A DNA stretch of 64,000 bases from Pararhodobacter zhoushanensis. GTDB taxonomy: Bacteria > Pseudomonadota > Alphaproteobacteria > Rhodobacterales > Rhodobacteraceae. Within the stretch, counting starts at the first letter, position 1, and each line of letters begins with the position of its first letter. The notes below the pieces were generated by a model that saw only the letters and a program-made list of their open reading frames with translations, did not search any database and had not been told where the DNA came from. Position numbers and translations under genes: made by a program. Below are positions 1 to 64,000 of this stretch, in pieces. The stretch spans positions 124,001 to 188,000 of the forward strand of contig NZ_REEZ01000007.1 of the NCBI RefSeq assembly GCF_003990445.1. Direction: 5' to 3'.

Positions 1-1
1 T

Positions 2-67
2 AGCGCTGATGGGACGCTGATCTGTGACGGCCGAGCGCTGGTGCTGGCGCGCGACGTCACTACCTGA
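2..67 (+). CDS. C-terminal end of an unidentified protein (partial)
   Basis: An open frame runs in from the left edge and ends at TGA 65-67, coding for the last 21 residues (SADGTLICDG...ARDVTT). It has no internal stop and is followed by a GC-rich hairpin at 129-145, as expected for the 3' end of a gene. The stretch DGTLICDG...VLAR loosely resembles the end of hotdog/MaoC-like or phosphotransacetylase-fused domains, but it is too short to identify. It is convergent with the hydrolase at 289-1068. Confidence 0.45.
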   Translation, partial: SADGTLICDGRALVLARDVTT

Positions 68-128
68 GGGATCTTGCGGAGCGGCTGCGCCGCACGCCTC
101 TTGAGCGCCGCATGCGCGGCGCGCGTCA

Positions 129-244
129 GGGGGCTTTCAGCCCCCTCTTCGGCCAAGGCCGAATTCACCCCCGAGGATATTTAAAGAGCAAAGAAGCGCG
201 CTTAACTCTTCGTTAAGGCTTCTCTTTGCTCTGGAAATATCCTC
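129..244. repeat. Composite intergenic inverted-repeat element (copy 1, GGATATTT family)
   Basis: A short hairpin (GGGGGCT-TTC-AGCCCCC, 129-145) is followed by a second small hairpin and ATTCACCCCC, then a long palindrome. The outer arms GAGGATATTT (173-182) and AAATATCCTC (235-244) are exact complements. The inner arms (AGAGCAAAG...AAGC and GCTTCTCTTTGCTCT) are nearly complementary. The same order of parts occurs at 22147-22256. It lies between two convergent genes, so it probably ends transcription in both directions. Confidence 0.75.
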
Positions 245-288
245 CAGGGGGGGGCCGGGGGGATGGAAAATCCCCCCGGGGTCGCGGC

Positions 289-1068
289 TTAAGCCGTGCT
301 TTGGAAATGGGAGATGACCTCGGCTGTGGTGGTCGGGTCTTCGAGATTGGGCGCGTGGCCGCAGCTGTAAAGAGTCAAGGCGCGGCCGAGCCGGCTGTGT
401 TGCGCGATCCAATGGCCGGTTGCCGTTGGGTAAACCCGGCTTTGCGCGCCGTGGAGGGCGAGCAGGGGTTGGCGGATGACGGACAGCTGCTCGCGCAGGT
501 CCACAGCCGTCAGCGAGTCCCAGAAGCGTGTCATTTGTTCCGGATCCTGCGCGCGGATGCGGGTCTCGGCCTTGGCGAGGGACATCAGGGGACAGCCTTC
601 GGGGCGGGCGAACATGCCTTGGGCGATGGCGTGGGCCGAGGCGGGCCAGTCCTGACGGAAACGCCGGGCGCTGCGGTTGGCCTTGTCGCGGGTCTGCCCG
701 CGCATAGCGAAGTCCCAGCCGGGGGCGGGGAGCGGGCAGGGAGACATGTCGAGCGAAATCATGCGGGCGATGCCCTTTCCGCCCTGCGCGAGATAGGACC
801 AGCCGATGAGCGCGCCGAGGGACCAGCCGACCAGCGTGGCACCATGCAGCCCGTGGTCGTCGATCAGGTCGCGCAGTTGCGCCACGCCACCCTCGACCGA
901 CGGCTCGTACCCCGTGGTTCCGCCGTGGCCGGGCAGATCGGGGGCATAGCAAGCCCCCTCAAGCCGCTGTGCCACCGGCCCCCAGATGTCGCCCGTCATC
1001 GTCCAGCCGTGCAGCAGGATCACCGGCGCGCCCGCGCCCCAGCGGTGCAGCGCCGTGGCCGGTGTCAC
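289..1068 (-). CDS. Alpha/beta hydrolase, BioH-like
   Basis: This is a 259-residue alpha/beta-hydrolase. The oxyanion region is HGW at residues 20-22, the nucleophile motif GWSLG places Ser at about 83, and the catalytic His is at about 238 in CGHAPNLE. Length and the GWSLG motif resemble BioH-type pimeloyl-ester esterases, but no biotin gene is nearby. The longer frame reaches 1143, but GTG at 1068 overlaps the livM stop as GTGA and is the better start. It is the last gene of an ABC transporter operon, so it may act on the imported substrate, for example an ester or lactone. The substrate is unknown. Confidence 0.85.
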   Translation of the reverse strand: MTPATALHRWGAGAPVILLHGWTMTGDIWGPVAQRLEGACYAPDLPGHGGTTGYEPSVEGGVAQLRDLIDDHGLHGATLVGWSLGALIGWSYLAQGGKGIARMISLDMSPCPLPAPGWDFAMRGQTRDKANRSARRFRQDWPASAHAIAQGMFARPEGCPLMSLAKAETRIRAQDPEQMTRFWDSLTAVDLREQLSVIRQPLLALHGAQSRVYPTATGHWIAQHSRLGRALTLYSCGHAPNLEDPTTTAEVISHFQSTA

Positions 1069-2111
1069 CGCGTGCCCCTGAGCCGTCCGACGATGCCGGT
1101 GGGGAAGAAATAGACCGAAAGGATGAACAGCACACCCAGCCACAAGAGCCAGCGGTCGGGGCTGAGCAGGTCGGGGATCAGGGGCAGCGAGGCCGTCGCC
1201 TCGGACAGCCCGCCCATCAGCGATTTGAGGTAGTTCTGCGCCAGCACGAAGATCGCCGTGCCGACCACCGCGCCATACATCGTGCCCATGCCGCCGATCA
1301 CCACGATGAGCAGGATGTCCATCATGATCTCCATCCCCAGTGTCGTCGCCGGGCCGACATAGCGCAGCCAGAGCGCGAACAGCGACCCGGCCAGTGCGGC
1401 GATCATCGCCGACAGGCAGGTGGCCATAGCGCGATAGAGCACGACGCGGTAGCCGATGGCCTCGGCGCGGAAGGCGTTCTCGCGGATGGCTTGCAACACG
1501 CGGCCAAAGGGCGAGTTCACGATCCTGAGCATCAGGAGGAACAGCGCCAGACAGGCGGCAAAGACCACGTAGTAATTGAGGATCTTGCCGGTGATCCGGG
1601 TGCCGAACACCTCACCCAGCCGGAAAGCCGGGGTCAGTTCGCGCGGGATGCGGATGTTCATGCCATCCTCGCCGCCGGTAAAGCCCGACAGCTGGCTGAC
1701 CAGCACCGCCACGGCCGAGGCTATTGCCAGCGTGATCATCGCAAAGAAGATCGCCCGCACGCGCAGCGACAAGAGCGCCACCAGCAGCGCCACAACGCCC
1801 GCCACCGCCATGCCGACCAGCGCGCCGATGAGCAGCGCGCCATAGCTGGTGCCCATCCGGTCGGTGGCGATAGCCACACCATACGCGCCCATACCAAAGA
1901 ACATCGTATGCGCAAAGCTGACGATGCCGCCATAGCCGAGCAGCAGGTCATAGCTGGCGACCAGCACGATGAAGATGCAGATCCGTGCGGCGGTCTCCAA
2001 GGACCGCGAACCGGGGAACAGGAAGGGGGCAAAGGCCAGTGCCACCAGTACCGCTATCAGCAGCACCGAGAGCACGATGCTTTTGGGGGGATCACCTGAG
2101 AGAAGCCGCAT
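1065..2111 (-). CDS. livM: Branched-chain-type ABC transporter permease LivM
   Basis: This is a 348-residue polytopic inner-membrane protein of the LivM family. It shows the family's conserved stretches: YDLLLGYGGIVSFAHTMFFG near residue 55, GxDGM (GGEDGMNI) near 145, and GGMGTMYGAVVG near 275. It would form the translocation path with LivH. It starts 3 bp after the livH stop and overlaps the hydrolase start by 4 bp, so translation of the operon is coupled. Substrates of this family include branched-chain amino acids, amides and many aromatic acids. The aromatic catabolic setting makes an organic acid plausible, but that is inference. Confidence 0.93.
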   Translation of the reverse strand: MRLLSGDPPKSIVLSVLLIAVLVALAFAPFLFPGSRSLETAARICIFIVLVASYDLLLGYGGIVSFAHTMFFGMGAYGVAIATDRMGTSYGALLIGALVGMAVAGVVALLVALLSLRVRAIFFAMITLAIASAVAVLVSQLSGFTGGEDGMNIRIPRELTPAFRLGEVFGTRITGKILNYYVVFAACLALFLLMLRIVNSPFGRVLQAIRENAFRAEAIGYRVVLYRAMATCLSAMIAALAGSLFALWLRYVGPATTLGMEIMMDILLIVVIGGMGTMYGAVVGTAIFVLAQNYLKSLMGGLSEATASLPLIPDLLSPDRWLLWLGVLFILSVYFFPTGIVGRLRGTR

Positions 2112-2114
2112 GAT

Positions 2115-3161
2115 TTATTTCGCCTTTACCACAGGGACCATGCCCATGGGCCGCCACATCAGGATCGCCACCATCAGCGCGATGTTGGAAATCAGCGCCA
2201 GTTTGGGTTCCAGAAAGGCGGCGTAGTTCTGCACCAGACCCACGGTCAGCGCGCCGATGAAGCAGCCCTCGACCGAGCCGAGCCCGCCGATGATCACCAC
2301 GATGAAGACAAGGATCATGATCTCGTTGCCCATATGGGCGGTGATGACCTCCTGATAGAGCGCCCACATCACCCCGCCGAGGCCCGCCAGTGCCGAGCCG
2401 GTGACAAACACGCCGACAAACACGCGGGTGATGTTGTAGCCGAGCGCCTGCACCATCTCGGGGTTCTCGACCCCGGCGCGCACGATCAGCCCCAGCTTGG
2501 TGCGGCGCAGCACGGCGCGCAGGGACAGGAAGACCAGCAGCCCGACGGCAACCGCAACCAGCCGGTATTTCTCAAGCGCCGCGCCGGCGAAAGTGATCGC
2601 GCCTTTGAGCGTTTCGGGCCGGGCGATGACGATCTCATGCCCGCCCCAGATCACGTAAATCAGCTGTTCGGCGACGATCAGGCCGCCCATGGTCACCAGG
2701 ATCTGCTTGAGGTGCGAGCCATAGACCGGGCGCACGATGAAGCGCTCAAACGCAAAACCGATGCCGCCGGTGACGATCATTGCGGCCATGACGGCCCCGG
2801 TGATGGCCAGCAGGTTGAGCAGCAGTGAGGGCGCGCCGGTCATCGTGCCGAGTGCCAGCAGCACCGAGGTGCCGACGAACGCGCCGAACGAGATGAACGC
2901 GCCGTGGCCAAAGTTGATGACGTCCATCAACCCGAAGACCAGCGTCATGCCCGAGGCGATGACGAAGATCATCATGCCCATGGCCAGACCCGAGACGGTC
3001 AGCGTTAGCCATGAACTGCTTGAATCGATAGCGAAATACCCCAGCACCATCAGCACCGGCACCAGCAGATACGGCAGCCAGGGTTTCAGCCGCTCGGACA
3101 GCGGCAGGCGGGTGAGGGTGGGGGCGTGGCTGGGCGCAGCGCCCGGGGATTGCGCGCTCAT
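2115..3161 (-). CDS. livH: Branched-chain-type ABC transporter permease LivH
   Basis: This is a 348-residue LivH-family permease. The open frame extends upstream to 3533, but that extension lies inside livF. The true start is ATG 3161, which overlaps the livF stop as ATGA. Conserved blocks are FGLMDVINFGHGAF, GG-rich helices, and GGLGSVEGCFIGALTVG near the C-terminus. The N-terminal 35 residues are hydrophilic (SAQSPGAAPSHAP...), an extension common in such permeases. It pairs with LivM in the inner membrane and is energised by LivG and LivF. Confidence 0.93.
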   Translation of the reverse strand: MSAQSPGAAPSHAPTLTRLPLSERLKPWLPYLLVPVLMVLGYFAIDSSSSWLTLTVSGLAMGMMIFVIASGMTLVFGLMDVINFGHGAFISFGAFVGTSVLLALGTMTGAPSLLLNLLAITGAVMAAMIVTGGIGFAFERFIVRPVYGSHLKQILVTMGGLIVAEQLIYVIWGGHEIVIARPETLKGAITFAGAALEKYRLVAVAVGLLVFLSLRAVLRRTKLGLIVRAGVENPEMVQALGYNITRVFVGVFVTGSALAGLGGVMWALYQEVITAHMGNEIMILVFIVVIIGGLGSVEGCFIGALTVGLVQNYAAFLEPKLALISNIALMVAILMWRPMGMVPVVKAK

Positions 3162-3880
3162 GCGTGCTCCATTTTCAGGCCCATCAGGCGTTCTTGCAGG
3201 GCGGCGTCGGCTTTGAGTTCGGCCATTGCGCCGGACCAGATGATCTTGCCGTCGTCCATGACCACGACATGATCGCCCAAGGCGCGGGCGAGCGAGAAGT
3301 TCTGCTCGACCATCAGGATCGACGCGCCGCGCGCTTTGAGATCCTTGAGCGCACGGGCGAGGGTGGCGACGATGGCGGGGGCGAGGCCTTTGGAGGGCTC
3401 GTCGATGAGGTAAAGCTCGCGGTCCTCGACCACCGCGCGGGCGACGGACAGCATCTGCTTTTGCCCGCCCGACAGCGTACCCGCCGCCGAGTGCCAGAAG
3501 GTTTTCAGCGCGGGAAAGGCGCCGAAAATCCACTCCAGCCGTTCAGGGTCAGGCGCGCCGGTGAGGGCGGCGAGGCGGATGTTTTCCTCGACCGTGAGGT
3601 CGGAAAAGATGCCCATATCCTCGGGCACGAAGCCGATACCGCGCCGGGCGATCTGCGAGGGGGTCTGTCCGTTGATGGCCGCGCCGTCGAGCAGGATTTC
3701 CCCGGCATGCGGCTTCCACAGGCCCATGATGGTGCGCAGCGTCGTGGTCTTGCCCGCGCCATTGCGGCCCAGCAGCATGGTCACACCGCCGCGCGGCACA
3801 TCGAAGGTGACGCCGTGCAGGATGTGGTATTGCGCGATGTCTGTCTTGACGTCGCGCAGGGACAGGATGGGGTCAGACAT
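3158..3880 (-). CDS. livF: Branched-chain-type ABC transporter ATP-binding protein LivF
   Basis: This is a 240-residue ABC ATPase. Walker A is GRNGAGKTT (about residue 38), the signature is LSGGQKQM, Walker B with the catalytic Glu is LIDEPSKGLAP, and the H-loop stretch is followed by DHVVVMDDGKI. GIGFVPEDMGIFSDLTVEEN is the typical Q-loop region of LivF proteins. It overlaps livG by 8 bp upstream and livH by 4 bp downstream. It powers uptake through LivHM with LivG. Confidence 0.94.
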   Translation of the reverse strand: MSDPILSLRDVKTDIAQYHILHGVTFDVPRGGVTMLLGRNGAGKTTTLRTIMGLWKPHAGEILLDGAAINGQTPSQIARRGIGFVPEDMGIFSDLTVEENIRLAALTGAPDPERLEWIFGAFPALKTFWHSAAGTLSGGQKQMLSVARAVVEDRELYLIDEPSKGLAPAIVATLARALKDLKARGASILMVEQNFSLARALGDHVVVMDDGKIIWSGAMAELKADAALQERLMGLKMEHA

Positions 3881-4634
3881 CGGTCAGTTCCTTGCCCAGA
3901 TAGGCCTCTTGCACCACGTCCGAGGCCATCACCTCAGCCGGCGCGCCATCGGCCACCAGTGCGCCGTTGTGCAAGACGATGATCCGGTCGGCGAGGGAAC
4001 GGATCACGTCCATCTTGTGCTCGACCAGCAGGATGGTGGTGTCGGCTTCGGCCTTGATCCCGGCGATCAGGTCCAGAATGACCGGCGCTTCCTCGACCGA
4101 CATGCCGGCGGTGGGTTCATCGAACATGAAGACGCGGGGCTTGAGCGCAATCATCGCCGCCACTTCCAGCTTGCGCTGGTCGCCGTGGCTGAGCGCACTG
4201 ACGGTCTGGTGCGCCAGCGAGGTCAGGCGCACGCGGTCGAGCACCGCTTCGGCCTCGGCGATCAGGTCGCGGTGGCCCATCGCCATGGTCCACAGATTGA
4301 ACCCGCGCCGCTCGCGCGCCTGTACGACCAGCCGGACGTTCTCCAGCACCGTCAGGCGCGGGAAGAGGTTGGTCAGCTGGAACGCGCGGCCCAGACCGGC
4401 CTCGGTCCGCGCGGCGACGGGAAGGCGGGTGATGTCCTGCCCCAGCAGCTCGACGCGGCCCGAGGTGGCGCGGATCTGGCCGGAGATCAGGTTGAAATAC
4501 GTGGTCTTGCCCGCGCCGTTCGGCCCGACGATGGCGGTCAGCTGGCCGGGGGTGAAGGCGCAGCTCACATGGTCCACGGCGACATGGCCGCCAAAGCGCA
4601 CGGTCAGATCCTTGGTGACAAGCGAGGGCTGCAT
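3873..4634 (-). CDS. livG: Branched-chain-type ABC transporter ATP-binding protein LivG
   Basis: This is a 253-residue ABC ATPase of the LivG type. Walker A is GPNGAGKTT, Walker B is VFMFDEPTAGM, and the LivG-specific C-terminal tail ends in EVMASDVVQEAYLGKE. The signature is LSHGDQRKLE rather than LSGGQ, a usual variant in this subfamily. It is the first of the four membrane/ATPase genes, separated from the binding-protein gene by 129 bp containing a dispersed repeat (4707-4729). Confidence 0.94.
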   Translation of the reverse strand: MQPSLVTKDLTVRFGGHVAVDHVSCAFTPGQLTAIVGPNGAGKTTYFNLISGQIRATSGRVELLGQDITRLPVAARTEAGLGRAFQLTNLFPRLTVLENVRLVVQARERRGFNLWTMAMGHRDLIAEAEAVLDRVRLTSLAHQTVSALSHGDQRKLEVAAMIALKPRVFMFDEPTAGMSVEEAPVILDLIAGIKAEADTTILLVEHKMDVIRSLADRIIVLHNGALVADGAPAEVMASDVVQEAYLGKELTDV

Positions 4635-4706
4635 GGGGGCTCCCTTGGTTCGGAGATGCGAGGCTTGGGCCGGTCGCCTGTGGCGCGCGGCGGATGCCTC
4701 CGGCGG

Positions 4707-4729
4707 GGATATTTAGAGACAGATGATGG
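4707..4729 (+). repeat. Half-copy of the GGATATTT dispersed repeat
   Basis: These 23 bases are identical, in inverse orientation, to 22234-22256 (starting GGATATTTAGAGACAG). The element lies in the 129-bp gap between the binding-protein gene and livG. It may set the lower expression of the permease genes relative to the binding protein, as 3'-end repeats often do, but this is inference. Confidence 0.7.
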
Positions 4730-4763
4730 GGGGCGGCGGCGCGGGCGGCCGCCCCCGGTCAGA

Positions 4764-5939
4764 TCACTGGTTGCGGATCGGGATATCCATCATGTCCGGC
4801 GTGATCTCACGCACCAGATCGGGGATCGCCCATTCCACGTCATCCTCGACCCGGATGCGGAAGTGGTACATCGACTGCATCGCCTGATGGTCCTCAGGCC
4901 GGAACCACATGTCGCCCTTGGGGGTCTCGAAATGCATGCCTTCCATGGCCGCGATCAGCTCTTCGGTGTCGGTCGAGCCACCGGTTGCGCGCAGGGCTTC
5001 CACAACCGCGATGCCCGACGCCATGCCGCCCGCAGTAAAGAAGTCGGGCGGGGTGCCGAAGCGGGCCATGTGCTGTTCGACCAGCCAGTCGTTCACCGGG
5101 TTCTGCGGGATCTCATAGTAATAGTAGGTCGCGCCCTCCATGCCCGGGAAGTCGCGGTAGCCGACCATCGCGGGCAGGATGTTGCCGCCGGTGGCCAGCT
5201 GGATGCCGAAGCGCGACGGGTCCATCGCCTGAATGCGGCCCATCGGGTTGCCGCCCCCGGCCCAGATCACGAACAGACGGCGGTCGCCCTCGTGCTCTTG
5301 CAGCGCGTTGAAGATGCGCTCGGCGGCGGCGGTGAAGTCGGTGGTGTCGGTGGGCACGTATTCCTCGTGCACCAGCTGCGCGGGGGTATCGGCCAGCGCC
5401 TCGCGGAAGGCGGCGATGCCGTCACGGCCAAAGGCATAATCCTGCGCCAGCGTGGCGACCACGACGCCCTCTTGCCCCAGCGCAATGGCGTTCGAGATCG
5501 CGTCCTGGCTTGAGTTGCGCCCGGTGCGGAAAATGTAGCGGTTCCACTCGCTGCCGGTGATCGAGTCGGCCACGGCGGGTTCGACCAGCAGGATGCGCTC
5601 GTATTCTTCGGCCACGGGCAGCATCGCCAGTGCCACGCCCGACGACGTCGGACCCACGGCAATCGCGGCGTCGTCGTCGCCAAAGGCCTGCGCCAGCAGG
5701 GCGCGGCCCAGATCGGGGCGCAGCTGGCTGTCGTATTCGGTCACCACCAGATCATGCCCGTCGATCTGCATGGTGCCTTCGGTGGCGTATTCGATCCCCA
5801 GCATCAGCCCGGTCTGGCTTTGCGCGGCATACGCCTCGAGCGCGCCGGTGGAGTCGTGGATATGGGCAATGCGGATCTCATCGGCCACGGCGGGTGCGGT
5901 GGCGAGCGCGATGAACGCGGCGCTTAACATCAGTCTCAT
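4764..5939 (-). CDS. ABC transporter periplasmic substrate-binding protein (LivJ-like, type I fold)
   Basis: This is a 391-residue secreted binding protein with an N-terminal signal peptide (about residues 1-19, cleavage after AVA). A two-lobed periplasmic-binding-protein-I domain follows: EIRIAHIHDSTGALEAYAAQ, and AVGPTSSGVALAMLPVAEEY about 95 residues in. It delivers the ligand to LivHMGF, encoded just downstream. A strong GGGAGGA ribosome site precedes ATG 5939, and a perfect 24-bp palindrome lies 18-41 bp upstream. This subfamily includes binding proteins for amino acids, amides and aromatic acids. The ligand cannot be read from sequence. Confidence 0.92.
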   Translation of the reverse strand: MRLMLSAAFIALATAPAVADEIRIAHIHDSTGALEAYAAQSQTGLMLGIEYATEGTMQIDGHDLVVTEYDSQLRPDLGRALLAQAFGDDDAAIAVGPTSSGVALAMLPVAEEYERILLVEPAVADSITGSEWNRYIFRTGRNSSQDAISNAIALGQEGVVVATLAQDYAFGRDGIAAFREALADTPAQLVHEEYVPTDTTDFTAAAERIFNALQEHEGDRRLFVIWAGGGNPMGRIQAMDPSRFGIQLATGGNILPAMVGYRDFPGMEGATYYYYEIPQNPVNDWLVEQHMARFGTPPDFFTAGGMASGIAVVEALRATGGSTDTEELIAAMEGMHFETPKGDMWFRPEDHQAMQSMYHFRIRVEDDVEWAIPDLVREITPDMMDIPIRNQ

Positions 5940-5956
5940 CGTTTCCTCCCTGTCAT

Positions 5957-5980
5957 AAACATGAACGATGATTCATGTTT
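5957..5980. promoter_or_regulatory. Perfect 9-bp inverted repeat upstream of the ABC operon (putative operator)
   Basis: AAACATGAA (5957-5965) and TTCATGTTT (5972-5980) are exact complements separated by CGATGA. The element lies between the divergent ABC-F gene and the transporter operon, only about 18 bp from the binding-protein start, so a bound repressor would block transcription. The size and symmetry suit a TetR- or GntR-type dimer. No regulator gene of that kind is adjacent. Confidence 0.6.
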
Positions 5981-6153
5981 CATTTAGGGATGCCGGGGGA
6001 ATCCTCACCTGTCAAGAAATCTTTGGGGAGCGGGGCGCTTTCCCTTGATCTGCGTGGGGCAGGGCTTAGGTATTGTGTCCCCAAACGGAGACTTCATCAT
6101 GGACCAACATCGCGCCGTCATCGCCCAACCGATCACGAACCGCGAGTCTGTCC

Positions 6154-7722
6154 ATGTCTGTCACCCTGTCCCGTCTGAACTGGTCCACCCCTGAGGGGAC
6201 CGCGCTTTTCACCGATCTTTCCCTGTCCTTCGGCGCTGAACGCACCGGCCTTGTCGGGCGTAATGGCACTGGCAAAAGCACGCTGCTGCGGCTGATCGCC
6301 GGGGCGCTGGTGCCGGTCTCGGGCACGGTGCAGGTCACGGGCCGCGCCGCGCTGCTGCGCCAGAGCTTTGCGCCCGTAGAAACCCTTGCTGACCTCTTCG
6401 GCGTCCGCGAGGCCCTGGCCCTGCTGGACCGGGCCGAGGCGGGCGAGGCCAGCGCTGACGAGCTGGCCGAGGCTGACTGGACGCTGCCGTCCCGCATCGA
6501 CGCTGCCTTGTTGCGCTGCGGGTTAGACATCGCGCCGGGCACGCCGCTTGCCAGTCTCAGCGGCGGGCAGGGGACGCGGGCCGCGCTGGCGGCGGCGGTG
6601 TTCGATGAGCCGGCGGTGTTGCTGCTGGACGAGCCGACCAATAACCTTGACGCGGACGGGCGGAGCGCCGTGCTGGACCTGCTGGCGGGCTGGTCCGGGG
6701 CGGCGATCGTGGTCAGCCACGACCGCGCGCTGCTGGACCGGATGGATGCCATCGTCGAACTGACCACGCTGGGTGCGGCGCGGTTTGGCGGGACTTACAG
6801 CGACTACCGCGCCCGCAAGGACATCGAGCTGAACGCAGCGGCGCAGGATCTGGCAACCGCGTCGCGCGCGCAGGACGAAGCCGCGCGCCGTGCCCGGCAA
6901 GCCGCCGAGCGCAAGGCGCGCAAGGACGGTGCGGGCAAGCGGTCACGGGCGGCGGGCGGACAGCCGAAAATGCTGATGGACAAGGCGCAGGAGCGCGCAG
7001 AAGCCAGCGGCGGGGCGAATGCCCGCCTGCGCGATGCCCGCGCGGCGGCGGTGGCCGAGGCCAGCGAGGCCGCGCGCGCCCGTATCGAAATCCTCCAGCC
7101 GCTGCGCATGGACTTGCCGCCGACGGGCCTGCCGCGCGACAAGGTGGTGCTGCAGGTGGAGGGCGTCACCGGTGGCTATGACCCGGCGCATCCGGTGATC
7201 CGTGATCTGTCGTTCCAGCTGACCGGGCCCGAGCGGGTGGCGATCACCGGGGCGAACGGCAGCGGGAAATCGACGTTGCTGGCGCTGATCACGGGGGCAC
7301 TGCAACCCGCCGCCGGTCTGATCCACCGCCGTGTTCCCTATGCGCTGCTGGATCAGTCCGTGAGCCTGCTCAACCCCGATGAAACCCTGCGCGACGCGTT
7401 CAAACGCCTCAACCCCATTGCCGATGAAACCCAGATCCGTGCCACGCTCGCGCGGTTTCTGTTCCGCGCGGGCGATGCCTTGCAGCGGGTCGGCACGCTC
7501 AGCGGCGGGCAGCGGCTGCGCGCCGGGTTGGCCTGTGTGCTGGGCGGCGAGCAGCCGCCGGGGCTGCTGATTCTGGATGAGCCGACCAACCATCTGGATC
7601 TGGACGCGACCGAGGCGCTTGAGGCCGCGCTGACGCGGTATGACGGCGCGATGCTCATCGTGAGCCATGATTCGCGCTTTCTCGAAGCAATCAGGCCGGA
7701 TCGCCGGATCGCCTTGCCCTAA
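6154..7722 (+). CDS. ABC-F family ATPase (tandem ATP-binding protein)
   Basis: This is a 522-residue soluble protein with two ABC domains and no membrane segments. Walker A is GRNGTGKST (about residue 35) and GANGSGKST (about 365). The signatures are LSGGQGTRAAL and LSGGQRLRAGL, and the Walker B motifs are LLLDEPTNNLD and LILDEPTNHLD. Between them is a charged, Ala/Arg-rich linker of the kind ABC-F factors insert into the ribosome. It resembles the Uup/YheS-like branch with a shortened C-terminus. The frame opens at 6073, but MSVTLSRLNW at 6154 matches family N-termini. It overlaps the convergent marR gene by 4 bp. Confidence 0.88.
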   Translation: MSVTLSRLNWSTPEGTALFTDLSLSFGAERTGLVGRNGTGKSTLLRLIAGALVPVSGTVQVTGRAALLRQSFAPVETLADLFGVREALALLDRAEAGEASADELAEADWTLPSRIDAALLRCGLDIAPGTPLASLSGGQGTRAALAAAVFDEPAVLLLDEPTNNLDADGRSAVLDLLAGWSGAAIVVSHDRALLDRMDAIVELTTLGAARFGGTYSDYRARKDIELNAAAQDLATASRAQDEAARRARQAAERKARKDGAGKRSRAAGGQPKMLMDKAQERAEASGGANARLRDARAAAVAEASEAARARIEILQPLRMDLPPTGLPRDKVVLQVEGVTGGYDPAHPVIRDLSFQLTGPERVAITGANGSGKSTLLALITGALQPAAGLIHRRVPYALLDQSVSLLNPDETLRDAFKRLNPIADETQIRATLARFLFRAGDALQRVGTLSGGQRLRAGLACVLGGEQPPGLLILDEPTNHLDLDATEALEAALTRYDGAMLIVSHDSRFLEAIRPDRRIALP

Positions 7723-8180
7723 TCCCGCGGCCGCATCGGCGCGCGGCTGCGCTCGTTGGCGGCCAGCATCGCCTTGGTCGCCAAGGCGGTGAACTGCACC
7801 TGTTCGTCCGGGTTCAGGCCGCAGAGAATGTCGCTCTGGATCGCGTCGATCTCGGGCAGCAGCCGGTCGATCAGCGCGTGCCCCTCAACCGTCAGCGATA
7901 CCTGCCGTGCGCGGCGATCCTTGCTGTTAACCATGCGCAGAACCAGCCCTTTGGCCTGCAGCCGGTCGATCACACCGCCCATCGTGACGCGGTCATGGGC
8001 AATCAGCCCGGCCAGCGTCGCCTGATCAATGCCGGGATTGTCGCGCAGCGACGCCAGCGCGGCAAATTGCACCGGCGTCAGATCCAGCCCAAGCTCGGCA
8101 ATGCGGGCCTGAAAGATCGACACGGATATCTGGTTCAGGCGCCGGATCAGATGGCCCGGCATGGTTTGGATCACGGACAT
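7719..8180 (-). CDS. MarR family transcriptional regulator
   Basis: This is a 153-residue MarR winged-helix protein. The recognition region is DQATLAGLIAHDRVTMGGVIDRL, and the wing carries the family signature NSKDRRARQVSLT. It is transcribed away from the fumarylpyruvate hydrolase / isomerase pair, which it probably represses in response to an aromatic intermediate such as gentisate or salicylate. That assignment rests on divergent placement. The intergenic region holds a CTAATTGTTAG palindrome. Confidence 0.88.
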   Translation of the reverse strand: MSVIQTMPGHLIRRLNQISVSIFQARIAELGLDLTPVQFAALASLRDNPGIDQATLAGLIAHDRVTMGGVIDRLQAKGLVLRMVNSKDRRARQVSLTVEGHALIDRLLPEIDAIQSDILCGLNPDEQVQFTALATKAMLAANERSRAPMRPRD

Positions 8181-8207
8181 GCGCGCAGGATAGACAAGCG
8201 ATGGCGT

Positions 8208-8230
8208 TTGACAAGTGGACTAATTGTTAG
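8208..8230 (+). promoter_or_regulatory. Putative -35 box with overlapping MarR-type palindrome
   Basis: TTGACA (8208-8213) matches the consensus -35 hexamer. The short inverted repeat CTAA-TTG-TTAG (8220-8230) lies within the following spacer, where a repressor would block RNA polymerase. It sits between the divergent MarR gene and the hydrolase gene at 8444. The rest of the 263-bp gap shows no further gene beyond a 15-codon frame. Confidence 0.4.
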
Positions 8231-8443
8231 CACACTTCCTTTATCGGGCGTTGAGGAGGGCGAATCGAATGGTACAGTTGGGCGCGCTCATCCGCTTCCC
8301 TCTGCTCGGGGGATGAGGCGGTGTTTTCTGCCGGTTCAGGACATGCCACAACATGGCACGCCGCCGACGCGGCGCGGGGCCGCTGTCAGGCGGCCTGCCT
8401 CCATGACCGCCCGCGCGACGGGCAACGATAAGGACCCGGCCAG

Positions 8444-9142
8444 ATGACCCAGTATCTGTTTACACCCGCGCCCGTGCGCAGCCTCAAGGTGCTGGGGCAG
8501 GCGGCCGAATATCCCGTGTCGCGCATCTTCTGCGTGGGCCGCAACTATGAGGCGCACGCCGCCGAAATGGGCGGCACCGTGGACCGCGAGGCGCCGTGGT
8601 ACTTCACCAAATCGGCGGTCTCGGCGGTGTGTCTGTCGGGCGAAACACGGCCCTATCCGCCGGGCACCTCGGATTTCCACTATGAGATGGAGCTGGTCGT
8701 CGCTGTCGGTGACGCCGTGTTCAAGGCCGATCTGGCGCAGGCCGAGGCCGCGATCTTCGCCTATGGCTGCGGGCTGGACATGACGCGCCGTGACCGCCAG
8801 CAGGACGGCAAGGATAACCGCCGCCCGTGGGATCTGGGCAAGGATGTCGAGGGTTCGGCGGTGCTGACCACGCTGACCCCGGCGGCAGGCTTCGCGCTGG
8901 CCGGGCGGCGCATCCATCTGGAGGTGAACGGCATCACCAAACAGGACGCGACGCTGGACGATATGGTCTGGTCGCCCGCCGAGGTCATCAGCCACCTGTC
9001 GAACTACTACCATCTGCAACCGGGCGATATCATCCTCACCGGCACGCCCGCAGGCGTCGGCCCGGTCGTGGCCGGGGATGCGATCACCGGCGGTATCGAC
9101 GGGCTCGAGCCGATCAGCCTGACGCTGGGGGCCGCCGAATGA
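8444..9142 (+). CDS. nagK: Fumarylacetoacetate hydrolase family protein, probable fumarylpyruvate hydrolase
   Basis: This is a 232-residue FAH-family hydrolase. Motifs are IFCVGRNYEAHAAEMG, the metal-binding DFHYEMELVVAVG (E-x-E) and YGCGLDMTRRDRQ. The C-terminal stretch is GDIILTGTPAGVGPV. The short length fits fumarylpyruvate hydrolase (fumarate plus pyruvate from fumarylpyruvate, last step of the gentisate pathway) rather than the roughly 420-residue tyrosine-pathway FAH. It overlaps the zeta-class isomerase gene by 4 bp (ATGA), the usual pairing. No gentisate 1,2-dioxygenase lies in the window. Confidence 0.82.
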   Translation: MTQYLFTPAPVRSLKVLGQAAEYPVSRIFCVGRNYEAHAAEMGGTVDREAPWYFTKSAVSAVCLSGETRPYPPGTSDFHYEMELVVAVGDAVFKADLAQAEAAIFAYGCGLDMTRRDRQQDGKDNRRPWDLGKDVEGSAVLTTLTPAAGFALAGRRIHLEVNGITKQDATLDDMVWSPAEVISHLSNYYHLQPGDIILTGTPAGVGPVVAGDAITGGIDGLEPISLTLGAAE

Positions 9143-9783
9143 TGCGGTTTCACGGCTATTTCCGCAGCTCTTCCAGCTATCGTTGCCGCATTGCCTTCAA
9201 CCTCAAGGGCCTGACGCCCGAATTTGTCCCGGTGCATTTGGTCAAGGATGGCGGGCAGCAGAAATCGGCAGCGTACCGCGCGCTGAACCCGCAAGGGCTG
9301 GTGCCAACGCTTGAGGTGGACGGTCTGGTGCTGACCCAATCGCCCGCGATTCTGGAATGGCTGGACGAGACGCATCCCGAGCCGCGCCTGCTGCCGCAGG
9401 ATGCGGCAGAGCGGGCGGCGGTGCGGGCTTTCTGCGCGGTGATCGCGTGCGAAATCCACCCGCTGCAGAACCTTCGGACCTTGCAGTATCTTGAGGCTGC
9501 TTATGGTCAGGGCCCGGATGGCAAAGAGGCCTGGTGCCAGCGCTGGATCGGCGATGGTCTGGCCAGTTGTGAGGCCTTGCTGGCCAAGCGCGCGCCCACC
9601 CGCTTCGCCTTTGGCGACGCGCCGGGGATGGCCGAGATCTATCTGATTCCTCAGTTGTTTTCGGCAAAACGCTTCAAGGTTGATACCAGCGCCATGCCCC
9701 GCCTCACCGAGATCGCCGCCGCCTGCGACACACACCCTGCCTTTGCGGCGGCGCATCCGTCGCAACAGCCGGATGCCGAGTAA
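9139..9783 (+). CDS. maiA: Zeta-class GST: maleylpyruvate / maleylacetoacetate isomerase
   Basis: This is a 214-residue glutathione-S-transferase-fold protein with the zeta-class N-terminal motif in the form FRSSSSYRCRIAFNLKG (usually SSCSWRVRIAL). It carries the glutathione-binding Q-S-P-AILEWLDE and the C-terminal helical domain with EIHPLQNLRTLQYL. It isomerises maleylpyruvate (or maleylacetoacetate) to the fumaryl form used by the hydrolase encoded just upstream. Two consecutive ATGs occur at 9139 and 9142. The first overlaps the upstream stop and is preferred. The SSC cysteine is replaced by Ser. Confidence 0.85.
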   Translation: MMRFHGYFRSSSSYRCRIAFNLKGLTPEFVPVHLVKDGGQQKSAAYRALNPQGLVPTLEVDGLVLTQSPAILEWLDETHPEPRLLPQDAAERAAVRAFCAVIACEIHPLQNLRTLQYLEAAYGQGPDGKEAWCQRWIGDGLASCEALLAKRAPTRFAFGDAPGMAEIYLIPQLFSAKRFKVDTSAMPRLTEIAAACDTHPAFAAAHPSQQPDAE

Positions 9784-9896
9784 CCAAGAACCGGGTTTAT
9801 GCAAAAAATAGCACAAACTTATGCCCGGGAGCGAAATTAGTATTCGCCAGAAACGACGACTTGTGCCAACAAGTATTGGCAACAAAATGCTTCTTG

Positions 9897-9920
9897 TGCA
9901 ATCTGATGCAAGATAGTGCC
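9897..9920 (+). promoter_or_regulatory. Triple 10-bp-phased TGCA repeat (BoxR-type operator) upstream of TRAP genes
   Basis: TGCA (9897-9900), TGCA (9907-9910) and TGCC (9917-9920) are separated by exactly six bases each, one helical turn per repeat. The same TGCA-N6-TGC pattern stands before boxR, boxC, the benzoate ligase and the 36.3-kb gene. It is 27 bp upstream of the DctP start. A second A-rich stretch with TGCA/AGCA 10 bp apart begins at 9800. BzdR/BoxR-family regulators of benzoate genes are known to use TGCA direct repeats. Placing this promoter in that regulon is inference. Confidence 0.6.
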
Positions 9921-9946
9921 ATCTGAGACTCTAGGGAGGAGATCAC

Positions 9947-10984
9947 ATGACGAAACGTACCACGCTTCTCGGCCTCATGGGGGCGACCGCGATTGCGGCG
10001 CTGACCACCGGGGCTGCGACGGCGCAGGAATTCACCCTGCGCATGCACCAGTTCCTGCCGGCGCAGGCCAACGTCCCGCGGGACGTGCTGGATGTCTGGG
10101 CTGACAACGTCGAGCGCGACTCGGGCGGCCGGATCGAGATCGAGCGTTACGCCTCGATGGCACTGGGCGGCACCCCGCCGGAACTGATGGATCAGGCGAT
10201 GGACGGTATTGCCGACATCATCTGGACGGTGAACGGCTACACGCCGGGCCGCTTCCCGCAGACCGAGGTGTTCGAACTGCCGTTCATGGTGTCGGATGCC
10301 CGCGCTGCCTCGTCCGCGCTGTGGACGATGTATGAAGAGCACATGCAGGAAGATTTCGCTGGCGTGCACATGCTGGCGATGTGGGTCCACGGTCCGGGCA
10401 TGTTCCACACCAACCGCCCGATCGTGCACCCTTCCGATCTGCAAGGGATGAAAATCCGCGGCGGTTCGCGCGGCGTGAACGATCTGCTGGCGCTGGTGGG
10501 TGCCGAAGCCGTCGGCCTGCCGGTGTCGGGCGTGCCCGAGGCTCTGTCGCGCGGCGTCATCGACGGCACGACGATCCCGTGGGAAGTGACCTCGGCGCTG
10601 CACGTGTCCGAACTGGTGCATAACCACACCGAAATCGAAGGCCCGGCGCTGTATGTGCTGACCTTCTCGTTCGCGATGAACCAGGACACCTACGATTCGC
10701 TGCCCGCGGATCTGCAGGAAGTCATCGACAACAACTCGGGGCTCGAGTTCTCGATCTTCGCGGGCGGCACGCAAGCCGATGCTGACGGTCCGGCGCGTCA
10801 GGTTGCTGTCGATCTGGGCAACAACATCGTCACCGTGTCCGAAGCCGATGCGCAGGAATGGGTGGACGTCGTCCAGCCGCTCTATGCAACCTGGGTTGAA
10901 GACATGAACGGTCGCGGCATCGATGGTCAGGCCCTGATCGACGAAGCCCGTCAGCTGATGTCTGACTACGAAGCTGCGCACTAA
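9947..10984 (+). CDS. dctP: TRAP transporter periplasmic solute-binding protein DctP
   Basis: This is a 345-residue DctP-family binding protein with a signal peptide (about residues 1-26, cleavage after ATA). It has the family's GMKIRGGSRGVNDLLALVGAE ligand-binding region, with the Arg that contacts the ligand carboxylate, and EVFELPFMVSDA upstream of it. It starts after a strong AGGGAGGAG ribosome site. Downstream are a mRNA-stabilising hairpin (11010-11036) and the permease genes. The operator-like TGCA repeats upstream suggest benzoate or a related aromatic carboxylate as ligand, which is inference. Confidence 0.93.
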   Translation: MTKRTTLLGLMGATAIAALTTGAATAQEFTLRMHQFLPAQANVPRDVLDVWADNVERDSGGRIEIERYASMALGGTPPELMDQAMDGIADIIWTVNGYTPGRFPQTEVFELPFMVSDARAASSALWTMYEEHMQEDFAGVHMLAMWVHGPGMFHTNRPIVHPSDLQGMKIRGGSRGVNDLLALVGAEAVGLPVSGVPEALSRGVIDGTTIPWEVTSALHVSELVHNHTEIEGPALYVLTFSFAMNQDTYDSLPADLQEVIDNNSGLEFSIFAGGTQADADGPARQVAVDLGNNIVTVSEADAQEWVDVVQPLYATWVEDMNGRGIDGQALIDEARQLMSDYEAAH

Positions 10985-11009
10985 GCGGCATCCCTCGCGC
11001 AAAGACGAT

Positions 11010-11036
11010 GGGGCGTGGCCGGACAGGCCGCGCCCC
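11010..11036 (+). other. Intercistronic hairpin between dctP and dctQ
   Basis: GGGGCGTGGCC (11010-11020) pairs with GGCCGCGCCCC (11026-11036), with one G-T wobble and a 5-base loop. No T-run follows, so it is more likely an attenuator or 3'-stabiliser keeping the binding protein in excess over the permease than a full terminator. A similar hairpin sits at the same place in the second TRAP operon (47020-47049). Confidence 0.6.
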
Positions 11037-11132
11037 TCTCACAAAAAAGACAACGGTTCGTGGACAGCGCAGACTGACCCGCGCGCCGCCCCCAAGACGC
11101 CGGATCAACCGGTCATCCAGGGAAGAGGGACA

Positions 11133-11726
11133 ATGTTCAAGACGATCCACAAGATCTTTTACGGGCTTGCCTGGACCATGGCAGTTGTCGGCGGCGCCTT
11201 GCTGACAGCGCTGGTGCTGATGCTTTGCCTGTCGATTCTGGGGCGCGAAGCATCGGATGTGCTGCATTCTGCCTGGATGCAGGAAAGCATGCCGGGTGTC
11301 GCGCGGTCGCTGCTGGATGCCGGGGTCGGACCGATCTTCGGCGATTATGAATTCCTTGTCGCAGGGCTGGCCGTCAGTGTGTTCTGCTTTCTGGGCTGGT
11401 GTCAGATCACCGCCGGGCACGCCACGGTGGATGTCTTCACCTCGGGCCTGAGCGACAACCAGCGCCGCTGGCTGCAAGTGTTCATCGAAATCCTTTTCGC
11501 GGGCGTTCTGGTTCTGATCGCGGTGCAGCTGTACGACGGGATGAACACCCTCGCCCGCCGCCGCTCGACCACCTTCCTGCTGCAATATCCCCTGTGGTGG
11601 AACTACGCCGCGGCCCTTGTGCCCGCCGTGATCACCGCCGCCATTGGCGTCTATGTGGCGCTTGTTCGCGTGGCCGAGGCGGTCACCAAACACTCCATCA
11701 TCTCAGCCGCCGGAGCAGACCATTGA
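11133..11726 (+). CDS. dctQ: TRAP transporter small permease DctQ
   Basis: This is a 197-residue protein with four predicted membrane helices. It shows the DctQ-type helix-2 region GWCQITAGHATVDVFTSGLSDNQRRW. A longer-than-usual loop (residues about 38-68, EASDVLHSAWMQESMPGV...) follows the first helix. It forms the membrane domain with the large subunit encoded immediately downstream, which starts at TTG overlapping the dctQ stop (TTGA). Confidence 0.9.
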   Translation: MFKTIHKIFYGLAWTMAVVGGALLTALVLMLCLSILGREASDVLHSAWMQESMPGVARSLLDAGVGPIFGDYEFLVAGLAVSVFCFLGWCQITAGHATVDVFTSGLSDNQRRWLQVFIEILFAGVLVLIAVQLYDGMNTLARRRSTTFLLQYPLWWNYAAALVPAVITAAIGVYVALVRVAEAVTKHSIISAAGADH

Positions 11727-13036
11727 GCAACCTCGCAATCGGTATCCTGTCCTTTCCGGTCCTGCTGGGGCTGATCTTTGTCCGCGTACCCATCGGCCTG
11801 TCGATGTTCGTAACCGGGTTCGGCGGTTACTGGATCATCGACGGCTCAAGCCGCATCCCCTTGGCGCAACTCAAGAATGCGGCCTATTCGACCTTTGCCA
11901 GTGAGGCGCTGGCTGTGGTGCCGATGTTCCTGCTGATGGGCTATTTCGCCACCATCGGCGGTATGTCCTCGGCGCTGTTCAAGGCCGCGGCGGCCTTTGT
12001 CGGGCACCGCAAGGGCGGCGTCGGCATTGCCGCTGTGGCGTCCTGCGCAGGCTTCGGCGCGATCTGTGGCTCGTCGCTGGCGACGGCGGCGACCATGGGC
12101 CGCGTCGCCCTGCCCGAGCTGAAACGCTTTGGCTACGACGGGGGCATCTCGACCGCGCTGCTGGCCGCCGGTGGGACGTTGGGGATCCTGATCCCGCCCT
12201 CGGTCGTGCTGGTGATCTACGCGATCCTTGCCGAGCAGAACATCGCCAAGCTGTTCCTTGCCGCCTTCGCGCCGGGCATTCTGGCCGCGATCGGCTACAT
12301 GATCGTCATCTCGATCTATGTGCGCCTTTACCCCAACCGCGCCGGCACCGCCGAGCGGATCAACTGGCCCGACCGATTCCGCCTGCTGCTGGGGGTCTGG
12401 CCCGTGTTGGTGGTGTTTCTGGCGGTGGTCGGCGGCATCTATGGCGGTGTCTTCACCCCGACCGAAGGCGCGGCCGTCGGCGCGCTGGGCACGGGTCTGA
12501 TCGCGCTGGCCAACCGCGGGCTGAACTTCCGGACTTTGCTGGAAAGCTTCACCTCGACCGCCCGCTCGACCGCGATGATCTTCTTCATTGTCTTTGGTGC
12601 GGCCTTCTATAACGGCTTTCTGGCGCGGACCCGCGTGCCGCAGGCGCTCAGCGAATGGGTGCTCAGCCTTGGGCTGGCCCCGGTGATGGTGCTGGTGCTG
12701 ATCCTGCTGATCTATCTGGCGCTGGGCTGTGTCATGGACAGCCTGTCCATGATCCTGCTGACCGTGCCGATCTTCTTCCCGATGATGATGGCGCTCGATT
12801 TCGGCATGTCGCAGGAACACGTCGCCATCTGGTTCGGCATTCTGGTGCTGATCGTGGTTGAGACCGGGTTGATAACACCGCCCGTGGGGATGAACCTGTT
12901 CATCATCAACGCCATGGACCGCGCGACGCCGATGACCTCGACTTACAAGGCGGTCTCGTTCTTTGTGCTGTCGGACATGGTGCGGGTGGCGATTCTGGTG
13001 GCCTTCCCGGCGATCACGCTGTTCTTGATACCGTGA
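11723..13036 (+). CDS. dctM: TRAP transporter large permease DctM
   Basis: This is a 437-residue, roughly 12-helix permease of the Na+-coupled DctM family. Motifs include GFGAICGSSLATAATMGRVALPELKRFGYD, GGTLGILIPPSVVLVIYAI and TEGAAVGA. The frame extends to 11399 inside dctQ. The start consistent with coupling is TTG 11723, giving MSNLAIGILSFPVLLG. A strong terminator follows at 13061. It works with the DctP and DctQ products just upstream. Confidence 0.92.
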   Translation: MSNLAIGILSFPVLLGLIFVRVPIGLSMFVTGFGGYWIIDGSSRIPLAQLKNAAYSTFASEALAVVPMFLLMGYFATIGGMSSALFKAAAAFVGHRKGGVGIAAVASCAGFGAICGSSLATAATMGRVALPELKRFGYDGGISTALLAAGGTLGILIPPSVVLVIYAILAEQNIAKLFLAAFAPGILAAIGYMIVISIYVRLYPNRAGTAERINWPDRFRLLLGVWPVLVVFLAVVGGIYGGVFTPTEGAAVGALGTGLIALANRGLNFRTLLESFTSTARSTAMIFFIVFGAAFYNGFLARTRVPQALSEWVLSLGLAPVMVLVLILLIYLALGCVMDSLSMILLTVPIFFPMMMALDFGMSQEHVAIWFGILVLIVVETGLITPPVGMNLFIINAMDRATPMTSTYKAVSFFVLSDMVRVAILVAFPAITLFLIP

Positions 13037-13060
13037 TGCACCGCAGCGCTGACGGAACTG

Positions 13061-13086
13061 AATGGGGGCCTTTGGGCCCCCATTTT
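13061..13086 (+). terminator. Rho-independent terminator after the TRAP operon
   Basis: AATGGGGGCC (13061-13070) pairs with GGCCCCCATT (13075-13084) around a TTTG loop, followed by TT. It closes the dctPQM operon 24 bp after the dctM stop. Confidence 0.8.
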
Positions 13087-13107
13087 CGTACCGGCGCACG
13101 CCAAGGA

Positions 13108-13138
13108 TTGACAGATTAAACCGTTATGTCATGTAACG
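13108..13138 (+). promoter_or_regulatory. Putative promoter with CGTTA...TAACG palindrome before the SDR gene
   Basis: TTGACA (13108-13113) is followed, after 18 bases, by TGTAAC as a possible -10. The inverted repeat CGTTA-N7-TAACG (13122-13138) covers the -10 region, a typical repressor site. The MarR protein encoded at 13939 in the same operon is the likely binder, by inference. Confidence 0.5.
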
Positions 13139-13170
13139 AATAAGCAGGTTGATTTCGGGAGGGGAACATC

Positions 13171-13935
13171 ATGCGCATCGAGGGACAGATCGCACTGGTC
13201 ACCGGCGGTGGCAGCGGGCTGGGCGAGGCGACAGCCCGCCTTCTGGCCGGGCGCGGCGCGAAAGTCGCGGTGCTGGACTATGACGGGGCCAAGGCCGACG
13301 CGGTCGCCGCCAGCATCGGCGGTCTGGGCGTGCAGGCCGATGTCGGCGACGCCGCTGCGGTCGAGGCGGCTTTTGCCACGGTACAGGATGCCTGGGGCGC
13401 CATGCCCCGCGTTGCCGTCAACTGCGCCGGGATCGGCCTTGCCGCACGGATCGTCGGGCGTGAGGGCAAGATGTCCATCGACCTGTTCGAGCGCGTGATC
13501 CGCGTCAACCTGATCGGCAGCTATATCGTCATGTCGCATGCCGTGAAGGGCATGCAGGCGCAAGACCCGCTTGAGGGCGGCGAGCGTGGTGTGGTGATCA
13601 ACACCGCCTCGGCCGCGTGGCAAGACGGGCAGGTGGGTCAGGCGGCCTATGCCGCGTCCAAGGGCGGGATCGCCAGCATGTGCCTGCCCGCCGCGCGCGA
13701 GCTGGCGCAGTCGGGCATCCGGGTGATGGCCATCGCGCCGGGGCTGTTCAACACGCCGATGATGGAAAGCCTGCCGCCCGAAACCACCGCCAAGATCGTC
13801 GCCAATGTGCCCTTTCCTGACAGGCTGGGCGATCCGTCGGAATACGGGCTGATGGTCGCGCAGATTATCGAGAACCCCTATCTGAACGGCACCACGATTC
13901 GTCTGGACGGCGCCACCCGCCTGCCGCCGCGCTAA
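13171..13935 (+). CDS. SDR family dehydrogenase, 3-hydroxyacyl-CoA dehydrogenase type 2-like
   Basis: This is a 254-residue short-chain dehydrogenase. The NAD site is TGGGSGLGEATA with an Asp after strand 2 (VAVLDYD), which favours NAD. NCAG is present, the active-site region is NTASAAWQDGQVGQAAYAASKGG (Ser-Tyr-Lys), and PGLFNTPM follows. The insert EGKMSIDLFERVIRVN and overall pattern match HSD17B10-type 3-hydroxyacyl-CoA dehydrogenases. Together with the CoA ligase downstream it would oxidise the beta-hydroxyacyl-CoA formed from a phenylpropanoid, a non-oxidative or retro-aldol-like side-chain route by inference. Confidence 0.87.
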   Translation: MRIEGQIALVTGGGSGLGEATARLLAGRGAKVAVLDYDGAKADAVAASIGGLGVQADVGDAAAVEAAFATVQDAWGAMPRVAVNCAGIGLAARIVGREGKMSIDLFERVIRVNLIGSYIVMSHAVKGMQAQDPLEGGERGVVINTASAAWQDGQVGQAAYAASKGGIASMCLPAARELAQSGIRVMAIAPGLFNTPMMESLPPETTAKIVANVPFPDRLGDPSEYGLMVAQIIENPYLNGTTIRLDGATRLPPR

Positions 13936-13938
13936 GCC

Positions 13939-14406
13939 ATGGCCGCTTCTGACCGCACCTTGCGCGCCTTCATCGGCTACGACATGAAACGCGCGCTCAA
14001 CGTGGTGCTGGGCGATCTGGGCAGCGTGTTGTCGGGGTTTGGCCTGCGGATGACGACCTATTCGTCCCTGGTTGTCATCCGCGACAATCCGGGCCTGCGT
14101 CAGACGCGGCTTGCCGAGATTCTGGTGATCGAGCGGCCCAATCTGGTGCTGATCCTCGATGATCTGGAAGAGGCCGAGCTGGTCACACGCACTCGCGCGC
14201 CGGACGACAGGCGCGCTTATGAACTGACCGCCACGCCCAAGGGTAAGCGCCTGTGTGATCAGGCAACCGCGGCGGTCAACGAGCACGACATCCGCATGAC
14301 ACAAGGGTTGAGCGACGAGGAGGTCGCCGCCCTGCACCGTGCCCTGCGGCAGATCGAATTGAACGGGAGGACATCCGATGACCCATCAGAAATACCGCGC
14401 CCATGA
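13939..14406 (+). CDS. MarR family transcriptional regulator
   Basis: This is a 155-residue MarR winged-helix protein: LRQTRLAEILVIERPNLVLILDDLEEAELVTRTRAPDDRRAYE contains the recognition helix and the D-D-R-R wing. It lies 3 bp after the SDR gene and overlaps the CoA ligase by 29 bp, so it is inside the operon it probably controls. In hydroxycinnamate systems such MarR proteins respond to the CoA thioester, and the ligand here may likewise be the ligase product (inference). Confidence 0.87.
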   Translation: MAASDRTLRAFIGYDMKRALNVVLGDLGSVLSGFGLRMTTYSSLVVIRDNPGLRQTRLAEILVIERPNLVLILDDLEEAELVTRTRAPDDRRAYELTATPKGKRLCDQATAAVNEHDIRMTQGLSDEEVAALHRALRQIELNGRTSDDPSEIPRP

Positions 14407-16165
14407 CGCGCGCCGGCAAGACCGCCCGGACGGTTCGATCCTGCTGACCAGCGGGCTGACGCTGGGACCGATTGCTCGCCGCACGACTGACTGGCTGGTG
14501 GACTGGGCCGCCGCCGCGCCCGACCGGGTGTTTCTGGCCGAACGCTCGGGTGCGGGCTGGCGCGAGGTCACCTATGCGCAGGCGCTGGAGATGGTGCGCG
14601 CCATTGCCGCCTCGCTGGCCGAACGCGGGATGGGGGCACAGACGCCGATCCTGATCGTCAGCGGCAACGGCGTGGACCATGGCCTGCTGACGCTGGCCGC
14701 GCAGTATATCGGCGTACCGACCGTGCCGGTGGCCGAGCAATACGCGCTGATCCCCGGCGCGCATCCGGTGCTGGAGCGCATCGCCAGCGTGATCGCGCCG
14801 CGTATGGTCTTTGCCGATGACGCGGCCCGCTATGGCGCGGCTTTGGCCCTGCCGGTGTTCGAGGGCGTCGAGAAACTGGTGAGCACAGGCGGCGCGGCGG
14901 GCGAAACACGCTTCGATTCGCTGCTCAAAGGGCGCGGCGATGTTTCGGCACTGAACGCAGCGGTCACGCCCGACACGGTCGCGAAATACCTGATGACCTC
15001 GGGCTCGACCTCGCATCCCAAGGGGGTGCTGACCACGCAGCGGATGATGACGACCAATCAGGCGCAGCTGAAAGCCGCGCTGCCCTTCGTCGCCGACAAG
15101 CCGCTGGTCTTGTTGGACTGGCTGCCGTGGAACCATGTGTTCGGCGGCTCGCATAACTTCAATCTGGTGCTGTCGAACGGCGGCACCTTCTATATCGACA
15201 ACGGCAAACCGACGCCCGCGCTGGCGCACCATACCATCGAGAACCTGCGCATGGTCTCGCCCAGCATCGCGTTCAACGTGCCGGTCGGCTTCGCCGTGCT
15301 GCGCGACGCGATGCAGCAGGATGAATCGCTGAAGCGCCAGTATTTCCAGAACCTCGACATGCTGTTTTACGCCGGGGCCTCGCTGCCGCAGGACATATGG
15401 GCGGATCTGGAAGCCATGGCGCGCGAGGTGCGCGGCGAGATGCCGCTGTTCAACTCCAGCTGGGGCCTGACCGAAACCGCCCCCGCCGCGCTGTTGCAGC
15501 ACGAATTCACCCATCAGTCCGGCATCATCGGCGTGCCGCTGCCGGGCGTGACGGTCAAGCTGGTCCCGGCGGACGATGACACAAGGTTCGAGGTGCGCGT
15601 CAAGGGTGACACGATCACGCCGGGATATCTGCATGATCCTGAGAAGACCGCCGAAGCCTTTGACGAGGAAGGGTATTTCATCACCGGCGACGCAATGAAA
15701 TTCGTCGAGCCGGGGGATATGAACAAGGGGCTGAAGTTCGACGGGCGGATCGCCGAGGAGTTCAAGCTGATCACCGGCACCTGGGTCCGTGCGGCAGGGC
15801 TGCGGCTTGAGGTGCTGGTCAAGCTCAAGGGTCTGGCGCAGGACGTGGTGATTACCGGGGCTGACCGGTCCGAGGTCGGTGTGCTGATCATCCCGCTGCC
15901 GGGTCTGGCCGACGGGGCACAAGAGGCTGATGGCGCGCTGATCGTCGCGCAGGCCGCCGAGATCGCCCAGCGGCTGAAGCCGGGCGCGAACGAGGGTTCG
16001 GCCCATGCGATCCGCCGGGCGATGGTGTTGGCCGAGCCGCCATCGATGGCCGAGGGCGAGATCACCGCCAAGGGCAACCTCAACTTCCGCAAGCTGCTGC
16101 TGCGGCGGGCGGAACTGGTCGAGCGGCTCTACGACAACGACGACGCAGCGACGATTGTGGTGTGA
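14378..16165 (+). CDS. Feruloyl-CoA synthase-like AMP-dependent ligase
   Basis: This is a 595-residue adenylate-forming ligase. The phosphate loop is YLMTSGSTSHPKGV, followed by LDWLPWNHVFGGSHNFN. WGLTETAPA and FITGDAMKF are present, and the C-terminal catalytic Lys lies in EGEITAKGNLNFRKLL. The W-N-H-x-F-G-G-S block and the long C-terminal half are typical of feruloyl-CoA synthetases, which activate ferulate, coumarate or caffeate with ATP and CoA. It starts at ATG after GGGAGGACATCCG. No enoyl-CoA hydratase/lyase (Ech) is adjacent, so side-chain shortening would use the upstream SDR or distant genes. Confidence 0.87.
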   Translation: MTHQKYRAHDARRQDRPDGSILLTSGLTLGPIARRTTDWLVDWAAAAPDRVFLAERSGAGWREVTYAQALEMVRAIAASLAERGMGAQTPILIVSGNGVDHGLLTLAAQYIGVPTVPVAEQYALIPGAHPVLERIASVIAPRMVFADDAARYGAALALPVFEGVEKLVSTGGAAGETRFDSLLKGRGDVSALNAAVTPDTVAKYLMTSGSTSHPKGVLTTQRMMTTNQAQLKAALPFVADKPLVLLDWLPWNHVFGGSHNFNLVLSNGGTFYIDNGKPTPALAHHTIENLRMVSPSIAFNVPVGFAVLRDAMQQDESLKRQYFQNLDMLFYAGASLPQDIWADLEAMAREVRGEMPLFNSSWGLTETAPAALLQHEFTHQSGIIGVPLPGVTVKLVPADDDTRFEVRVKGDTITPGYLHDPEKTAEAFDEEGYFITGDAMKFVEPGDMNKGLKFDGRIAEEFKLITGTWVRAAGLRLEVLVKLKGLAQDVVITGADRSEVGVLIIPLPGLADGAQEADGALIVAQAAEIAQRLKPGANEGSAHAIRRAMVLAEPPSMAEGEITAKGNLNFRKLLLRRAELVERLYDNDDAATIVV

Positions 16166-16167
16166 AC

Positions 16168-16229
16168 GGACGGTGCGGTGAAACCGCACCCTACAGCGGT
16201 GGCGTAGGGTGCGGTTCACCGCACCGTCC
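16168..16229. repeat. Inverted repeat, GGTGGGGTGAAACC family (copy 1, variant)
   Basis: The palindromic left part (GGACGGTGCGGTGAAACCGC...CCTAC) and its inverse copy (GTAGGGTGCGG...ACCGTCC) form a long stem around a short spacer. It is the diverged member of a four-copy family (20555, 27332, 28886) and stands 3' of the CoA ligase, so it may end that operon. Confidence 0.75.
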
Positions 16230-16328
16230 CTTGCCCCGCCTCGCACCCCTCTGTGACCCCAATCCGGGTTTCCTTTGCACCCGCATGGCGCTAAGTCTGC
16301 TCAACCCTTCCAGCACAGGCCCAAGCCC

Positions 16329-17666
16329 ATGTCCGCAGATCTCGCCCAAGCCCTTCTTGCCGCCGCCCGCAAGGCCGGGGCCGACAGCGCCGATGCGCTG
16401 GTGATTGAGGGCACGGCGGTTTCCATCGACGTGCGCGAGGGGCGACTGGAGCACGCCGAGCGGGCCGAAGGCCTCGACATCGGGTTGCGCGTGTTGATCG
16501 GCAAACGGCAGGCCTGCGTGTCGTCCTCGGATGCCAAGCCCGAGACGCTGGCCACGATGGCCGAGCGCGCCGTCGCCATGGCCCGCGAAGCGCCCGAAGA
16601 CCCGCATGCCGGGCTGGCTGACCCCGAGCAGCTCAGCGCCCGCCGCGATGCCGAGGGTTTCGAGCTGCACGACCCTTCGCCCGAGCCCGACCCCGCCGCG
16701 CTGGAAGACGACGCCCGCCGCGCCGAGGCCGCTGCCCGCGCGATGCCCGGCATCAGCCAGATCGACCAGTCCAGCGCCAGCTACTCGCACCGCACGATCC
16801 ATCTGGCCGCCTCGAACGGGTTCGCCGGGGGCTATGAGCGTTCGTCGCGCCACACCGCCTGCGTCGCCATCACCGGGACGGGCACGGCGATGGAGCGTGA
16901 CTGGGCATCCGAGGGCCGGATCTTTCAGGCCGACCTTCCCAGCCCCGAGATCATCGGCCAGCTGGCCGGTGAGCGCGCCGCCGCGCGCGCGGGCAGCCGC
17001 AAGCCGCCGTCGGGCGCGTTTCCCGTGCTTTATGACGAGCGTGTCGCCTCGTCGCTGATCGGTCACCTGACCTCGGCCATCAATGGCAGCGCCATCGCGC
17101 GCGGGGCCAGCTGGCTGCGCGAGTCGATGGGCAAGGCGGTGCTGCCTGCGGGCTTTGATCTGACCGAAAACCCGCACCGCCCCCGCATCGGCGGCACCCG
17201 TGTGTTCGACGCCGAGGGCCTGCCGACCCAGCGCCGCCTCTGGGTGCAGGACGGTGTATTGCAGGGCTGGGTGCTCGACCTTGCCACCGCCCGCAAGCTG
17301 GGCATGCAGAGCACCGGCAACGCCGCGCGCGGCCCCTCGGCCCCGCCGTCGCCCAGCCTGTCGAACCTCGAACTGACCCCCGGCACCGCCAGCCGCGATG
17401 ATCTGATCCGCGACATGGGCACGGGCTTGCTGATCACCTCGCTGATCGGTTCGACGATCAATTCGACGACGGGGGACTATTCGCGCGGCGCGTCGGGGTT
17501 CTGGGTAGAGAACGGCCAGATCGCCTATCCGGTCAATGAATGCACCATCGCGGGCAACCTGCGCGACATGCTGATGCGCCTGACGGCGGCCAATGACGCC
17601 CGCGCGCATCTGTCGACGCTGGTGCCGTCGCTGCTGGTCGAGGGCCTGACGATTGCAGGCGCATGA
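16329..17666 (+). CDS. pmbA: TldD/PmbA family metalloprotease subunit PmbA (TldE)
   Basis: This is a 445-residue PmbA/TldE-family protein, the partner of TldD in a zinc protease that trims modified peptides and unfolded chains. Evidence is the N-terminal domain with IDVREGRLEHAERAEGLDIGLRV and the C-terminal TGLLITSLIGSTINSTTGDYSRGASGFWVENGQIAYPVNECTIAGNL, a hallmark of the family. The frame opens at 16275. ATG 16329 matches family N-termini. It overlaps the downstream phosphatase gene by 14 bp, an order (pmbA, cysQ-like, waaA-like, lpxK) that I recall from Rhodobacteraceae. Confidence 0.93.
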   Translation: MSADLAQALLAAARKAGADSADALVIEGTAVSIDVREGRLEHAERAEGLDIGLRVLIGKRQACVSSSDAKPETLATMAERAVAMAREAPEDPHAGLADPEQLSARRDAEGFELHDPSPEPDPAALEDDARRAEAAARAMPGISQIDQSSASYSHRTIHLAASNGFAGGYERSSRHTACVAITGTGTAMERDWASEGRIFQADLPSPEIIGQLAGERAAARAGSRKPPSGAFPVLYDERVASSLIGHLTSAINGSAIARGASWLRESMGKAVLPAGFDLTENPHRPRIGGTRVFDAEGLPTQRRLWVQDGVLQGWVLDLATARKLGMQSTGNAARGPSAPPSPSLSNLELTPGTASRDDLIRDMGTGLLITSLIGSTINSTTGDYSRGASGFWVENGQIAYPVNECTIAGNLRDMLMRLTAANDARAHLSTLVPSLLVEGLTIAGA

Positions 17667-18465
17667 CGTTTACAGCGATGATCTGGCGCTGCTGAGCGAG
17701 GCCGCGCTGGCCGCTGGCAAGATTGCCGAGCGGTACTATCGCAACGACGCCAAGGTCTGGGACAAGGGCGACGGGCAGGGCCCGGTGACCGAGGCTGATC
17801 TGGCGGTCAACGCGCATCTTCACGGCGTGCTCACCGCAGCGCGCCCCGGCTACGGCTGGCTGTCCGAGGAAAGCAACCCGCTGGGCGATCTGTCGCGGCT
17901 GGGCCACGAGACCTGCTTTGTCATCGATCCCATCGACGGTACGCGTGCCTTTATCGATGGCCAGCCGGGCTTTGCCCATGCGCTGGCGGTGATCCACAAG
18001 GGCCAGCCCGTTGCTGCCGTGGTGTATCTGCCGATGCTTGCGCTGACCTATGCCGCACGGCTGGGTGGGGGGGCGACGCTGAACGGCGCGCCGATATCGG
18101 CCAGCGCGCGCGCCGACGTTGACGGTGCGCATGTGCTGATCACCCGCCCGGCGATGGACCCGGTACATTGGCCCGGCGGCGTGCCTGCGCTGAAACGCGA
18201 GTTCCGCCCCTCGCTGGCCTGGCGGCTGGCGCTGGTGGGCGAGGGGCGCTTTGACGCGCTGGTCACGATCCGCGACAGCTGGGACTGGGATATCGCCGGG
18301 GCCGCGCTGATCGCGACCGAGGCGGGCGCAACGGTGACCGACCGCCACGGCGAGCCGTTGCGCTTCAACCGTGCCGAAGCGCGTAACCCCGGCGTGGTCG
18401 CCGCCGGGCCCGCCGTCCATGCCGGGTTGATGGCGGGCCTCACCGCGCCCCAAGGGGCGGCGTGA
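17653..18465 (+). CDS. cysQ: Inositol-monophosphatase family protein, CysQ-like 3'(2'),5'-bisphosphate nucleotidase
   Basis: This is a 270-residue Mg-dependent phosphatase. Metal-site motifs are GPVTEADLAVN, WLSEES (the catalytic E-E), DPIDGTRAFIDG and the C-terminal WDWDIAGAALIATEAG. It probably removes the 3'-phosphate from PAP/PAPS or acts on inositol phosphates. The only in-frame start near the N-terminus is TTG 17653, within the end of pmbA. The ATG ten bases later is out of frame. It overlaps the next gene by 4 bp. Confidence 0.85.
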   Translation: MQAHDVYSDDLALLSEAALAAGKIAERYYRNDAKVWDKGDGQGPVTEADLAVNAHLHGVLTAARPGYGWLSEESNPLGDLSRLGHETCFVIDPIDGTRAFIDGQPGFAHALAVIHKGQPVAAVVYLPMLALTYAARLGGGATLNGAPISASARADVDGAHVLITRPAMDPVHWPGGVPALKREFRPSLAWRLALVGEGRFDALVTIRDSWDWDIAGAALIATEAGATVTDRHGEPLRFNRAEARNPGVVAAGPAVHAGLMAGLTAPQGAA

Positions 18466-19571
18466 TGCCCGGCGGTGCCTCTGGCGGGGTCTGGCTGCAC
18501 ACCACCGATCCCGGTCTTGCCCCGGCGCTGCATGTGCTGGCGGAACAACTGGACGATCAACCCGAAGGCCCGCGGGTCTTTGTCAGCGGCGATGCGCTGA
18601 ACCCCGGGCCGGGCGACGATCCGCGGTCGATCGATGCACAGCTTGACCATTTTCCGACCCGCCTGATCGTGCTCGCCGGGACCACGCTGCCGGTACCGTT
18701 GATCGAACGCGCCAGATCGCGCGGCGTATCGCTGATGCTGGTGGATGCGCAGAGCACGGTAACCTCGGGCCGCTGGCGAATTCTGCCGGGGCATCTGCGC
18801 GGCGTTCTGGGGCAGTTCTGCCAGATCCACGCCCGCGACGCGCAAAGCGCGGCTGCGATTGCCCGCATTGTGCGCGGCGCGGTGCCGGTGCTCGAGACGG
18901 GACGACTGGCGCGCCATGCGGCCGTGCCGGGCTGCAATGTGCTGGAACTGGACGCGCTGCGCGACGAGGTCAGTACGCGTCCGGTCTGGCTGGCCCATGA
19001 CCTGCCGCTGGCCGAACTGGACACCGCGCTGCTGGCCCATTCCCACGCCTTGCGCCGGGCACACCGGCTGTTGATGATCCTGCAGCCGCGCGATGTCGCG
19101 CAGGGTTCCCATATGGCGCATCGCGCCAATGAGGTCGGCTTTGCGCAGGCGCTGCGCTCGAATGAAGATCAGATCGACGAGACGACGCAGGTCTATGTTG
19201 CCGATGCAGGCGACGATCCCGGCCTGTTCCTGCGCCTTGCGCCGGTCGCCTATCTGGGTGGCTCGCTGACCAAGGGCGCGGGCACGCCCTCGCCGGTCAC
19301 CGCCGCCGCGTTGGGGTCGGCGCTGGTGTTCGGGCCACATGCCGCGGCTTCGACCCGCGCGTTTCTGGACCCGCTGCGCCAGCAAGGCGGCGGGCGTCAG
19401 ATCGAGACCGCCTCGGATCTCGGCCCCGCCGTCAGCGCCTTCCTGTCGCCCGAAGCCGGGGCTGACGCCGCCCTGCGCGCCTGGACGCTGGCGACCGAAG
19501 GCAGCGATGCGACATGGACGGCGACCCGCGCGATCTGCGACTGGCTGACGCTGAACCGGGGGGGCGCATGA
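18462..19571 (+). CDS. WaaA-like 3-deoxy-D-manno-octulosonate transferase homologue (degenerate)
   Basis: This 369-residue protein has the GT30 layout: [16 protein letters not shown] at the N-terminus, and [20 protein letters not shown]...[10 protein letters not shown] in the donor-binding half. Placement before lpxK supports a lipid A/KDO role. It is shorter than WaaA (about 420 residues) and lacks the N-terminal membrane anchor. The H-x-x-S-V-G-E catalytic motif reads HTTDPGL, so the general-base Glu seems lost, and the GGHN-x-x-E motif is also changed. It may be a non-catalytic or divergent paralogue, with a normal WaaA elsewhere. Confidence 0.7.
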
Positions 19572-20551
19572 AGGCCCCGGCGTTCTGGACCAACCCGCCC
19601 GAGCGGCCCGGCTGGCAGGCCCGGCTTCTGGCTCCGGTGGGCTGGCTGTATGCGCGGGCGACGGCGCGTCGGGTTGCGCAACCGGACCACCGCGCGACGG
19701 TGCCGGTGATCTGCATCGGCAACCTGAACGCGGGCGGTACGGGCAAGACACCGACGGTCATCGCGCTGATGCAGGCGCTGGCCGCGCGCGGCGTGACGGC
19801 GCAGGTCGTGTCGCGCGGGTATGGCGGGCGGCTGGAGGGGCCTGTGCGGGTCGATGAACGCCAGCACAAGGCGGCGGATGTCGGGGACGAGCCGCTGCTG
19901 ATGGCGGCCTTCGGCCCGGTCTGGGTGGCGAAAGGCCGCGCGCTGGGCGTACAGGCGGCTGAGGCAGCAGGCGCGCAGGTCATCCTGCTGGACGACGGGT
20001 TCCAGAACCCCGGCGTGGTCAAAAGCGGCTCGGTTGTGGTGGTCGATGCAGCCGTCGGCTTTGGCAACGCGCGCTGTATTCCTGCGGGGCCTTTGCGAGA
20101 GCCGGTCGGCGCCGGGCTGGCCCGCGCGCAGGTGGTGCTGGCGATTGGCGATGCGGCGGCACAGGCGCGGTTCGCGGCGCAGTGGGGCAGGGCGCTGAGG
20201 GGCGTGCCACTGTTCACCGGCTCGCTTGAGCCGTTGAATACCGGGATGGTCTGGACCGGCCTGCGCGCGCTGGCTTTCGCCGGGATCGGGCGTCCGGGCA
20301 AATTCTTTGACACGCTGCGTGCGACCGGAGCGGATGTCGTTCGGACGCAGGCGTTGGATGACCACCAGCCCCTGACCCCGGCGCTTTTCGCCCGGCTCGA
20401 GGCCGAGGCCCGTCGCGAACGCGCCCAGCTGGTGACGACCGAGAAAGACGCGGTCCGCCTGCCGCTCGACGCGCGCCGTCAGGTGCTCACGCTGCCGGTG
20501 CGGCTGCGGATCGACGATGAAGCGGGGCTGCTCAAGCTCTTGGGTCTCTGA
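19568..20551 (+). CDS. lpxK: Tetraacyldisaccharide 4'-kinase LpxK
   Basis: This is a 327-residue lipid A kinase that phosphorylates the 4' position of disaccharide-1-P at the inner membrane. It has an N-terminal hydrophobic helix ([16 protein letters not shown]), the P-loop [31 protein letters not shown] and LLDDGFQNP. The upstream frame begins at 19514, but ATG 19568 overlaps the preceding stop as ATGA and fits the family. It is the last gene of the pmbA-cysQ-waaA-lpxK run and is followed by an inverted repeat that probably ends transcription. Confidence 0.95.
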
Positions 20552-20554
20552 CCT

Positions 20555-20643
20555 TGGTGGGGTGAAACCCCACCCTACCGGCACGCAAATCCGCGAGCGC
20601 TCACACCCTGGGCGCGTGTGTAGGGTGGGGTTTCACCCCACCA
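20555..20643. repeat. Inverted repeat, GGTGGGGTGAAACCCC family (copy 2)
   Basis: TGGTGGGGTGAAACCCCACC...TAC (20555-20578) and its inverse (20620-20643) flank a 41-base spacer. Each arm is itself palindromic. It occupies the whole gap between the convergent lpxK and cobQ genes and is probably a bidirectional terminator. Confidence 0.8.
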
Positions 20644-20646
20644 TCC

Positions 20647-22104
20647 CTACACCCCGGCCCGCGCGATGCGCAAAAGACCCTCGCAATCGGCGTATTCCTC
20701 CAGATGGTCCGCCAGGGCCTCCAACGCTGCCTCGACACCGGCGTCATAAGACACGCCGCCGCCCTCGGCCCCAAGGCTGCGCAGGAACGCCGCGCGGAAG
20801 CCGTCGGCGCTGAACATGCCGTGCAGATAGCTGCCCATCACGCGCCCGTCGGCCCGCATCGCGCCCTCAGCCGCCCCGGCCACGGTGAACAACGGGCGCG
20901 CGCGGTCTGGGCCTTCGGTCTGGCCGATGTGGATCTCATACCCCTCGGCCACCGCACCACTGGCCACATGCGCGGCCCGCGTCAACGTCACGCGTTTCTC
21001 GGCGATCATCACGGTCTCGACGTCCAACAACCCCAGCCCGGCCACCGTCCCCGGCGCGCCCTCGATCCCCTCAGGGTCCGAGATCACCCGCCCCAGCATC
21101 TGATACCCGCCGCACAGCCCCAGCACCCGCACGCCCCGGCGCAGGGCGGCGGCCAGATCAATGTCCCAGCCCTGCGCGCGGAAATAGGCCAGATCGGCGA
21201 TGGTCGATTTCGAGCCGGGGATGAGGATCAGATCCGCCTCGACCGGCAGCGGACGGCCCGGTCCGATCACCTCGACCGTGACGCCCGGCTCGGCCATCAG
21301 CGGGTCCAGATCGTCAAAATTCGCGATCCGGCTCAGCTGCGGCACGACGATGCGGAAACCACCCGTCCCGCCCGAGCGCCGCAAGTCGGCGGCGTCCTCG
21401 GCAGGCAGGCGATGGGCCTGCGTGAACCATGGGAGCACGCCCAGACCCGCCCAGCCGGTGCGTTCAGCGATCAGCGCATAGCCATCGTCAAACAGACGCG
21501 GATCGCCCCGGAACTTGTTGATCAGAAACCCCTTGATCAGCGCGTTGTCGGCCGGGTCCAGCACCGCCTGCGTCCCCACCAGCTGCGCGATCACCCCGCC
21601 CCGGTCGATATCACCGGTCAACACCACCGGCACCCGGGCCGCCTGTGCAAAGCCCATGTTGGCAATGTCGCCAGCGCGCAGATTGACCTCCGCCGGACTG
21701 CCTGCGCCCTCAACGATCACCAGATCGGCCTCAGCCTGCAAGCGCGTGAAGCTTTCCAGCACCGCGGCCATCAACTGCGGCTTCAACGCCGCATACTCCC
21801 GCGCCTTGCAGGTCGCAAACCGCCGCCCCTGCACGATCACCTGTGACCCGATGTCGGACTCAGGCTTGAGCAGGATCGGGTTCATATCGACCGAGGGCGC
21901 CACGCCACAGGCCAGCGCCTGCAACGCCTGCGCGCGGCCGATCTCGAACCCGTCGGGCGTTACGGCGGCGTTGTTGGACATGTTCTGCGGCTTGAACGGC
22001 CGAACCCGCAGCCCCTGCCGTGCAAACACCCGCGCGAAGCCAGCGACCAGCAACGACTTTCCGACATTCGAACCGGCGCCCTGGATCATCACTGTCGCTG
22101 CCAT
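20647..22104 (-). CDS. cobQ: Cobyric acid synthase CobQ
   Basis: This is a 485-residue adenosylcobyric acid synthase, which amidates four side chains of the corrin ring using glutamine and ATP. The N-terminal dethiobiotin-synthetase-like P-loop domain reads [20 protein letters not shown] and is followed by [10 protein letters not shown]. The C-terminal glutaminase domain has the nucleophile Cys in [11 protein letters not shown] and a late His in GSYLHGMF. It stands alone with no other cob genes in the window and no visible cobalamin riboswitch upstream. Confidence 0.96.
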
Positions 22105-22146
22105 CGCTTGCCCCCGGTGGTTTCGCCAGTCCTAGCGCGGGAACAA

Positions 22147-22256
22147 GGAGGGGGGCTAGCCCCCCTCTGCGCGTTCCGCGCATTCACCCCCCAGGATATT
22201 TGAGGACAGATGATTAGGCTTTGTTAACCTTGTCCATCATCTGTCTCTAAATATCC
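22147..22256. repeat. Composite intergenic inverted-repeat element (copy 2, GGATATTT family)
   Basis: It has the same layout as copy 1: a perfect GGAGGGGGGCTAG-type palindrome (22147-22167), a small GCGCG-TTC-CGCGC hairpin, ATTCACCCCCC, and a long palindrome whose outer arms are GGATATTT (22194-22201) and AAATATCC (22249-22256). Inner arms GGACAGATGAT and ATCATCTGTC also pair. Its right arm is identical over 23 bases to 4707-4729. It lies 3' of the amidohydrolase gene and 5' of cobQ. Confidence 0.8.
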
Positions 22257-22336
22257 ACGGGAGGAGTCCAGAGGAGGGGGCGTGCCCCCTCCTCTGGCGG
22301 GGGAGCGCGAGGGGCAAGGAGCCCCTCGCTTTGGCG

Positions 22337-23479
22337 CTAGCCGAGCAGCTCGGTTATCGCGTGGTGAAAGATCGCGACGCCCGGTGCGATCAGACTGTCG
22401 GGGAAGTCGTAGGTCTGGGTGTGCAGGGCCGGATGGTCGGTCCCGGAGCCCAGAAACACCATCGCCGACTTTGCCGCCCCGCCGAAGCGGCCAAAGTCCT
22501 CGGAACCGCGCATCGGCATGTCGCCGCTGTCATAGCCGATGCCCTGTGCGTCCAGCGCGCGGGCGAGGACGGCGGTGGCGTCGGGGTGGTTGGTGCAGGC
22601 CTCAAACCGGTCGTGGACCGAGAAGGAGACCTCCAGTCCTGCTGCCTCTGCCTCGCGTCGGGCGAGGTCTTGGGCCTGCTCCAAAAGCGCGTCCAGATCC
22701 TCGGTCGAGAGGCCGCGCAGGGTGACCCACAGCTCGGCCTCGCCGGGCGCAATGCCGAAGGCCGGTTCGCCCATGCGCAGATGGGTGATCGTGGACAGCC
22801 GGAACCCTGCGCCCATTGCGCCGCCCGGTCCCATCGCGCGCAGCCCGTCGATCAGCGCGGGCAGGGCCGGGGTCGGGGCGCGACCCGTCTCGGGCAGCGA
22901 GGCATGCGCCGTGCCGCCGGTCAGCGTGATGCGCAGCCCCGCCGAGGCGCAATTGGCCGGACCCGGCGCGAGCCACGCCTGCCCCAGCGCCACGCCCGGC
23001 ATGTTGTGCAGCGACAGCGCCCAGTCGGGCGCGATCCCGGCGAAGCGCGGGTCGGCCAGCACCGCCGCCGCGCCCGAGCCGTCCTCTTCCGCCGGTTGGA
23101 AAAGCAGCACCACGCGCCCGGTCTTGGGCCGTTTGCGCGCCAGTAGCCGCGCCAGACCCAGCAGGATCGTCGAATGCCCGTCATGCCCGCACAGATGCGC
23201 GACACCCGGCGTTTCGCTGGCATGGGGCACGTCGCCCAGTTCGACGATCGGCAGGGCGTCCAGCTCGCTGCGGATCATCACCGTGGGACCGGGCTCGCCG
23301 CTGTCATAGACCGCCGCCACGCCGTGCCCGCCCAGTTCGGTGACCACCACATCGGGGTCAGGCAGGGCAGCGGCAACGCTACGGGCGGTTTCGGCTTCAA
23401 AGCCAGAGACTTCGGGCCGCCGGTGCAGGGCGCGGCGGAACTCGGTCAGCTCGTGGATATCGGAATTTGTCAGGGTCAT
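22337..23479 (-). CDS. M20D amidohydrolase, probable hippurate hydrolase
   Basis: This is a 380-residue metallo-aminoacylase. The metal and catalytic motifs are HLCGHDGHSTILLG (Cys/His ligands), PAEEDGSGAAA (general base Glu), LHNMPGVALGQ, and MRGSEDFGRFG near the C-terminus. Family members include hippurate hydrolase, N-acyl-amino-acid and indole-acetyl-amino-acid hydrolases. It follows the boxR / dehydrogenase-like pair by only 24 bp on the same strand. This makes release of benzoate from N-benzoylglycine (hippurate) an attractive role, but the acyl group is inferred from context. Confidence 0.87.
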   Translation of the reverse strand: MTLTNSDIHELTEFRRALHRRPEVSGFEAETARSVAAALPDPDVVVTELGGHGVAAVYDSGEPGPTVMIRSELDALPIVELGDVPHASETPGVAHLCGHDGHSTILLGLARLLARKRPKTGRVVLLFQPAEEDGSGAAAVLADPRFAGIAPDWALSLHNMPGVALGQAWLAPGPANCASAGLRITLTGGTAHASLPETGRAPTPALPALIDGLRAMGPGGAMGAGFRLSTITHLRMGEPAFGIAPGEAELWVTLRGLSTEDLDALLEQAQDLARREAEAAGLEVSFSVHDRFEACTNHPDATAVLARALDAQGIGYDSGDMPMRGSEDFGRFGGAAKSAMVFLGSGTDHPALHTQTYDFPDSLIAPGVAIFHHAITELLG

Positions 23480-23503
23480 GCGGGCATCCTGCCGCGCGCT
23501 GCT

Positions 23504-24526
23504 CTAAAGGTCCAGTGCCTGCGCGGCGAAGAGCACGCCGCCCTTGTCGGCGGGAAATCCGCAGGCCAGCACCGACAGCAGGTCGATCACGCCCGGTTCG
23601 GCCACCAGCCCCTTGGCGGCCCGCAACAGCGCCGCGCTGAGGCGCACGGCGATCTCGCTGTCGCTGATCGCGCGCGGGGTCACGCCCGCGAAATGCGCCT
23701 CTTCGCGGGCCAGATCCTCGACCAGCGGGTCGATCACCCGCCCGCCGCCGCCCGGATAGCGATACCAGCCGACGCCGCCCTTGCGGCCCAGCCGTCCCTC
23801 GGGGACCATGCGGTCCACGACCGGCAGGGTGTGGCCGGTCACGCGGTGACGGGCATAGGCGCGGTCCAGCCCGCGCAGATCCTGCGCGGCGCAGGGGCCC
23901 AGGGTGAAGCCGGCGGCCTCGGCCGCTGCGTCAACCTCCCACGGCGTTGAGCCTTCGAACACCAGCGCCTCGGCCTCGTCCTCGAGCGCTGCCACCAGCA
24001 CCGCCCCAAGGAAGCGCTCCACCCGCACCGGCAGCGCGCCCAGCCGCCGCGCGAGGCCCTCGGTGCGCAGGTCCGAGCCGGTGAGGATCTCGATCACCCC
24101 CTCGCCCGGCTGGTCGATCAGCGCGACCGGGGCGGGGAGTGAGGTGCGCAACGCGCCGGGGCCGAGGCTGGCCAGCAAGGCTCCCGGAGCCACCTGTGCC
24201 ATGCCCCCAAAGAGCGCCGCGCGCAGGCCCGCGTCGCTGCCTGAGGCCTCGATCACCGCCTCGGCCCCCTCAGCCGCAGCCGGGTCGGTGTGAAGGGAGA
24301 TGCCGGTGGCCTTGCCCGCCCGCGTCAGCGCGTCCTGCGCGCGTTCAACGTCCCAGTGGTCTTCCTCGATCAGCGCGACGGTAACGCCGGTGTCTGCCAA
24401 AGCGACCGCCAGTCCCAGCGCCTGCGGGCTGCCCCCGGCGACCGCCGCGCGGCTGAGCGCCAGCGGCGCGCCAATCGACAACCGTTCCCGCACCCGCGCC
24501 AGATGCGCCGCCCCCGGCGGGATCAA
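23504..24526 (-). CDS. 3-hydroxyacyl-CoA dehydrogenase-like protein lacking catalytic residues
   Basis: This 340-residue protein has a Rossmann-like N-terminal domain (AVAGGSPQALGLAVAL, then the acidic VALIEED) and a recognisable 3HCDH C-terminal domain (GRLGRKGGVGWYRYP). The family's SNTSS is SLGPGAL (about residues 120-126). HFFNP, which carries the catalytic His, is LIDQP (about 136-140). The glycine loop is irregular. It may be a pseudoenzyme or have another chemistry, although benzoyl-CoA breakdown does need 3-hydroxyadipyl-CoA dehydrogenase. It starts at TTG 24526, overlapping the boxR stop (TTGA). Confidence 0.75.
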   Translation of the reverse strand: MIPPGAAHLARVRERLSIGAPLALSRAAVAGGSPQALGLAVALADTGVTVALIEEDHWDVERAQDALTRAGKATGISLHTDPAAAEGAEAVIEASGSDAGLRAALFGGMAQVAPGALLASLGPGALRTSLPAPVALIDQPGEGVIEILTGSDLRTEGLARRLGALPVRVERFLGAVLVAALEDEAEALVFEGSTPWEVDAAAEAAGFTLGPCAAQDLRGLDRAYARHRVTGHTLPVVDRMVPEGRLGRKGGVGWYRYPGGGGRVIDPLVEDLAREEAHFAGVTPRAISDSEIAVRLSAALLRAAKGLVAEPGVIDLLSVLACGFPADKGGVLFAAQALDL

Positions 24527-25440
24527 TCCAGAAACCCGCGCTCGCGGATCAGGGCCAGCAGGTCAGCCTGCGACTGGGCCAGCGTGCGCCCGGTGGTGTC
24601 CAGCTTGGCGCGCGCCTGATCATAGAGCGCCTCGCGGCTGGTTAGGATGAATTTCAGCTGATCCATCGCCTCGGGGTTGCCCGCCATCGGGCGCATGTCA
24701 CCCTGTCCGCGCACCCGCGCCATATGCTCGGCCGGGCTGGCCTTGACCCAGACGGTGTGGAAATGCGCCAGCAGGTTTTTATAGGTCTCGGGCTCGGACA
24801 CGATGCCGCCCGCGACGGCCAGGATCATCGTGTCATGCGTGGCGACGATGCGGTTCATCGCCTGCGCTTCAAGGCGGCGGTAGCCTTCCTGCCCGTAAAA
24901 GGCCATCACCTCGTTGACCGGCATGCCCGCCTGATCCTCGATCTCGCGGTTGAGCTCGACAAAGGGAATGCCCAGCGTCTCACCAGCCAGCGCGCCCAGC
25001 GTGGATTTGCCCGCGCCGCGCAGGCCGATCAGGGCGATGCGGTGGCGGCGCGCGCTGGCCTCGGGCTGCGGGGCGAGCAGGTCGAGCACCTTGGCGCGCA
25101 CATCCGACGACGCGCCACGATAGAGCTCGCTCACCCGCATCGCGTCCGAGGTCCACGGGTCATCCTCACCGACCAGCCACTCGATCCGATGGTCCAGCGC
25201 ATCGGCGACGCGCTGCAAAAGCCCGATGGAGATATTGCCATCGCCCGCCTCAAGCAGCGCCAGATAGCGCGGCGAGACGCCCGAAACCTCGGACAGGACG
25301 CGGCGCGGGATGCCCTTGAGCTCGCGCGCCTTGCGCACCCGTTCGCCGACACGCAGGATCAGCCCGCGCACAGCGGCTTCGTCCCGCGTGGCGGAATCGG
25401 GGGACAGGGTTTCACCGCGAAAGTTCGTGATCTCTGACAT
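24523..25440 (-). CDS. boxR: BoxR transcriptional regulator (XRE HTH plus shikimate-kinase-like domain)
   Basis: This is a 305-residue regulator of the BzdR/BoxR family. The helix-turn-helix domain is at about residues 20-85 (VGERVRKARELKGIPRRVLSEVSG...). A shikimate-kinase-like effector domain follows from about residue 125, with P-loop LIGLRGAGKSTLG and AVAGGIVSEPE. In Azoarcus the paralogous proteins repress benzoate genes and are released by benzoyl-CoA. The start at ATG 25440 fits the family, although the frame opens at 25509. Two TGCA-type sites lie upstream. It heads a run with the dehydrogenase-like and amidohydrolase genes. Confidence 0.93.
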   Translation of the reverse strand: MSEITNFRGETLSPDSATRDEAAVRGLILRVGERVRKARELKGIPRRVLSEVSGVSPRYLALLEAGDGNISIGLLQRVADALDHRIEWLVGEDDPWTSDAMRVSELYRGASSDVRAKVLDLLAPQPEASARRHRIALIGLRGAGKSTLGALAGETLGIPFVELNREIEDQAGMPVNEVMAFYGQEGYRRLEAQAMNRIVATHDTMILAVAGGIVSEPETYKNLLAHFHTVWVKASPAEHMARVRGQGDMRPMAGNPEAMDQLKFILTSREALYDQARAKLDTTGRTLAQSQADLLALIRERGFLD

Positions 25441-25468
25441 CAGGGCGTCCGTTCGGGGCGTCCGTTTG

Positions 25469-25482
25469 GGAACAATAGTGCA
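25469..25482 (-). promoter_or_regulatory. BoxR-type site upstream of boxR (TGCACTATTG)
   Basis: On the minus strand TGCA-CTATTG-TTCC begins 42 bp upstream of the boxR start. TGCACTAT is shared with sites at 25542, 30767 and, as its inverse, at 30673. Location next to the boxR start suggests autoregulation. Confidence 0.55.
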
Positions 25483-25541
25483 CAAGCTTAGGGGATGCCC
25501 TGCGGTCAAACAATAGGCATCCTGCGAAACGCGCGGGCGAT

Positions 25542-25555
25542 TGCACTATTCTGCC
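25542..25555 (+). promoter_or_regulatory. BoxR-type site at the thioesterase 3' end (TGCACTATTC TGCC)
   Basis: TGCA-CTATTC-TGCC repeats the TGCA-N6-TGC pattern. It overlaps the stop codon of the thioesterase gene and lies about 100 bp upstream of boxR, so it could form a loop or an extended complex with the site at 25469. Confidence 0.55.
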
Positions 25556-25965
25556 GGGGGTTCCAGATGCTTGAGCACCAGCGCGCGCACGGCCTCGGGC
25601 GGCGGGGCTTTGCGGAACTGATCGGCGATGGTGAAGACGCAGACGAAACTGCCCTCAAAGCACACCACCCCGTCCTGCCGCCCGATCACCCGCCACGCAA
25701 CCGAGGTCTCGCCCAGCCGCGTCGGCGCGACGTCGCAGATCAGCCGGTGGCGGGGCGTGATCGGGTGGCGGAAATCGAGGCTCATGTGCACGAAGGGCGT
25801 GCCGAAATTGTGGTCCATCTCCATCTGGAACCAGCCGCCGCCGAAGTGATGCTCCCACCAGCCGTTGATCGCGTCCAGCGCCCAGGCCGGGATGCGCGCG
25901 GTATAGGCGATCTTGGCCGGGTCGCAGTCACCCCAGGTGACGCGGATCTCATGGCTGTAGGGCAT
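25546..25965 (-). CDS. Hotdog-fold acyl-CoA thioesterase (4-hydroxybenzoyl-CoA thioesterase family)
   Basis: This is a 139-residue hotdog thioesterase of the 4HBT type, with RVTWGDCDPAKIAYTARIPAWALDAIN containing the conserved catalytic Asp of the WGDCDP motif. In a box cluster it probably hydrolyses benzoyl-CoA or dead-end CoA esters to free CoA. A TTG lies just upstream at 25968, but ATG 25965 shares a base with the boxA stop (TGATG) and is preferred. It is last in the boxC-boxB-small protein-boxA series. Confidence 0.88.
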   Translation of the reverse strand: MPYSHEIRVTWGDCDPAKIAYTARIPAWALDAINGWWEHHFGGGWFQMEMDHNFGTPFVHMSLDFRHPITPRHRLICDVAPTRLGETSVAWRVIGRQDGVVCFEGSFVCVFTIADQFRKAPPPEAVRALVLKHLEPPAE

Positions 25966-27158
25966 CAATAGGTCTCGACGTGATAACGTCCCTCGTCGCG
26001 CATGGCGTCGCGGGTTGCCTCCCAGCCAAGGCCGGTGCTTTCGGCGATGTTTTTGAACGCCAGTTCCACGCCCTGCTCCATGCCGCGCAGACCGCAGATG
26101 TAGATATGCGTCTTGGGATCGGCCAGCAGATTGGCGACGACTTCCTGCTCGACCATCATGCGGTCCTGTACGTATTCCTTTTCCACGCCCGGAATGCGGC
26201 TGAACACCAGATGCTTTTTCAGCAGACGGTCGGGCACTTTGTTCAAGGGGCCGAAATAGGGCAGGCTGTCGGGCGCGCGGGCCCCAAAGAACATGACCAT
26301 ATCGCCGGTGGCCCCGGCGGCGGCGCGCTGGCGGCGCATGGTGAAGCCGCGGAAGGGGGCAGCCCCGGTGCCGGTGCAGACCATCAGCAGGCGGGCGGCG
26401 GGGTCTTCGGGCATGAGGAAGGTCGCGCCGAAGGGGCCGGTGACCTTGACCTCATCGCCGATCTTCAGATCACAGACGTAGTTTGAGCACAGGCCCTGTT
26501 CCTCACGCTTCACGGTCAGCGAGAGGTTGTTGAAATTCGGCCGCTCGCCGTCGCGCGGGCTGGAAACTGAATAGAGCCGGGGCAGATGCGGCTTGCCGTT
26601 GGCGTCCACACCGGGGGGAATGATGCCGATCGACTGGCCTTCGAGCACCGGAAAGGGCTGGCCGCCGAACTCAAGGATCAGGTGGCGCACGTCCGAGCCG
26701 CTCTCGGCGCTGGTCAGGCGATAGTTGCCCTGTACCTTGGCGATGGCGGGCTTGCCGAGGTTGTACATGTTGACCGTCGGCTTGGCCGCGCTGGCCGGAG
26801 CCTTGGATTTGCCGCCAGCGCCCTTGTGGGCTTCGGCCAGCAGGGCCTCCATCGCGTCATCCAGCGCCTCGACGCTGCCGCCCTGCGCGGCAGAGGCACC
26901 AACGTCGCCCTGCGCGGGCAGGTCTTCCCAGCTGAACTGTTCTTCCAGAGTGTAGGGCGTGTTCACCACCCGCCATTCGTCGATCGAGCCGGTCGGGCAG
27001 ACCGGGATGCAATCCATGCAGAAATCGCATTTCTCGGCATCGACGACGACGTTGTTGTCGTCGTGGGTGATTGCCTCGACCGGGCAGGTCATCTCGCAGG
27101 TATAGCAGCGGATGCAGATTTCCGGGTCGATCAGGTGCTGTTTGAGGGGCTTGTTCAT
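25965..27158 (-). CDS. boxA: Benzoyl-CoA epoxidase reductase component BoxA
   Basis: This is a 397-residue flavo-iron-sulfur protein passing electrons from NADPH to BoxB. Two [4Fe-4S] cysteine sets (CIRCYTCEMTCP and CDFCMDCIPVCP, residues about 16-55) are followed by a variable Ala-rich linker. A ferredoxin-NADP-reductase domain follows (RLYSVSSPRDGE, GPFGATFLMP, MVCTGTGAAPFRGF, C-terminal RYHVETY). The start at ATG 27158 overlaps the stop of a 51-codon gene as ATGA. The frame itself opens at 27236. Confidence 0.96.
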   Translation of the reverse strand: MNKPLKQHLIDPEICIRCYTCEMTCPVEAITHDDNNVVVDAEKCDFCMDCIPVCPTGSIDEWRVVNTPYTLEEQFSWEDLPAQGDVGASAAQGGSVEALDDAMEALLAEAHKGAGGKSKAPASAAKPTVNMYNLGKPAIAKVQGNYRLTSAESGSDVRHLILEFGGQPFPVLEGQSIGIIPPGVDANGKPHLPRLYSVSSPRDGERPNFNNLSLTVKREEQGLCSNYVCDLKIGDEVKVTGPFGATFLMPEDPAARLLMVCTGTGAAPFRGFTMRRQRAAAGATGDMVMFFGARAPDSLPYFGPLNKVPDRLLKKHLVFSRIPGVEKEYVQDRMMVEQEVVANLLADPKTHIYICGLRGMEQGVELAFKNIAESTGLGWEATRDAMRDEGRYHVETY

Positions 27159-27310
27159 GCGCGCGGAGTCCGGGGGTGCAGCACCGTTTCGGGAAGGAAG
27201 GCCAGCTCGAAGCGGCTCCAGCAGGGGCCGGTACAATCAGGGCAGTCGAGGCAGACCATGTGCTTGGCCGGCGTGGTGGGACGGGGCAGAGCGGTGCGGG
27301 TGGCGGGCAT
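27155..27310 (-). CDS. 51-residue Cys-rich protein translationally coupled to boxA
   Basis: I do not recognise a family. It starts at ATG 27310 behind a strong GGAGGA ribosome site (5-base spacer) and stops at TGA 27155-27157, overlapping boxA as ATGA. The protein has a Pro/Thr-rich N-terminal third, then HMVCLDCPDCTGPCW, four cysteines spaced C-x2-C-x2-C-x3-C (residues 20, 23, 26, 30), and a tail FELAFLPETVLHP. The Cys set could bind zinc or an Fe-S cluster. Position between boxB and boxA suggests a role in oxygenase assembly or electron transfer. The function is unknown, and coding status rests on ribosome site, overlap and composition. Confidence 0.72.
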   Translation of the reverse strand: MPATRTALPRPTTPAKHMVCLDCPDCTGPCWSRFELAFLPETVLHPRTPRA

Positions 27311-27331
27311 GGGTCCTCCGGCGGGGCTGGC

Positions 27332-27393
27332 GGTGGGGTGAAACCCCACCCTACGGGCGGCGCGGGTGTGTAGGGTGGGGTTCAACCCCACCC
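27332..27393. repeat. Inverted repeat, GGTGGGGTGAAACCCC family (copy 3), inside the box operon
   Basis: GGTGGGGTGAAACCCC...CTAC (27332-27354) and its inverse (27370-27393) form a strong stem between boxB and the small Cys-rich gene. As it is inside an operon, it more likely stabilises upstream mRNA than ends transcription. Confidence 0.8.
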
Positions 27394-27401
27394 TGATCGT
27401 C

Positions 27402-28853
27402 TCAAGCCATGTAGAGCTTCACATACTCAAAGTCACCGGGCTTGTTGTCGATCCCGACTTTCGGGGCCGAGATCCAGCTGGCGTATTGCCCCGGCTCGGT
27501 GACCGGCTTCATCAGCGACTGGATGAAGTCACCATCCGCGCGGGTCGGCAGCCACTCGTTGCGGCGCGCGTCGTATTCCGCGCCGGTCAGCAGCGATCCA
27601 TCGGGGGCAAAGGGCTTGCCCGCGAAGACGCCGATCTGGCGGTGGAAGGCTTCATGCGGCAGCTTCAGCTCGAACTGGACGCCGTTCTTCTCGATGATCT
27701 TGTTCCAGCGCCCGATGCCGCCCGCCGCGTCGCGGGTGTAATCGTCGCGCAGGCGCATGTTGATCGCGGTCAGCGCGGGCACTTCCTTGCGCACCAGCTG
27801 ACCGTCTTCAAAGTTCCACACCGGGTAGGTGTCGTTGTGCAGCTTGTGGTCGTCGGTCAGGCGGTGCTCCATGTAGCGCCCCTTGATGCCCGAGTTGAAC
27901 GCGTTGGCCGCGTTGGTCGAGACTTCCTGACCGAACAGATCCAGCGACAGCGTGTAATGCAGGTTCAGCTTTTTCTGGATCGTCGGCAGGTCGATGACCC
28001 CCAGCGCGCGGATTTTCTCGATCTCGTAGGGATCGTCGATGCCGTGCTCTTTCATCACCTGACAGGTGCGCTCGATCGTGCGGCCCACGCCGGTTTCGCC
28101 CACGAACATGTGGTGCGCTTCCTCGGTCAGCATGAACCGGCAGGTGCGGCTGAGCGGGTCAAAGCCCGATTGCGCCAGACTTTCCAGCTGCATCTTGCCG
28201 TCGCGGTCGGTGAAATAGGTGAACATGAAGAACGACAGCCAGTCGGGCGTCTCTTCGTTGAAGGCCCCCAGCATGCGTGGCGCTTCTTCCGAGCCCGAGG
28301 AGCGGATCAAGAGATCGTCGGCTTCTTCGCGGCCATCCTTGCCGAAGTATTTCTGCAGCAGATACACCATCGCCCAGAGGTGACGGCCCTCTTCCACGTT
28401 CACTTGGAACAGGTTGCGCAGGTCATAGAGCGACGGCGCGGTCAGACCGAGGAAACGCTGCTGCTCGACCGAGCCCGGCTCGGTATCGCCCTGAATGACG
28501 ATCATCCGCTTGAGCATGTTGCGGTACTCGCCCGGCACTTCCTGCCAGGCGGGCTGGCCGGCGTGCTCGCCACAGGGGATCAGGCGACCCTCGACCTCGG
28601 GCGCCAGCAGGATGCCCCAGCGGTATTCGGGCATCTTCACATAGTCGAATTTGGCCCAGCCCTTGGGGTCGACCGACACGGCCGTGCGCAGGTAGACATC
28701 CGATTTCTGGAACTGCTGCGGGATCAGGTCATTCCACCAGTTGATGTAACCGGGGTGCCATTTCTCCAGCGCCTTGAGGACGCGCTTGTCGTTGGACAGG
28801 CCGACGTTGTTGGGGATCTGCGTGTCATAGCTGACATTGATGAGGTCGATCAT
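27402..28853 (-). CDS. boxB: Benzoyl-CoA 2,3-epoxidase oxygenase component BoxB
   Basis: This is a 483-residue diiron epoxidase that converts benzoyl-CoA with O2 to 2,3-epoxybenzoyl-CoA. Carboxylate-histidine ligand motifs are visible: NVEEGRHLWAMVY and FMLTEEAHHMFVGE (ExxH pairs in a four-helix core). The N-terminus (MIDLINVSYDTQIPNNVGL) is typical of BoxB. A GGAGGAACCCC ribosome site precedes ATG 28853. It is expressed with boxC upstream and boxA downstream, separated from each by a repeat element of the same family. Confidence 0.96.
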   Translation of the reverse strand: MIDLINVSYDTQIPNNVGLSNDKRVLKALEKWHPGYINWWNDLIPQQFQKSDVYLRTAVSVDPKGWAKFDYVKMPEYRWGILLAPEVEGRLIPCGEHAGQPAWQEVPGEYRNMLKRMIVIQGDTEPGSVEQQRFLGLTAPSLYDLRNLFQVNVEEGRHLWAMVYLLQKYFGKDGREEADDLLIRSSGSEEAPRMLGAFNEETPDWLSFFMFTYFTDRDGKMQLESLAQSGFDPLSRTCRFMLTEEAHHMFVGETGVGRTIERTCQVMKEHGIDDPYEIEKIRALGVIDLPTIQKKLNLHYTLSLDLFGQEVSTNAANAFNSGIKGRYMEHRLTDDHKLHNDTYPVWNFEDGQLVRKEVPALTAINMRLRDDYTRDAAGGIGRWNKIIEKNGVQFELKLPHEAFHRQIGVFAGKPFAPDGSLLTGAEYDARRNEWLPTRADGDFIQSLMKPVTEPGQYASWISAPKVGIDNKPGDFEYVKLYMA

Positions 28854-28885
28854 GGGGTTCCTCCAGGGGTGCTGGGCACGGGGAA

Positions 28886-28961
28886 GGTGGGTTGAAAACC
28901 CACCCTACAGAGTGACGGGACCGGCAGCGCCGAGGCCCGTAGGGTGGGGTTTCACCCCACC
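28886..28961. repeat. Inverted repeat, GGTGGGGTGAAACCCC family (copy 4), inside the box operon
   Basis: GGTGGGTTGAAAACCC...CTAC (28886-28908) and GTAGGGTGGGGTTTCACC... (28939-28961) form the arms. It fills the 116-bp gap between boxC and boxB. A second copy follows boxB, so that gene is bracketed by these elements. Confidence 0.8.
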
Positions 28962-28969
28962 GAGGCGTG

Positions 28970-30628
28970 CTACACGCGCTGCATGTTGTAATCGCCGCGC
29001 ACGCCCGAGCCATAGCGCTGCAAAGCGCCATCGGGGCCGGTCGCGTTCGGCCGGATGAAGATCCAGTTCTGCCACGCGGTCAGGCGGCCAAAGATCCGGG
29101 TTTCCATGGTTTCCGGCCCGGCAAACCGCAAGTTGGCTTCCATGCCGGTCATCGCGTCGGGGCTGAACGAGGCGCGCTCTTCCATGAAGATGCGGATCTC
29201 GTCTTCCCAGTCTATGTCGTCATAGGCCTCGGTCACCAGCCCCAGCTCCATCGCATCGTCGCTTTCCAGCGCCTCGCCGATCTTTGCCTGCAACGTGTCC
29301 ACCGTTTCCGGCTCACCCAGAAAGCGGGTTTGCAGGCGGGTCAGGTCATTGCCCATCGGGAAAGGGCCGAAATTGGCATCCGACAGCGTGACCTTTGCCA
29401 CCGGGCGGTTGTCGCCGTCGAACTCGCCTTCCATCATATAGGCACGGTCCGAGGCCCAGAGCAGTTCCGCCAGGAACCCAGCAAAGCACGAGCCATTCTC
29501 GACCAGCGCCACCAGCGAGCGCGATGTCATGTCGACGCGTTTCAGAACGCGCTTCCAATAGGTCAGGATTTCGTTGACCAGCCAGTCGCTTTTGTTGGCC
29601 AGCAGGAAGGCCTCATGCGCCAGCACGGCTTCAGAGTCGCCCTGCGTGCGGAACACCACCAGCCCCAGCTCCATCTCGTTGAGACGCAGTTGCAGGATCG
29701 CATCGTCGAATTCGCGCGCCAGACGCAGCATCCAGCCCTGATCGCCCTGCGCATGCAGCGCCTCCAGCGAGGCGGGCACGTCCTGATCCGGGCCATTCAG
29801 CGTGATGGTGGCCTTGCGACCCTCGGCGTCCACCGCAACCTCGACCAGCGAATAATGGATCGAGCCATCCTCGGCGAAAGTCCGGTTCAGCGGGGTCAGC
29901 GCGATGCCCTTGCCCGTCGCCTTGTCCGAGGCCGCCGCGAATTCGCGTGCCCGCTCGGCCACCGTCTCATCGAATTTGGAATTGGCGATGACCTCATCGA
30001 CCAGACGCCAGTCTTTCGCCCGCTTGCCCTTCACGCCCTCTTCCAGCGTGCAGAACACATCGGCCAGATCACGGCGCACCTTGCGCTTGTCTGTCACGCG
30101 GGTCAGCCCGCCGGTGCCCGGCAGCACGGCGAGCAGCGGCACTTCGGGCAGCGACACGGCCGAGGCGCTGTCGTCGGTCAGCATGATATGGTTGCACGCC
30201 AGCGCCAGCTCATAGCCGCCGCCCGCGCAGGCCCCCTTGACCGCTGCAATATATTTCTGGCCGCTGTCCGCTTCGGCAGCCTCGAAGGTATTGCGCGTCT
30301 CGTTGGTGAATTTGCAGAAATTCACCTTGTGCGCGTGGCTGGCGCCGCCCAGCATGCGGATGTTGGCCCCGGCGCAGAACACCTTGTCCTTGGCCGAGCG
30401 CATCACCACGACCTTGACCTCGGGATGCTCGAACCGCATGCGCTGCACCACATCGGCCAGCTCGATATCGACGCCCAGATCGTAGCTGTTCAGCTTGAGC
30501 TGGTAGCCGTCGAACAGACCGGCGTTTTCGTCCACGTCCATGAACAGGTTCGCAACCGCGCCGTCATACTCCACGCGCCAATGGCGATAGCGCGACGGGT
30601 CCGTCTGGAAGTCGATTCGCTGGGTCAC
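28970..30628 (-). CDS. boxC: Benzoyl-CoA-dihydrodiol lyase BoxC (2,3-epoxybenzoyl-CoA dihydrolase)
   Basis: This is a 552-residue protein with two crotonase-like regions. It opens epoxybenzoyl-CoA hydrolytically, releasing formate and 3,4-dehydroadipyl-CoA semialdehyde. Visible features are the CoA/oxyanion region VFCAGANIRMLGGASHAHKVNF, KGACAGGGYELALACN, and the C-terminal WQNWIFIRPNATGPDGAL. The start is GTG 30628 (VTQRIDFQTDP) behind GGGAGGACCCCCA. The frame itself opens at 30679. Two clusters of TGCA-N6-TGC sites lie upstream. Confidence 0.95.
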   Translation of the reverse strand: MTQRIDFQTDPSRYRHWRVEYDGAVANLFMDVDENAGLFDGYQLKLNSYDLGVDIELADVVQRMRFEHPEVKVVVMRSAKDKVFCAGANIRMLGGASHAHKVNFCKFTNETRNTFEAAEADSGQKYIAAVKGACAGGGYELALACNHIMLTDDSASAVSLPEVPLLAVLPGTGGLTRVTDKRKVRRDLADVFCTLEEGVKGKRAKDWRLVDEVIANSKFDETVAERAREFAAASDKATGKGIALTPLNRTFAEDGSIHYSLVEVAVDAEGRKATITLNGPDQDVPASLEALHAQGDQGWMLRLAREFDDAILQLRLNEMELGLVVFRTQGDSEAVLAHEAFLLANKSDWLVNEILTYWKRVLKRVDMTSRSLVALVENGSCFAGFLAELLWASDRAYMMEGEFDGDNRPVAKVTLSDANFGPFPMGNDLTRLQTRFLGEPETVDTLQAKIGEALESDDAMELGLVTEAYDDIDWEDEIRIFMEERASFSPDAMTGMEANLRFAGPETMETRIFGRLTAWQNWIFIRPNATGPDGALQRYGSGVRGDYNMQRV

Positions 30629-30672
30629 TGGGGGTCCTCCCTGGGGTCCGTCATGCTGCCTGAGTGTTGAGA

Positions 30673-30686
30673 TGCACAATAGTGCC
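30673..30686 (+). promoter_or_regulatory. BoxR-type site, boxC promoter proximal (TGCACAATAGTGCC)
   Basis: TGCA-CAATAG-TGCC lies 45 bp upstream of the boxC start. Read on the other strand it gives GGCACTATTGTGCA, the same TGCACTAT-type core seen at 25469. A further TGCT follows at 30694. Confidence 0.6.
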
Positions 30687-30756
30687 TGTATGGTGCTGCG
30701 TAAATACCTATTAGGCTAGCGCACACCGCAATCTGCGGCATATTGCGGGCTCCAAA

Positions 30757-30780
30757 TGCATTTTAATGCACTATACTGCG
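30757..30780 (+). promoter_or_regulatory. BoxR-type triple repeat, boxC promoter distal
   Basis: TGCA-TTTTAA-TGCA-CTATAC-TGCG has its repeats at 30757, 30767 and 30777, exactly one helical turn apart and in the same orientation. It overlaps the stop codon of the DUF309 gene and is about 130 bp upstream of boxC. Confidence 0.65.
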
Positions 30781-31202
30781 CATTCCGTCTGAACCTGCTC
30801 CCGCAGAGCTGACACCTGCCCCACGCTCACCCCCATCAGCGATTCGCGGCCGCTGCTGTAAGCTTCCCGCAATGCCGCCTCGGCCAGCGCCAGAATGCGC
30901 CGCGCCGCGCCCTCGCGGCCCATCCGGCGCTTCAATCCTGCGTTTGCCAGCTGGATCAACCCGCGCAGCAGATGCCGCTCGGCGCTGGCCGGGGGCAGGG
31001 CGGCCCAGACGGGTTCCCAGAACTCGTGCGCCTCCCAGTAGTACCGCCGCGCGAAGGCGTCGAACCCGGCCAGAAACGCCGGGGATTGCGCAAGCTCATC
31101 GGCCGCCAAACCGTCCAGCCCCGCAATCAAGCCTGCGAAAAACGCCTCATCCGGGCGCGCGTTGCGGCCCGGATGATGGGGTTCTGGCGGTAAAGGGGTC
31201 AC
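30771..31202 (-). CDS. DUF309 domain protein
   Basis: This is a 143-residue helical protein with the DUF309 core: FARRYYWEAHEFWEPVWAALPPASAERHLLRGLIQLANAGLKRRMG, in which His and Glu residues (EAHEFWE) are conserved. The biochemical role of this family is unknown to me. It starts at GTG 31202, overlapping the stop of the upstream hydrolase gene (GTGA), so it is co-translated with the benzoate-CoA ligase operon. Other ATG candidates are not nearby. Membership in the benzoate operon is the only functional hint. Confidence 0.82.
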   Translation of the reverse strand: MTPLPPEPHHPGRNARPDEAFFAGLIAGLDGLAADELAQSPAFLAGFDAFARRYYWEAHEFWEPVWAALPPASAERHLLRGLIQLANAGLKRRMGREGAARRILALAEAALREAYSSGRESLMGVSVGQVSALREQVQTECAV

Positions 31203-32014
31203 GCGCGTTCGGGCTGCGCCGCCTCATGCGCGAGCAGGCGCTGGGTGAAGGCACGCACGGCACCGAGCACCGCTTCGGGCTGATCGAACTGCGGCGAGTG
31301 GCGGCAATCGTCGGGCACCAGCACGTCCACCGGGGCGTAGGAGCGGCTGACGACCTCGTCCACCTGCCTGAGCGTGCCGTACTGGTCGTCCTTGCCTTGA
31401 ATCACCAGGGCCGGGACGCGCAGGAAGTCGATCACCTCGCTGACATCCCAAGCCGCGAAATCCGGGTTCAGCCAGCCGTCGTTCCAACCCTTGAAGGTCG
31501 CCGCCGGATCGCGGTGATATTTGCCCATCTTCTCGGCCATATCCCCTTGCGCGAAAGCCTCGCGCGCCAGCCGGATCTGCGCCAGACCCATCTCTTCGGT
31601 GAAGAAATGCGGTGCCATCAGCACCAGCCCGCGCACGCGGAAATCGACCACGCGCCCGGCATACTCTGCCGCGATCGTCGCACCATCGGAATGGCCCATC
31701 AGGATGACATGCTCAGCCCCGATCGCATCCAGTACCTCAGGCAGCACATCGACCGCGTGGCGGGTCATGTAATCGACCGGGAAGGGCAGCTCGGCTGCAT
31801 CCGAATGGCCGTAATTCGCCCGCGAATAGGCGAAGACAGGCAACCCGGTGGCCTGCGACAACCGCTCGGGGAAATCGCGCCACAGCGCCAGACATCCCAG
31901 TCCTTCGTGCAGCAGCACGATCACCGGACCTGCGTCAAACGCCCCCCAGGCGGCCCACTCCAACCGTTTGCCGCCTGCGGTTACCCAGCCCTTGCCCTCT
32001 GCCCAGTTGATCAT
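31199..32014 (-). CDS. Alpha/beta hydrolase in the benzoate-CoA ligase operon
   Basis: This is a 271-residue alpha/beta hydrolase. The oxyanion loop is LLHEGLGCLALWRDFP, the nucleophile is in VILMGHSDGATIAAEYA (Ser in GHSDG), and the acid/His region is near DDCRHSPQFDQPE. Similar hydrolases occur with benzoate or benzoyl-CoA clusters, and it may hydrolyse an ester or a CoA thioester side product. It overlaps the ligase stop by 4 bp (ATGA) and the DUF309 start by 4 bp. The substrate is not determinable from sequence. Confidence 0.87.
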   Translation of the reverse strand: MINWAEGKGWVTAGGKRLEWAAWGAFDAGPVIVLLHEGLGCLALWRDFPERLSQATGLPVFAYSRANYGHSDAAELPFPVDYMTRHAVDVLPEVLDAIGAEHVILMGHSDGATIAAEYAGRVVDFRVRGLVLMAPHFFTEEMGLAQIRLAREAFAQGDMAEKMGKYHRDPAATFKGWNDGWLNPDFAAWDVSEVIDFLRVPALVIQGKDDQYGTLRQVDEVVSRSYAPVDVLVPDDCRHSPQFDQPEAVLGAVRAFTQRLLAHEAAQPERA

Positions 32015-33561
32015 TCTGCCGCCTCGACATCACGCAATTTGAAACGCTGGATCTTGCCGGTCGCCGTTTTCGGCAATTCATCCACAACCGTCACCCAGCG
32101 CGGGTATTTCCACATGCCGATCTTGCCCTTCACATGCTCTTTCAGCGCCTCGCCATCGACCGAGGCCCCCTCTTTCAGCACGATGAACGCCGCCGGTTTC
32201 AGCAGATCCTGCTCATCGGCCCGCGCCACAACGGCGGCTTCCAGGATGCCGGGGAACTCGACCAGGGCCTGTTCCACCTCGAACGGCGAGACCCAGATGC
32301 CCGAGACCTTGAACATATCGTCCGTGCGCCCGCAGTAGACATAGCGCCCGTCCTTGGTGCGCTCGTATTTGTCGCCGGTGCGGGTCCAGTGGCCCTGAAA
32401 CGTGCTCAGGCTCTTGTCGCGGCGGTTCCAGTAACCCTCGGCGCTGGACGGGCCACGCACCAGCAACTCGCCGACCTCATCGGCGGCCACGTCTTCGTCA
32501 TGCTCATCGACCAGCCGCACCTCATAGCCCGGCACCGCCACGCCCGAGGTGCCATAGACGATGTCGCCGGGGCGGTTGGACAGGAAGATGTGCAGCATCT
32601 CGGTCGAACCGACGCCATCGACGATTTCGGCCCCCCACAGCTTTTCCCAGCGCTGGCCGATGTCGCGCGGCAGCGCCTCGCCAGCCGACGTGCACAGGCG
32701 GATGCAATGATCGGGCTTGGTGCCCTGCTTTTCCTGCGCGGCAACCAGCGCGGCGTAGAGGGTCGGCACGCCGCAGAAGATCGTCGGCTTTTCCTTGGCC
32801 ATGATCGCGAAAACCCCGTCAGGCGTGGGCCGCCCGCCGAACAACACCGCCGTCGCGCCGACGGACATGGGAAAGGACATGCCGTTTCCCAGACCATAGG
32901 CGAAGAAAAGCTTGGCGACGGAAAACACCGTGTCATCCTCGCGGATGCCCACCACCTGCGCGCCAAAGGTGTCGGCGGTCGCTTTCAGGCTGGAATGGAT
33001 ATGCCGCACGCCCTTTGGCATGCCGGTCGAGCCCGAGGAGTAGAGCCAGAACGCCAGCTCATCGCCGCCCGCCTCAACGGTTTCCACCGGCTCGGCCCCA
33101 TCCATGAAGGTGTCGAAGCTGACGCATTCCGTCCCGTCGCAAACCCGCTCGCCGCCGATCACCACCACGGCGCGCAGAAAGCGGTTGCCATCGATGGCGG
33201 GTTTGACCGCGTCCCACATCTGTTCGGACACCACCAGAATCGACGCGCGGCTGTCGTTCAGGATGGCCTCATAGACCGAGGCGCTGAGCAGCGTGTTCAG
33301 CGGCACCGGGATCGCGCCGGCCTTGAGCGCGCCCCAGAACACCACCGGAAATTCCAGCTGGTCGCGCACGATCATCGCGATGCGTTCCTCGCGCCGGACG
33401 CCGTGGCGATAAAGCGCGCCCGCGAAACTGGCGCTTTGCGCGGCAAGGTCGCCATAGGTCAGGCTGCGCTGCGCACCGTCTGCTTCGCGAAACGCGGTCT
33501 TGGCTGCCCGGCCCTCGTCCAGGTGGCGGTCCACGAAATAGACGGCTGCGTTCTCGTTCAT
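32011..33561 (-). CDS. badA: Benzoate-CoA ligase
   Basis: This is a 516-residue AMP-forming ligase that activates benzoate with CoA and ATP, the first step of the box pathway. The phosphate loop is LYSSGSTGMPKGVRH. The acceptor-site blocks FSVAKLFFAYGLGNG and DGVGSTEMLHIFLSN are characteristic of benzoate-CoA ligases. Adenylate motif TGDKYERTKDGRY and the catalytic Lys in LPKTATGKIQRFKLR follow. It heads the ligase-hydrolase-DUF309 operon. Its promoter region contains two TGCA-N6-TGCA pairs and is shared with the divergent quinone-reductase gene. Confidence 0.95.
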   Translation of the reverse strand: MNENAAVYFVDRHLDEGRAAKTAFREADGAQRSLTYGDLAAQSASFAGALYRHGVRREERIAMIVRDQLEFPVVFWGALKAGAIPVPLNTLLSASVYEAILNDSRASILVVSEQMWDAVKPAIDGNRFLRAVVVIGGERVCDGTECVSFDTFMDGAEPVETVEAGGDELAFWLYSSGSTGMPKGVRHIHSSLKATADTFGAQVVGIREDDTVFSVAKLFFAYGLGNGMSFPMSVGATAVLFGGRPTPDGVFAIMAKEKPTIFCGVPTLYAALVAAQEKQGTKPDHCIRLCTSAGEALPRDIGQRWEKLWGAEIVDGVGSTEMLHIFLSNRPGDIVYGTSGVAVPGYEVRLVDEHDEDVAADEVGELLVRGPSSAEGYWNRRDKSLSTFQGHWTRTGDKYERTKDGRYVYCGRTDDMFKVSGIWVSPFEVEQALVEFPGILEAAVVARADEQDLLKPAAFIVLKEGASVDGEALKEHVKGKIGMWKYPRWVTVVDELPKTATGKIQRFKLRDVEAAE

Positions 33562-33626
33562 CGGTGCTCTCCTCCCGCGCGGGCGCGGCCCTCCTCAAGG
33601 CCGGGCGCGGAATCACGCCGCCGCTA

Positions 33627-33640
33627 TGCTTTATAGTGCA
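33627..33640 (+). promoter_or_regulatory. BoxR-type site in the benzoate-CoA ligase promoter
   Basis: TGCT-TTATAG-TGCA with 10-bp phasing lies 66 bp upstream of the ligase start. Its inverse reads TGCACTATAAAGCA, again the TGCACTAT core. Confidence 0.55.
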
Positions 33641-33677
33641 ACAATGAGGGCGCAACGCAAGAAGATTGTTTGGCGGG

Positions 33678-33691
33678 TGCAGTTTTTTGCA
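33678..33691 (+). promoter_or_regulatory. Exact TGCA-N6-TGCA pair in the divergent ligase / oxidoreductase region
   Basis: TGCA-GTTTTT-TGCA. It is placed between the ligase and the KefG-like gene, so it may affect both. Additional TGCA words occur at 33717, 33723 and 33747 without clear phasing. Confidence 0.5.
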
Positions 33692-33787
33692 CATGCCCCC
33701 GCGCAAGGCGTTCCGGTGCAGATGCAGCATTGCCCCGCCAGCCGTTTGCAGGTCAGATAGACGGCGATTTCAGCGAACAGGCCCCCT

Positions 33788-34381
33788 ATGTCCCGAGTTC
33801 TCCACTACGCCGCGCACCCCGGTCTGAGCACCTCGCGGATCAACAAGGCGATGGTGCAACAGGCGCGTGCCGTGTCGGGGATCACCACACTGGATCTGTA
33901 CGAAGAATACCCGCGCTACGACATCGACATCGAAGACGAGCAACAGCGCCTGCTGGAGCATGACGTCATCGTGCTGCAGTTCCCGCTGTTCTGGTATTCC
34001 TGCCCGGCGCTGGTCAAGGAATGGCTGGATCTGAGCTGGGAACACGGCTTTGCCTATGGCCATAACGGCGACAAACTGGCGGGCAAGCGGCTGATGCTGG
34101 CGATCACGACTGGCAGTCCGCAGGACGCCTATCGACCGCAGGGCTATCAGCACCACGAAATCCGTCAGTTCCTGCTGCCGTTCGAGCAGACCGCCCATCT
34201 TTGCCAGATGCGTTTTGTCACGCCCTATGTTCTGCACGGCGCGCTGCATGCCGACCCGCTGGCACATGCGCAGGGCTTTGCGCGCTTGCTGGAAGCCTTG
34301 CGCGACGACCGGCTGGATCTGGACCGCGCGCAAGAACTGACCATCCTGACCCATGACACCCTGCCGATCGTAGAGGTCTGA
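33788..34381 (+). CDS. NAD(P)H quinone oxidoreductase, KefG/KefF-like ancillary protein
   Basis: This is a 197-residue flavodoxin-fold oxidoreductase. It begins VLHYAAHPGLSTSRINKAM, then DLYEEYPRYDIDIEDEQQRLLEHDVIVLQFPLFWYSCPALVKEWLD, the block typical of KefF/KefG, and AITTGSPQDAYRP. It probably reduces electrophilic quinones and activates the K+ efflux antiporter encoded 3 bp downstream, the kefG-kefB order known in enterobacteria. The ribosome site is weak. It is divergent from benzoate-CoA ligase, so quinone or acid stress during aromatic breakdown is a possible role. Confidence 0.85.
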   Translation: MSRVLHYAAHPGLSTSRINKAMVQQARAVSGITTLDLYEEYPRYDIDIEDEQQRLLEHDVIVLQFPLFWYSCPALVKEWLDLSWEHGFAYGHNGDKLAGKRLMLAITTGSPQDAYRPQGYQHHEIRQFLLPFEQTAHLCQMRFVTPYVLHGALHADPLAHAQGFARLLEALRDDRLDLDRAQELTILTHDTLPIVEV

Positions 34382-34384
34382 GCC

Positions 34385-36298
34385 ATGTCCGATTTCCTGC
34401 TGCTCGCCTTTCTCTTTCTGGTCGCCGGGGTTGCCGCCGTTCCCATCGCCTCGCGGCTCGGGCTGGGGTCGGTGCTGGGTTACCTGATCGCCGGGATCAT
34501 CCTCAGCCCGATGCTGGCGGTGCTGAATGTCGATGTCGTCTCGATCCAGCATTTCGCCGAATTCGGCGTGGTGATGATGCTGTTTCTGGTCGGGCTGGAG
34601 CTGGAGCCAAAGATGCTCTGGGCCATGCGCAACCGGCTGCTGGGGCTGGGCGGGTTGCAGGTCGGCGGCACAACCGCGCTGATCGCCGGGGTGGTCTGGT
34701 GGTTCGGTGCCGACTGGCGCATCGCGCTGGCCTGCGGGCTTATTCTGGCGATGTCGTCCACCGCCATCGTGCTGCAGACGCTCAATGAAAAGGGGCTGAT
34801 GAAAGGCGACGGCGGGCAGGCCAGTTTCTCGGTGCTGCTGTTTCAGGACATCGCCGTCATCCCCATTCTGGCGCTGGTGCCGCTGCTGGCGATGCCCGGC
34901 GCGCATCATGGCGGGGGCGATGAAGGGCACGGCGCAAGCCTGTCGCTGGTTGCCGGCCTGAGCGGCTGGCAGACCACGCTGGTCACCGCCGGGGCCATCG
35001 CGCTGGTGATCGCGGGCGGGATGTTCCTGACCCGCCCGGTGTTCCGCTACATCGCGCAGGCCCGCCTGCGCGAGATCTTCGTCGCCACCGCGCTGATGTT
35101 CGTCGTCGGCATCGCCTTGCTGATGACGCTGGTCGGCCTGTCCCCGGCGCTGGGCACTTTCCTTGCCGGTGTCGTGCTGGCCAACAGCGAATACCGGCAC
35201 GAGCTGGAATCCGACATCGACCCTTTCCGTGGTCTCTTGCTGGGCCTGTTCTTCATGACCGTCGGCGCGGCCATCGACTTTGGCCTGCTGTTTGGCGATT
35301 TCGCAGTGATCATCGGCATGACCGTCGGCGTCATGCTGGCCAAGGCCCTTGTGCTGCTGATCGCCGCCCGCGTCTTTGGTCTGCGCGGGTCCGAGAAATT
35401 CCTCTTTGGTCTGGGGCTGGCGCAGGCCGGAGAGTTCGGCTTTGTGCTGACCTCCTTTGCCGTCGCCAACGCAGTCCTGCCCGATGATCTGGCCCCGCGC
35501 ATCATGCTGGTGATCACCCTGTCGATGATGCTGACGCCCGCGCTGTTCATCCTCTATGACCGCGTGATCCGCCCGCGCTATGACCGCGAAGAACCGCGCG
35601 ATGCCGATGAGATCACCGAACCCGGCATCGCCATTGTTGCCGGTCACGGGCGCTTTGGCGGTGTGGTGAACCGCATGCTGCTGGCCGCCGGGTACGAGAC
35701 GACGGTGCTGGACTACTCCGCCGCGCATCTCGATATGCTGCGCTCGTTCGGTGTGCGCGGGTTCTACGGAGACGCGACGCGCCCCGATCTGCTGCACGCG
35801 GCGGGGATCGACGAGGCAAAGCTGCTGATCATCGCCATCGACGACAAGGATCAGGCGACCGAGCTGGCGCATTACGTCCACCACAACCACCCGCATATCC
35901 ACATCATCGCCCGCGCCCGCGACCGCCGCCATGTGTACCAGCTCTTTGCCGCCGGGTGCCGCGACATCATCCGCGAGACCTTCGACAGCTCGGTCCGTGC
36001 CGGGCGCTCGGCCTACGAGGCGCTGGGTATGCACCCGTTCGAGGCCGAGCGCCTCGCGCGGGCTTTCGTCAAAGAGGATCGTCACGCGCTCTATGAACTG
36101 GCGCAGCTATGGGATCCTGCGGTGCCCGATCACATCAACGAGCCGTACCGCCTGAAAGCGCGCGAGCTGATGACCGACGCGGATCTGCGGGCCCGGGGCG
36201 GGGCGTTCCGCGAACGCTCGGCGCGGGGATGGGTGCCGCCAACAGAGCAGGATCAGGCGGAGTCGAGCGCGCGCGACGAAGCACCTGAAGGGCCGTGA
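34385..36298 (+). CDS. Monovalent cation:proton antiporter-2 (KefB/KefC-like)
   Basis: This is a 637-residue CPA2 antiporter with about 12-13 membrane helices (residues 1-395). Family motifs include EFGVVMMLFLVGLELEPKMLW, SSTAIVLQTLNEKG and SFSVLLFQDIAVIPILALVPLL. A cytosolic RCK/TrkA-N domain (about 415-530) has GHGRFGGVVNRMLLAAG and the nucleotide/glutathione-binding region GDATRPDLL. It exports K+ in exchange for protons to acidify the cytoplasm under electrophile stress and is gated by the upstream ancillary protein. A hydrophilic His/Gly-rich loop (HHGGGDEGHG) occurs at about 175. Confidence 0.92.
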   Translation: MSDFLLLAFLFLVAGVAAVPIASRLGLGSVLGYLIAGIILSPMLAVLNVDVVSIQHFAEFGVVMMLFLVGLELEPKMLWAMRNRLLGLGGLQVGGTTALIAGVVWWFGADWRIALACGLILAMSSTAIVLQTLNEKGLMKGDGGQASFSVLLFQDIAVIPILALVPLLAMPGAHHGGGDEGHGASLSLVAGLSGWQTTLVTAGAIALVIAGGMFLTRPVFRYIAQARLREIFVATALMFVVGIALLMTLVGLSPALGTFLAGVVLANSEYRHELESDIDPFRGLLLGLFFMTVGAAIDFGLLFGDFAVIIGMTVGVMLAKALVLLIAARVFGLRGSEKFLFGLGLAQAGEFGFVLTSFAVANAVLPDDLAPRIMLVITLSMMLTPALFILYDRVIRPRYDREEPRDADEITEPGIAIVAGHGRFGGVVNRMLLAAGYETTVLDYSAAHLDMLRSFGVRGFYGDATRPDLLHAAGIDEAKLLIIAIDDKDQATELAHYVHHNHPHIHIIARARDRRHVYQLFAAGCRDIIRETFDSSVRAGRSAYEALGMHPFEAERLARAFVKEDRHALYELAQLWDPAVPDHINEPYRLKARELMTDADLRARGGAFRERSARGWVPPTEQDQAESSARDEAPEGP

Positions 36299-36308
36299 TG
36301 GAACAATT

Positions 36309-36322
36309 TGCACTACTCTGCG
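36309..36322 (+). promoter_or_regulatory. BoxR-type site upstream of the PPOX-family gene
   Basis: TGCA-CTACTC-TGCG has the six-base spacing, and another TGCA is at 36324. It is 37-50 bp upstream of the start at 36359, a promoter position. It extends the presumed BoxR regulon to this gene. Confidence 0.5.
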
Positions 36323-36358
36323 TTGCATTGGTGAACCCCTTGCTCGCGAGGACACGCC

Positions 36359-36859
36359 ATGAATGCCTTTACGAAGATCAATAACGACCCGCGTCAGGCC
36401 CTGATCACCGGTGTCGATAACATCCGCGCCGGTATGCTGGGGGTCGAAGGCTCTGAGCATCCGATGCATCCGATGACGCATTATGCCGACTGGACGAACG
36501 ACCGCCTTTGGTTTCTGACCTCGCGCAGCACCACGCTGGTGCGTGAGCTGATCCCCCGGGCGCGGGCGAATTTTTGTGTCATGGACCAAAAGGCCGGGTT
36601 TGATGCCTGCCTGATCGGCATGCTGTCGCAGGATCTGAACCGCGAGTATCTGGACGCGCTCTGGTCGCCCTTGGCTGCTGCCTGGTTCAAAGGTGGTAAA
36701 TCGGACCCCGACCTGACCATGCTGCGGTTCGATCTGACCGAAGCGGCCCTGTGGTGCAGCAGCACGGGCGTGCTGAATTATGGCTTCGAGATCCTCAAAG
36801 CCAATCTCAGCGCGGACAGCACACCGGATCTCGGCGTGCACCACGTCTTGCAGTTCTGA
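36359..36859 (+). CDS. Pyridoxamine 5'-phosphate oxidase family (general stress protein 26-like)
   Basis: This is a 166-residue split-barrel flavin-binding protein. It reads MTHYADWTNDRLWFLTSRSTTLVRELIPRARANFCVMDQKAGFDACLIGML, with FMN-site-like W-F-x-T-S and a C-terminal W-[SC]-S-S-T-G segment. It belongs to the large PPOX/FMN stress-protein superfamily, not to true PdxH. The TGCA-N6-TGCG site just upstream links it to the benzoate regulon. It converges on the YihY gene with only 4 bp between stops. Confidence 0.82.
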   Translation: MNAFTKINNDPRQALITGVDNIRAGMLGVEGSEHPMHPMTHYADWTNDRLWFLTSRSTTLVRELIPRARANFCVMDQKAGFDACLIGMLSQDLNREYLDALWSPLAAAWFKGGKSDPDLTMLRFDLTEAALWCSSTGVLNYGFEILKANLSADSTPDLGVHHVLQF

Positions 36860-36863
36860 GCGG

Positions 36864-37781
36864 TCAGTCCGTCGGAATGGTCTCTTTGGGACCGACGGGC
36901 GCTGCGGTGCTTGACAGCTCGGCAGCGTCTGCCGGATGCGTGCTGTCCTCAAGCGCCGCGTTCAGCTCGGCCCCCAAAAGCAGCACATAGGCCGACAGCC
37001 AGAGCCATGTCAGCAACACGATGACCCCGGCGAGCGCGCCGAAGCTTTCCTGATAGCTGGCGAAATTCTCGGCGTAGATCGAAAATCCTGCCGAGGCGAT
37101 CACCCACATCAGACAGGCGACGACAGCACCGGGCCAGATCCACTGCCATTGATGGTGGCGGCGGCTGGGGCCAAAGCGATAGATCATCGCGATGCCGCCG
37201 GTGCTGAGTGCGAACAGGGCAACCCAGCGCGCAAAACCGATCGACGCCTGCGTTGCCACGTCCAGCGGCAGCCATTTCAACAACACCGGGATCACCGCAA
37301 TCGCGCCCAGCCCCAGAATGACCCCGCCGACGACAAACATCGACAGGATCACGATGGTGAACCAGCGGAGCAGAAAGCTGCGCGCCTCGACCCGGTTGAA
37401 GGCCACGTTCAGCCCCTGAATCAGGTGCCGCATGCCGCGCGCCGTCGAATAGAGCGCGACCAGAATGCCGATGCCCGCCGCCAGACCCAGACTGCTACTG
37501 TCCGACCCGGTCACACCGCTGGCCTGATCCATGATGAGTTGCGCCGCTGAGGGCGGCATGGACGCCGTCGCCTCGGCCAGCGGTCCCGTGATCTCGGCCG
37601 AGTCAAAGAAGATCCCCAGAATCGCCATGATCGAGGCCAGCGCCGGGAAGATCGCCAGCAGCGCGTAAAACGCGATCCCGGCGGCCAGCAGGCCGATCTG
37701 ATCCTCGCCGATGCCGACATAAAGCCGCATCGCAAAACCGCGCAGAGACGAGCGGCGGGCCGGTATCGGAGAGTCGGTCAT
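36864..37781 (-). CDS. YihY/virulence factor BrkB family membrane protein
   Basis: This is a 305-residue inner-membrane protein with about six helices and the YihY signature LAAGIAFYALLAIFPALASIMAILG, then LYSTARGMRHLIQGLNVAFN. The family was once called RNase BN, but that activity belongs to another protein. The true role is unclear. The frame opens at 37901, but ATG 37781 overlaps the pdeM stop (ATGA). It is third in the helicase-pdeM-yihY run. Confidence 0.9.
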   Translation of the reverse strand: MTDSPIPARRSSLRGFAMRLYVGIGEDQIGLLAAGIAFYALLAIFPALASIMAILGIFFDSAEITGPLAEATASMPPSAAQLIMDQASGVTGSDSSSLGLAAGIGILVALYSTARGMRHLIQGLNVAFNRVEARSFLLRWFTIVILSMFVVGGVILGLGAIAVIPVLLKWLPLDVATQASIGFARWVALFALSTGGIAMIYRFGPSRRHHQWQWIWPGAVVACLMWVIASAGFSIYAENFASYQESFGALAGVIVLLTWLWLSAYVLLLGAELNAALEDSTHPADAAELSSTAAPVGPKETIPTD

Positions 37782-38449
37782 ACGCGCTGCCTTCGGTCTT
37801 TTCGCCCTGTCGGGCGGGTCAGGGGACAGGCCAGCAGCCGCGCCCCGGTCAACAGCGCCAGACCCGGCCCCACCAGAGACGCCAAGGGCTCGACACCGCA
37901 ATCGAGACCGCCGGTATACGTGCCAAAGGCCGGAAGGACCAGATGCTCGGCCCCGATCAGGAACGCTGGCCGCGCTTGCCCGGCCAGTCGTGCCTTGGGG
38001 TGGTAGTGGCCCGAGATGTCGGGGCCAGCGCCCGCGATGTGGCGCAGGGTCACGCCCTGCTCGGTGATTTCGTCGGCTACGGTGCCGAAACCAGGCAGGG
38101 CGGCGGCATCATGGTTGCCGGTGATCCACAGCCAGTCGCGCCCTTGGGCCATCGCCGCCAGCCGCGCGGTTTCCTCAGCCCGCAGCGCCTCAGGGGCCAG
38201 CGCATCCTCGAACGCGTCGCCCAGACTGATCACCCGCGCCGGGTTCAGCGCGTGCAGCTCGGCCTCAAGCCGCGCCAGCGTGTCCGTCGTCTCGTGCGGG
38301 GGCAGCAAGGCACCGCCGCGCGCCGCCATCCGCGCCGACTTGCCCAGATGCAGATCGGCCACGATCAGCGTGTCACACTGCGGCCAGTACAGCGCGCCTG
38401 AGGCCCGCGCCTGCACCCTGACCCCGGCAAAGACCACATCGCGGATCAT
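37778..38449 (-). CDS. pdeM: Ligase-associated DNA damage response endonuclease PdeM
   Basis: This is a 223-residue calcineurin-type metallophosphatase fold. Metal-binding motifs in order are ADLHLGK (D-x-H), SLGDAFED (GD), WITGNHDAA (GNHD) and SGHYHPKA (GHxH). The family occurs with an Lhr-type helicase, an exonuclease and an ATP-dependent DNA ligase. Here only the helicase is adjacent (4-bp overlap). It probably cleaves DNA ends during repair. Confidence 0.9.
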   Translation of the reverse strand: MIRDVVFAGVRVQARASGALYWPQCDTLIVADLHLGKSARMAARGGALLPPHETTDTLARLEAELHALNPARVISLGDAFEDALAPEALRAEETARLAAMAQGRDWLWITGNHDAAALPGFGTVADEITEQGVTLRHIAGAGPDISGHYHPKARLAGQARPAFLIGAEHLVLPAFGTYTGGLDCGVEPLASLVGPGLALLTGARLLACPLTRPTGRKDRRQRV

Positions 38450-40827
38450 GACAGCCCCGCCTCGCGCATCAGCCGTTCCGCTTCGCGCGCCATTTCCCGC
38501 TCGCGCCCCTCACCCTCGACCGAGACGCGGCCGATCTCCATCAGCACCGGCGCCGCCAGCGGGGTCACATGCGGCGGCCTTGCGTGGTCGATGATGGGGT
38601 TGGTGCGCAGCATATCCTCGATCCGGTCGAAATCCACCAGACCCCGCCGTGCCTCGTCCGCCGTGATGCGCAGCAAGAGGTGCCCGGGGTCGTGTCGCCT
38701 GAGCGTGTCATGGATGATGTCCGAGGAAAAGGTCGCCTGCCGCCCGCTGCGCCGCTGACCGGGCAGATTGCGCGGCAACAGCCCTGCCACGGTCGCTACG
38801 CTGCGAAATGTCCGTTTTATCAGCGAATTGCCCGCCAGCCAGCCGTCCAGCCCGGCTTTGAGCACCTCTGGCTGCAACAGGGCGGCGGCATCCTTCACCG
38901 GATCGGTGGACCAGATCAGCAGCGCGTAATCGGTGGGGGTAAAGCCCAGAGGGCCCAGCCCCAGCGCCTCCATCTGCCGGGTCAACAGCAGGCCCAGCGT
39001 CTGATGCGCGTTGCGCCCGGCAAAGCCATAGAGGCAGAAAAACCACCGATCGCCGCGTGGAAATGTCTCGCAGGCCAGCACCCCGTCACGCGGCAGCACC
39101 GACAGACGGCGCTGCATCTCCAGCCAGTCGGCGATGTCGGCAGGCAGCTGATCCCAGCGCGCAGGATCGCCGATCAGCGCCTGCACCCGGTGCGACAATT
39201 GCAACGAACTTGCCATCTTCACGCCGCTGAACACCGCGATGCGCGGGTTGCGGGTGGGTGTGTGCTGGACCTCGACGATCATGTCGCGCAACCGCTCGAA
39301 CCGCACCACCTTGCCGCCGATCAGAAATGTATCGCCCGCCTCAAGCGTCGCCGCGAAGCTTTCCTCGACCTGCCCCAGCGGCGCACCCCCGCGCGAGCGC
39401 GCCAGCCGTACCTGCAAGGTCTCGGAGGCGGTGATCGTCCCGATGTTCATGCGGATCAGCCGCGCCGCCCGGGGATCGCGCAACTGCCACAGCCCGCCGC
39501 GCAGCATCAGCCGTTGCCAGCGGTCATAGGCTTTCAGCGCATAGCCCCCCGTGGCGCACAGATCGAGACAGGCGTCGAAATCGTCCCGCGTCAGCGCCGC
39601 ATAGGGCCCGGCGCTGCGAACCTCGTCAAACAGCGCCTCCGCCTCGAACGGCCCGGCGCAGGCGGTCAGCAGGATCTGCTGACACAGCACATCCAGCGGC
39701 CCTGGTCCGCGCGGGCTGCCATCCAGAACGCCCTCATCCACCGCCTGCAACGCCGCCACACTCTCGATCACCTCGAACCGATTGGCCGGCACCAGCCGCG
39801 CGCGGGATGGCTGATCGTAGCGGTGGTTCGACCGCCCGATCCGCTGCATCAGCCGCGTCACCAGCCGGGGCGCGCCGACCTGCAGCACCAGATCCACATC
39901 GCCCCAGTCGATCCCCAGATCCAGCGAGCCGGTGCACACCACCGCCCGCAACGCCCCCGCCGCCATCGCCTGTTCCACCCGTTGCCGCGCCTCGCGCGAC
40001 AGCGAGCCATGGTGCAGTCCGATGGGCAGATTGGCGTCGTTCACCTCCCACAGCGCCTGAAAGAACAGCTCGGCCTGCGCGCGGGTGTTGACGAAAACCA
40101 GCGTCAGCCGCGCCTGCGCAATCGCCGCCATCACGTCGGGCACCGCGTAATGCGCGCCGCCGCCGGACCAGGGCGCGGGCGCGCGGGTCGCCAGCATGGC
40201 AATGTCGGGCGCGGGGCCGGGATCGGCGCGCAGGATCACCGCGCCGCCCATGAACGCGGCCAGCCCCTCAGGATCGGCCACCGTCGCCGACAAGCCGGTC
40301 ACCGCCAGCCCCGGCGCAAGCGTCTTGAGCCGGGCGATGCCCAGCATCACCTGATCGCCGCGCTTACCTTCGGCCAGCGCGTGAATTTCGTCGACGATCA
40401 CCCGCTTGAGACCCGCAAAGATCTTCGGCGCTTCAGGGTAAGACAGCATCAGCGCCAGACTTTCCGGCGTGGTCAGCAGGATATTCGGCGGATCAACCCG
40501 CTGCCGCGCGCGTTTCGCGCCCGAGGTATCCCCCGTCCGGTCCTCGATCCGGATCGGCAGCCCCAGCTCAGCAACCGGCGCAGCCAGATTGCGCGCGATG
40601 TCGGCGGTCAGCGCCTTGAGCGGCGACAGGTAGATCGTGTGCAAACCCTTGCCGCCCCCGGCCAGATCGACCAGCGACGGCAAGAACCCCGCCAGCGTCT
40701 TGCCCCCGCCTGTCGGCGCGATCAGCAGCGTGTTTCCGGTCGCCGCCAGCAGCGCCAGCTGATGCGGGTGGGGAGACCAGCCTCGGGCGGCGAACCACTC
40801 GGCAAAGCGCGGGGGCAGGGTGCTCAT
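38446..40827 (-). CDS. Ligase-associated DNA damage response DEXH-box helicase (Lhr-like)
   Basis: This is a 793-residue superfamily-2 helicase. Walker A is LLIAPTGGGKTLAGFLPSL, the DEXH box is VIVDEIHALAEGKRGDQV, motif III is VTGLSATVADPEG, and the second RecA domain has QRIGRSNHRYDQPSRARLVPANRFE. A long C-terminal Lhr-core and DEAD-assoc region follows. It starts at MSTLPPRFAEWFAARGW (ATG 40827). The longer frame is not supported. It is the first gene of the helicase-pdeM-yihY operon and would unwind damaged DNA for the nuclease. Confidence 0.93.
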   Translation of the reverse strand: MSTLPPRFAEWFAARGWSPHPHQLALLAATGNTLLIAPTGGGKTLAGFLPSLVDLAGGGKGLHTIYLSPLKALTADIARNLAAPVAELGLPIRIEDRTGDTSGAKRARQRVDPPNILLTTPESLALMLSYPEAPKIFAGLKRVIVDEIHALAEGKRGDQVMLGIARLKTLAPGLAVTGLSATVADPEGLAAFMGGAVILRADPGPAPDIAMLATRAPAPWSGGGAHYAVPDVMAAIAQARLTLVFVNTRAQAELFFQALWEVNDANLPIGLHHGSLSREARQRVEQAMAAGALRAVVCTGSLDLGIDWGDVDLVLQVGAPRLVTRLMQRIGRSNHRYDQPSRARLVPANRFEVIESVAALQAVDEGVLDGSPRGPGPLDVLCQQILLTACAGPFEAEALFDEVRSAGPYAALTRDDFDACLDLCATGGYALKAYDRWQRLMLRGGLWQLRDPRAARLIRMNIGTITASETLQVRLARSRGGAPLGQVEESFAATLEAGDTFLIGGKVVRFERLRDMIVEVQHTPTRNPRIAVFSGVKMASSLQLSHRVQALIGDPARWDQLPADIADWLEMQRRLSVLPRDGVLACETFPRGDRWFFCLYGFAGRNAHQTLGLLLTRQMEALGLGPLGFTPTDYALLIWSTDPVKDAAALLQPEVLKAGLDGWLAGNSLIKRTFRSVATVAGLLPRNLPGQRRSGRQATFSSDIIHDTLRRHDPGHLLLRITADEARRGLVDFDRIEDMLRTNPIIDHARPPHVTPLAAPVLMEIGRVSVEGEGREREMAREAERLMREAGLS

Positions 40828-40953
40828 GCGGCGAACAACCTTGTGCGCGCGGCTTTGAGCGCCCATTGTAACCCCAAACCCCCACAGCCTGCGGAACAAC
40901 CCGCCTGCTCAACCGTTGTGTGGGGGTGCGTCTTCACCATGTCAGGGGCCTTC

Positions 40954-41940
40954 ATGCGCCGTTTCCGTTGCCCATCGTGCCAGCACGAGGTCTTCTTTCC
41001 CAATACCGCCTGTCTCTATTGCGGCTCTGTGCTGGGCTTTGCGCCCGGTGGAGGCTTCGCGCTGATCGGCGACGATAACCCCGCCTGCGCCAACCGCGCC
41101 ACCATCGACTGCAACTGGATCGCGCCGGAGCCGGGCGCGCTGTGCCTGTCGTGCCGCCACACCACCGTGGTGCCGGATCTGACGGTCGAGGGCAATATCG
41201 AGAAATGGGCCCGCATCGAAACCGCCAAGCGCCGCCTGATCCGCCTGCTGTACCGGCTGGAACTGCCGCTCAACGACGACGAGGGCAACCCGGCCCCGGT
41301 GTTCGAGCTGAAAGGCGATCCCATCGATACCGGCAAGCCGCGCGTGCTGACCGGGCATGAGAACGGCACCATCACGCTCAACATCGTCGAGGCCGACGAT
41401 GCCGAGCGCGAAGCCATGCGCAGCGCCATGGGCGAGCCGTATCGCACGCTGTCGGGCCACGTCCGCCATGAGGTCGCGCATCATTATTTCGAAGCGCTCA
41501 CCGGCAACGACCCGGCCCAACGCGAGGCCCTGCGCGCGGTCTTTGGCGATGACCGCGCGGATTACGGCGAGGCGCTGAAAGCGCATTACGAGAACGGCCC
41601 GCCCGCCGACTGGGCGCAGAGCTTCATCTCGTCCTATGCCACCGCGCATCCCTATGAGGATTTCGCCGAGACCTGGGCGCATGTGATGCATGTGCTCGAC
41701 GGTCTGGAAACCGCGCGGGCGTTTTCTCTGGTCGGGGCGGATCTGCCCGAGGATCTGCACGATCTGGCGCTCAGACCGATGGAGCGGCTGGCGGAATCCT
41801 GGGTGGCGCTGTCGGTGTCGCTGAACGCGGTCAATCAGGCGATGGGGCACGAGACGTTCTATCCGTTCGTCCTGTCCCCCACCGTCATCGCCAAGATGGA
41901 GGCGATCCGCGCCCTGATAACCCGCAACTGGCAGCTCTGA
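40954..41940 (+). CDS. Putative zinc-binding metallopeptidase with N-terminal zinc ribbon
   Basis: This is a 328-residue cytosolic protein. Cys pairs CPSCQ and CLYCG (residues 5-30) and CLSCR (about 66-70) form a zinc-ribbon-like start. The peptidase core has HVRHEVAHHYFE (HExxH) and, later, YEDFAETWAHVMHVLD, the downstream metal-ligand helix. The substrate is unknown. ATG 40954 gives MRRFRCPSC. ATG 40939 five codons upstream is also possible. It is convergent with the sugar dehydrogenase gene, with 5 bp between stops. Confidence 0.85.
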   Translation: MRRFRCPSCQHEVFFPNTACLYCGSVLGFAPGGGFALIGDDNPACANRATIDCNWIAPEPGALCLSCRHTTVVPDLTVEGNIEKWARIETAKRRLIRLLYRLELPLNDDEGNPAPVFELKGDPIDTGKPRVLTGHENGTITLNIVEADDAEREAMRSAMGEPYRTLSGHVRHEVAHHYFEALTGNDPAQREALRAVFGDDRADYGEALKAHYENGPPADWAQSFISSYATAHPYEDFAETWAHVMHVLDGLETARAFSLVGADLPEDLHDLALRPMERLAESWVALSVSLNAVNQAMGHETFYPFVLSPTVIAKMEAIRALITRNWQL

Positions 41941-41945
41941 TCCCC

Positions 41946-43076
41946 TCAGTCCCGCGGGGTCAGGCGGAGCAGCTGGCCGGGGGCGTCGTCCTCGATCAGC
42001 CAGACCGCCCCGTCGGGGGCCATGGCCACATCGCGGATACGGGCGTCCATGTCCCAGCGCTCGGCCTCGTCGGCCTGATCGCCGTCAACCGTGACGCGCA
42101 CCAATCCCCGCGCGGCCAGCCCGCCGATCAGCGCCGAGCCTTGCCAGTCGGGGAACAGATCGCCGGTGTAGAACACCATCCCGGCAGGGGCGATCACGGG
42201 CGTCCAGCTCAGGCGCGGGGCCTCGAACTCGGGGCGTTCTTCGTGGTCGGGGATGGCCGAGCCGCTGTAATTGCTGCCATTCGACACCACGGGCCAGCCA
42301 TAGTTCAGCCCCGGCGCAATCAGGTTCAGCTCATCGCCGCCGCGCGGTCCCATCTCGTGCAGCCAGAGGTTTCCGTCGGGCGCAAAGGCCAGCCCGTAGG
42401 GGTTGCGGTTGCCCAGCGTCCATAGCTGCGCCGCCACGCCGACCTCATCGGCAAAGGGGTTGTCCGCCGGGGTCGAGCCGTCCAGCATCAGCCGCAGCAC
42501 CTTGCCGCGCGCCTGCGCCGGATCTTGCGCGCTCTCGGACAAGGTGCGCTCGCCCAGCGTCAGGAACAGATGCTCGCCCGCCGGGTCAAAGGCGATGATC
42601 GCGCCGGGATGCCCGCCGCCACCGCCCTGCGGCTGACGCCACAACTCCTCGACATCGCGCAGGCTTGTCCCGTCCAGCCGCGCGCGGGCCAGCACGATCT
42701 GGCTGCCGTCCTCGCCGGGCGCGGCATAGGTCAGATAGATCAGCCCGCTCTGCGCGAAATCGGGGGCAGGGGCGACATCATGCATGCCCAGCTGGCCCTG
42801 CTGATGAACCTCTGGCACGCCCGAAATCTCGGTCTTCTCACCCTCGGGCGTCACCACGAACAGATGCCCTGCGTGTTCCGTCACCAGCATCCGCCCGTCC
42901 GGCAGCGCCGCAATCGCCCAAGGGGTGTCGAAATCGGCTACCGCCTGCACCGCGAAGGGTTGGGTCGGACTGTAGTCGCGTGCGCCGACTGTCCGGCCAT
43001 TGGCGAGAATCGGCAGCACAGCAAGCGCGGTTCCGGCGATCAGGCCAGAAAGGATAAGAACGGAGCGCGGACGCAT
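41946..43076 (-). CDS. PQQ-dependent sugar dehydrogenase (soluble aldose dehydrogenase type)
   Basis: This is a 376-residue periplasmic six-bladed beta-propeller with a signal peptide (about residues 1-27). Features of the YliI/Asd group are FDTPWAIAALPDGRMLVTEHAGHL, LGMHDVAPAPDF, GERTLSESAQDPAQARGKVLRL, TLGNRNPYGLAFAPDGNLWLHEMGPRGGDELN and NYGWPVVSNG. It oxidises aldoses to lactones with PQQ, passing electrons to the respiratory chain. The gene is alone. No PQQ synthesis gene is in the window. Confidence 0.92.
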   Translation of the reverse strand: MRPRSVLILSGLIAGTALAVLPILANGRTVGARDYSPTQPFAVQAVADFDTPWAIAALPDGRMLVTEHAGHLFVVTPEGEKTEISGVPEVHQQGQLGMHDVAPAPDFAQSGLIYLTYAAPGEDGSQIVLARARLDGTSLRDVEELWRQPQGGGGGHPGAIIAFDPAGEHLFLTLGERTLSESAQDPAQARGKVLRLMLDGSTPADNPFADEVGVAAQLWTLGNRNPYGLAFAPDGNLWLHEMGPRGGDELNLIAPGLNYGWPVVSNGSNYSGSAIPDHEERPEFEAPRLSWTPVIAPAGMVFYTGDLFPDWQGSALIGGLAARGLVRVTVDGDQADEAERWDMDARIRDVAMAPDGAVWLIEDDAPGQLLRLTPRD

Positions 43077-43283
43077 GGGGGTCTCCTGGTCAAAGGGCAG
43101 GCGCAGGGGGCCTTTGCCCTAATCTAGCGCGCAAGGGTGCCGGGGGCACGTCACCGCCCGCGCACGTTTTTGTCAGGAGCCACCGCGCGTTGCGCCCCCG
43201 GCACCCGTCCGCATCGCGCGCCGGGTTGCGCGCAACACAAAGGTGTCGGCGGGATGCGCTTGCAGGTCTGAAACGCCGGGCGG

Positions 43284-45167
43284 CTACAGCCGGGGCATCC
43301 CTTTGGGCCGGGACAACCGCTTTTGCGCTGCCACCCGGAACGGCGCATTCGCCGCGCCATAACCCTGATAGCCGCCGCGCCGTTCGATCAGTTCGATGAA
43401 CATCGCACCGGCGAAATTGCGCGAATAGAGCTGAAAGAACTCGGCCTCGCCGTCGCGGTCATAGAGAATGTTATGCGCCTGCAAGCGGGCCAGAAACGCC
43501 GGGTCCAGCTCGAACCGGGCGGTCAAATCGGCATAGTAGTTGCCCGGCATCGGCAGCGGTTCAAAGCCCAGCACCGCCAACCGTTCGGCCGTGGCAAAGA
43601 TGTCATCGCAGGCAAAGGCCACATGCTGCACGGCTGCACCAAAGCTGTCGGCCAGAAAGCCCCCGGCCAGTGTGCGGTGGTTCTCGGCCCCGTTCAGCGT
43701 CACCCGCAACCCGCCATCGGGCGAGGACAGCGCCTGACTGCGCACCAGCCCGTCGGGGTCGATGACGTCGACCATCGGCGTCTTGGTCATGCCGAACAAC
43801 GAGGAATAGAACAGCGACCATGACAGCATCTCGTCATAGCTCATGGTCAGCGCAAGGTGATCAACCCGTGTCAGACCCGCGCCGGGGGCAGAGTTGCCAG
43901 TGCGCGTAAACTCCACCTGCCACACATCGCTGAACCCGTCGTCAACGAAATGCAGAACCGAGCCGCCGACGCCGCGGATGGCCGGGATCGGCAGTTCGCC
44001 GGCCTGACGCGGCTGGCTGAATGCCGCGGATCCCAGCGCGATTGCCCGGGCAACCGTGTCTGGGGCCGAGGCCACGCGCAGCCCGATATCGCAGATATTG
44101 GTGCGGTGGACGGTAAACGTGCTGCCCGCGTGGCCCTGCGTTTCGGCGTTCAGCAGAACGCGGATCGCGCCCTGTTGCCACAGGGTCAGATCCTTGGCGA
44201 TGTGGCGGCCCGTCTCGGCAAAGCCCAGCGTGCGCAGCAGGGCGGCGATGCTTTCGGCCTCGGTCCCGCGGGTGGCGATCTCGATGAACTCGACCCCCTG
44301 CGCGGGCTTGGGTGCCGGGATCGGTGGCAGATCGACCGTCAGCGACGGCTCGGCCCGGCGCACGCTGTCCATCAGGTGGATCAGTGAGCGGTGGCCATCG
44401 CGGGCAATCGCGCGCGGCAAGCCGCCGCGAAACTGGTCGTTGAAGATTTCCAGACTGATCGGCCCGCTGTAGCCCGTCGCCATCACCGCGCGCATGAAGC
44501 CGGTGACGTCCAGATCGCCCTCGCCGGGCATGTTGCGAAAGTGGCGCGACCAGTAGAGCAGATCCATCGGGATCGCGGGCGCATCGGCCAGCTGGACAAA
44601 AAAGATCCGGTCGCCGGGAATGCGGCGGATGGTGTCGGGGTCGATCCCCCGGCCCAGCGTGTGAAAACTGTCCAGGATAAGTCCGACATTCGCATGATCG
44701 GCGCGGCGCACGATTTCCCACGCATCGCGGTGGTCATCGACATGCTTGCCCCATGCCAGCGCCTCGTACCCGACGCGCAACCCGCGCTTTGCCGCGCGCT
44801 CGCCCAGCTCGGCGAAATCCGCCGCTGCGCGGTCGACACCGCCCTGCGCCTGCGGATGCACGGACGAGCACACCAGCATCAGATCGCAGCCCAGTTCACC
44901 CATCAGATCGAACTTGCGCTCGGCGCGTTCAAAGGCCCGCCGCCGCAGGTCGCCCGGCAGCCCCTCGAAATCGCGGAACGGCTGGAACAGCATCAGATCA
45001 AGCCCCGCGTCCCGGATGCGGGTCGCCAGCGCGCGCGGGCTGCGGGCGTCGGCGATGAAATCCTGCTCAAAGATCTCGATCCCGTCGAATCCCGCCGCCG
45101 CGATCGCTTCGATCTTTTCTTCCAGATTTCCTGCGATGGAAACGCTGGCGATCCCGCATTTCAGCAT
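43284..45167 (-). CDS. quiC: Bifunctional 3-dehydroshikimate dehydratase / HPPD-like protein (QuiC-type)
   Basis: This is a 627-residue fusion. Residues 1-280 form an AP-endonuclease-2/TIM barrel (CGIASVSIAGNLEEKIEAIAAAGFDGIEIFE, EALAWGKHVDDHRDAW, GLILDSFHTLGRG, SLEIFNDQFRGG) that dehydrates 3-dehydroshikimate to protocatechuate. Residues about 290-627 are a two-module VOC domain like 4-hydroxyphenylpyruvate dioxygenase, with possible metal ligands in TRVDHLALTMSYDEM, AVQHVAFACDDI and FIELIERRGGYQGYG. It lies directly before a TRAP transporter and a shikimate dehydrogenase, which makes a shikimate/quinate catabolic role firm. Confidence 0.92.
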   Translation of the reverse strand: MLKCGIASVSIAGNLEEKIEAIAAAGFDGIEIFEQDFIADARSPRALATRIRDAGLDLMLFQPFRDFEGLPGDLRRRAFERAERKFDLMGELGCDLMLVCSSVHPQAQGGVDRAAADFAELGERAAKRGLRVGYEALAWGKHVDDHRDAWEIVRRADHANVGLILDSFHTLGRGIDPDTIRRIPGDRIFFVQLADAPAIPMDLLYWSRHFRNMPGEGDLDVTGFMRAVMATGYSGPISLEIFNDQFRGGLPRAIARDGHRSLIHLMDSVRRAEPSLTVDLPPIPAPKPAQGVEFIEIATRGTEAESIAALLRTLGFAETGRHIAKDLTLWQQGAIRVLLNAETQGHAGSTFTVHRTNICDIGLRVASAPDTVARAIALGSAAFSQPRQAGELPIPAIRGVGGSVLHFVDDGFSDVWQVEFTRTGNSAPGAGLTRVDHLALTMSYDEMLSWSLFYSSLFGMTKTPMVDVIDPDGLVRSQALSSPDGGLRVTLNGAENHRTLAGGFLADSFGAAVQHVAFACDDIFATAERLAVLGFEPLPMPGNYYADLTARFELDPAFLARLQAHNILYDRDGEAEFFQLYSRNFAGAMFIELIERRGGYQGYGAANAPFRVAAQKRLSRPKGMPRL

Positions 45168-45170
45168 GGC

Positions 45171-46472
45171 TTACCCCTGATATCCCAACACACGCGGCAG
45201 ATAGAGCACGAAGTCCGGGCAGAAGGTGATCACCATCAAGGCCACGATCAGAATCGCAATGAACGGTGCCAGATCCTTGATGATCGGGATCAGCGGTTGC
45301 TTGGTGATCGCCGCGACGATGAACAACAGCAGGCCGTAAGGGGGCGTGATCAGCCCCAGCATCGCGTTGACCACCAGCACCACACCGAAATGCACCAGAT
45401 CAATCCCCAGCGCCTGCGCAGCCGGGATCAGGATCGGCACCACGATCAGCAACAGCGCTCCGGCTTCCAGCACGCAGCCCAGCACCAGAAACAGGATGTT
45501 GACGGCGATCAGGAACCCGACAGGCCCCAGATCCATCGCGCTGAGCATCGCGGCGACCGAATCCGGCACATTTTCGCGCGTGACCACATAGTTGAAGGAC
45601 AGCGCCCCGGCGATCAGAATGCCCACCGACGCCGTTGAGCGGGCCGAACCCAGCAGCGCCTGATACAGCCCCCGCGCGCTGACCGACCGGTACAGCACGA
45701 CCGAGATCACCAGCGCATAGGCAGCGGCGACGGCGGCGGCCTCGGTCGGTGTCATCACCCCGCCATAGATACCGCCCAGCAGGATCACCGGCAGCATCAG
45801 CGCCGGGATCGCCTGCCATGTTGCGCCGGGCAGTTCGCGCAGCGGAATGCCGTCATCGACCGGGAACCCGCGCCGATGGGCGATCACGCCGTTGGTGACG
45901 GCCATCAGCAGCGCCATCAGCAGGCCGGGCAGGATACCGGCGGCGAACAGAAAGCCGACCGACTGGCCCGAGACCAGCGCATACAGCACCATCGGGATCG
46001 ACGGCGGGATGATCGGGCCGACAATGGCCGTGGCGGCAGTGATCGCGGCGGCATAGCTGGGGGTGTATTTGCCGTCCTTGGTCATCATGGTGATGACGAT
46101 CTTGCCCATGCCCACGGCGTCCGCCACGGCCGAGCCGGACATGCCCGAAAAGATCAGCGACGAGACCACGTTTACGTGCCCCAGCCCGCCCCGGAACCGA
46201 CCCACCAATGCCTGCGCAAAGCGCAAGAGCTTGTCGGCCAGCGAGCCGATATTCATGATGTCAGCGGCCAGAATGAACAGCGGCACCGCCAGCAGCGTAT
46301 AGCCGTTGAACAGACCCTGCATCATCGTCTCGGCGGCGATGGAGACGTCGTAGCCCTTGAGCATCAGGTAGACAAAACTGCCCACCAGCATCGAGATGCC
46401 GATGGACTGACCCATCAGCGCCAGCGCCGCGATCAGCACCATGGCCAGGGTGAACGGATCAGTCATAATCAT
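45171..46472 (-). CDS. dctM: TRAP transporter large permease DctM (shikimate/quinate module)
   Basis: This is a 433-residue DctM-family permease with about 12 helices: LVGRFRGGLGHVNVVSSLIFSGMSGSAVADAVGMGKI, GPIIPPSIPMVLYALVSGQSVG and MTPTEAAAVAAAYALV. It overlaps the dctQ gene by 14 bp and sits 3 bp upstream of the quiC start. The substrate is probably shikimate, dehydroshikimate or quinate, from the neighbouring enzymes. Confidence 0.92.
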   Translation of the reverse strand: MIMTDPFTLAMVLIAALALMGQSIGISMLVGSFVYLMLKGYDVSIAAETMMQGLFNGYTLLAVPLFILAADIMNIGSLADKLLRFAQALVGRFRGGLGHVNVVSSLIFSGMSGSAVADAVGMGKIVITMMTKDGKYTPSYAAAITAATAIVGPIIPPSIPMVLYALVSGQSVGFLFAAGILPGLLMALLMAVTNGVIAHRRGFPVDDGIPLRELPGATWQAIPALMLPVILLGGIYGGVMTPTEAAAVAAAYALVISVVLYRSVSARGLYQALLGSARSTASVGILIAGALSFNYVVTRENVPDSVAAMLSAMDLGPVGFLIAVNILFLVLGCVLEAGALLLIVVPILIPAAQALGIDLVHFGVVLVVNAMLGLITPPYGLLLFIVAAITKQPLIPIIKDLAPFIAILIVALMVITFCPDFVLYLPRVLGYQG

Positions 46473-46989
46473 GGCCCTCGGGATGGATCGGCGTCACATA
46501 GCGGCTGCCTGTCCCCCGGATCGCACCCCAGACGTTAAGCAGGCTGCGGATGATCACGGCGACGGCGAAGGCGATGTAGATCGCAAAGACATAATTGTAG
46601 GGGATGCGCAGGGCGGGCGTGCGCTCGATCCGCATGAACTGCACGTAGTCCCAGCACTTGGGCAGCGTATAGGCCAGGATCGCGGCGCAGATCAGGCCGG
46701 TGGCAACGTCGAGCACCCGGCGCGCGCCCAGCGGCAGGCCGTTGTAAACGATATCCAGACGGATGATGTCGCTGTCGCGCACGACAAAGGCATAGCCGAA
46801 CAGGATGCCCCAGAGCCACGCGATCGAGACAAACTCGACCGTCCAGTTGGTGTAAGTCACCGGCAAGGCAAGGATATAGCGAAACAGGATCTGCAGCAGG
46901 AAGGTGAGAAACATCGCCGCCAGCATCAGCGCAATGAAATTCTCGGCGCGTCGCTGCAACCATCCAAGGATCGGCGCAAAGCGGGTCAT
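46459..46989 (-). CDS. dctQ: TRAP transporter small permease DctQ (shikimate/quinate module)
   Basis: This is a 176-residue four-helix membrane protein. TNWTVEFVSIAWLWGILFGYAFVVRDSDIIRLDIVYNGLP is the DctQ helix-2/3 region. It lies between dctP (75-bp gap with a hairpin) and dctM (14-bp overlap) and forms the complex with both. Confidence 0.9.
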   Translation of the reverse strand: MTRFAPILGWLQRRAENFIALMLAAMFLTFLLQILFRYILALPVTYTNWTVEFVSIAWLWGILFGYAFVVRDSDIIRLDIVYNGLPLGARRVLDVATGLICAAILAYTLPKCWDYVQFMRIERTPALRIPYNYVFAIYIAFAVAVIIRSLLNVWGAIRGTGSRYVTPIHPEGHDYD

Positions 46990-47019
46990 GGCGTGTCTCC
47001 GTCAGGGCGGGCAGAGGCT

Positions 47020-47049
47020 GCGACGGCGACCGTACCGGGCCACCGTCGC
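47020..47049 (-). other. Intercistronic hairpin between dctP and dctQ
   Basis: GCGACGG (47020-47026) and CCGTCGC (47043-47049) pair around a 16-base loop, without a T-run. It occupies the same position as 11010-11036 in the other TRAP operon and may keep the binding protein in excess. Confidence 0.5.
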
Positions 47050-47064
47050 GCGCTGGGCGCAGGC

Positions 47065-48048
47065 TTATTGGCCGACAGCGCCGATGGCATCGACCAGCCC
47101 GTCAGGCCAGTCCGCCGAATAGGGCGAGTTCATGTAAACCTCGGTCACATGCGCCTGAAACGCGGCGTTGTCAGGGACATAGACGTCGATGCCCTGCGCT
47201 TCGAATTCGGCTTGCAGGGTCGCTTCCTGATCCAGCGTGATCTGGTCAAGCGCCGCTTCGAACTGGTTGGCACACATCTGCACGCGCTCTTGCTGCTCGC
47301 CGGTCATCGCGTTCCACTTGGACATCGAGATGGTGAATTCGTTCGCCGCGATCAGGTGGTTGGTCAGCGCGATATGGGTCAGCAGCTCGTCGAAATGCAT
47401 CGAGCGGGTGGCCGGAAAGCCGTTATCCTGCGCGTCGATGGCATGCGTTTGCAGCGCGGTGTAAACCTCGGTGAAGGCCACCGGCACCGGGCTTGCCCCC
47501 ATCGCCTGACCGACGAACTGCCAACCCTCACCACCGGGCATCCGCAGACGGACACCGGCCAGATCCTCAGGCGTCATGTAGCGGTGGTCGCCGATATACG
47601 ACAGGTGGCGCGCGCCGATATAGGGGAAGGACAGGAACTTGATGTTGGTCGCGTCCTCGACCTGCGCCCACAGATCATCCAGCACGTCGCTGTTATAGAC
47701 CGCGCGCATGTGCTCATAGTCGCGGAACAGGAACGGCAGACCCAGGACCGAGGTCGCCGGGACCTGATTGTAAAAGTCAAAGATCGCCAGATTGGCCATG
47801 TCCAGATTGCCGCGCTGCATGGCGGTCAGCTCGGTGCCCTGCGCGAACAGAGTCGCGCCGTGATAGGCTTGGAAGTTGAACTCGTCGCCCAGACAATCGC
47901 CGAATTCCGTTTGCAGCAGCTGCGAGCGGATATCGGTGTCGGACACCGTGTCCGAATAGATCAGTTCGACCGTTGCCGAGGCGGCGCTGGCACTCAGGGT
48001 CGCAGCGGCGGTGCCGCAGGTCAGAAGAGTCTTCAGAGTCAAACGCAT
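47065..48048 (-). CDS. dctP: TRAP transporter solute-binding protein DctP (shikimate/quinate module)
   Basis: This is a 327-residue secreted DctP protein with a signal peptide (residues about 1-25). LAGVRLRMPGGEGWQFVGQAMGASPVPVAFTEVYTALQTHAIDAQDNG is the ligand-binding block with the conserved Arg. ATG 48048 follows GGAGGATATT. The longer frame (to 48378) runs through the shikimate dehydrogenase gene and is not used. Ligand inferred to be a shikimate-pathway hydroaromatic acid. Confidence 0.92.
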   Translation of the reverse strand: MRLTLKTLLTCGTAAATLSASAASATVELIYSDTVSDTDIRSQLLQTEFGDCLGDEFNFQAYHGATLFAQGTELTAMQRGNLDMANLAIFDFYNQVPATSVLGLPFLFRDYEHMRAVYNSDVLDDLWAQVEDATNIKFLSFPYIGARHLSYIGDHRYMTPEDLAGVRLRMPGGEGWQFVGQAMGASPVPVAFTEVYTALQTHAIDAQDNGFPATRSMHFDELLTHIALTNHLIAANEFTISMSKWNAMTGEQQERVQMCANQFEAALDQITLDQEATLQAEFEAQGIDVYVPDNAAFQAHVTEVYMNSPYSADWPDGLVDAIGAVGQ

Positions 48049-48091
48049 AATATCCTCCCAGTAGCGTTTGGTGCGCCCCGAAGGGTGCAGG

Positions 48092-48967
48092 TCAGGTGAA
48101 ACTGTCGAATGTGGCGCGCATCCGCGCCGGGTCGGGCTTGCGCCCGGTGAACAGCTCGAACGCCAGAACCGCCTGAAAAACGGCCATGCCCGAGCCGTCG
48201 ATGCCGTGACAGCCCTTGGCGCGGGCCTGTTGCAGGAACGCGGTTTCCAGCGGGAAGTAGACGATATCGGCAACCCAGTGGCGCGGCTCGACCAGCGCCA
48301 TGTCCAGCGGCGTGCCGGGCAGTTTGGCCATGCCCACCGGCGTTGCGTTGACGATGCCGTCGGCCGCAGCGGCGGCAACGCGCAGATCAGCCGCCAGGCG
48401 CACCCGCCCGACCCCCAGCCGCGCGGTAATCGACCCGACCAGCGCCTGGGCGGCAGCGGCGTCCACGTCCTGCACGAACAGCAGCCCTACGCCCGAGTCG
48501 AGCAGCGCATTGGCCACCGCGCCCCCGGCACCGCCCGCGCCCAGCAGCAGCGCGCAACCATGCGCCTGCGCGCCGATGTCGCGGCGAAAGCCCTCGGCAA
48601 ATCCGGCGTAATCGGTGTTGTGTGCCACGCGCCCGTCCGGCCCGAAAACCACGGTGTTGGTCGCGCCGACCGCCAGCGCCGAAGGCGCGATGCTGTCGAC
48701 GTGGTCAAGCGCCGCGCGCTTGAACGGAAAGGTCACGTTCACCCCGGCCAGCCCGTCCGCCTGCGCCTGATCGAGCAGGGCGGCGATGTCGCGCGTCGCC
48801 AGCTGATCGGCGTCGATCAACTCATAGCCATAATCCAGCCCCAGCGCGCGGCCTTCCTCGATGTGCATGCGTGGCGTGCGCGATGCGCCGATACCGGCCC
48901 CGATCAACGCCGCACGCAAGCCCGGACCGGGCGACGCAAGGGTCACAGGTGATGGCGCTGCGGACAT
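48092..48967 (-). CDS. Shikimate/quinate dehydrogenase (AroE family, catabolic type)
   Basis: This is a 291-residue NAD(P)-dependent dehydrogenase. The substrate-site motif GASRTPRMHIEEG replaces the usual S-x-S-P-x-x-H. NVTFPFKRA contains the catalytic Lys, NTDYAGF the catalytic Asp, and GAGGAGGAVANAL is the nucleotide-binding loop. It converts shikimate (or quinate) to the 3-dehydro acid that QuiC dehydrates. The start is ATG 48967 after GGGAGGAATC. It is first in the operon with dctPQM and quiC. Confidence 0.9.
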   Translation of the reverse strand: MSAAPSPVTLASPGPGLRAALIGAGIGASRTPRMHIEEGRALGLDYGYELIDADQLATRDIAALLDQAQADGLAGVNVTFPFKRAALDHVDSIAPSALAVGATNTVVFGPDGRVAHNTDYAGFAEGFRRDIGAQAHGCALLLGAGGAGGAVANALLDSGVGLLFVQDVDAAAAQALVGSITARLGVGRVRLAADLRVAAAAADGIVNATPVGMAKLPGTPLDMALVEPRHWVADIVYFPLETAFLQQARAKGCHGIDGSGMAVFQAVLAFELFTGRKPDPARMRATFDSFT

Positions 48968-49018
48968 GCGGATCGATTCCTCCCTCGGCTCCTGCGGCTC
49001 AAATTGTACCGACAAGTT

Positions 49019-49031
49019 AATTGTGTCAATT
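49019..49031. promoter_or_regulatory. Palindrome AATTG-TGT-CAATT between shikimate dehydrogenase and TetR fusion
   Basis: A perfect 5-bp inverted repeat with a 3-base centre sits in the 111-bp divergent promoter region. The TetR domain encoded next door is the likely binder and would control both directions. Confidence 0.5.
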
Positions 49032-49078
49032 GAAATGTTCCGCTAGGTTCATTTCCAACGGAAGAGGAGCACCACCCG

Positions 49079-50704
49079 ATGGGCGAAGGCGTGATGGACG
49101 GCGGGCAGGGCCGGCAGCGATGGAAGCAAGATCCTGAGGGGGTTCGCCGCGCGATTCTGGATGCGGCGCAGGCTGAATTCGCCCGCCATGGCTATGCCTC
49201 GACACGGGTCGAGGATATCGCGGCGCAGACCGCGACCTCCAAGCGTATGATTTATTACTATTTCACCGACAAAGAGGGGCTTTACCTGCAAGCGCTTGAA
49301 TCAGCCTATGCGCAGGTGCGTCAGGGCGAGGCGGCGCTGCGGCTGGACCACTTGCCGCCGGTGCAGGCGCTTAGAACATTGGTCGAATTCACCTTTGACC
49401 ACCACCGCGCGCATCCTGATTTCATCCGGCTGGTGATGATCGAAAACGTCCATAACGCCGACAATCTGCGCGCTTCGGGTCTGATCGGGCGGGTCAACAA
49501 GGGGGCTATCGAGAAACTGGCCGATCTCTTGGCACGGGGGCAGGCGCAGGGCCTGTTCCGTCCCGATATCCTGCCGTTGGAACTGCACTGGCACATCTCG
49601 GCGCTGTCCTTCTTCAATGTTTCCAACCGGCCCAGCTTTACCGAAAGCTTCGGCGATTCCCTGTTCGCCGAAGCCGGTCAGGCCCGGCTCAAGGCGCAGG
49701 CGGTCGAGGCCGTCTTGCGCCTGGTTCAGGCCGGTGCCGACACCCCTACACCCACCCCGGAGCCCCCTATGCTGAACCCTGAACTCACTGGCTTTCTGAC
49801 GGCATGGACCGAGAAATGGGCCGCGTTGCCCCCCGGTGCCTCGCCTGCTGACCGGCGCAAACGGTTCGAGGTGATCGCCGCCGAAATGCGCCTGCCGACG
49901 CCCGAGGATGTCGATTGCGAGACCGAGCACTGGATCGACTCCAAGGCCGGTCCGGTCCGCGTGCGGGTGTTTCGCCATCGCTCGGGCGGGACGCAGCCGT
50001 GCCTGATCTACATGCACGGCGGGGCGTGGATGCAGGGCTCGCCCGAGACGCATTGGGACATCACCAGCCGCATCGCCTCGACCAACAGGCAGACGGTGAT
50101 CAGCGTCGATTACGCGCTGGCACCCGAGCATCCGTTCCCCGCCGCGCTGGATCAATGCGGGGCGGTGGCGCGCTGGGCGCATGCGACAGCGGGCAGTCTG
50201 GGCATCGATCCGGCGCGCATCGCGGTGGGCGGTGACAGCGCGGGCGGCAATCTGGCGGCAGCGCTGGCGCTGGATCTGCGCGGCTCCGAGGTGCCGCTGA
50301 TCGCGCAATTGCTGATCTACCCGGCCTGCGATTTCGACAAATCCCGCCCCAGCTATAGCGAAAACGCCGAAGCGCCGCTGTTGCAGGTCAAGGGCATGGA
50401 CATGGTCAACGCGATGTATTCACCCGACACCGCGCAGCTGCACACCAACCCCCGCGTCGCCCCGCTGGTGGCCGCATCGCACGCAGGCCTTCCCCCCGCG
50501 TTCATCGCCGTCGCGCAAAACGACCCGCTGCGCGATTCCGGGCTGGCCTATGCCGATGCGCTGCGCAGCGCGGGTGTGCCGGTCACGCAGGACGACGGCA
50601 CCGGCCTGATCCACGGCTATCTGCGCGCGATGGAATATTGCGCCGCCAGCCGTACCGCGCTTGCGGCGATGACCGACTGGCTGGCACAGCAACAGACCGT
50701 CTGA
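49079..50704 (+). CDS. TetR regulator fused to an HSL-type alpha/beta hydrolase
   Basis: One 541-codon frame without a stop joins two full domains. Residues 20-65 are a TetR helix-turn-helix (ILDAAQAEFARHGYASTRVEDIAAQTATSKRMIYYYF) followed by a TetR ligand domain to about 218. Next is a TPTPTPEPP linker, then from Met231 a hormone-sensitive-lipase-type hydrolase (oxyanion HGGAW, APEHPFPAALDQ, nucleophile GGDSAGGNLAAALAL, late His in IHGYLRAM). Met231 has its own GGAG ribosome site 6 bases upstream, so a free hydrolase could also be made. It is divergent from shikimate genes; an ester such as chlorogenate is a possible substrate (inference). Confidence 0.85.
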   Translation: MGEGVMDGGQGRQRWKQDPEGVRRAILDAAQAEFARHGYASTRVEDIAAQTATSKRMIYYYFTDKEGLYLQALESAYAQVRQGEAALRLDHLPPVQALRTLVEFTFDHHRAHPDFIRLVMIENVHNADNLRASGLIGRVNKGAIEKLADLLARGQAQGLFRPDILPLELHWHISALSFFNVSNRPSFTESFGDSLFAEAGQARLKAQAVEAVLRLVQAGADTPTPTPEPPMLNPELTGFLTAWTEKWAALPPGASPADRRKRFEVIAAEMRLPTPEDVDCETEHWIDSKAGPVRVRVFRHRSGGTQPCLIYMHGGAWMQGSPETHWDITSRIASTNRQTVISVDYALAPEHPFPAALDQCGAVARWAHATAGSLGIDPARIAVGGDSAGGNLAAALALDLRGSEVPLIAQLLIYPACDFDKSRPSYSENAEAPLLQVKGMDMVNAMYSPDTAQLHTNPRVAPLVAASHAGLPPAFIAVAQNDPLRDSGLAYADALRSAGVPVTQDDGTGLIHGYLRAMEYCAASRTALAAMTDWLAQQQTV

Positions 50705-50716
50705 GCCCCCAGTGGT

Positions 50717-50745
50717 GACCCGGCAGGCCTTTGGCTTGCCGGGTC
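50717..50745. terminator. Bidirectional hairpin between convergent genes
   Basis: GACCCGGCA (50717-50725) pairs perfectly with TGCCGGGTC (50737-50745). It lies between the fusion gene and the TAXI permease gene, which end facing each other. No clear T-run. Confidence 0.55.
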
Positions 50746-50752
50746 GCCGCGC

Positions 50753-52759
50753 TCACTCCGGCGACTGGGCCAGCGCGTCTGCCAGCGCAATCCGCCGGGC
50801 CGCGCTGTAGCGGTGCCAGAACTCCCACCCCAGCAAGACGACGCCCAGCAGCACCCCGATGACATCGGTGTAATCCGCCCCGGCAAAGGCGTTATAGGGC
50901 ACCAGCGCAAGGATGCCGGTGACAAAGAACACCAGCCGGTGCAGCGGGCCCAGCGGGCGCACCATGAACCCCACCATCCCGACCGAGCACAGGAACACCC
51001 CGAACACGGCGGTTGAGGTGGCCAGCACGATCTCAAGCGGCGCACCCTGCATCACCAGCGCTGGCGACGACACGAACAGGAACGGCACGATATACGCTGT
51101 CCATCCCAGCCGCATCGAATGCAGCGCCGTGCTCAGCGGATCGGCCTTGGCGATGGTCGCGGCGGCATAGGCGGCCACGGCGACCGGCGGCGTCAGAAAG
51201 GACAGCAGGCCGAAATACATCACATACAGATGGGCCGAAATCGGCAGGACTCCCAGCTCGACAATCGCCGGGGCAACCAGCGCGGCCAGCAACACATAGA
51301 CCCCGACCGTCGGCAGACCCATGCCCAGAATGATGCACACCACCGCCGAGATCAGCAGCAGCAGGAACAGATTGCCTTCGCCGACGGAAACCAGCGTCAA
51401 CGTCAGGCTGAAGCCCAGACCGGTCAGCGACAGCACGCCGATCACCATACCCGCCCCGGCGGTGATCACGATGATGTCCAGCGCGCCCAGCCCGGTGCGA
51501 TAGATCGAGGCGAAAAGGTCAGCGATCTTTGGCCGCTTGCCCTTGTAGCCAAAGGCCAGCGCCGTCACCAACAGCGCGCCGATGGCGGCGACAACGGCCA
51601 TCTGCGGCTGCCAGTTGAGTGAGAACAGCGCGTAGATCATCACCACGAAGGGCAGGAAGTAATGCCAGCCCGCCTTGAGCACCGCGCCCGCGCGGGGCAG
51701 CTCGGACGCCGGGATCGCCTTGATCCCGGCCTTGCCCGCGTCCAGATCAATGATGATGAACAGCGCCAGATAATACAGGATCGCCGGCACCAGCGCCGCC
51801 AGCAGCACCTGCGAGAACGGGATCTGCAGGAACTCGGCGATCAGAAAGGCCGAGGCCCCCATTACCGGCGGCATCAATTGCCCGCCGGTCGAGGCCACGG
51901 CCTCGATCCCCGCCGCGCGGGCGGGCGAATAGCCTGAGCGTTTCATCCACGGGATCGTAATCACCCCCGAGGCCACGACATTCGCCACCGCACTGCCTGA
52001 CACCGAGCCGAACAGCAGCGAGGCCAGCACGGCGATCTTGGCCGGCCCGCCGCGATAGCGCCCCATCAGGGCCAGCGACAGGTCGGATAGGAACTCGGCC
52101 CCGCCGGTGGCCGACAACAGGCTGCCGAACAGCAGGAACGCGATGATCACGGTGCAGGCCACGATGATCGGCAGGCCCAGCATGCCGTTCACGTCGATTG
52201 CCAGATAGGCGGTCAGCCGCTCGATATCGGTGGCGCGGCCCTGCAACATGCCGGGCACGAAATCGCCAAACAGCCCGTAGAGCAGGAACAATACCACGAT
52301 GATCGGCAGCGCCCAGCCGGTCGAGCGGCGCAGCGCCTCGATGCTCAGCACCAACAGCGCACCGCCCGCAATCACCCCGTCGCGCGGGCGCATCAGCACC
52401 AGATCCACCAGATTGGGAATCTCGACCGCCAGATAGAGGCCCGCAGCCAGACCGATGGCCGCCAGCACCCAGTCATGCGGCGGCACGTTGTTGCGCGTGC
52501 TGCCGCGCCGGAAGGGAAAATGCAGAAAGGTCAGGGCCAGACACAGCCCCAGCATGCCCGCAACGAATTGTTGGGTCAGGATATTCAGCCCGACACGGCG
52601 GAAAAGATCGGCCCCCCAAAGCAGCGCCGCAATCGTGATCGCCGAGGCGATCACGATCTTTGTATAACCCACAAAATCACGAGAGACCTGTACGTCACTG
52701 TCGCCCATGGTCGGCGTGTCCGCCATTTCGTGTCTCTCCTGACTCACCGTGTCGCTCAC
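50753..52759 (-). CDS. TRAP transporter fused permease, TAXI type (4TM-12TM)
   Basis: This is a 668-residue fusion of small and large TRAP permease domains as found with TAXI receptors. The N-terminal helices include the segment LAAGLYLAVEIPNLVDLVL. The DctM-like part contains FGSVSGSAVANVVASGVITIPWMKRSGYSPARAAGIEAVASTGGQLMPPVMGASAFLIAEFL, VCIILGMGLPTVGVYVLLAALVAPAIV and FGLLSFLTPPVAVAAYAAATIA. The ATGA overlap with the receptor gene shows coupling. The substrate class of TAXI systems is mostly unknown. Confidence 0.92.
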   Translation of the reverse strand: MSDTVSQERHEMADTPTMGDSDVQVSRDFVGYTKIVIASAITIAALLWGADLFRRVGLNILTQQFVAGMLGLCLALTFLHFPFRRGSTRNNVPPHDWVLAAIGLAAGLYLAVEIPNLVDLVLMRPRDGVIAGGALLVLSIEALRRSTGWALPIIVVLFLLYGLFGDFVPGMLQGRATDIERLTAYLAIDVNGMLGLPIIVACTVIIAFLLFGSLLSATGGAEFLSDLSLALMGRYRGGPAKIAVLASLLFGSVSGSAVANVVASGVITIPWMKRSGYSPARAAGIEAVASTGGQLMPPVMGASAFLIAEFLQIPFSQVLLAALVPAILYYLALFIIIDLDAGKAGIKAIPASELPRAGAVLKAGWHYFLPFVVMIYALFSLNWQPQMAVVAAIGALLVTALAFGYKGKRPKIADLFASIYRTGLGALDIIVITAGAGMVIGVLSLTGLGFSLTLTLVSVGEGNLFLLLLISAVVCIILGMGLPTVGVYVLLAALVAPAIVELGVLPISAHLYVMYFGLLSFLTPPVAVAAYAAATIAKADPLSTALHSMRLGWTAYIVPFLFVSSPALVMQGAPLEIVLATSTAVFGVFLCSVGMVGFMVRPLGPLHRLVFFVTGILALVPYNAFAGADYTDVIGVLLGVVLLGWEFWHRYSAARRIALADALAQSPE

Positions 52760-53721
52760 TCGGCTGCGGGCATGATGCCGACTTCGTTAAAGAAGCGGAC
52801 GGCGCCGGGGTGGTATTCGATGGGAGAAAGCGGTCGCGCCATCATCGCCGGGTCAAAGCCGCGGAACGCCGGGAAGGTGGCAATCAGCTCGTCCCGGTGC
52901 TCGTAAATCGCCTGCGTGACATCGTGGACAATATCGTCCGAGGTGCTGGCGCTGGCGAACATGATCGCGTCGATGGCCAGAATGGTCGTCGGCTCGGTCA
53001 CGCCGGGCGCGCCCGGCCGCGGGTCGAACTGGCGGAAATAGGCTTGCGGCAGGAATTCACGGATCGCGGCCAGTTCCTCGTCCGTGCCGCCAAAGGGCAG
53101 CACACGGACGCCACCGACGGCCGCGTCAACTTCGCTGACCTTGGCAGCACCAAGCGCAAAGAAGAACGCATCCACGCGCCCGGCGGCAAAATCATCCGCG
53201 CCGCCGACGGTATTGGCGACCGTGACGCTTTCCACGTCAGCCTCGGTCATGCCGACGCTGGCATAGATCGCCTCCATCATCGTCGCGGCGATCTGCTGGC
53301 TGCTGTAGCCGCCCGGTACGGTGTGGCCGCGCAGATCGGCGATCGAGTGGATGTCCGAATCCGCCCGTACGAACATGCCGAACTGCAACGGGAACATCAC
53401 CCCCAGGGCGCGCAGGCCTTCTTGCGGACGGCCCTCGAAATGCTCGCGCCCCTCCAGCGCGACCCCCACTTCATGCGCGGTGCCGACGCCGAAGTCGATG
53501 TCGCCCTCACTGATCGCCGGGATATAGACATTGGCGCTGGCGAAGGGCTGCAGAATGGCCCGGATGCCCGCTTCGTCGTTGATGATCTTGGCAACCGCCG
53601 TGCCCGCCGAGTGAAACAGCGAGCCGGGTGTTGCGGTCCCGACCGTCACCATTTGTGCAGACACCTGCTGCGCCGGAAGCGCGAGCAGCAGCGCCGACAG
53701 CGCAAATACTACCGTTTTCAT
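52756..53721 (-). CDS. TAXI family TRAP transporter solute receptor
   Basis: This is a 321-residue periplasmic receptor with a signal peptide (about residues 1-22, cleavage after VSA). MVTVGTATPGSLFHSAGTAVAKIIND is the TAXI start (usually GTGGxxGxYYPxG, here degenerate), followed by DIDFGVGTAHEVGVAL and the ligand-site region VPGGYSSQQIAATMM. It starts at ATG 53721 after AAGGAGGAACA. A LysR-type palindrome lies 150 bp upstream (53874). Confidence 0.9.
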   Translation of the reverse strand: MKTVVFALSALLLALPAQQVSAQMVTVGTATPGSLFHSAGTAVAKIINDEAGIRAILQPFASANVYIPAISEGDIDFGVGTAHEVGVALEGREHFEGRPQEGLRALGVMFPLQFGMFVRADSDIHSIADLRGHTVPGGYSSQQIAATMMEAIYASVGMTEADVESVTVANTVGGADDFAAGRVDAFFFALGAAKVSEVDAAVGGVRVLPFGGTDEELAAIREFLPQAYFRQFDPRPGAPGVTEPTTILAIDAIMFASASTSDDIVHDVTQAIYEHRDELIATFPAFRGFDPAMMARPLSPIEYHPGAVRFFNEVGIMPAAE

Positions 53722-53873
53722 TGTTCCTCCTTCTCGGGTTTCCCGCGCCAGTGATCCAGCGCCCTCCAAACCCGATTTCCCTGAAGTCCCATGACCCCGA
53801 AAGGCCACCTCCAACACCCTCAAGCCTAATACAGCCAGCGTCAGGGTGACTAGCGAGGCTGGCTGAACAGGGT

Positions 53874-53889
53874 GTTCTTATTTTGGAAC
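53874..53889. promoter_or_regulatory. LysR-type palindrome upstream of the TAXI-TRAP operon
   Basis: GTTCTTATTTTGGAAC: GTTC and GAAC arms, 12 of 16 bases identical to the palindrome at 54837-54852. It overlaps the region just after the lysR stop and lies upstream of the transporter genes. Confidence 0.5.
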
Positions 53890-53900
53890 ATGCCGCGCGG

Positions 53901-54797
53901 CTAAGCCTGGGTCTTGAGATGCTCGGTAATCCGGTCCAGCAAGGCCCGCATCTTGCGCGGCGCATAGCGGCGTTCCAGATAGGTCGCCGAGATCAACAGC
54001 GGCGGGCTTGTCCAGGCCAGCGGCAGCCGGATCAAGCGCCCCGCTGCCACGTCCTGCTTGCACATGATGTCGGGCATCAACCCGATGCCGAGGTCTTGCA
54101 GCGCCAGTTCCTGCACCAGCACGGCGTGGTTCACCACGACCCGCGGCGTCAGCGCCACTGTCGTGCCGTCCGGCAGGCGCATGTCGGGAAACACCCGGTC
54201 GCGCTGCTGGTACTGGTGCAGGATGACATCGTGGTTCACCAGATCGTCCAACGTGGCCAGTGGCCCGCGCTGCGCAAGATAGCCGGGGCTGGCGTAAAAG
54301 CTGCGCGGCAACTCGGCCAGCCTGCGCATCGGGTTGTGGGTTTCGGCGGGCAGACCAAAGTGAATCGCCACGTCAAAAGGCTCTTCCGCCACATCGACAA
54401 CGCGGTTCTGTGCTTCGATCTCTAACCGCAGGCCGGGGAATTCCTTGGCGAAATCCGCCAGCGGGTGGCTGATCCAGCTGACAAAAAACACCGGCATGCT
54501 GATTCGCAGAACGCCGCTCATCTCTTCCTGCATCTTGGTCGTGTGCAGGTCGGCGTTCTCCAGCTCCTGCGCGATGCTTTCACAGCGCAGATACAGCGCG
54601 TGGCCGATTTCGGTCAGTCCCAGTGCCCGTTGACCCCGCTTCAACAGGGTCGATCCCAACTCTTGCTCAAGGGCTGTCAATTTGCGGCTGATGGTGGATT
54701 TGGGCATGCCCAACTTGAGCGCTGCCTTGTTGATGCTGCGCGCGTTCACCGTTTCATAAAACAAAAGCAACGCATTGAGATCCAGTCGTCGCGTCAT
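53901..54797 (-). CDS. LysR family transcriptional regulator
   Basis: This is a 298-residue LysR regulator. The N-terminal helix-turn-helix is LDLNALLLFYETVNARSINKAALKLGMPKSTISRKLTALEQELG. The effector-binding domain follows from about residue 90. ATG 54797 (MTRRLDLN) is preferred over the frame start at 54833. It is divergent from the acyl-CoA synthetase gene, and the palindrome between them is the likely binding site. The effector is unknown. Confidence 0.9.
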   Translation of the reverse strand: MTRRLDLNALLLFYETVNARSINKAALKLGMPKSTISRKLTALEQELGSTLLKRGQRALGLTEIGHALYLRCESIAQELENADLHTTKMQEEMSGVLRISMPVFFVSWISHPLADFAKEFPGLRLEIEAQNRVVDVAEEPFDVAIHFGLPAETHNPMRRLAELPRSFYASPGYLAQRGPLATLDDLVNHDVILHQYQQRDRVFPDMRLPDGTTVALTPRVVVNHAVLVQELALQDLGIGLMPDIMCKQDVAAGRLIRLPLAWTSPPLLISATYLERRYAPRKMRALLDRITEHLKTQA

Positions 54798-54836
54798 GCC
54801 AGATATCCCGCAGTTCCGGCGCTCGGGCCGCATGGT

Positions 54837-54852
54837 GTTCCAATTCTGGAAC
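54837..54852. promoter_or_regulatory. LysR-type palindrome between lysR and acyl-CoA synthetase
   Basis: GTTCCA-ATTC-TGGAAC is a perfect 6-bp inverted repeat located 40 bp from the lysR start and about 85 bp from the synthetase start, where LysR proteins usually bind. Confidence 0.6.
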
Positions 54853-54935
54853 TTAGCGTTCGCCCCCGCTGTCTAGTCAAGCGGAACCGTGTCCTTATTG
54901 TTTGCCGGAACGCTCGACTTACCAAGAAGGCCGCC

Positions 54936-56834
54936 ATGACGTTCGGAACTGCGAGACCCCAAACCGCAACGCGCCCCGAAGTGCGCCGGCCGATCCGCAG
55001 CCTTGCTGACATCGAAGCAATCGAAGCGCAGCGCTATGACGACGTCGTGCCGGTTCACAACACGCATCAGTTGCTGCAACGCTCTGCCGCGCTGTTCCCC
55101 GAGCATACCGCGCTGACCTATCTGACCGATGGATCGCTCGACAGCGACGTGACCACGCTGACCTTCAGTGACCTGCTGGCCGATGTGAACCGCGCGGCAA
55201 ACGCCCTGCGCAGGCTGGGTCTGAAGCCTGACGAAACGGTCGCGCTGTTGATGCCCTCGATGCCCGAGGCCTTCGTGTCGCTCTTTGCCGCGCAGGCCGC
55301 CGGGCGGGTCTGCCCGATCAACTACATGCTCGCGCCCGAGCATATCGCCCATCTGCTCGACAGCGTAAACGCCACGGTTCTGGTGGCGCTGGGACCGGAT
55401 GCCGAGCTTGATATCTGGTCAAAACTCTCCGCGATCCGGCAGCGCTCACGGTCCCTGCGCGCGGTGGTCTGTGTCGGCGACGCGCCCGAACCCTGGGCGC
55501 ATAGTTTCGCCGCCCTCATCGCTGCCGAATCCCCGGTGCTGTCCTTTGACGTCACCGCCACCCGCGACAGCATCGCCAGTTTCTTCCACACCGGCGGCAC
55601 GACCGGGGTGCCCAAACTGGTGACGCATACTCATGGTAACGAGGTCCATGTCAGCTGGTTCGGCGGCATGTTTTACGACATGGGCGACGGTGATGTGATC
55701 ATCAACGGCTTCCCGCTGTTCCACGTCGCGGGGGCGTTTGTGCTGGGTGGCAGCGCCATCGCCGCCGGGGCGGCAACGCTGATCCCGTCGAAACTGGGCA
55801 TGCGCAACAAGGCTTTCGTGCGCGATTTCTGGCCGATCACCCGGCGGTTCGGCGTGACCTTCCTGTCCGGTGGGCCGACCTTTGTGTCGACCATCCTCAA
55901 CCGCCCTGTTGGCGAGATCGACATCAGCGGCGTGAAGGCGCTGTTTGGCGGCGGCTCACCCATGCCGGTGGAAACTGCCGCCCGGTTCGAGACCGCCTTC
56001 AACGTGCCCTTGCGCAGCATCTATGGCATGACCGAGGCCTCGGGCCTTGCCAGCGTTATCCCCCGCGCCGCACAGCGGGTGCCGGGCGCGTCCGGCTGGC
56101 GGCTGCCGTTCTGCGAGGTGGCCGTGTTCGCGCTGAACGACGAGGGCGAGCCCGACCCGCAAAGCACCCTGCCGCCCGGTGTCATGGGCGCGCTTGCCCT
56201 GCGCGGCCCCAACATCAGCCCCGGCTATACCGACCCGTCGGTCACCGCCGCCGCCTTTACCGCGCAAGGCTGGCTGCTCACCGGCGACATGGGGCAGGTC
56301 GCCGAGGACGGGCAGATCGTCGTGATGGGCCGCTCGAAAGACGTCATCATCCGCAGCGGTCACAACATTGACCCGGCAGTGATCGAAGAAGCCTTGATGC
56401 AGCACCCCGATGTGCAGCTGTGTGCCGCCGTCGGCCAGCCTGACGCCTATGCCGGTGAGCTTCCGGTCGCGTTTGTTCAGGTCCGGCCCTCGCGCACGAT
56501 CACCGCGCAGCAGATCCTTGAGGCAACGCGCGGGCATATCCCCGAGCCCGCAGCGGTCCCCAAGGCGCTCTATCTGATCGACGCGCTGCCGCTGACAACG
56601 ACGGGCAAGATCTTCAAGCCCGCCCTGCGCCGCATGGCGGTCGAACGGGCGTTTTCGCAGCAGTTGACGGCGCTGCTGCCGGATGGCGCGTTGGAAAGCG
56701 TGACCTGCCTTGAGGAAAAGGGCGCGCGGCGGGTCGAGATCCGTCTGGCAGGTGACGCCGCGCCGGGCAGCGAGGCCACCGTCGCGCAGCACATGGCCGG
56801 GTTTGCCGTGCCCTATGCGCTGGTCAGCGACTGA
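54936..56834 (+). CDS. Acyl-CoA synthetase (AMP-forming)
   Basis: This is a 632-residue adenylate-forming synthetase. It begins RRPIRSLADIEAIEAQ, as in a FadD-like subgroup. The phosphate loop is FFHTGGTTGVPKLVTHTH. YGMTEASGLASV, LLTGDMGQVAEDGQI and GRSKDVIIRSGHNIDP follow, and the catalytic Lys is in LPLTTTGKIFKPALRR. An AAGAAGG ribosome site precedes ATG 54936. It shares LysR-type sites with the TAXI transporter, so it probably activates the imported acid. The substrate is unknown. Confidence 0.88.
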   Translation: MTFGTARPQTATRPEVRRPIRSLADIEAIEAQRYDDVVPVHNTHQLLQRSAALFPEHTALTYLTDGSLDSDVTTLTFSDLLADVNRAANALRRLGLKPDETVALLMPSMPEAFVSLFAAQAAGRVCPINYMLAPEHIAHLLDSVNATVLVALGPDAELDIWSKLSAIRQRSRSLRAVVCVGDAPEPWAHSFAALIAAESPVLSFDVTATRDSIASFFHTGGTTGVPKLVTHTHGNEVHVSWFGGMFYDMGDGDVIINGFPLFHVAGAFVLGGSAIAAGAATLIPSKLGMRNKAFVRDFWPITRRFGVTFLSGGPTFVSTILNRPVGEIDISGVKALFGGGSPMPVETAARFETAFNVPLRSIYGMTEASGLASVIPRAAQRVPGASGWRLPFCEVAVFALNDEGEPDPQSTLPPGVMGALALRGPNISPGYTDPSVTAAAFTAQGWLLTGDMGQVAEDGQIVVMGRSKDVIIRSGHNIDPAVIEEALMQHPDVQLCAAVGQPDAYAGELPVAFVQVRPSRTITAQQILEATRGHIPEPAAVPKALYLIDALPLTTTGKIFKPALRRMAVERAFSQQLTALLPDGALESVTCLEEKGARRVEIRLAGDAAPGSEATVAQHMAGFAVPYALVSD

Positions 56835-57449
56835 CTACCAGCCACCCTCGCGCAGCCATTCTTCCAGCAGTTCCATCTTTTCCAGCCCGAAGAACGGCTC
56901 ACCATCGACGATGAAATACGGCGAGCCGAACACGCCCTTGGCCAGCGAGGCTTCCACCCCCGCGTTGAGCAGCGCTGAAGCCGCGCCGCTTGCATGCGCC
57001 TCGGCCAGCGCAGCGCGGTCGACGCCCTGACCGGCGGCAAGGTCCAGCAACGTGTCCAGCTCTCCAATCGCGCGGCCTTCCAGCCAGTACGCGGCCAGAA
57101 TGGCCTTGGCGACCGGCTTGGCGCGCATGGGGTCGTGCTCGGTCAGCCAGTGAAACGTCCGCCCGGCGGCCAGAGGGTTGGCCGGTGGATCCGTCAGCTG
57201 CCGCCCGAACCGGATGCCATGGCGGCGGCAATAGCGCTGCGCATCCAGCCGCATATAGGGGCCTTTGAGCGGTGTCTTGGGTATGGCTTTCAACCCCATG
57301 ACCTTCATCACGCTGACGCCCAGCAGCATCGAGGTCCATGTCGTCTCGCGCCCATATTTCGCCGCAAGATCATCCACCCGCAGACTGGCCAGAAAGCCAA
57401 ACGGTGAAATGAAGTCGAAGTAGAACTCAACCGGGTGCTGGTCAGAAAT
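56835..57449 (-). CDS. 2-hydroxychromene-2-carboxylate isomerase family protein (DsbA/kappa-GST fold)
   Basis: This is a 204-residue protein of the HCCA isomerase / kappa-GST group. VEFYFDFISPFGFLASLRVDDLAAKYG, FGSPYFIVDGEPFFGLEKMELLEEWL and a helical insert place it there. It probably isomerises a glutathione adduct or aromatic pyruvate during ring-fission of bicyclic aromatics. No ATG exists at the N-terminus. GGGAGG stands 7 bases before an ATT codon (57449), and the only other candidate is GTG 57464, upstream of that ribosome site. Its stop abuts the convergent synthetase stop. Confidence 0.78.
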   Translation of the reverse strand: MSDQHPVEFYFDFISPFGFLASLRVDDLAAKYGRETTWTSMLLGVSVMKVMGLKAIPKTPLKGPYMRLDAQRYCRRHGIRFGRQLTDPPANPLAAGRTFHWLTEHDPMRAKPVAKAILAAYWLEGRAIGELDTLLDLAAGQGVDRAALAEAHASGAASALLNAGVEASLAKGVFGSPYFIVDGEPFFGLEKMELLEEWLREGGW

Positions 57450-57464
57450 GGTCGAACCTCCCAC

Positions 57465-57874
57465 ATGGAATCGGCTCAAAACAAGCCTATGGCGGTTTTG
57501 CGGCGATCCGGGCTGTATGTCCACGGATAACCGTACCGGAAACATCGTCCGGCGCGACCCCACAGCCGTCTGCGCCTTGGCTGCGAAAAGCCAGACTTCG
57601 TGGCAACGTTCGAGAAGCCGAAGAGCTGGGTGATCCCCGCTTGCCAGGTTCCGGGCTGTCAGGGTAACCGTTTGCTGCGGGGTTTTACAACGCCCGGTGG
57701 AACCGGTCTGCCAGAGGATCGCCGCGCAATGGGAACCCATAACCGTATGCCAGACCCTGACAAACTGCCCGCAAAGACCGTCGCGATGCCCGCGCGTCTC
57801 GCTCATGTCCCGCGCGTCACCACTCGCCTGACGTGGCGCATCGCCCGCACCCAAGCACAGTGCGAGGTCGCAGG
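57465..57874. other. 410-bp divergent intergenic region, no gene seen
   Basis: Between the minus-strand isomerase and the plus-strand ketosynthase I find no coding frame with a plausible start, composition or family signal. A 92-codon frame (57600-57878) has no ribosome site. AACCGTA-containing words recur (57527, 57741) but are weak. It probably holds promoters or is remnant DNA. Confidence 0.5.
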
Positions 57875-59716
57875 GTGAGCGTGCCGGTCCCCGTCGCGGT
57901 GGTCGGCATGGCCTGCCGTTTTCCGGGTGCGGACTCAACCGGGGCGCTGGCAGAGCTGCTGCGCTCGGGCGGCAGCGGGATCGGGCCGGTCCCTGCCGAC
58001 CGGCGTGCGCTTTGGGGGCCATCCCCGGCCCTGCCGCCCGCCGCCGGGTTACTGGACGGCATCGACCGTTTTGACCGGCATCCGTTCCGCATCTCTGCCA
58101 GCGAGGCCCCGCTGCTGGACCCGCAGCAGCGTCTGGCTCTGGAAATGGCGTGGCACGCGCTCGAGGATGCCGGGCTGTCTCCGGCGGCACTCGAGGGGAT
58201 GTTCGCCGGTGTCTATATCGGTGCCGGGTCGTCAGATCACGCGATGCGCATGGCCCGCGCGGGGTTGGTGGCTGGCAATCCCCATCTGCCCAACGCGCTG
58301 CAGAACGCGGCGATCACGGGCCGGGTGAGCTATTGTCTGGGCCTGACCGGGCCGTCGCTGACCGTCGATACCGCCTGCTCATCGGCGCTGACCGCCGTGA
58401 CTCTGGCCGGTGACGCGCTCCGTCTGGGGCATTGCGACATGGCGCTGGCGGGCGGGGTGACTGTGTTGCTGGCGCCCGAGGGGTTCTCGGCGCTGGAAAG
58501 CTCTCGCGTGTTGTCCGCACGCGGGCAAACCCGCTCGTTCGACGCGGCAGCAGACGGGTTTGTCCGCTCCGAAGGCTGCGGGATGCTGGTGCTCAAGCGC
58601 CTGCCCGACGCGCTTGCCGATGGTGACCGCATCCACGCCGTGCTTGCGGGCTGGGCGACTGGGCAGGACGGTCGCAGCAACGGGTTGAGCGCGCCGTCAC
58701 GTGTCGCGCAGGTACAGGTGATCACCCGGGCAATGCAGGCAGCCGGGGTCACGCCCGACCAGATCGGCGCAATCGAGGCGCATGGCTCGGGCACCGTGCT
58801 GGGCGACCTGATCGAGACGCGGGCGCTGGGCGATGTCTTCGCCGGGCGGTCACAGGCTCCGGCGGCGCTGGGGTCGATCAAGGCAGCCATCGGGCATCTT
58901 GAGGCCGCGGCGGGCATTGCCGGGCTGATCAAGACGATCCTGATGGTGCGCGACGGGTTCATCCCGGTGCAGCCCTGCTTCACTGACCCATCGCCGCAGG
59001 TGGATTGGGACACCCTGCCGCTTGAGGTGCCACGCGCGACGCGCGATTGGCCTGGGCCGCACCGGGTGGCGGGGGTCAGCGGGTTTGGCATGAGCGGCCT
59101 CAACGCTCATGTGATCGTCGCGGGCGCAGACGACCATTCCGCGCCTGTTGCCAACCCTGAGGGCACGTCGGCGCTGTTCCTGCTGTCGGCGGCCAGCCCC
59201 GCCGCCTTGGCCGCGCGGGCTGGCCAGCTTCACGCGGCGCTGGACGCGCCTGAGGCCTCGCTTGCGCGCATCGCCGCCGCCGTCACGCGCCGCTGGTCGG
59301 GACTGCCCCTGCGCGCCGGTTTCACCGCGCGGACGGTGGATGAAGCCAAGGCGGCCGCGCGCCGCATCGCCGCCGACCCGCCGGGCCGAGCCGCACGCCT
59401 GATGGGAAAAATTGCGCTCGAAACGGCGCAGCCGTTGGCACCCGCGACCGTCGCGCAGCTGCGCCGGATCTGCCCGGCTCTGGTTGACGGGACGCCAGAG
59501 AGCACGGGGACTGCGCCTGTTCGGGTTGCCGCGCCAGACGGGACCGCGAGCGGCGACGAGGCCGCATCGGCGCTCCTCGCGCTGCATCTTGCCGGGGCGA
59601 CGCTGGTAGCACAGCGCCTTGCACCCGCTGACCCGGCGCTGCCAACGCTTCCGGGCTACCCGTTCGACCGGCAACGCTGCTGGTATGACGACAGGCCTGC
59701 GGCAGGAAAGGGATAG
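57875..59716 (+). CDS. Polyketide-synthase-type ketosynthase lacking an acyltransferase domain
   Basis: This 613-residue protein has a full modular-PKS ketosynthase (residues 1-425). VAVVGMACRFPGA and LDPQQRLALEMAWHALEDAG are followed by the catalytic Cys168 in VDTACSSALTAV, His303 in EAHGSGTVLGD and His341 in IGHLEAAAGIAG. A KS-AT linker follows (LFLLSAASPAALAARAGQL). After only about 150 residues the post-AT motif LPGYPFDRQRCWY appears, so the roughly 300-residue acyltransferase is missing. The start is GTG 57875 after CGAGG. The product is unknown. A broken malonyl-CoA-synthetase-like gene begins 3 bp downstream. Confidence 0.85.
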   Translation: MSVPVPVAVVGMACRFPGADSTGALAELLRSGGSGIGPVPADRRALWGPSPALPPAAGLLDGIDRFDRHPFRISASEAPLLDPQQRLALEMAWHALEDAGLSPAALEGMFAGVYIGAGSSDHAMRMARAGLVAGNPHLPNALQNAAITGRVSYCLGLTGPSLTVDTACSSALTAVTLAGDALRLGHCDMALAGGVTVLLAPEGFSALESSRVLSARGQTRSFDAAADGFVRSEGCGMLVLKRLPDALADGDRIHAVLAGWATGQDGRSNGLSAPSRVAQVQVITRAMQAAGVTPDQIGAIEAHGSGTVLGDLIETRALGDVFAGRSQAPAALGSIKAAIGHLEAAAGIAGLIKTILMVRDGFIPVQPCFTDPSPQVDWDTLPLEVPRATRDWPGPHRVAGVSGFGMSGLNAHVIVAGADDHSAPVANPEGTSALFLLSAASPAALAARAGQLHAALDAPEASLARIAAAVTRRWSGLPLRAGFTARTVDEAKAAARRIAADPPGRAARLMGKIALETAQPLAPATVAQLRRICPALVDGTPESTGTAPVRVAAPDGTASGDEAASALLALHLAGATLVAQRLAPADPALPTLPGYPFDRQRCWYDDRPAAGKG

Positions 59717-59719
59717 ATC

Positions 59720-61179
59720 ATGACACTGTACACCCGGATGCGCGCGGAATGAACCTCGCCCTTGGCGGTGGCGCTCGACGATGGGACGACGCACCTGACC
59801 TACCACGCGCTGGATGCGGCCACCGACCGGTTCGCGCGATGCCTGCTTGGCCGGGGCCTGCGTACCGGGGACCGGATCGGACTGGCCCTGCCCAAATCGA
59901 CCGGGCAGGTGGTGGCGCTTCTGGGCGCGTTGCGGGCCGGGATAGCGGTCGTGCCCCTCGATGCCGCCGCCGCTGTCCCCTATGTCACCGACGTCATCGC
60001 CCGTACCCGCCCTGCGTTGATCCTGGGCGATCATCCCGCGCGGCACGCCACACCGGCGGTGCCATGGCTGCCCGCGCTTGCCGATGACGCGCCAGAGTCA
60101 GGTCTGGCTGCGATGGGCGCGGACCAGCCCGTTCCAGCCTCGACCGAAGCCATCGTTCTGTTCACCTCGGGCAGCACCGGCAGGCCGAAGGCCGTCGCCC
60201 ATACCCACCGCACCGTCCTTGCCGGGGTGCAGGCCTTGCGTCAGGCCTGGGACATTACCGCGTCGGACCGTCTGCTGCACATTCTGCCGATGACCCACGC
60301 GCATGGCCTGATCATCGCGCTGATGCCGCTTCTGATGGCCGGTGCCCGTTTGGACCTGCGCCCGCGTTTCGATCCTGCCGATGTCGTCCGGCGTCTTCCC
60401 ATGGCGACCTGTTTCATGGGGGTGCCGTTTCATTACGCGCAGCTTCTGGACCATCCCGGTTTCAACGCCGGGGCCGCGACAGGCATCCGGTTGTTCACCT
60501 CGGGCTCTGCCCCGTTGCCCGACGACCTGCGCCGTAGCGTTGAAGCCCGCACGCACAAACCGTTGCTGGAACGCTACGGGATGACCGAAACGCTGATTAC
60601 CACGGCCAATACCCCTGATGCCTTTCGTCCGGGCTCGGTCGGCCGGGCGCTGCCCGGAGCGGATCTGCGGATCCGCGATCTCGAAACCGGAGAGCTGGTG
60701 GCCCCCGGCGGCGAGGGCGAAGTCGAGGTCCGGGGGGATTTCGTCTTTGAAGGCTATCAGGACGATCCGTCCGAGACCGCGCTTGCCTTCGGCCCCGACG
60801 GTTTTTCCGCACCGGCGATGTCGGGCAGCTTGACGCCGAGAGCTTCCTCACCCTGTCCGGGCGGAGCAAGGATGTCGTTATCTATGCCGGTCTCAAGATC
60901 CATCCCGCCGAGGTCGAGGCGGCGCTGCGTCAGGTGGAAGGCGTCGCCGATGCCTGCGCCTTTGGCATTCCCCATCCCCGCACCGGCATGAGCCTGCTTG
61001 CCGCCATCGTGCCCAAGCCGGCGGTCGCGCTGGATCCCGCGAAGGTGCGTCTGGCCCTTGTCGCGGCCCTTGCGCCAACGAAAATTCCCAAGCGCATTCA
61101 TCTGGTGGACGCGCTGCCGCGCAACGCCATGGGGAAGCTGCGCCGCGATGTGCTCTGCGCGCGATTCGCGGCAGACTGA
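59720..61179 (+). pseudogene. Malonyl-CoA synthetase (MatB)-like ligase, disrupted by a stop and a frameshift
   Basis: ATG 59720 begins MTLYTRMRAE, then TGA at 59750-59752 interrupts, and the same frame goes on with SPLAVALDDGTTHLTYHAL. Ligase motifs follow: VLFTSGSTGRPKAV, PMTHAHGLIIAL, CFMGVPFHYAQLL, RLFTSGSAPLPDD and LERYGMTET. At a T5 run (60802-60806) the frame shifts by one base. The rest (FRTGDVGQLDAESF, GRSKDVVIYAGLKIHPAEVE, LPRNAMGKLRRDVL) lies in another frame, ending at 61179. Restored length is about 486 residues, as in MatB. Both lesions suggest a pseudogene, though the T-run could be a sequencing error. Confidence 0.8.
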
Positions 61180-61186
61180 ACGCCGC

Positions 61187-61939
61187 TCAACCGGGATTGA
61201 CCGCGCACACCAGCAGATAGGCAGACAGGGATACTTCGATCTCGCGGCCATAGGCATGCATGGCGCTGCGGTGCATGACTCCGGCGAACGGCAGGATGGT
61301 ATCGGCCCTGATATCGCGGATCTCCACGGGCTCAAGCCCCGCCGCCTGCAACGAACGGGCATAGTCCGCGGGCGTTCTTTCGTCGTTGACCGACGGAATG
61401 AAGCTGGTGGGCCGGTCGGCAAGAACGTCGGTCAGGATCAGTCGCCCGCCCGGCACCAGCAGCCGGCGCGCCTCGGCGAAGAAGGCACTGCGCGGGCGGA
61501 AATGCATCGCGGCCTCGACGGCATGGATGCAATCGACGCTCTGATCGGGAAAGTCCAGCGCGGTCGCATCCATCTGGAGAAAGCGGATCCGCGCGCTGGC
61601 GTAGGTGTCGTTGGCATAGGCGATCTGGCGTGCGGAATAATTGATGCCGGTGATTGTGGCCTCGGGGTAGCCTGCCGCAAACAGCGCCGTGCAGGCCCCC
61701 AGCCCGCAGCCGACGTCCAGCACGGTGCGGGCCGTGTCACGTTGGGGATCGGTGTCGATATGCAGCGAAACAAGGCGAGTCGCCGCTTCCGGCAGGGTCT
61801 CGATCGGCTCACCGCTGGCGCTGCGCCAATAGCCGTAATTGTACAGATCGGTCGTGCCGAACAGGCGCCGAAACGCCGGGTGAAGGATTGCGAAATCGTA
61901 ATCGTCGGTGTGCAATCTCAGGCGGTCGTCGCCGGGCAT
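61187..61939 (-). CDS. SAM-dependent methyltransferase
   Basis: This is a 250-residue class I methyltransferase. LDVGCGLGACTALFAAGYPEATITGINYSARQI contains the SAM-binding glycine loop and acidic strand-2 motif. DATALDFPDQSVDCIHAVEAAMHFRPRSAFFAEARRLLVPGGRLILTDV follows the UbiE/COQ5 pattern. The upstream frame is longer, but ATG 61939 follows GGAAG and matches the domain start. It is convergent with the broken ligase (7 bp between stops), so it may belong to the same small pathway, acting on an acyl or polyketide product. The acceptor is unknown. Confidence 0.85.
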   Translation of the reverse strand: MPGDDRLRLHTDDYDFAILHPAFRRLFGTTDLYNYGYWRSASGEPIETLPEAATRLVSLHIDTDPQRDTARTVLDVGCGLGACTALFAAGYPEATITGINYSARQIAYANDTYASARIRFLQMDATALDFPDQSVDCIHAVEAAMHFRPRSAFFAEARRLLVPGGRLILTDVLADRPTSFIPSVNDERTPADYARSLQAAGLEPVEIRDIRADTILPFAGVMHRSAMHAYGREIEVSLSAYLLVCAVNPG

Positions 61940-62155
61940 GGGTCTTCCTTGGGCTGCAAGGAAAGAGGGTATGCGCAATCGCAAATTCGGTGCAATCCGA
62001 TTGTTGCGGGGCCGTGCAAACATTGCGGCCACCAAACGGGCAGCGTTCCGGCAGTACCGACGCGACCCCGCAGCGCGAACACCTTGTCGGGCACGCGGTA
62101 TGTCCTGCGACGGCTCCTGTGTAGGGGCGCGCTGGGTTCGGGATGTTGGGGATTG

Positions 62156-62231
62156 TGGTGCCGATGAAGGGACTCGAACCCCCGACCCACGCATTACGAA
62201 TGCGTTGCTCTACCAGCTGAGCTACATCGGC
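62156..62231 (-). tRNA. tRNA-Thr (anticodon CGT), CCA encoded
   Basis: On the minus strand the acceptor stem GCCGATG pairs with CATCGGC. The D-arm has AGCTCAGCTGGTAGAGC, the anticodon stem ACGCA/TGCGT encloses the loop TTCGTAA with CGT, and the T-arm is GGGGGTTCGAGTCCC. Discriminator A is followed by an encoded CCA. The set forms a complete cloverleaf of 76 nt. It separates the decayed polyketide-like cluster from the flavin monooxygenase genes. Confidence 0.95.
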
Positions 62232-62310
62232 CACGTCGCCCCCTTTACTGTTCACAGGCCTCTTGCGCAAGGCTGAAACTGGCAGGGGGCGTCGTCTTTT
62301 GTGGCGGGGC

Positions 62311-62493
62311 TTACCGTTGGTGCGCCGGGTCGGGCCGCGCCGCCGCTTCGATGATCGCGCGCGCTCGCTCGGGGTCGTTCAGCGCCTGCGCCAGGGCCAG
62401 CGCGGCCTTGGCCAGAAACAGGGGCGCGCGCTCGACACCGACCTGATCGAGCGTGGTGGCCAGCGTGTCAAAGACGTCTTCGATATCGGGCAT
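62311..62493 (-). CDS. DUF2783 small protein
   Basis: This is a 60-residue, mostly helical protein (PDIEDVFDTLATTLDQVG...LALAQALNDPERARAIIEAA). It matches DUF2783 as I recall it, a family of small proteins encoded next to MhpA-type flavin monooxygenases. It begins 1 bp after the monooxygenase stop on the same strand. The function is unknown. A partner or stability role is possible. Confidence 0.75.
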   Translation of the reverse strand: MPDIEDVFDTLATTLDQVGVERAPLFLAKAALALAQALNDPERARAIIEAAARPDPAHQR

Positions 62494-62494
62494 G

Positions 62495-64000
62495 TCAGGC
62501 GACCTTTGTGCTCAGGATGGTGGCGATTGCGGCCAGAACGGCCTGGGGCGTCGGCGCGCTCCACCGTGCGCCGATGTGCAGGTCGGGGCGGATCAGCAGG
62601 GCCGCGCCCTTTGCCGCGCCGAGCCGCTTTCCCGCCGCGCCGTCACAGGGCAGGGACAGCACCGTCAGATCGAGATGCGCGACCTCCAGCGCCGGGCCAA
62701 AGCACAGCAGGGTGAAGCCGGGGCCAAGGCATTCCGACAGGAACCCGTCCCCCTCGGCCGCATCCGGCAGCATCGCCCCCAGCGCAGCCGCTGGGCCAAA
62801 GCCGCCCGCACCCGCCACCACGGCAGGGCTGTCGGCGTAGGTGTAGGGCGTCATCTGGCGCGGGTTGGCCAGTTGCCCGGCCCAGTCCTGCGTCAGCGCC
62901 AGAGACAGCGCCGCGTCGCGCATCAGCCGCCAGCCCGCCGTCGGCGGCGTCATGAAGCGCGTCGATTTCTGCGCATTGGCGAAGACATCCAGCGTCGCCC
63001 CGCGCCGCTCAGGCGTGTAGCTGTCAAGCAGGCCCTCACCGGCCCGGCCCGTCACCACGCGGCCCAGCTTCCAGCCGATATTCTGCGCATCCGCCAGCCC
63101 GTTGTTCAGCCCGCGCACGCCAAAGATCGGCACGATATGCGCGCTGTCACCGATGAAGAACACCCGCCCGTCGCGGTACTCGTCCAGCGCCAGCGTGTTG
63201 GCGGAATAGACGCTCCACCACTCCAGCTCCCAGTCGCCGGTATGCCCGATCTCGGCCAGAACCGCGCTCACAGACGCCCGCACCACGTCCTCTCGGGTTG
63301 CCTCCTCGGCGCTCTCACCGTCACCCAGCTGATAGTCGATGCGCCAGATGTCCTGCGGCTGGCGGTGAATCAGCACGGTGCCACCGGGGCGGCAGCCCGG
63401 ATCGAACAGCGCGCGGCGGATGGTCGGATAGTCATGCGCCATCCGCACATCTGCGATCACATAGCGGCCCTCATAATTCTCACCCTTCAGCCGCAGCCCG
63501 CGCATCCCCCGGATGGCCGAGCGCGCCCCGTCCGCCGCCAGCAGCCACGGTGCCGACACCCGGTAGTCGCCGTGTGGATCGCTCAGGGTCACCGCCACGC
63601 CGCCGTCCTGATCCTCAACCGCCGTCACCCGCGTCTGCCAGCGCGTCTCGATCAACGGCTGGGCCGCGACGGCGTCCCACAGGAACGCCTCGATATACTG
63701 CTGTTGCAGGTTGTACATCGGGCGGAAGCGGTCATCCGACCCGTCGGGCATCTGGAACTCAAGGATCTGCTGACCCCGGTACAGCGTCCGCCCCATCGTC
63801 CAAGGCAGCCCCTCGCGCAGGAAGGGGGCGACGGCACCGATCCGCTCCAGAATGTGATAGCTCGACCGCGACACACAGATCGCCCGGCTGCCGTCGTTGA
63901 ACGTGCCCTTGGCCTCGACCAGCAGGCAGCGCACACCCTCGGCTGCCAGTGTCAGCGCGGCGGTCATGCCGACAGGGCCAGCGCCGACGATGATCACCGG
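62495..64000 (-). CDS. FAD-dependent aromatic monooxygenase, MhpA-like (N-terminus outside window)
   Basis: About 501 residues are visible and the frame runs off the right edge. The FAD dinucleotide-binding motif VIIVGAGPVGMTAAL begins at the edge, so only a short N-terminus is missing. The second FAD motif is VFFIGDSAHIVPIFGVRGLNNGLADAQNIGWKLG, and LLAADGARSAIRGMRGL is the DG region. A thioredoxin-like C-terminal domain follows. Class A flavoprotein hydroxylases with this layout hydroxylate phenols such as 3-(3-hydroxyphenyl)propionate or resorcinol. The exact substrate is unknown. Confidence 0.88.
   Translation of the reverse strand, partial: PVIIVGAGPVGMTAALTLAAEGVRCLLVEAKGTFNDGSRAICVSRSSYHILERIGAVAPFLREGLPWTMGRTLYRGQQILEFQMPDGSDDRFRPMYNLQQQYIEAFLWDAVAAQPLIETRWQTRVTAVEDQDGGVAVTLSDPHGDYRVSAPWLLAADGARSAIRGMRGLRLKGENYEGRYVIADVRMAHDYPTIRRALFDPGCRPGGTVLIHRQPQDIWRIDYQLGDGESAEEATREDVVRASVSAVLAEIGHTGDWELEWWSVYSANTLALDEYRDGRVFFIGDSAHIVPIFGVRGLNNGLADAQNIGWKLGRVVTGRAGEGLLDSYTPERRGATLDVFANAQKSTRFMTPPTAGWRLMRDAALSLALTQDWAGQLANPRQMTPYTYADSPAVVAGAGGFGPAAALGAMLPDAAEGDGFLSECLGPGFTLLCFGPALEVAHLDLTVLSLPCDGAAGKRLGAAKGAALLIRPDLHIGARWSAPTPQAVLAAIATILSTKVA

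Follow-up and report, generated by a model that had tools for sequence, protein, structure and literature searches.

Semidoxins and protodoxin PD1 are half-ferredoxins, and the natural ones are described as proteins of about 30 aa from anaerobes (JACS Au 2025, PMC12648291). The small gene analyzed here, designated SM, encodes a protein that resembles them in being short and in containing one C-x2-C-x2-C-x3-C set. However, SM proteins are 47–74 residues long instead of about 30 residues, are weakly predicted to be helical and come from Rhodobacterales, not from anaerobes. In addition, proline almost never follows the fourth cysteine in SM (1/42 and 2/40 members of two alignments). The N-terminal 2[4Fe-4S] ferredoxin domain of BoxA, the product of the neighbouring gene, has the same cysteine spacing as SM, but BoxA has two motifs, usually with proline, and SM has one. 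SM shares a C-[IV]-G-C-x2-C-x3-C stretch, about 17 residues long, with PsaC and the Fer4 ferredoxins, although SM has no second half: a single cluster motif was found in the SM protein studied and in its aligned relatives, in contrast to the two of the 2[4Fe-4S] ferredoxins (Fer4). A search of the open-access PMC literature (titles and abstract openings) revealed no article on a small cysteine protein in box clusters.

The window, i.e., the whole analyzed stretch of 64,000 nucleotides from Pararhodobacter zhoushanensis, contains a box cluster with the gene order ligase – hydrolase – DUF309 – boxC – boxB – SM – boxA – 4HBT – boxR. The hydrolase is of the alpha/beta type, and the minus strand around SM also carries a gene for a 3HCDH protein. 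The features of the cluster are as follows:

24523..25509, minus strand: BoxR-type regulator (HTH plus shikimate-kinase-like; NF006015, 382 bits)
25546..25968, minus strand: 4HBT_2 thioesterase-like protein, downstream of boxA (PF13279)
25965..27158, minus strand: boxA, with two C-x2-C-x2-C-x3-C-P motifs N-terminally (TIGR03224, 530 bits; cut-off 459)
27155..27158, minus strand: ATGA, 4-nt overlap of the SM stop and the boxA start (boxA ATG at 27158–27156)
27155..27310, minus strand: SM, small four-cysteine gene (51 aa plus stop)
27319–27314, minus strand: GGAGGA ribosome-binding site of SM, 3 nt before the ATG, read directly
27332..27392, no strand: two GGTGGGGTTNNACCCCACC palindromes in the boxB–SM gap (pattern search)
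27402..28853, minus strand: boxB (TIGR03225, 907 bits)
28970..30616, minus strand: boxC (TIGR03222, 962 bits for the ORF 28970–30679; tblastn match 28973–30616)
30771..31202, minus strand: DUF309 protein of the box operon (PF03745)
32011..33561, minus strand: benzoate-CoA ligase family protein (TIGR02262, 719 bits)

The original prediction had described a 51-residue frame with a GGAGGA site between boxB and boxA, an ATGA overlap with boxA and four cysteines at residues 20–30, and each of these features was found again. SM lies on the minus strand, which the original prediction did not specify, and extends from an ATG at 27310–27308 to a TGA at 27157–27155, and this stop codon shares bases with the boxA ATG. 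Translation of the ORF gives MPATRTALPRPTTPAKHMVCLDCPDCTGPCWSRFELAFLPETVLHPRTPRA, in which the cysteines are arranged as C20-x2-C23-x2-C26-x3-C30. Neither Pfam nor NCBIfam contained a family naming this protein, and no Pfam or NCBIfam model of their own was present among the matches of the 42 and 40 aligned SM relatives.

REP-like GGTGGGGTTNNACCCCACC palindromes were observed in the window at 16172–16190, 20556–20642, 27332–27392 and 28886–28961, including the boxC–boxB and boxB–SM gaps. With up to two mismatches allowed, there were 12 strand-matches at seven window sites versus a mean of 0.00 in 100 shuffles. The plus strand at 8444–13021, about 14 kb from SM, carries FAH-like and TRAP P/Q/M genes that are relatives of genes located near SM in other genomes.

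The distribution of SM was evaluated in genomes of the window's family. When the single protein was searched against 295 genomes, 26 of them had a match at E ≤ 0.01; 13 of these match loci, including the window's own, have boxB or boxA adjoining, and the remaining ones were judged by eye to be chance frames or box-less relatives. Of 290 family genomes, 57 (the window's genome included) have a boxA gene scoring over the cut-off, and the region upstream of it was inspected in all 57. An intact SM frame with the cysteine set was found in the boxB–boxA gap of 38 of them, and the 4-nt ATGA overlap with boxA was seen in 29 of these 38 gap copies, including that of the window. The 38 include the copy at L056, which keeps the cysteines and is otherwise divergent. 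It is the recurrence of the frame, the start, the four cysteines and the overlap in other genomes that places SM beyond chance. One genome (G009) has a frame-broken SM in the gap, which may be due to assembly errors, and two (G213 and G080) have SM beside boxB with boxA on another contig. The incomplete genome G220 showed boxB–SM plus only a 59-position boxA match. Where boxA lies elsewhere, SM stays with boxB. No SM was found in 16 of the 57 boxA genomes; the boxB–boxA gap is at most 119 nt in 15 of these and 211 nt in one.

Some further features of these clusters were observed. In the box cluster of G009 (L090/L047), boxC also matches in two pieces, and the cluster of G080 (L144 and L147) is split into boxB–SM–4HBT–boxR on one contig and ligase–hydrolase–boxC–boxA on the other. 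A TRAP transporter is often located upstream of SM-bearing box clusters. A DUF309 relative is present in 24 of 30 box-linked loci and also near SM in the box-less loci of G266 (L086) and Marinibacterium (L206).

A profile built from 42 SM members matched 49 of the 290 family genomes, namely 41 of the 57 boxA genomes compared with 8 of the 233 others, the latter including the doubtful G001, the broken G143 and the incomplete G220. The match in G001 (E 2.7e-4) covers only profile positions 16–39 and is probably not a family member. The tally made by hand (boxA and SM, 41; boxA only, 16; SM only, 8; neither, 225) gave a Fisher p value of 1.1e-28, which is uncorrected for relatedness. On a quick BoxA tree of 69 rows, in which G009, G080 and G213 were labelled as SM-bearing and of whose 66 inner branches 25 are weak, the presence and absence of SM required 10 changes versus 21.9 in shuffles, so its distribution is clustered. 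SM occurs in both main family subclades of this tree, which points to an old gene that was lost several times.

In other families of alphaproteobacteria, all 12 box loci examined lacked both a four-cysteine frame before boxA and a profile match; in 11 of them boxA was over the cut-off, and L148 is not long enough for boxB to be seen. A scan of 337 class-wide genomes gave five weak profile hits besides the window's own, none of them convincing. None of the five was counted as an SM relative: three (L093, L096 and L097) are by eye one ORF type, aldo/keto reductase-like with ferredoxin motifs, L094 is a 45-aa frame and L095 contains no such motif. Plasmids and viral contigs contained no SM match. 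On a Sulfitobacter plasmid (NZ_CP072616.1, 10292–10996), a gene annotated as a hypothetical protein matches boxA partially, over 57% of the query.

A single scan of named genomes revealed 53 SM loci, 30 of which adjoin boxB and/or boxA and 23 of which adjoin none of boxC, boxB and boxA. By NCBI ranks, 26 loci belong to Roseobacteraceae, 24 to Paracoccaceae and three to Alphaproteobacteria only; since the named loci are spread over Roseobacteraceae and Paracoccaceae, the family is referred to as Rhodobacterales. A search for boxA at E ≤ 1e-80 in 14 genomes of the 23 box-less loci found none in 11, a result only as good as the assemblies; the three genomes with boxA belong to Mameliella, and in each of them a further SM copy lies directly upstream of this boxA. 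The boxB gene (E ≤ 1e-60) was absent from 15 of 16 SM-bearing genomes, namely 12 of the 23 plus G143, G217, G239 and G266, and the part of this result that concerns named loci is likewise only as good as the assemblies. The one genome with boxB was a Mameliella. In G143 (L145) the SM copy is frame-broken, and neither boxA nor boxB was matched. The broken copies of G009 and G143 may mean that SM is dispensable in places, or they may be assembly errors. Several genera retain SM without boxC, boxB and boxA, and in genomes that lack BoxA and BoxB the function of SM cannot depend on them.

A TRAP transporter lies upstream of SM in 19 of the 23 box-less loci, at a distance of about 2.8 kb in the four Mameliella loci, and is missing at L163, L191, L206 and L207. 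A YcaQ-like/LacI pair follows downstream in 18 of the 23, so the common arrangement is TRAP – SM – [4HBT] – YcaQ-like/LacI. The same pair is present in 18 of the 30 box-linked loci, and in the box-linked regions that were fetched, a TRAP transporter was found upstream of the ligase in six of eight and an FAH-like gene in three of eight. These shared outer genes indicate that SM of Leisingera, Sedimentitalea arenosa and others occupies the slot that is elsewhere flanked by box genes; copies of Ruegeria species are box-linked and those of Leisingera species are box-less. Among the Ruegeria carriers is R. pomeroyi strain SZCCDBG043 (L172). No neighbour gene was constant over the box-less SM loci. 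At L215 (G217, about 9945–10106) a box-less SM lies near genes that by eye resemble znuA, znuB and an HpcH-type aldolase, an environment unlike that of the other loci. The Mameliella loci L208, L209, L210 and L212 combine TRAP, SM and relatives of BoxR and 3HCDH without box genes; L208 also has SDR and AMP-ligase-like ORFs (by eye), and the three searched genomes of these loci have boxA with its own SM elsewhere.

In the SM family, a variable N-terminus, which often begins with M-x-I-x-R, is followed by the knot C-x2-C-x2-C-x-G-x-C, then by a probable helix and, ten residues after the last cysteine, by a conserved proline. The four cysteines are present in 42/42 and 40/40 members of the two alignments (A2 and A4), and the glycine and proline are kept in 41/42 and 40/40. 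The exception in the 42-member set is the divergent L056, which was left out of the 40-member alignment. Selection was estimated by the NG86 method on copies from the named-genome scan. Seven box-linked Ruegeria copies gave a pooled pN/pS of 0.22 and a median dN/dS of 0.14, and 11 box-less Leisingera-type copies, which include a Bugula symbiont record (L173) and a Rhodobacteraceae record (L185), gave 0.21 and 0.13; in two shifted frames of the same sets, pN/pS was 1.46–2.20. Broader, more saturated sets showed a median dN/dS of 0.33 (19 box-less copies) and 0.37 (30 box-linked copies, the window's included). Purifying selection is alike in box-less and box-linked copies, and SM is a real protein-coding gene under such selection, the dN/dS check proposed for it having come out in its favour. 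The conserved ATGA overlap would also be expected of a translated spacer or leader that only couples boxA translation and whose peptide is inert. However, selection at the amino acid level, the invariant cysteines and persistence without boxA make this explanation extremely improbable, and it is contradicted by the dN/dS of the box-less copies.

The original prediction had also proposed that SM, as a metal-binding accessory, would be a component of the box pathway. The operon link was supported, as seen from the association with boxA genomes and from the overlap, whereas a part dedicated to BoxA or BoxB was not. Nearly half of the named loci (23 of 53) are box-less, most of the searched genomes contained no boxA or no boxB, and G213, G080 and G220 keep SM with boxB while boxA lies elsewhere or is a short fragment. 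A dedicated accessory would bind BoxB (or BoxA) and help the diiron epoxidase to receive electrons or to assemble its cofactor, the box-less copies being relics or co-opted. We consider this unlikely: the presence of SM in most boxA genomes, the frequent overlap and its place beside boxB when boxA is elsewhere are all in agreement with it, but the similar purifying selection in box-less copies argues against plain relics, and 16 of the 57 family box genomes and all 12 outside box loci do without SM.

In order to characterize the cysteine motif, SM profiles were compared with PDB, and the best matches were PsaC-type [4Fe-4S] stretches (E 6e-5 to 7e-5). Pfam Fer4 models touched SM weakly (Fer4_2 in 14/42 members; best Fer4 E 0.0019), and most of the 25 NCBIfam families among the matches listed for SM relatives are iron-sulfur by name. 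One shuffle set of the 42 members, with Met1 and the four cysteines fixed, served as a control. The shuffle profile matched its best PDB iron-sulfur chain at E 4.7e-7, stronger than any chain matches SM, and Fer4_9 and Fer4_6 were touched by seven of 42 shuffles each versus two and three real members, respectively. The best Pfam E value was 8.3e-5 for the shuffles and 0.0019 for real SM. On the other hand, PsaC was matched by the shuffle profile at 0.035 versus 7e-5 for the real one, and Fer4_2 by three of 42 shuffles versus 14 of 42 real members. An iron-sulfur assignment was therefore not based on database hits alone, since Cys-fixed shuffles performed comparably, though PsaC and Fer4_2 favour real SM. 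The spacing of the SM cysteines is that of the [4Fe-4S] ferredoxin motif, and the likeness appears to lie largely in this spacing. Derivation of SM from a duplicated BoxA iron-sulfur domain likewise found no support: outside the cysteines, SM residues were no closer to the BoxA motifs than permuted ones (0/40 at p < 0.05), and the position-score test gave mean z values of −1.38 and −0.93 (40 members, short rows padded with Ala).

Modeling using AlphaFold2 led to models with low confidence (pLDDT 62–64 for both proteins), in which the window's SM contained a helix after the knot (residues 29–37), SM of R. pomeroyi also had one before it (residues 11–21), and no strands were present in either. 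A fold search of the first, weak SM model against PDB gave no match.

These results bear on the nature of the site. According to one explanation, SM is a half-ferredoxin ("semidoxin") that would carry electrons, with a [4Fe-4S] cluster bound by its single motif in a monomer or a homodimer. The exact ferredoxin spacing with four invariant cysteines, the advantage over shuffles for PsaC and Fer4_2 and the names of the listed NCBIfam families are consistent with such a protein. However, the one Cys-fixed shuffle set reaches other iron-sulfur proteins as well or better, no strands are predicted, proline after the fourth cysteine is rare, and the known natural semidoxins are shorter and from anaerobes (PMC12648291); this makes the explanation rather unlikely. 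We give still less credence to the view that Rhodobacterales keep SM as a natural one-motif iron-sulfur protein and functional half-ferredoxin, which would carry electrons or sense O2 or the redox state in the uptake and activation of aromatic acids and whose place in the locus would be independent of the box genes that now flank it.

Alternatively, SM could contain a structural zinc site and, without a redox role, act in regulation or bind RNA or protein as a small Zn-Cys4 adaptor. Four invariant cysteines, the helices modeled close to the knot and the retention of SM in genomes without the redox enzymes BoxA and BoxB fit this assumption. Small-protein zinc sites, however, usually pair two separated CxxC knuckles, and zinc-type families are hardly present among the SM matches: Anti-TRAP, a zinc protein, touches one of 42 members (E 0.04). 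A zinc adaptor is thus also unlikely.

Taking these data together, we tentatively favour the assumption that SM is a small protein that binds metal through its four cysteines and acts as an accessory or sensor of the whole aromatic-acid locus. It is the four invariant cysteines that suggest metal binding, and they would hold one metal centre, either [4Fe-4S] or Zn. SM would then serve the locus for aromatic-acid uptake and activation as a small adaptor or sensor, which is our default reading of the protein. The main effect of its location between boxB and boxA in box clusters would be to set the dose of SM. SM may take part in electron transfer to BoxB in these clusters, but this would not be its general role; the strong boxB–SM linkage could reflect a box role in those clusters and another role elsewhere. 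The function of SM is probably a separate one, and not that of a component dedicated to the benzoate pathway.

A so far unnamed small protein under selection is added to a known aerobic aromatic pathway. The position in the operon alone would mislead as to its role, since genomes in which these pathway genes were not detected retain SM as well. If SM binds an iron-sulfur cluster, it would be a candidate half-ferredoxin beyond the thermophilic anaerobes, which are the range of such proteins so far according to PMC12648291.
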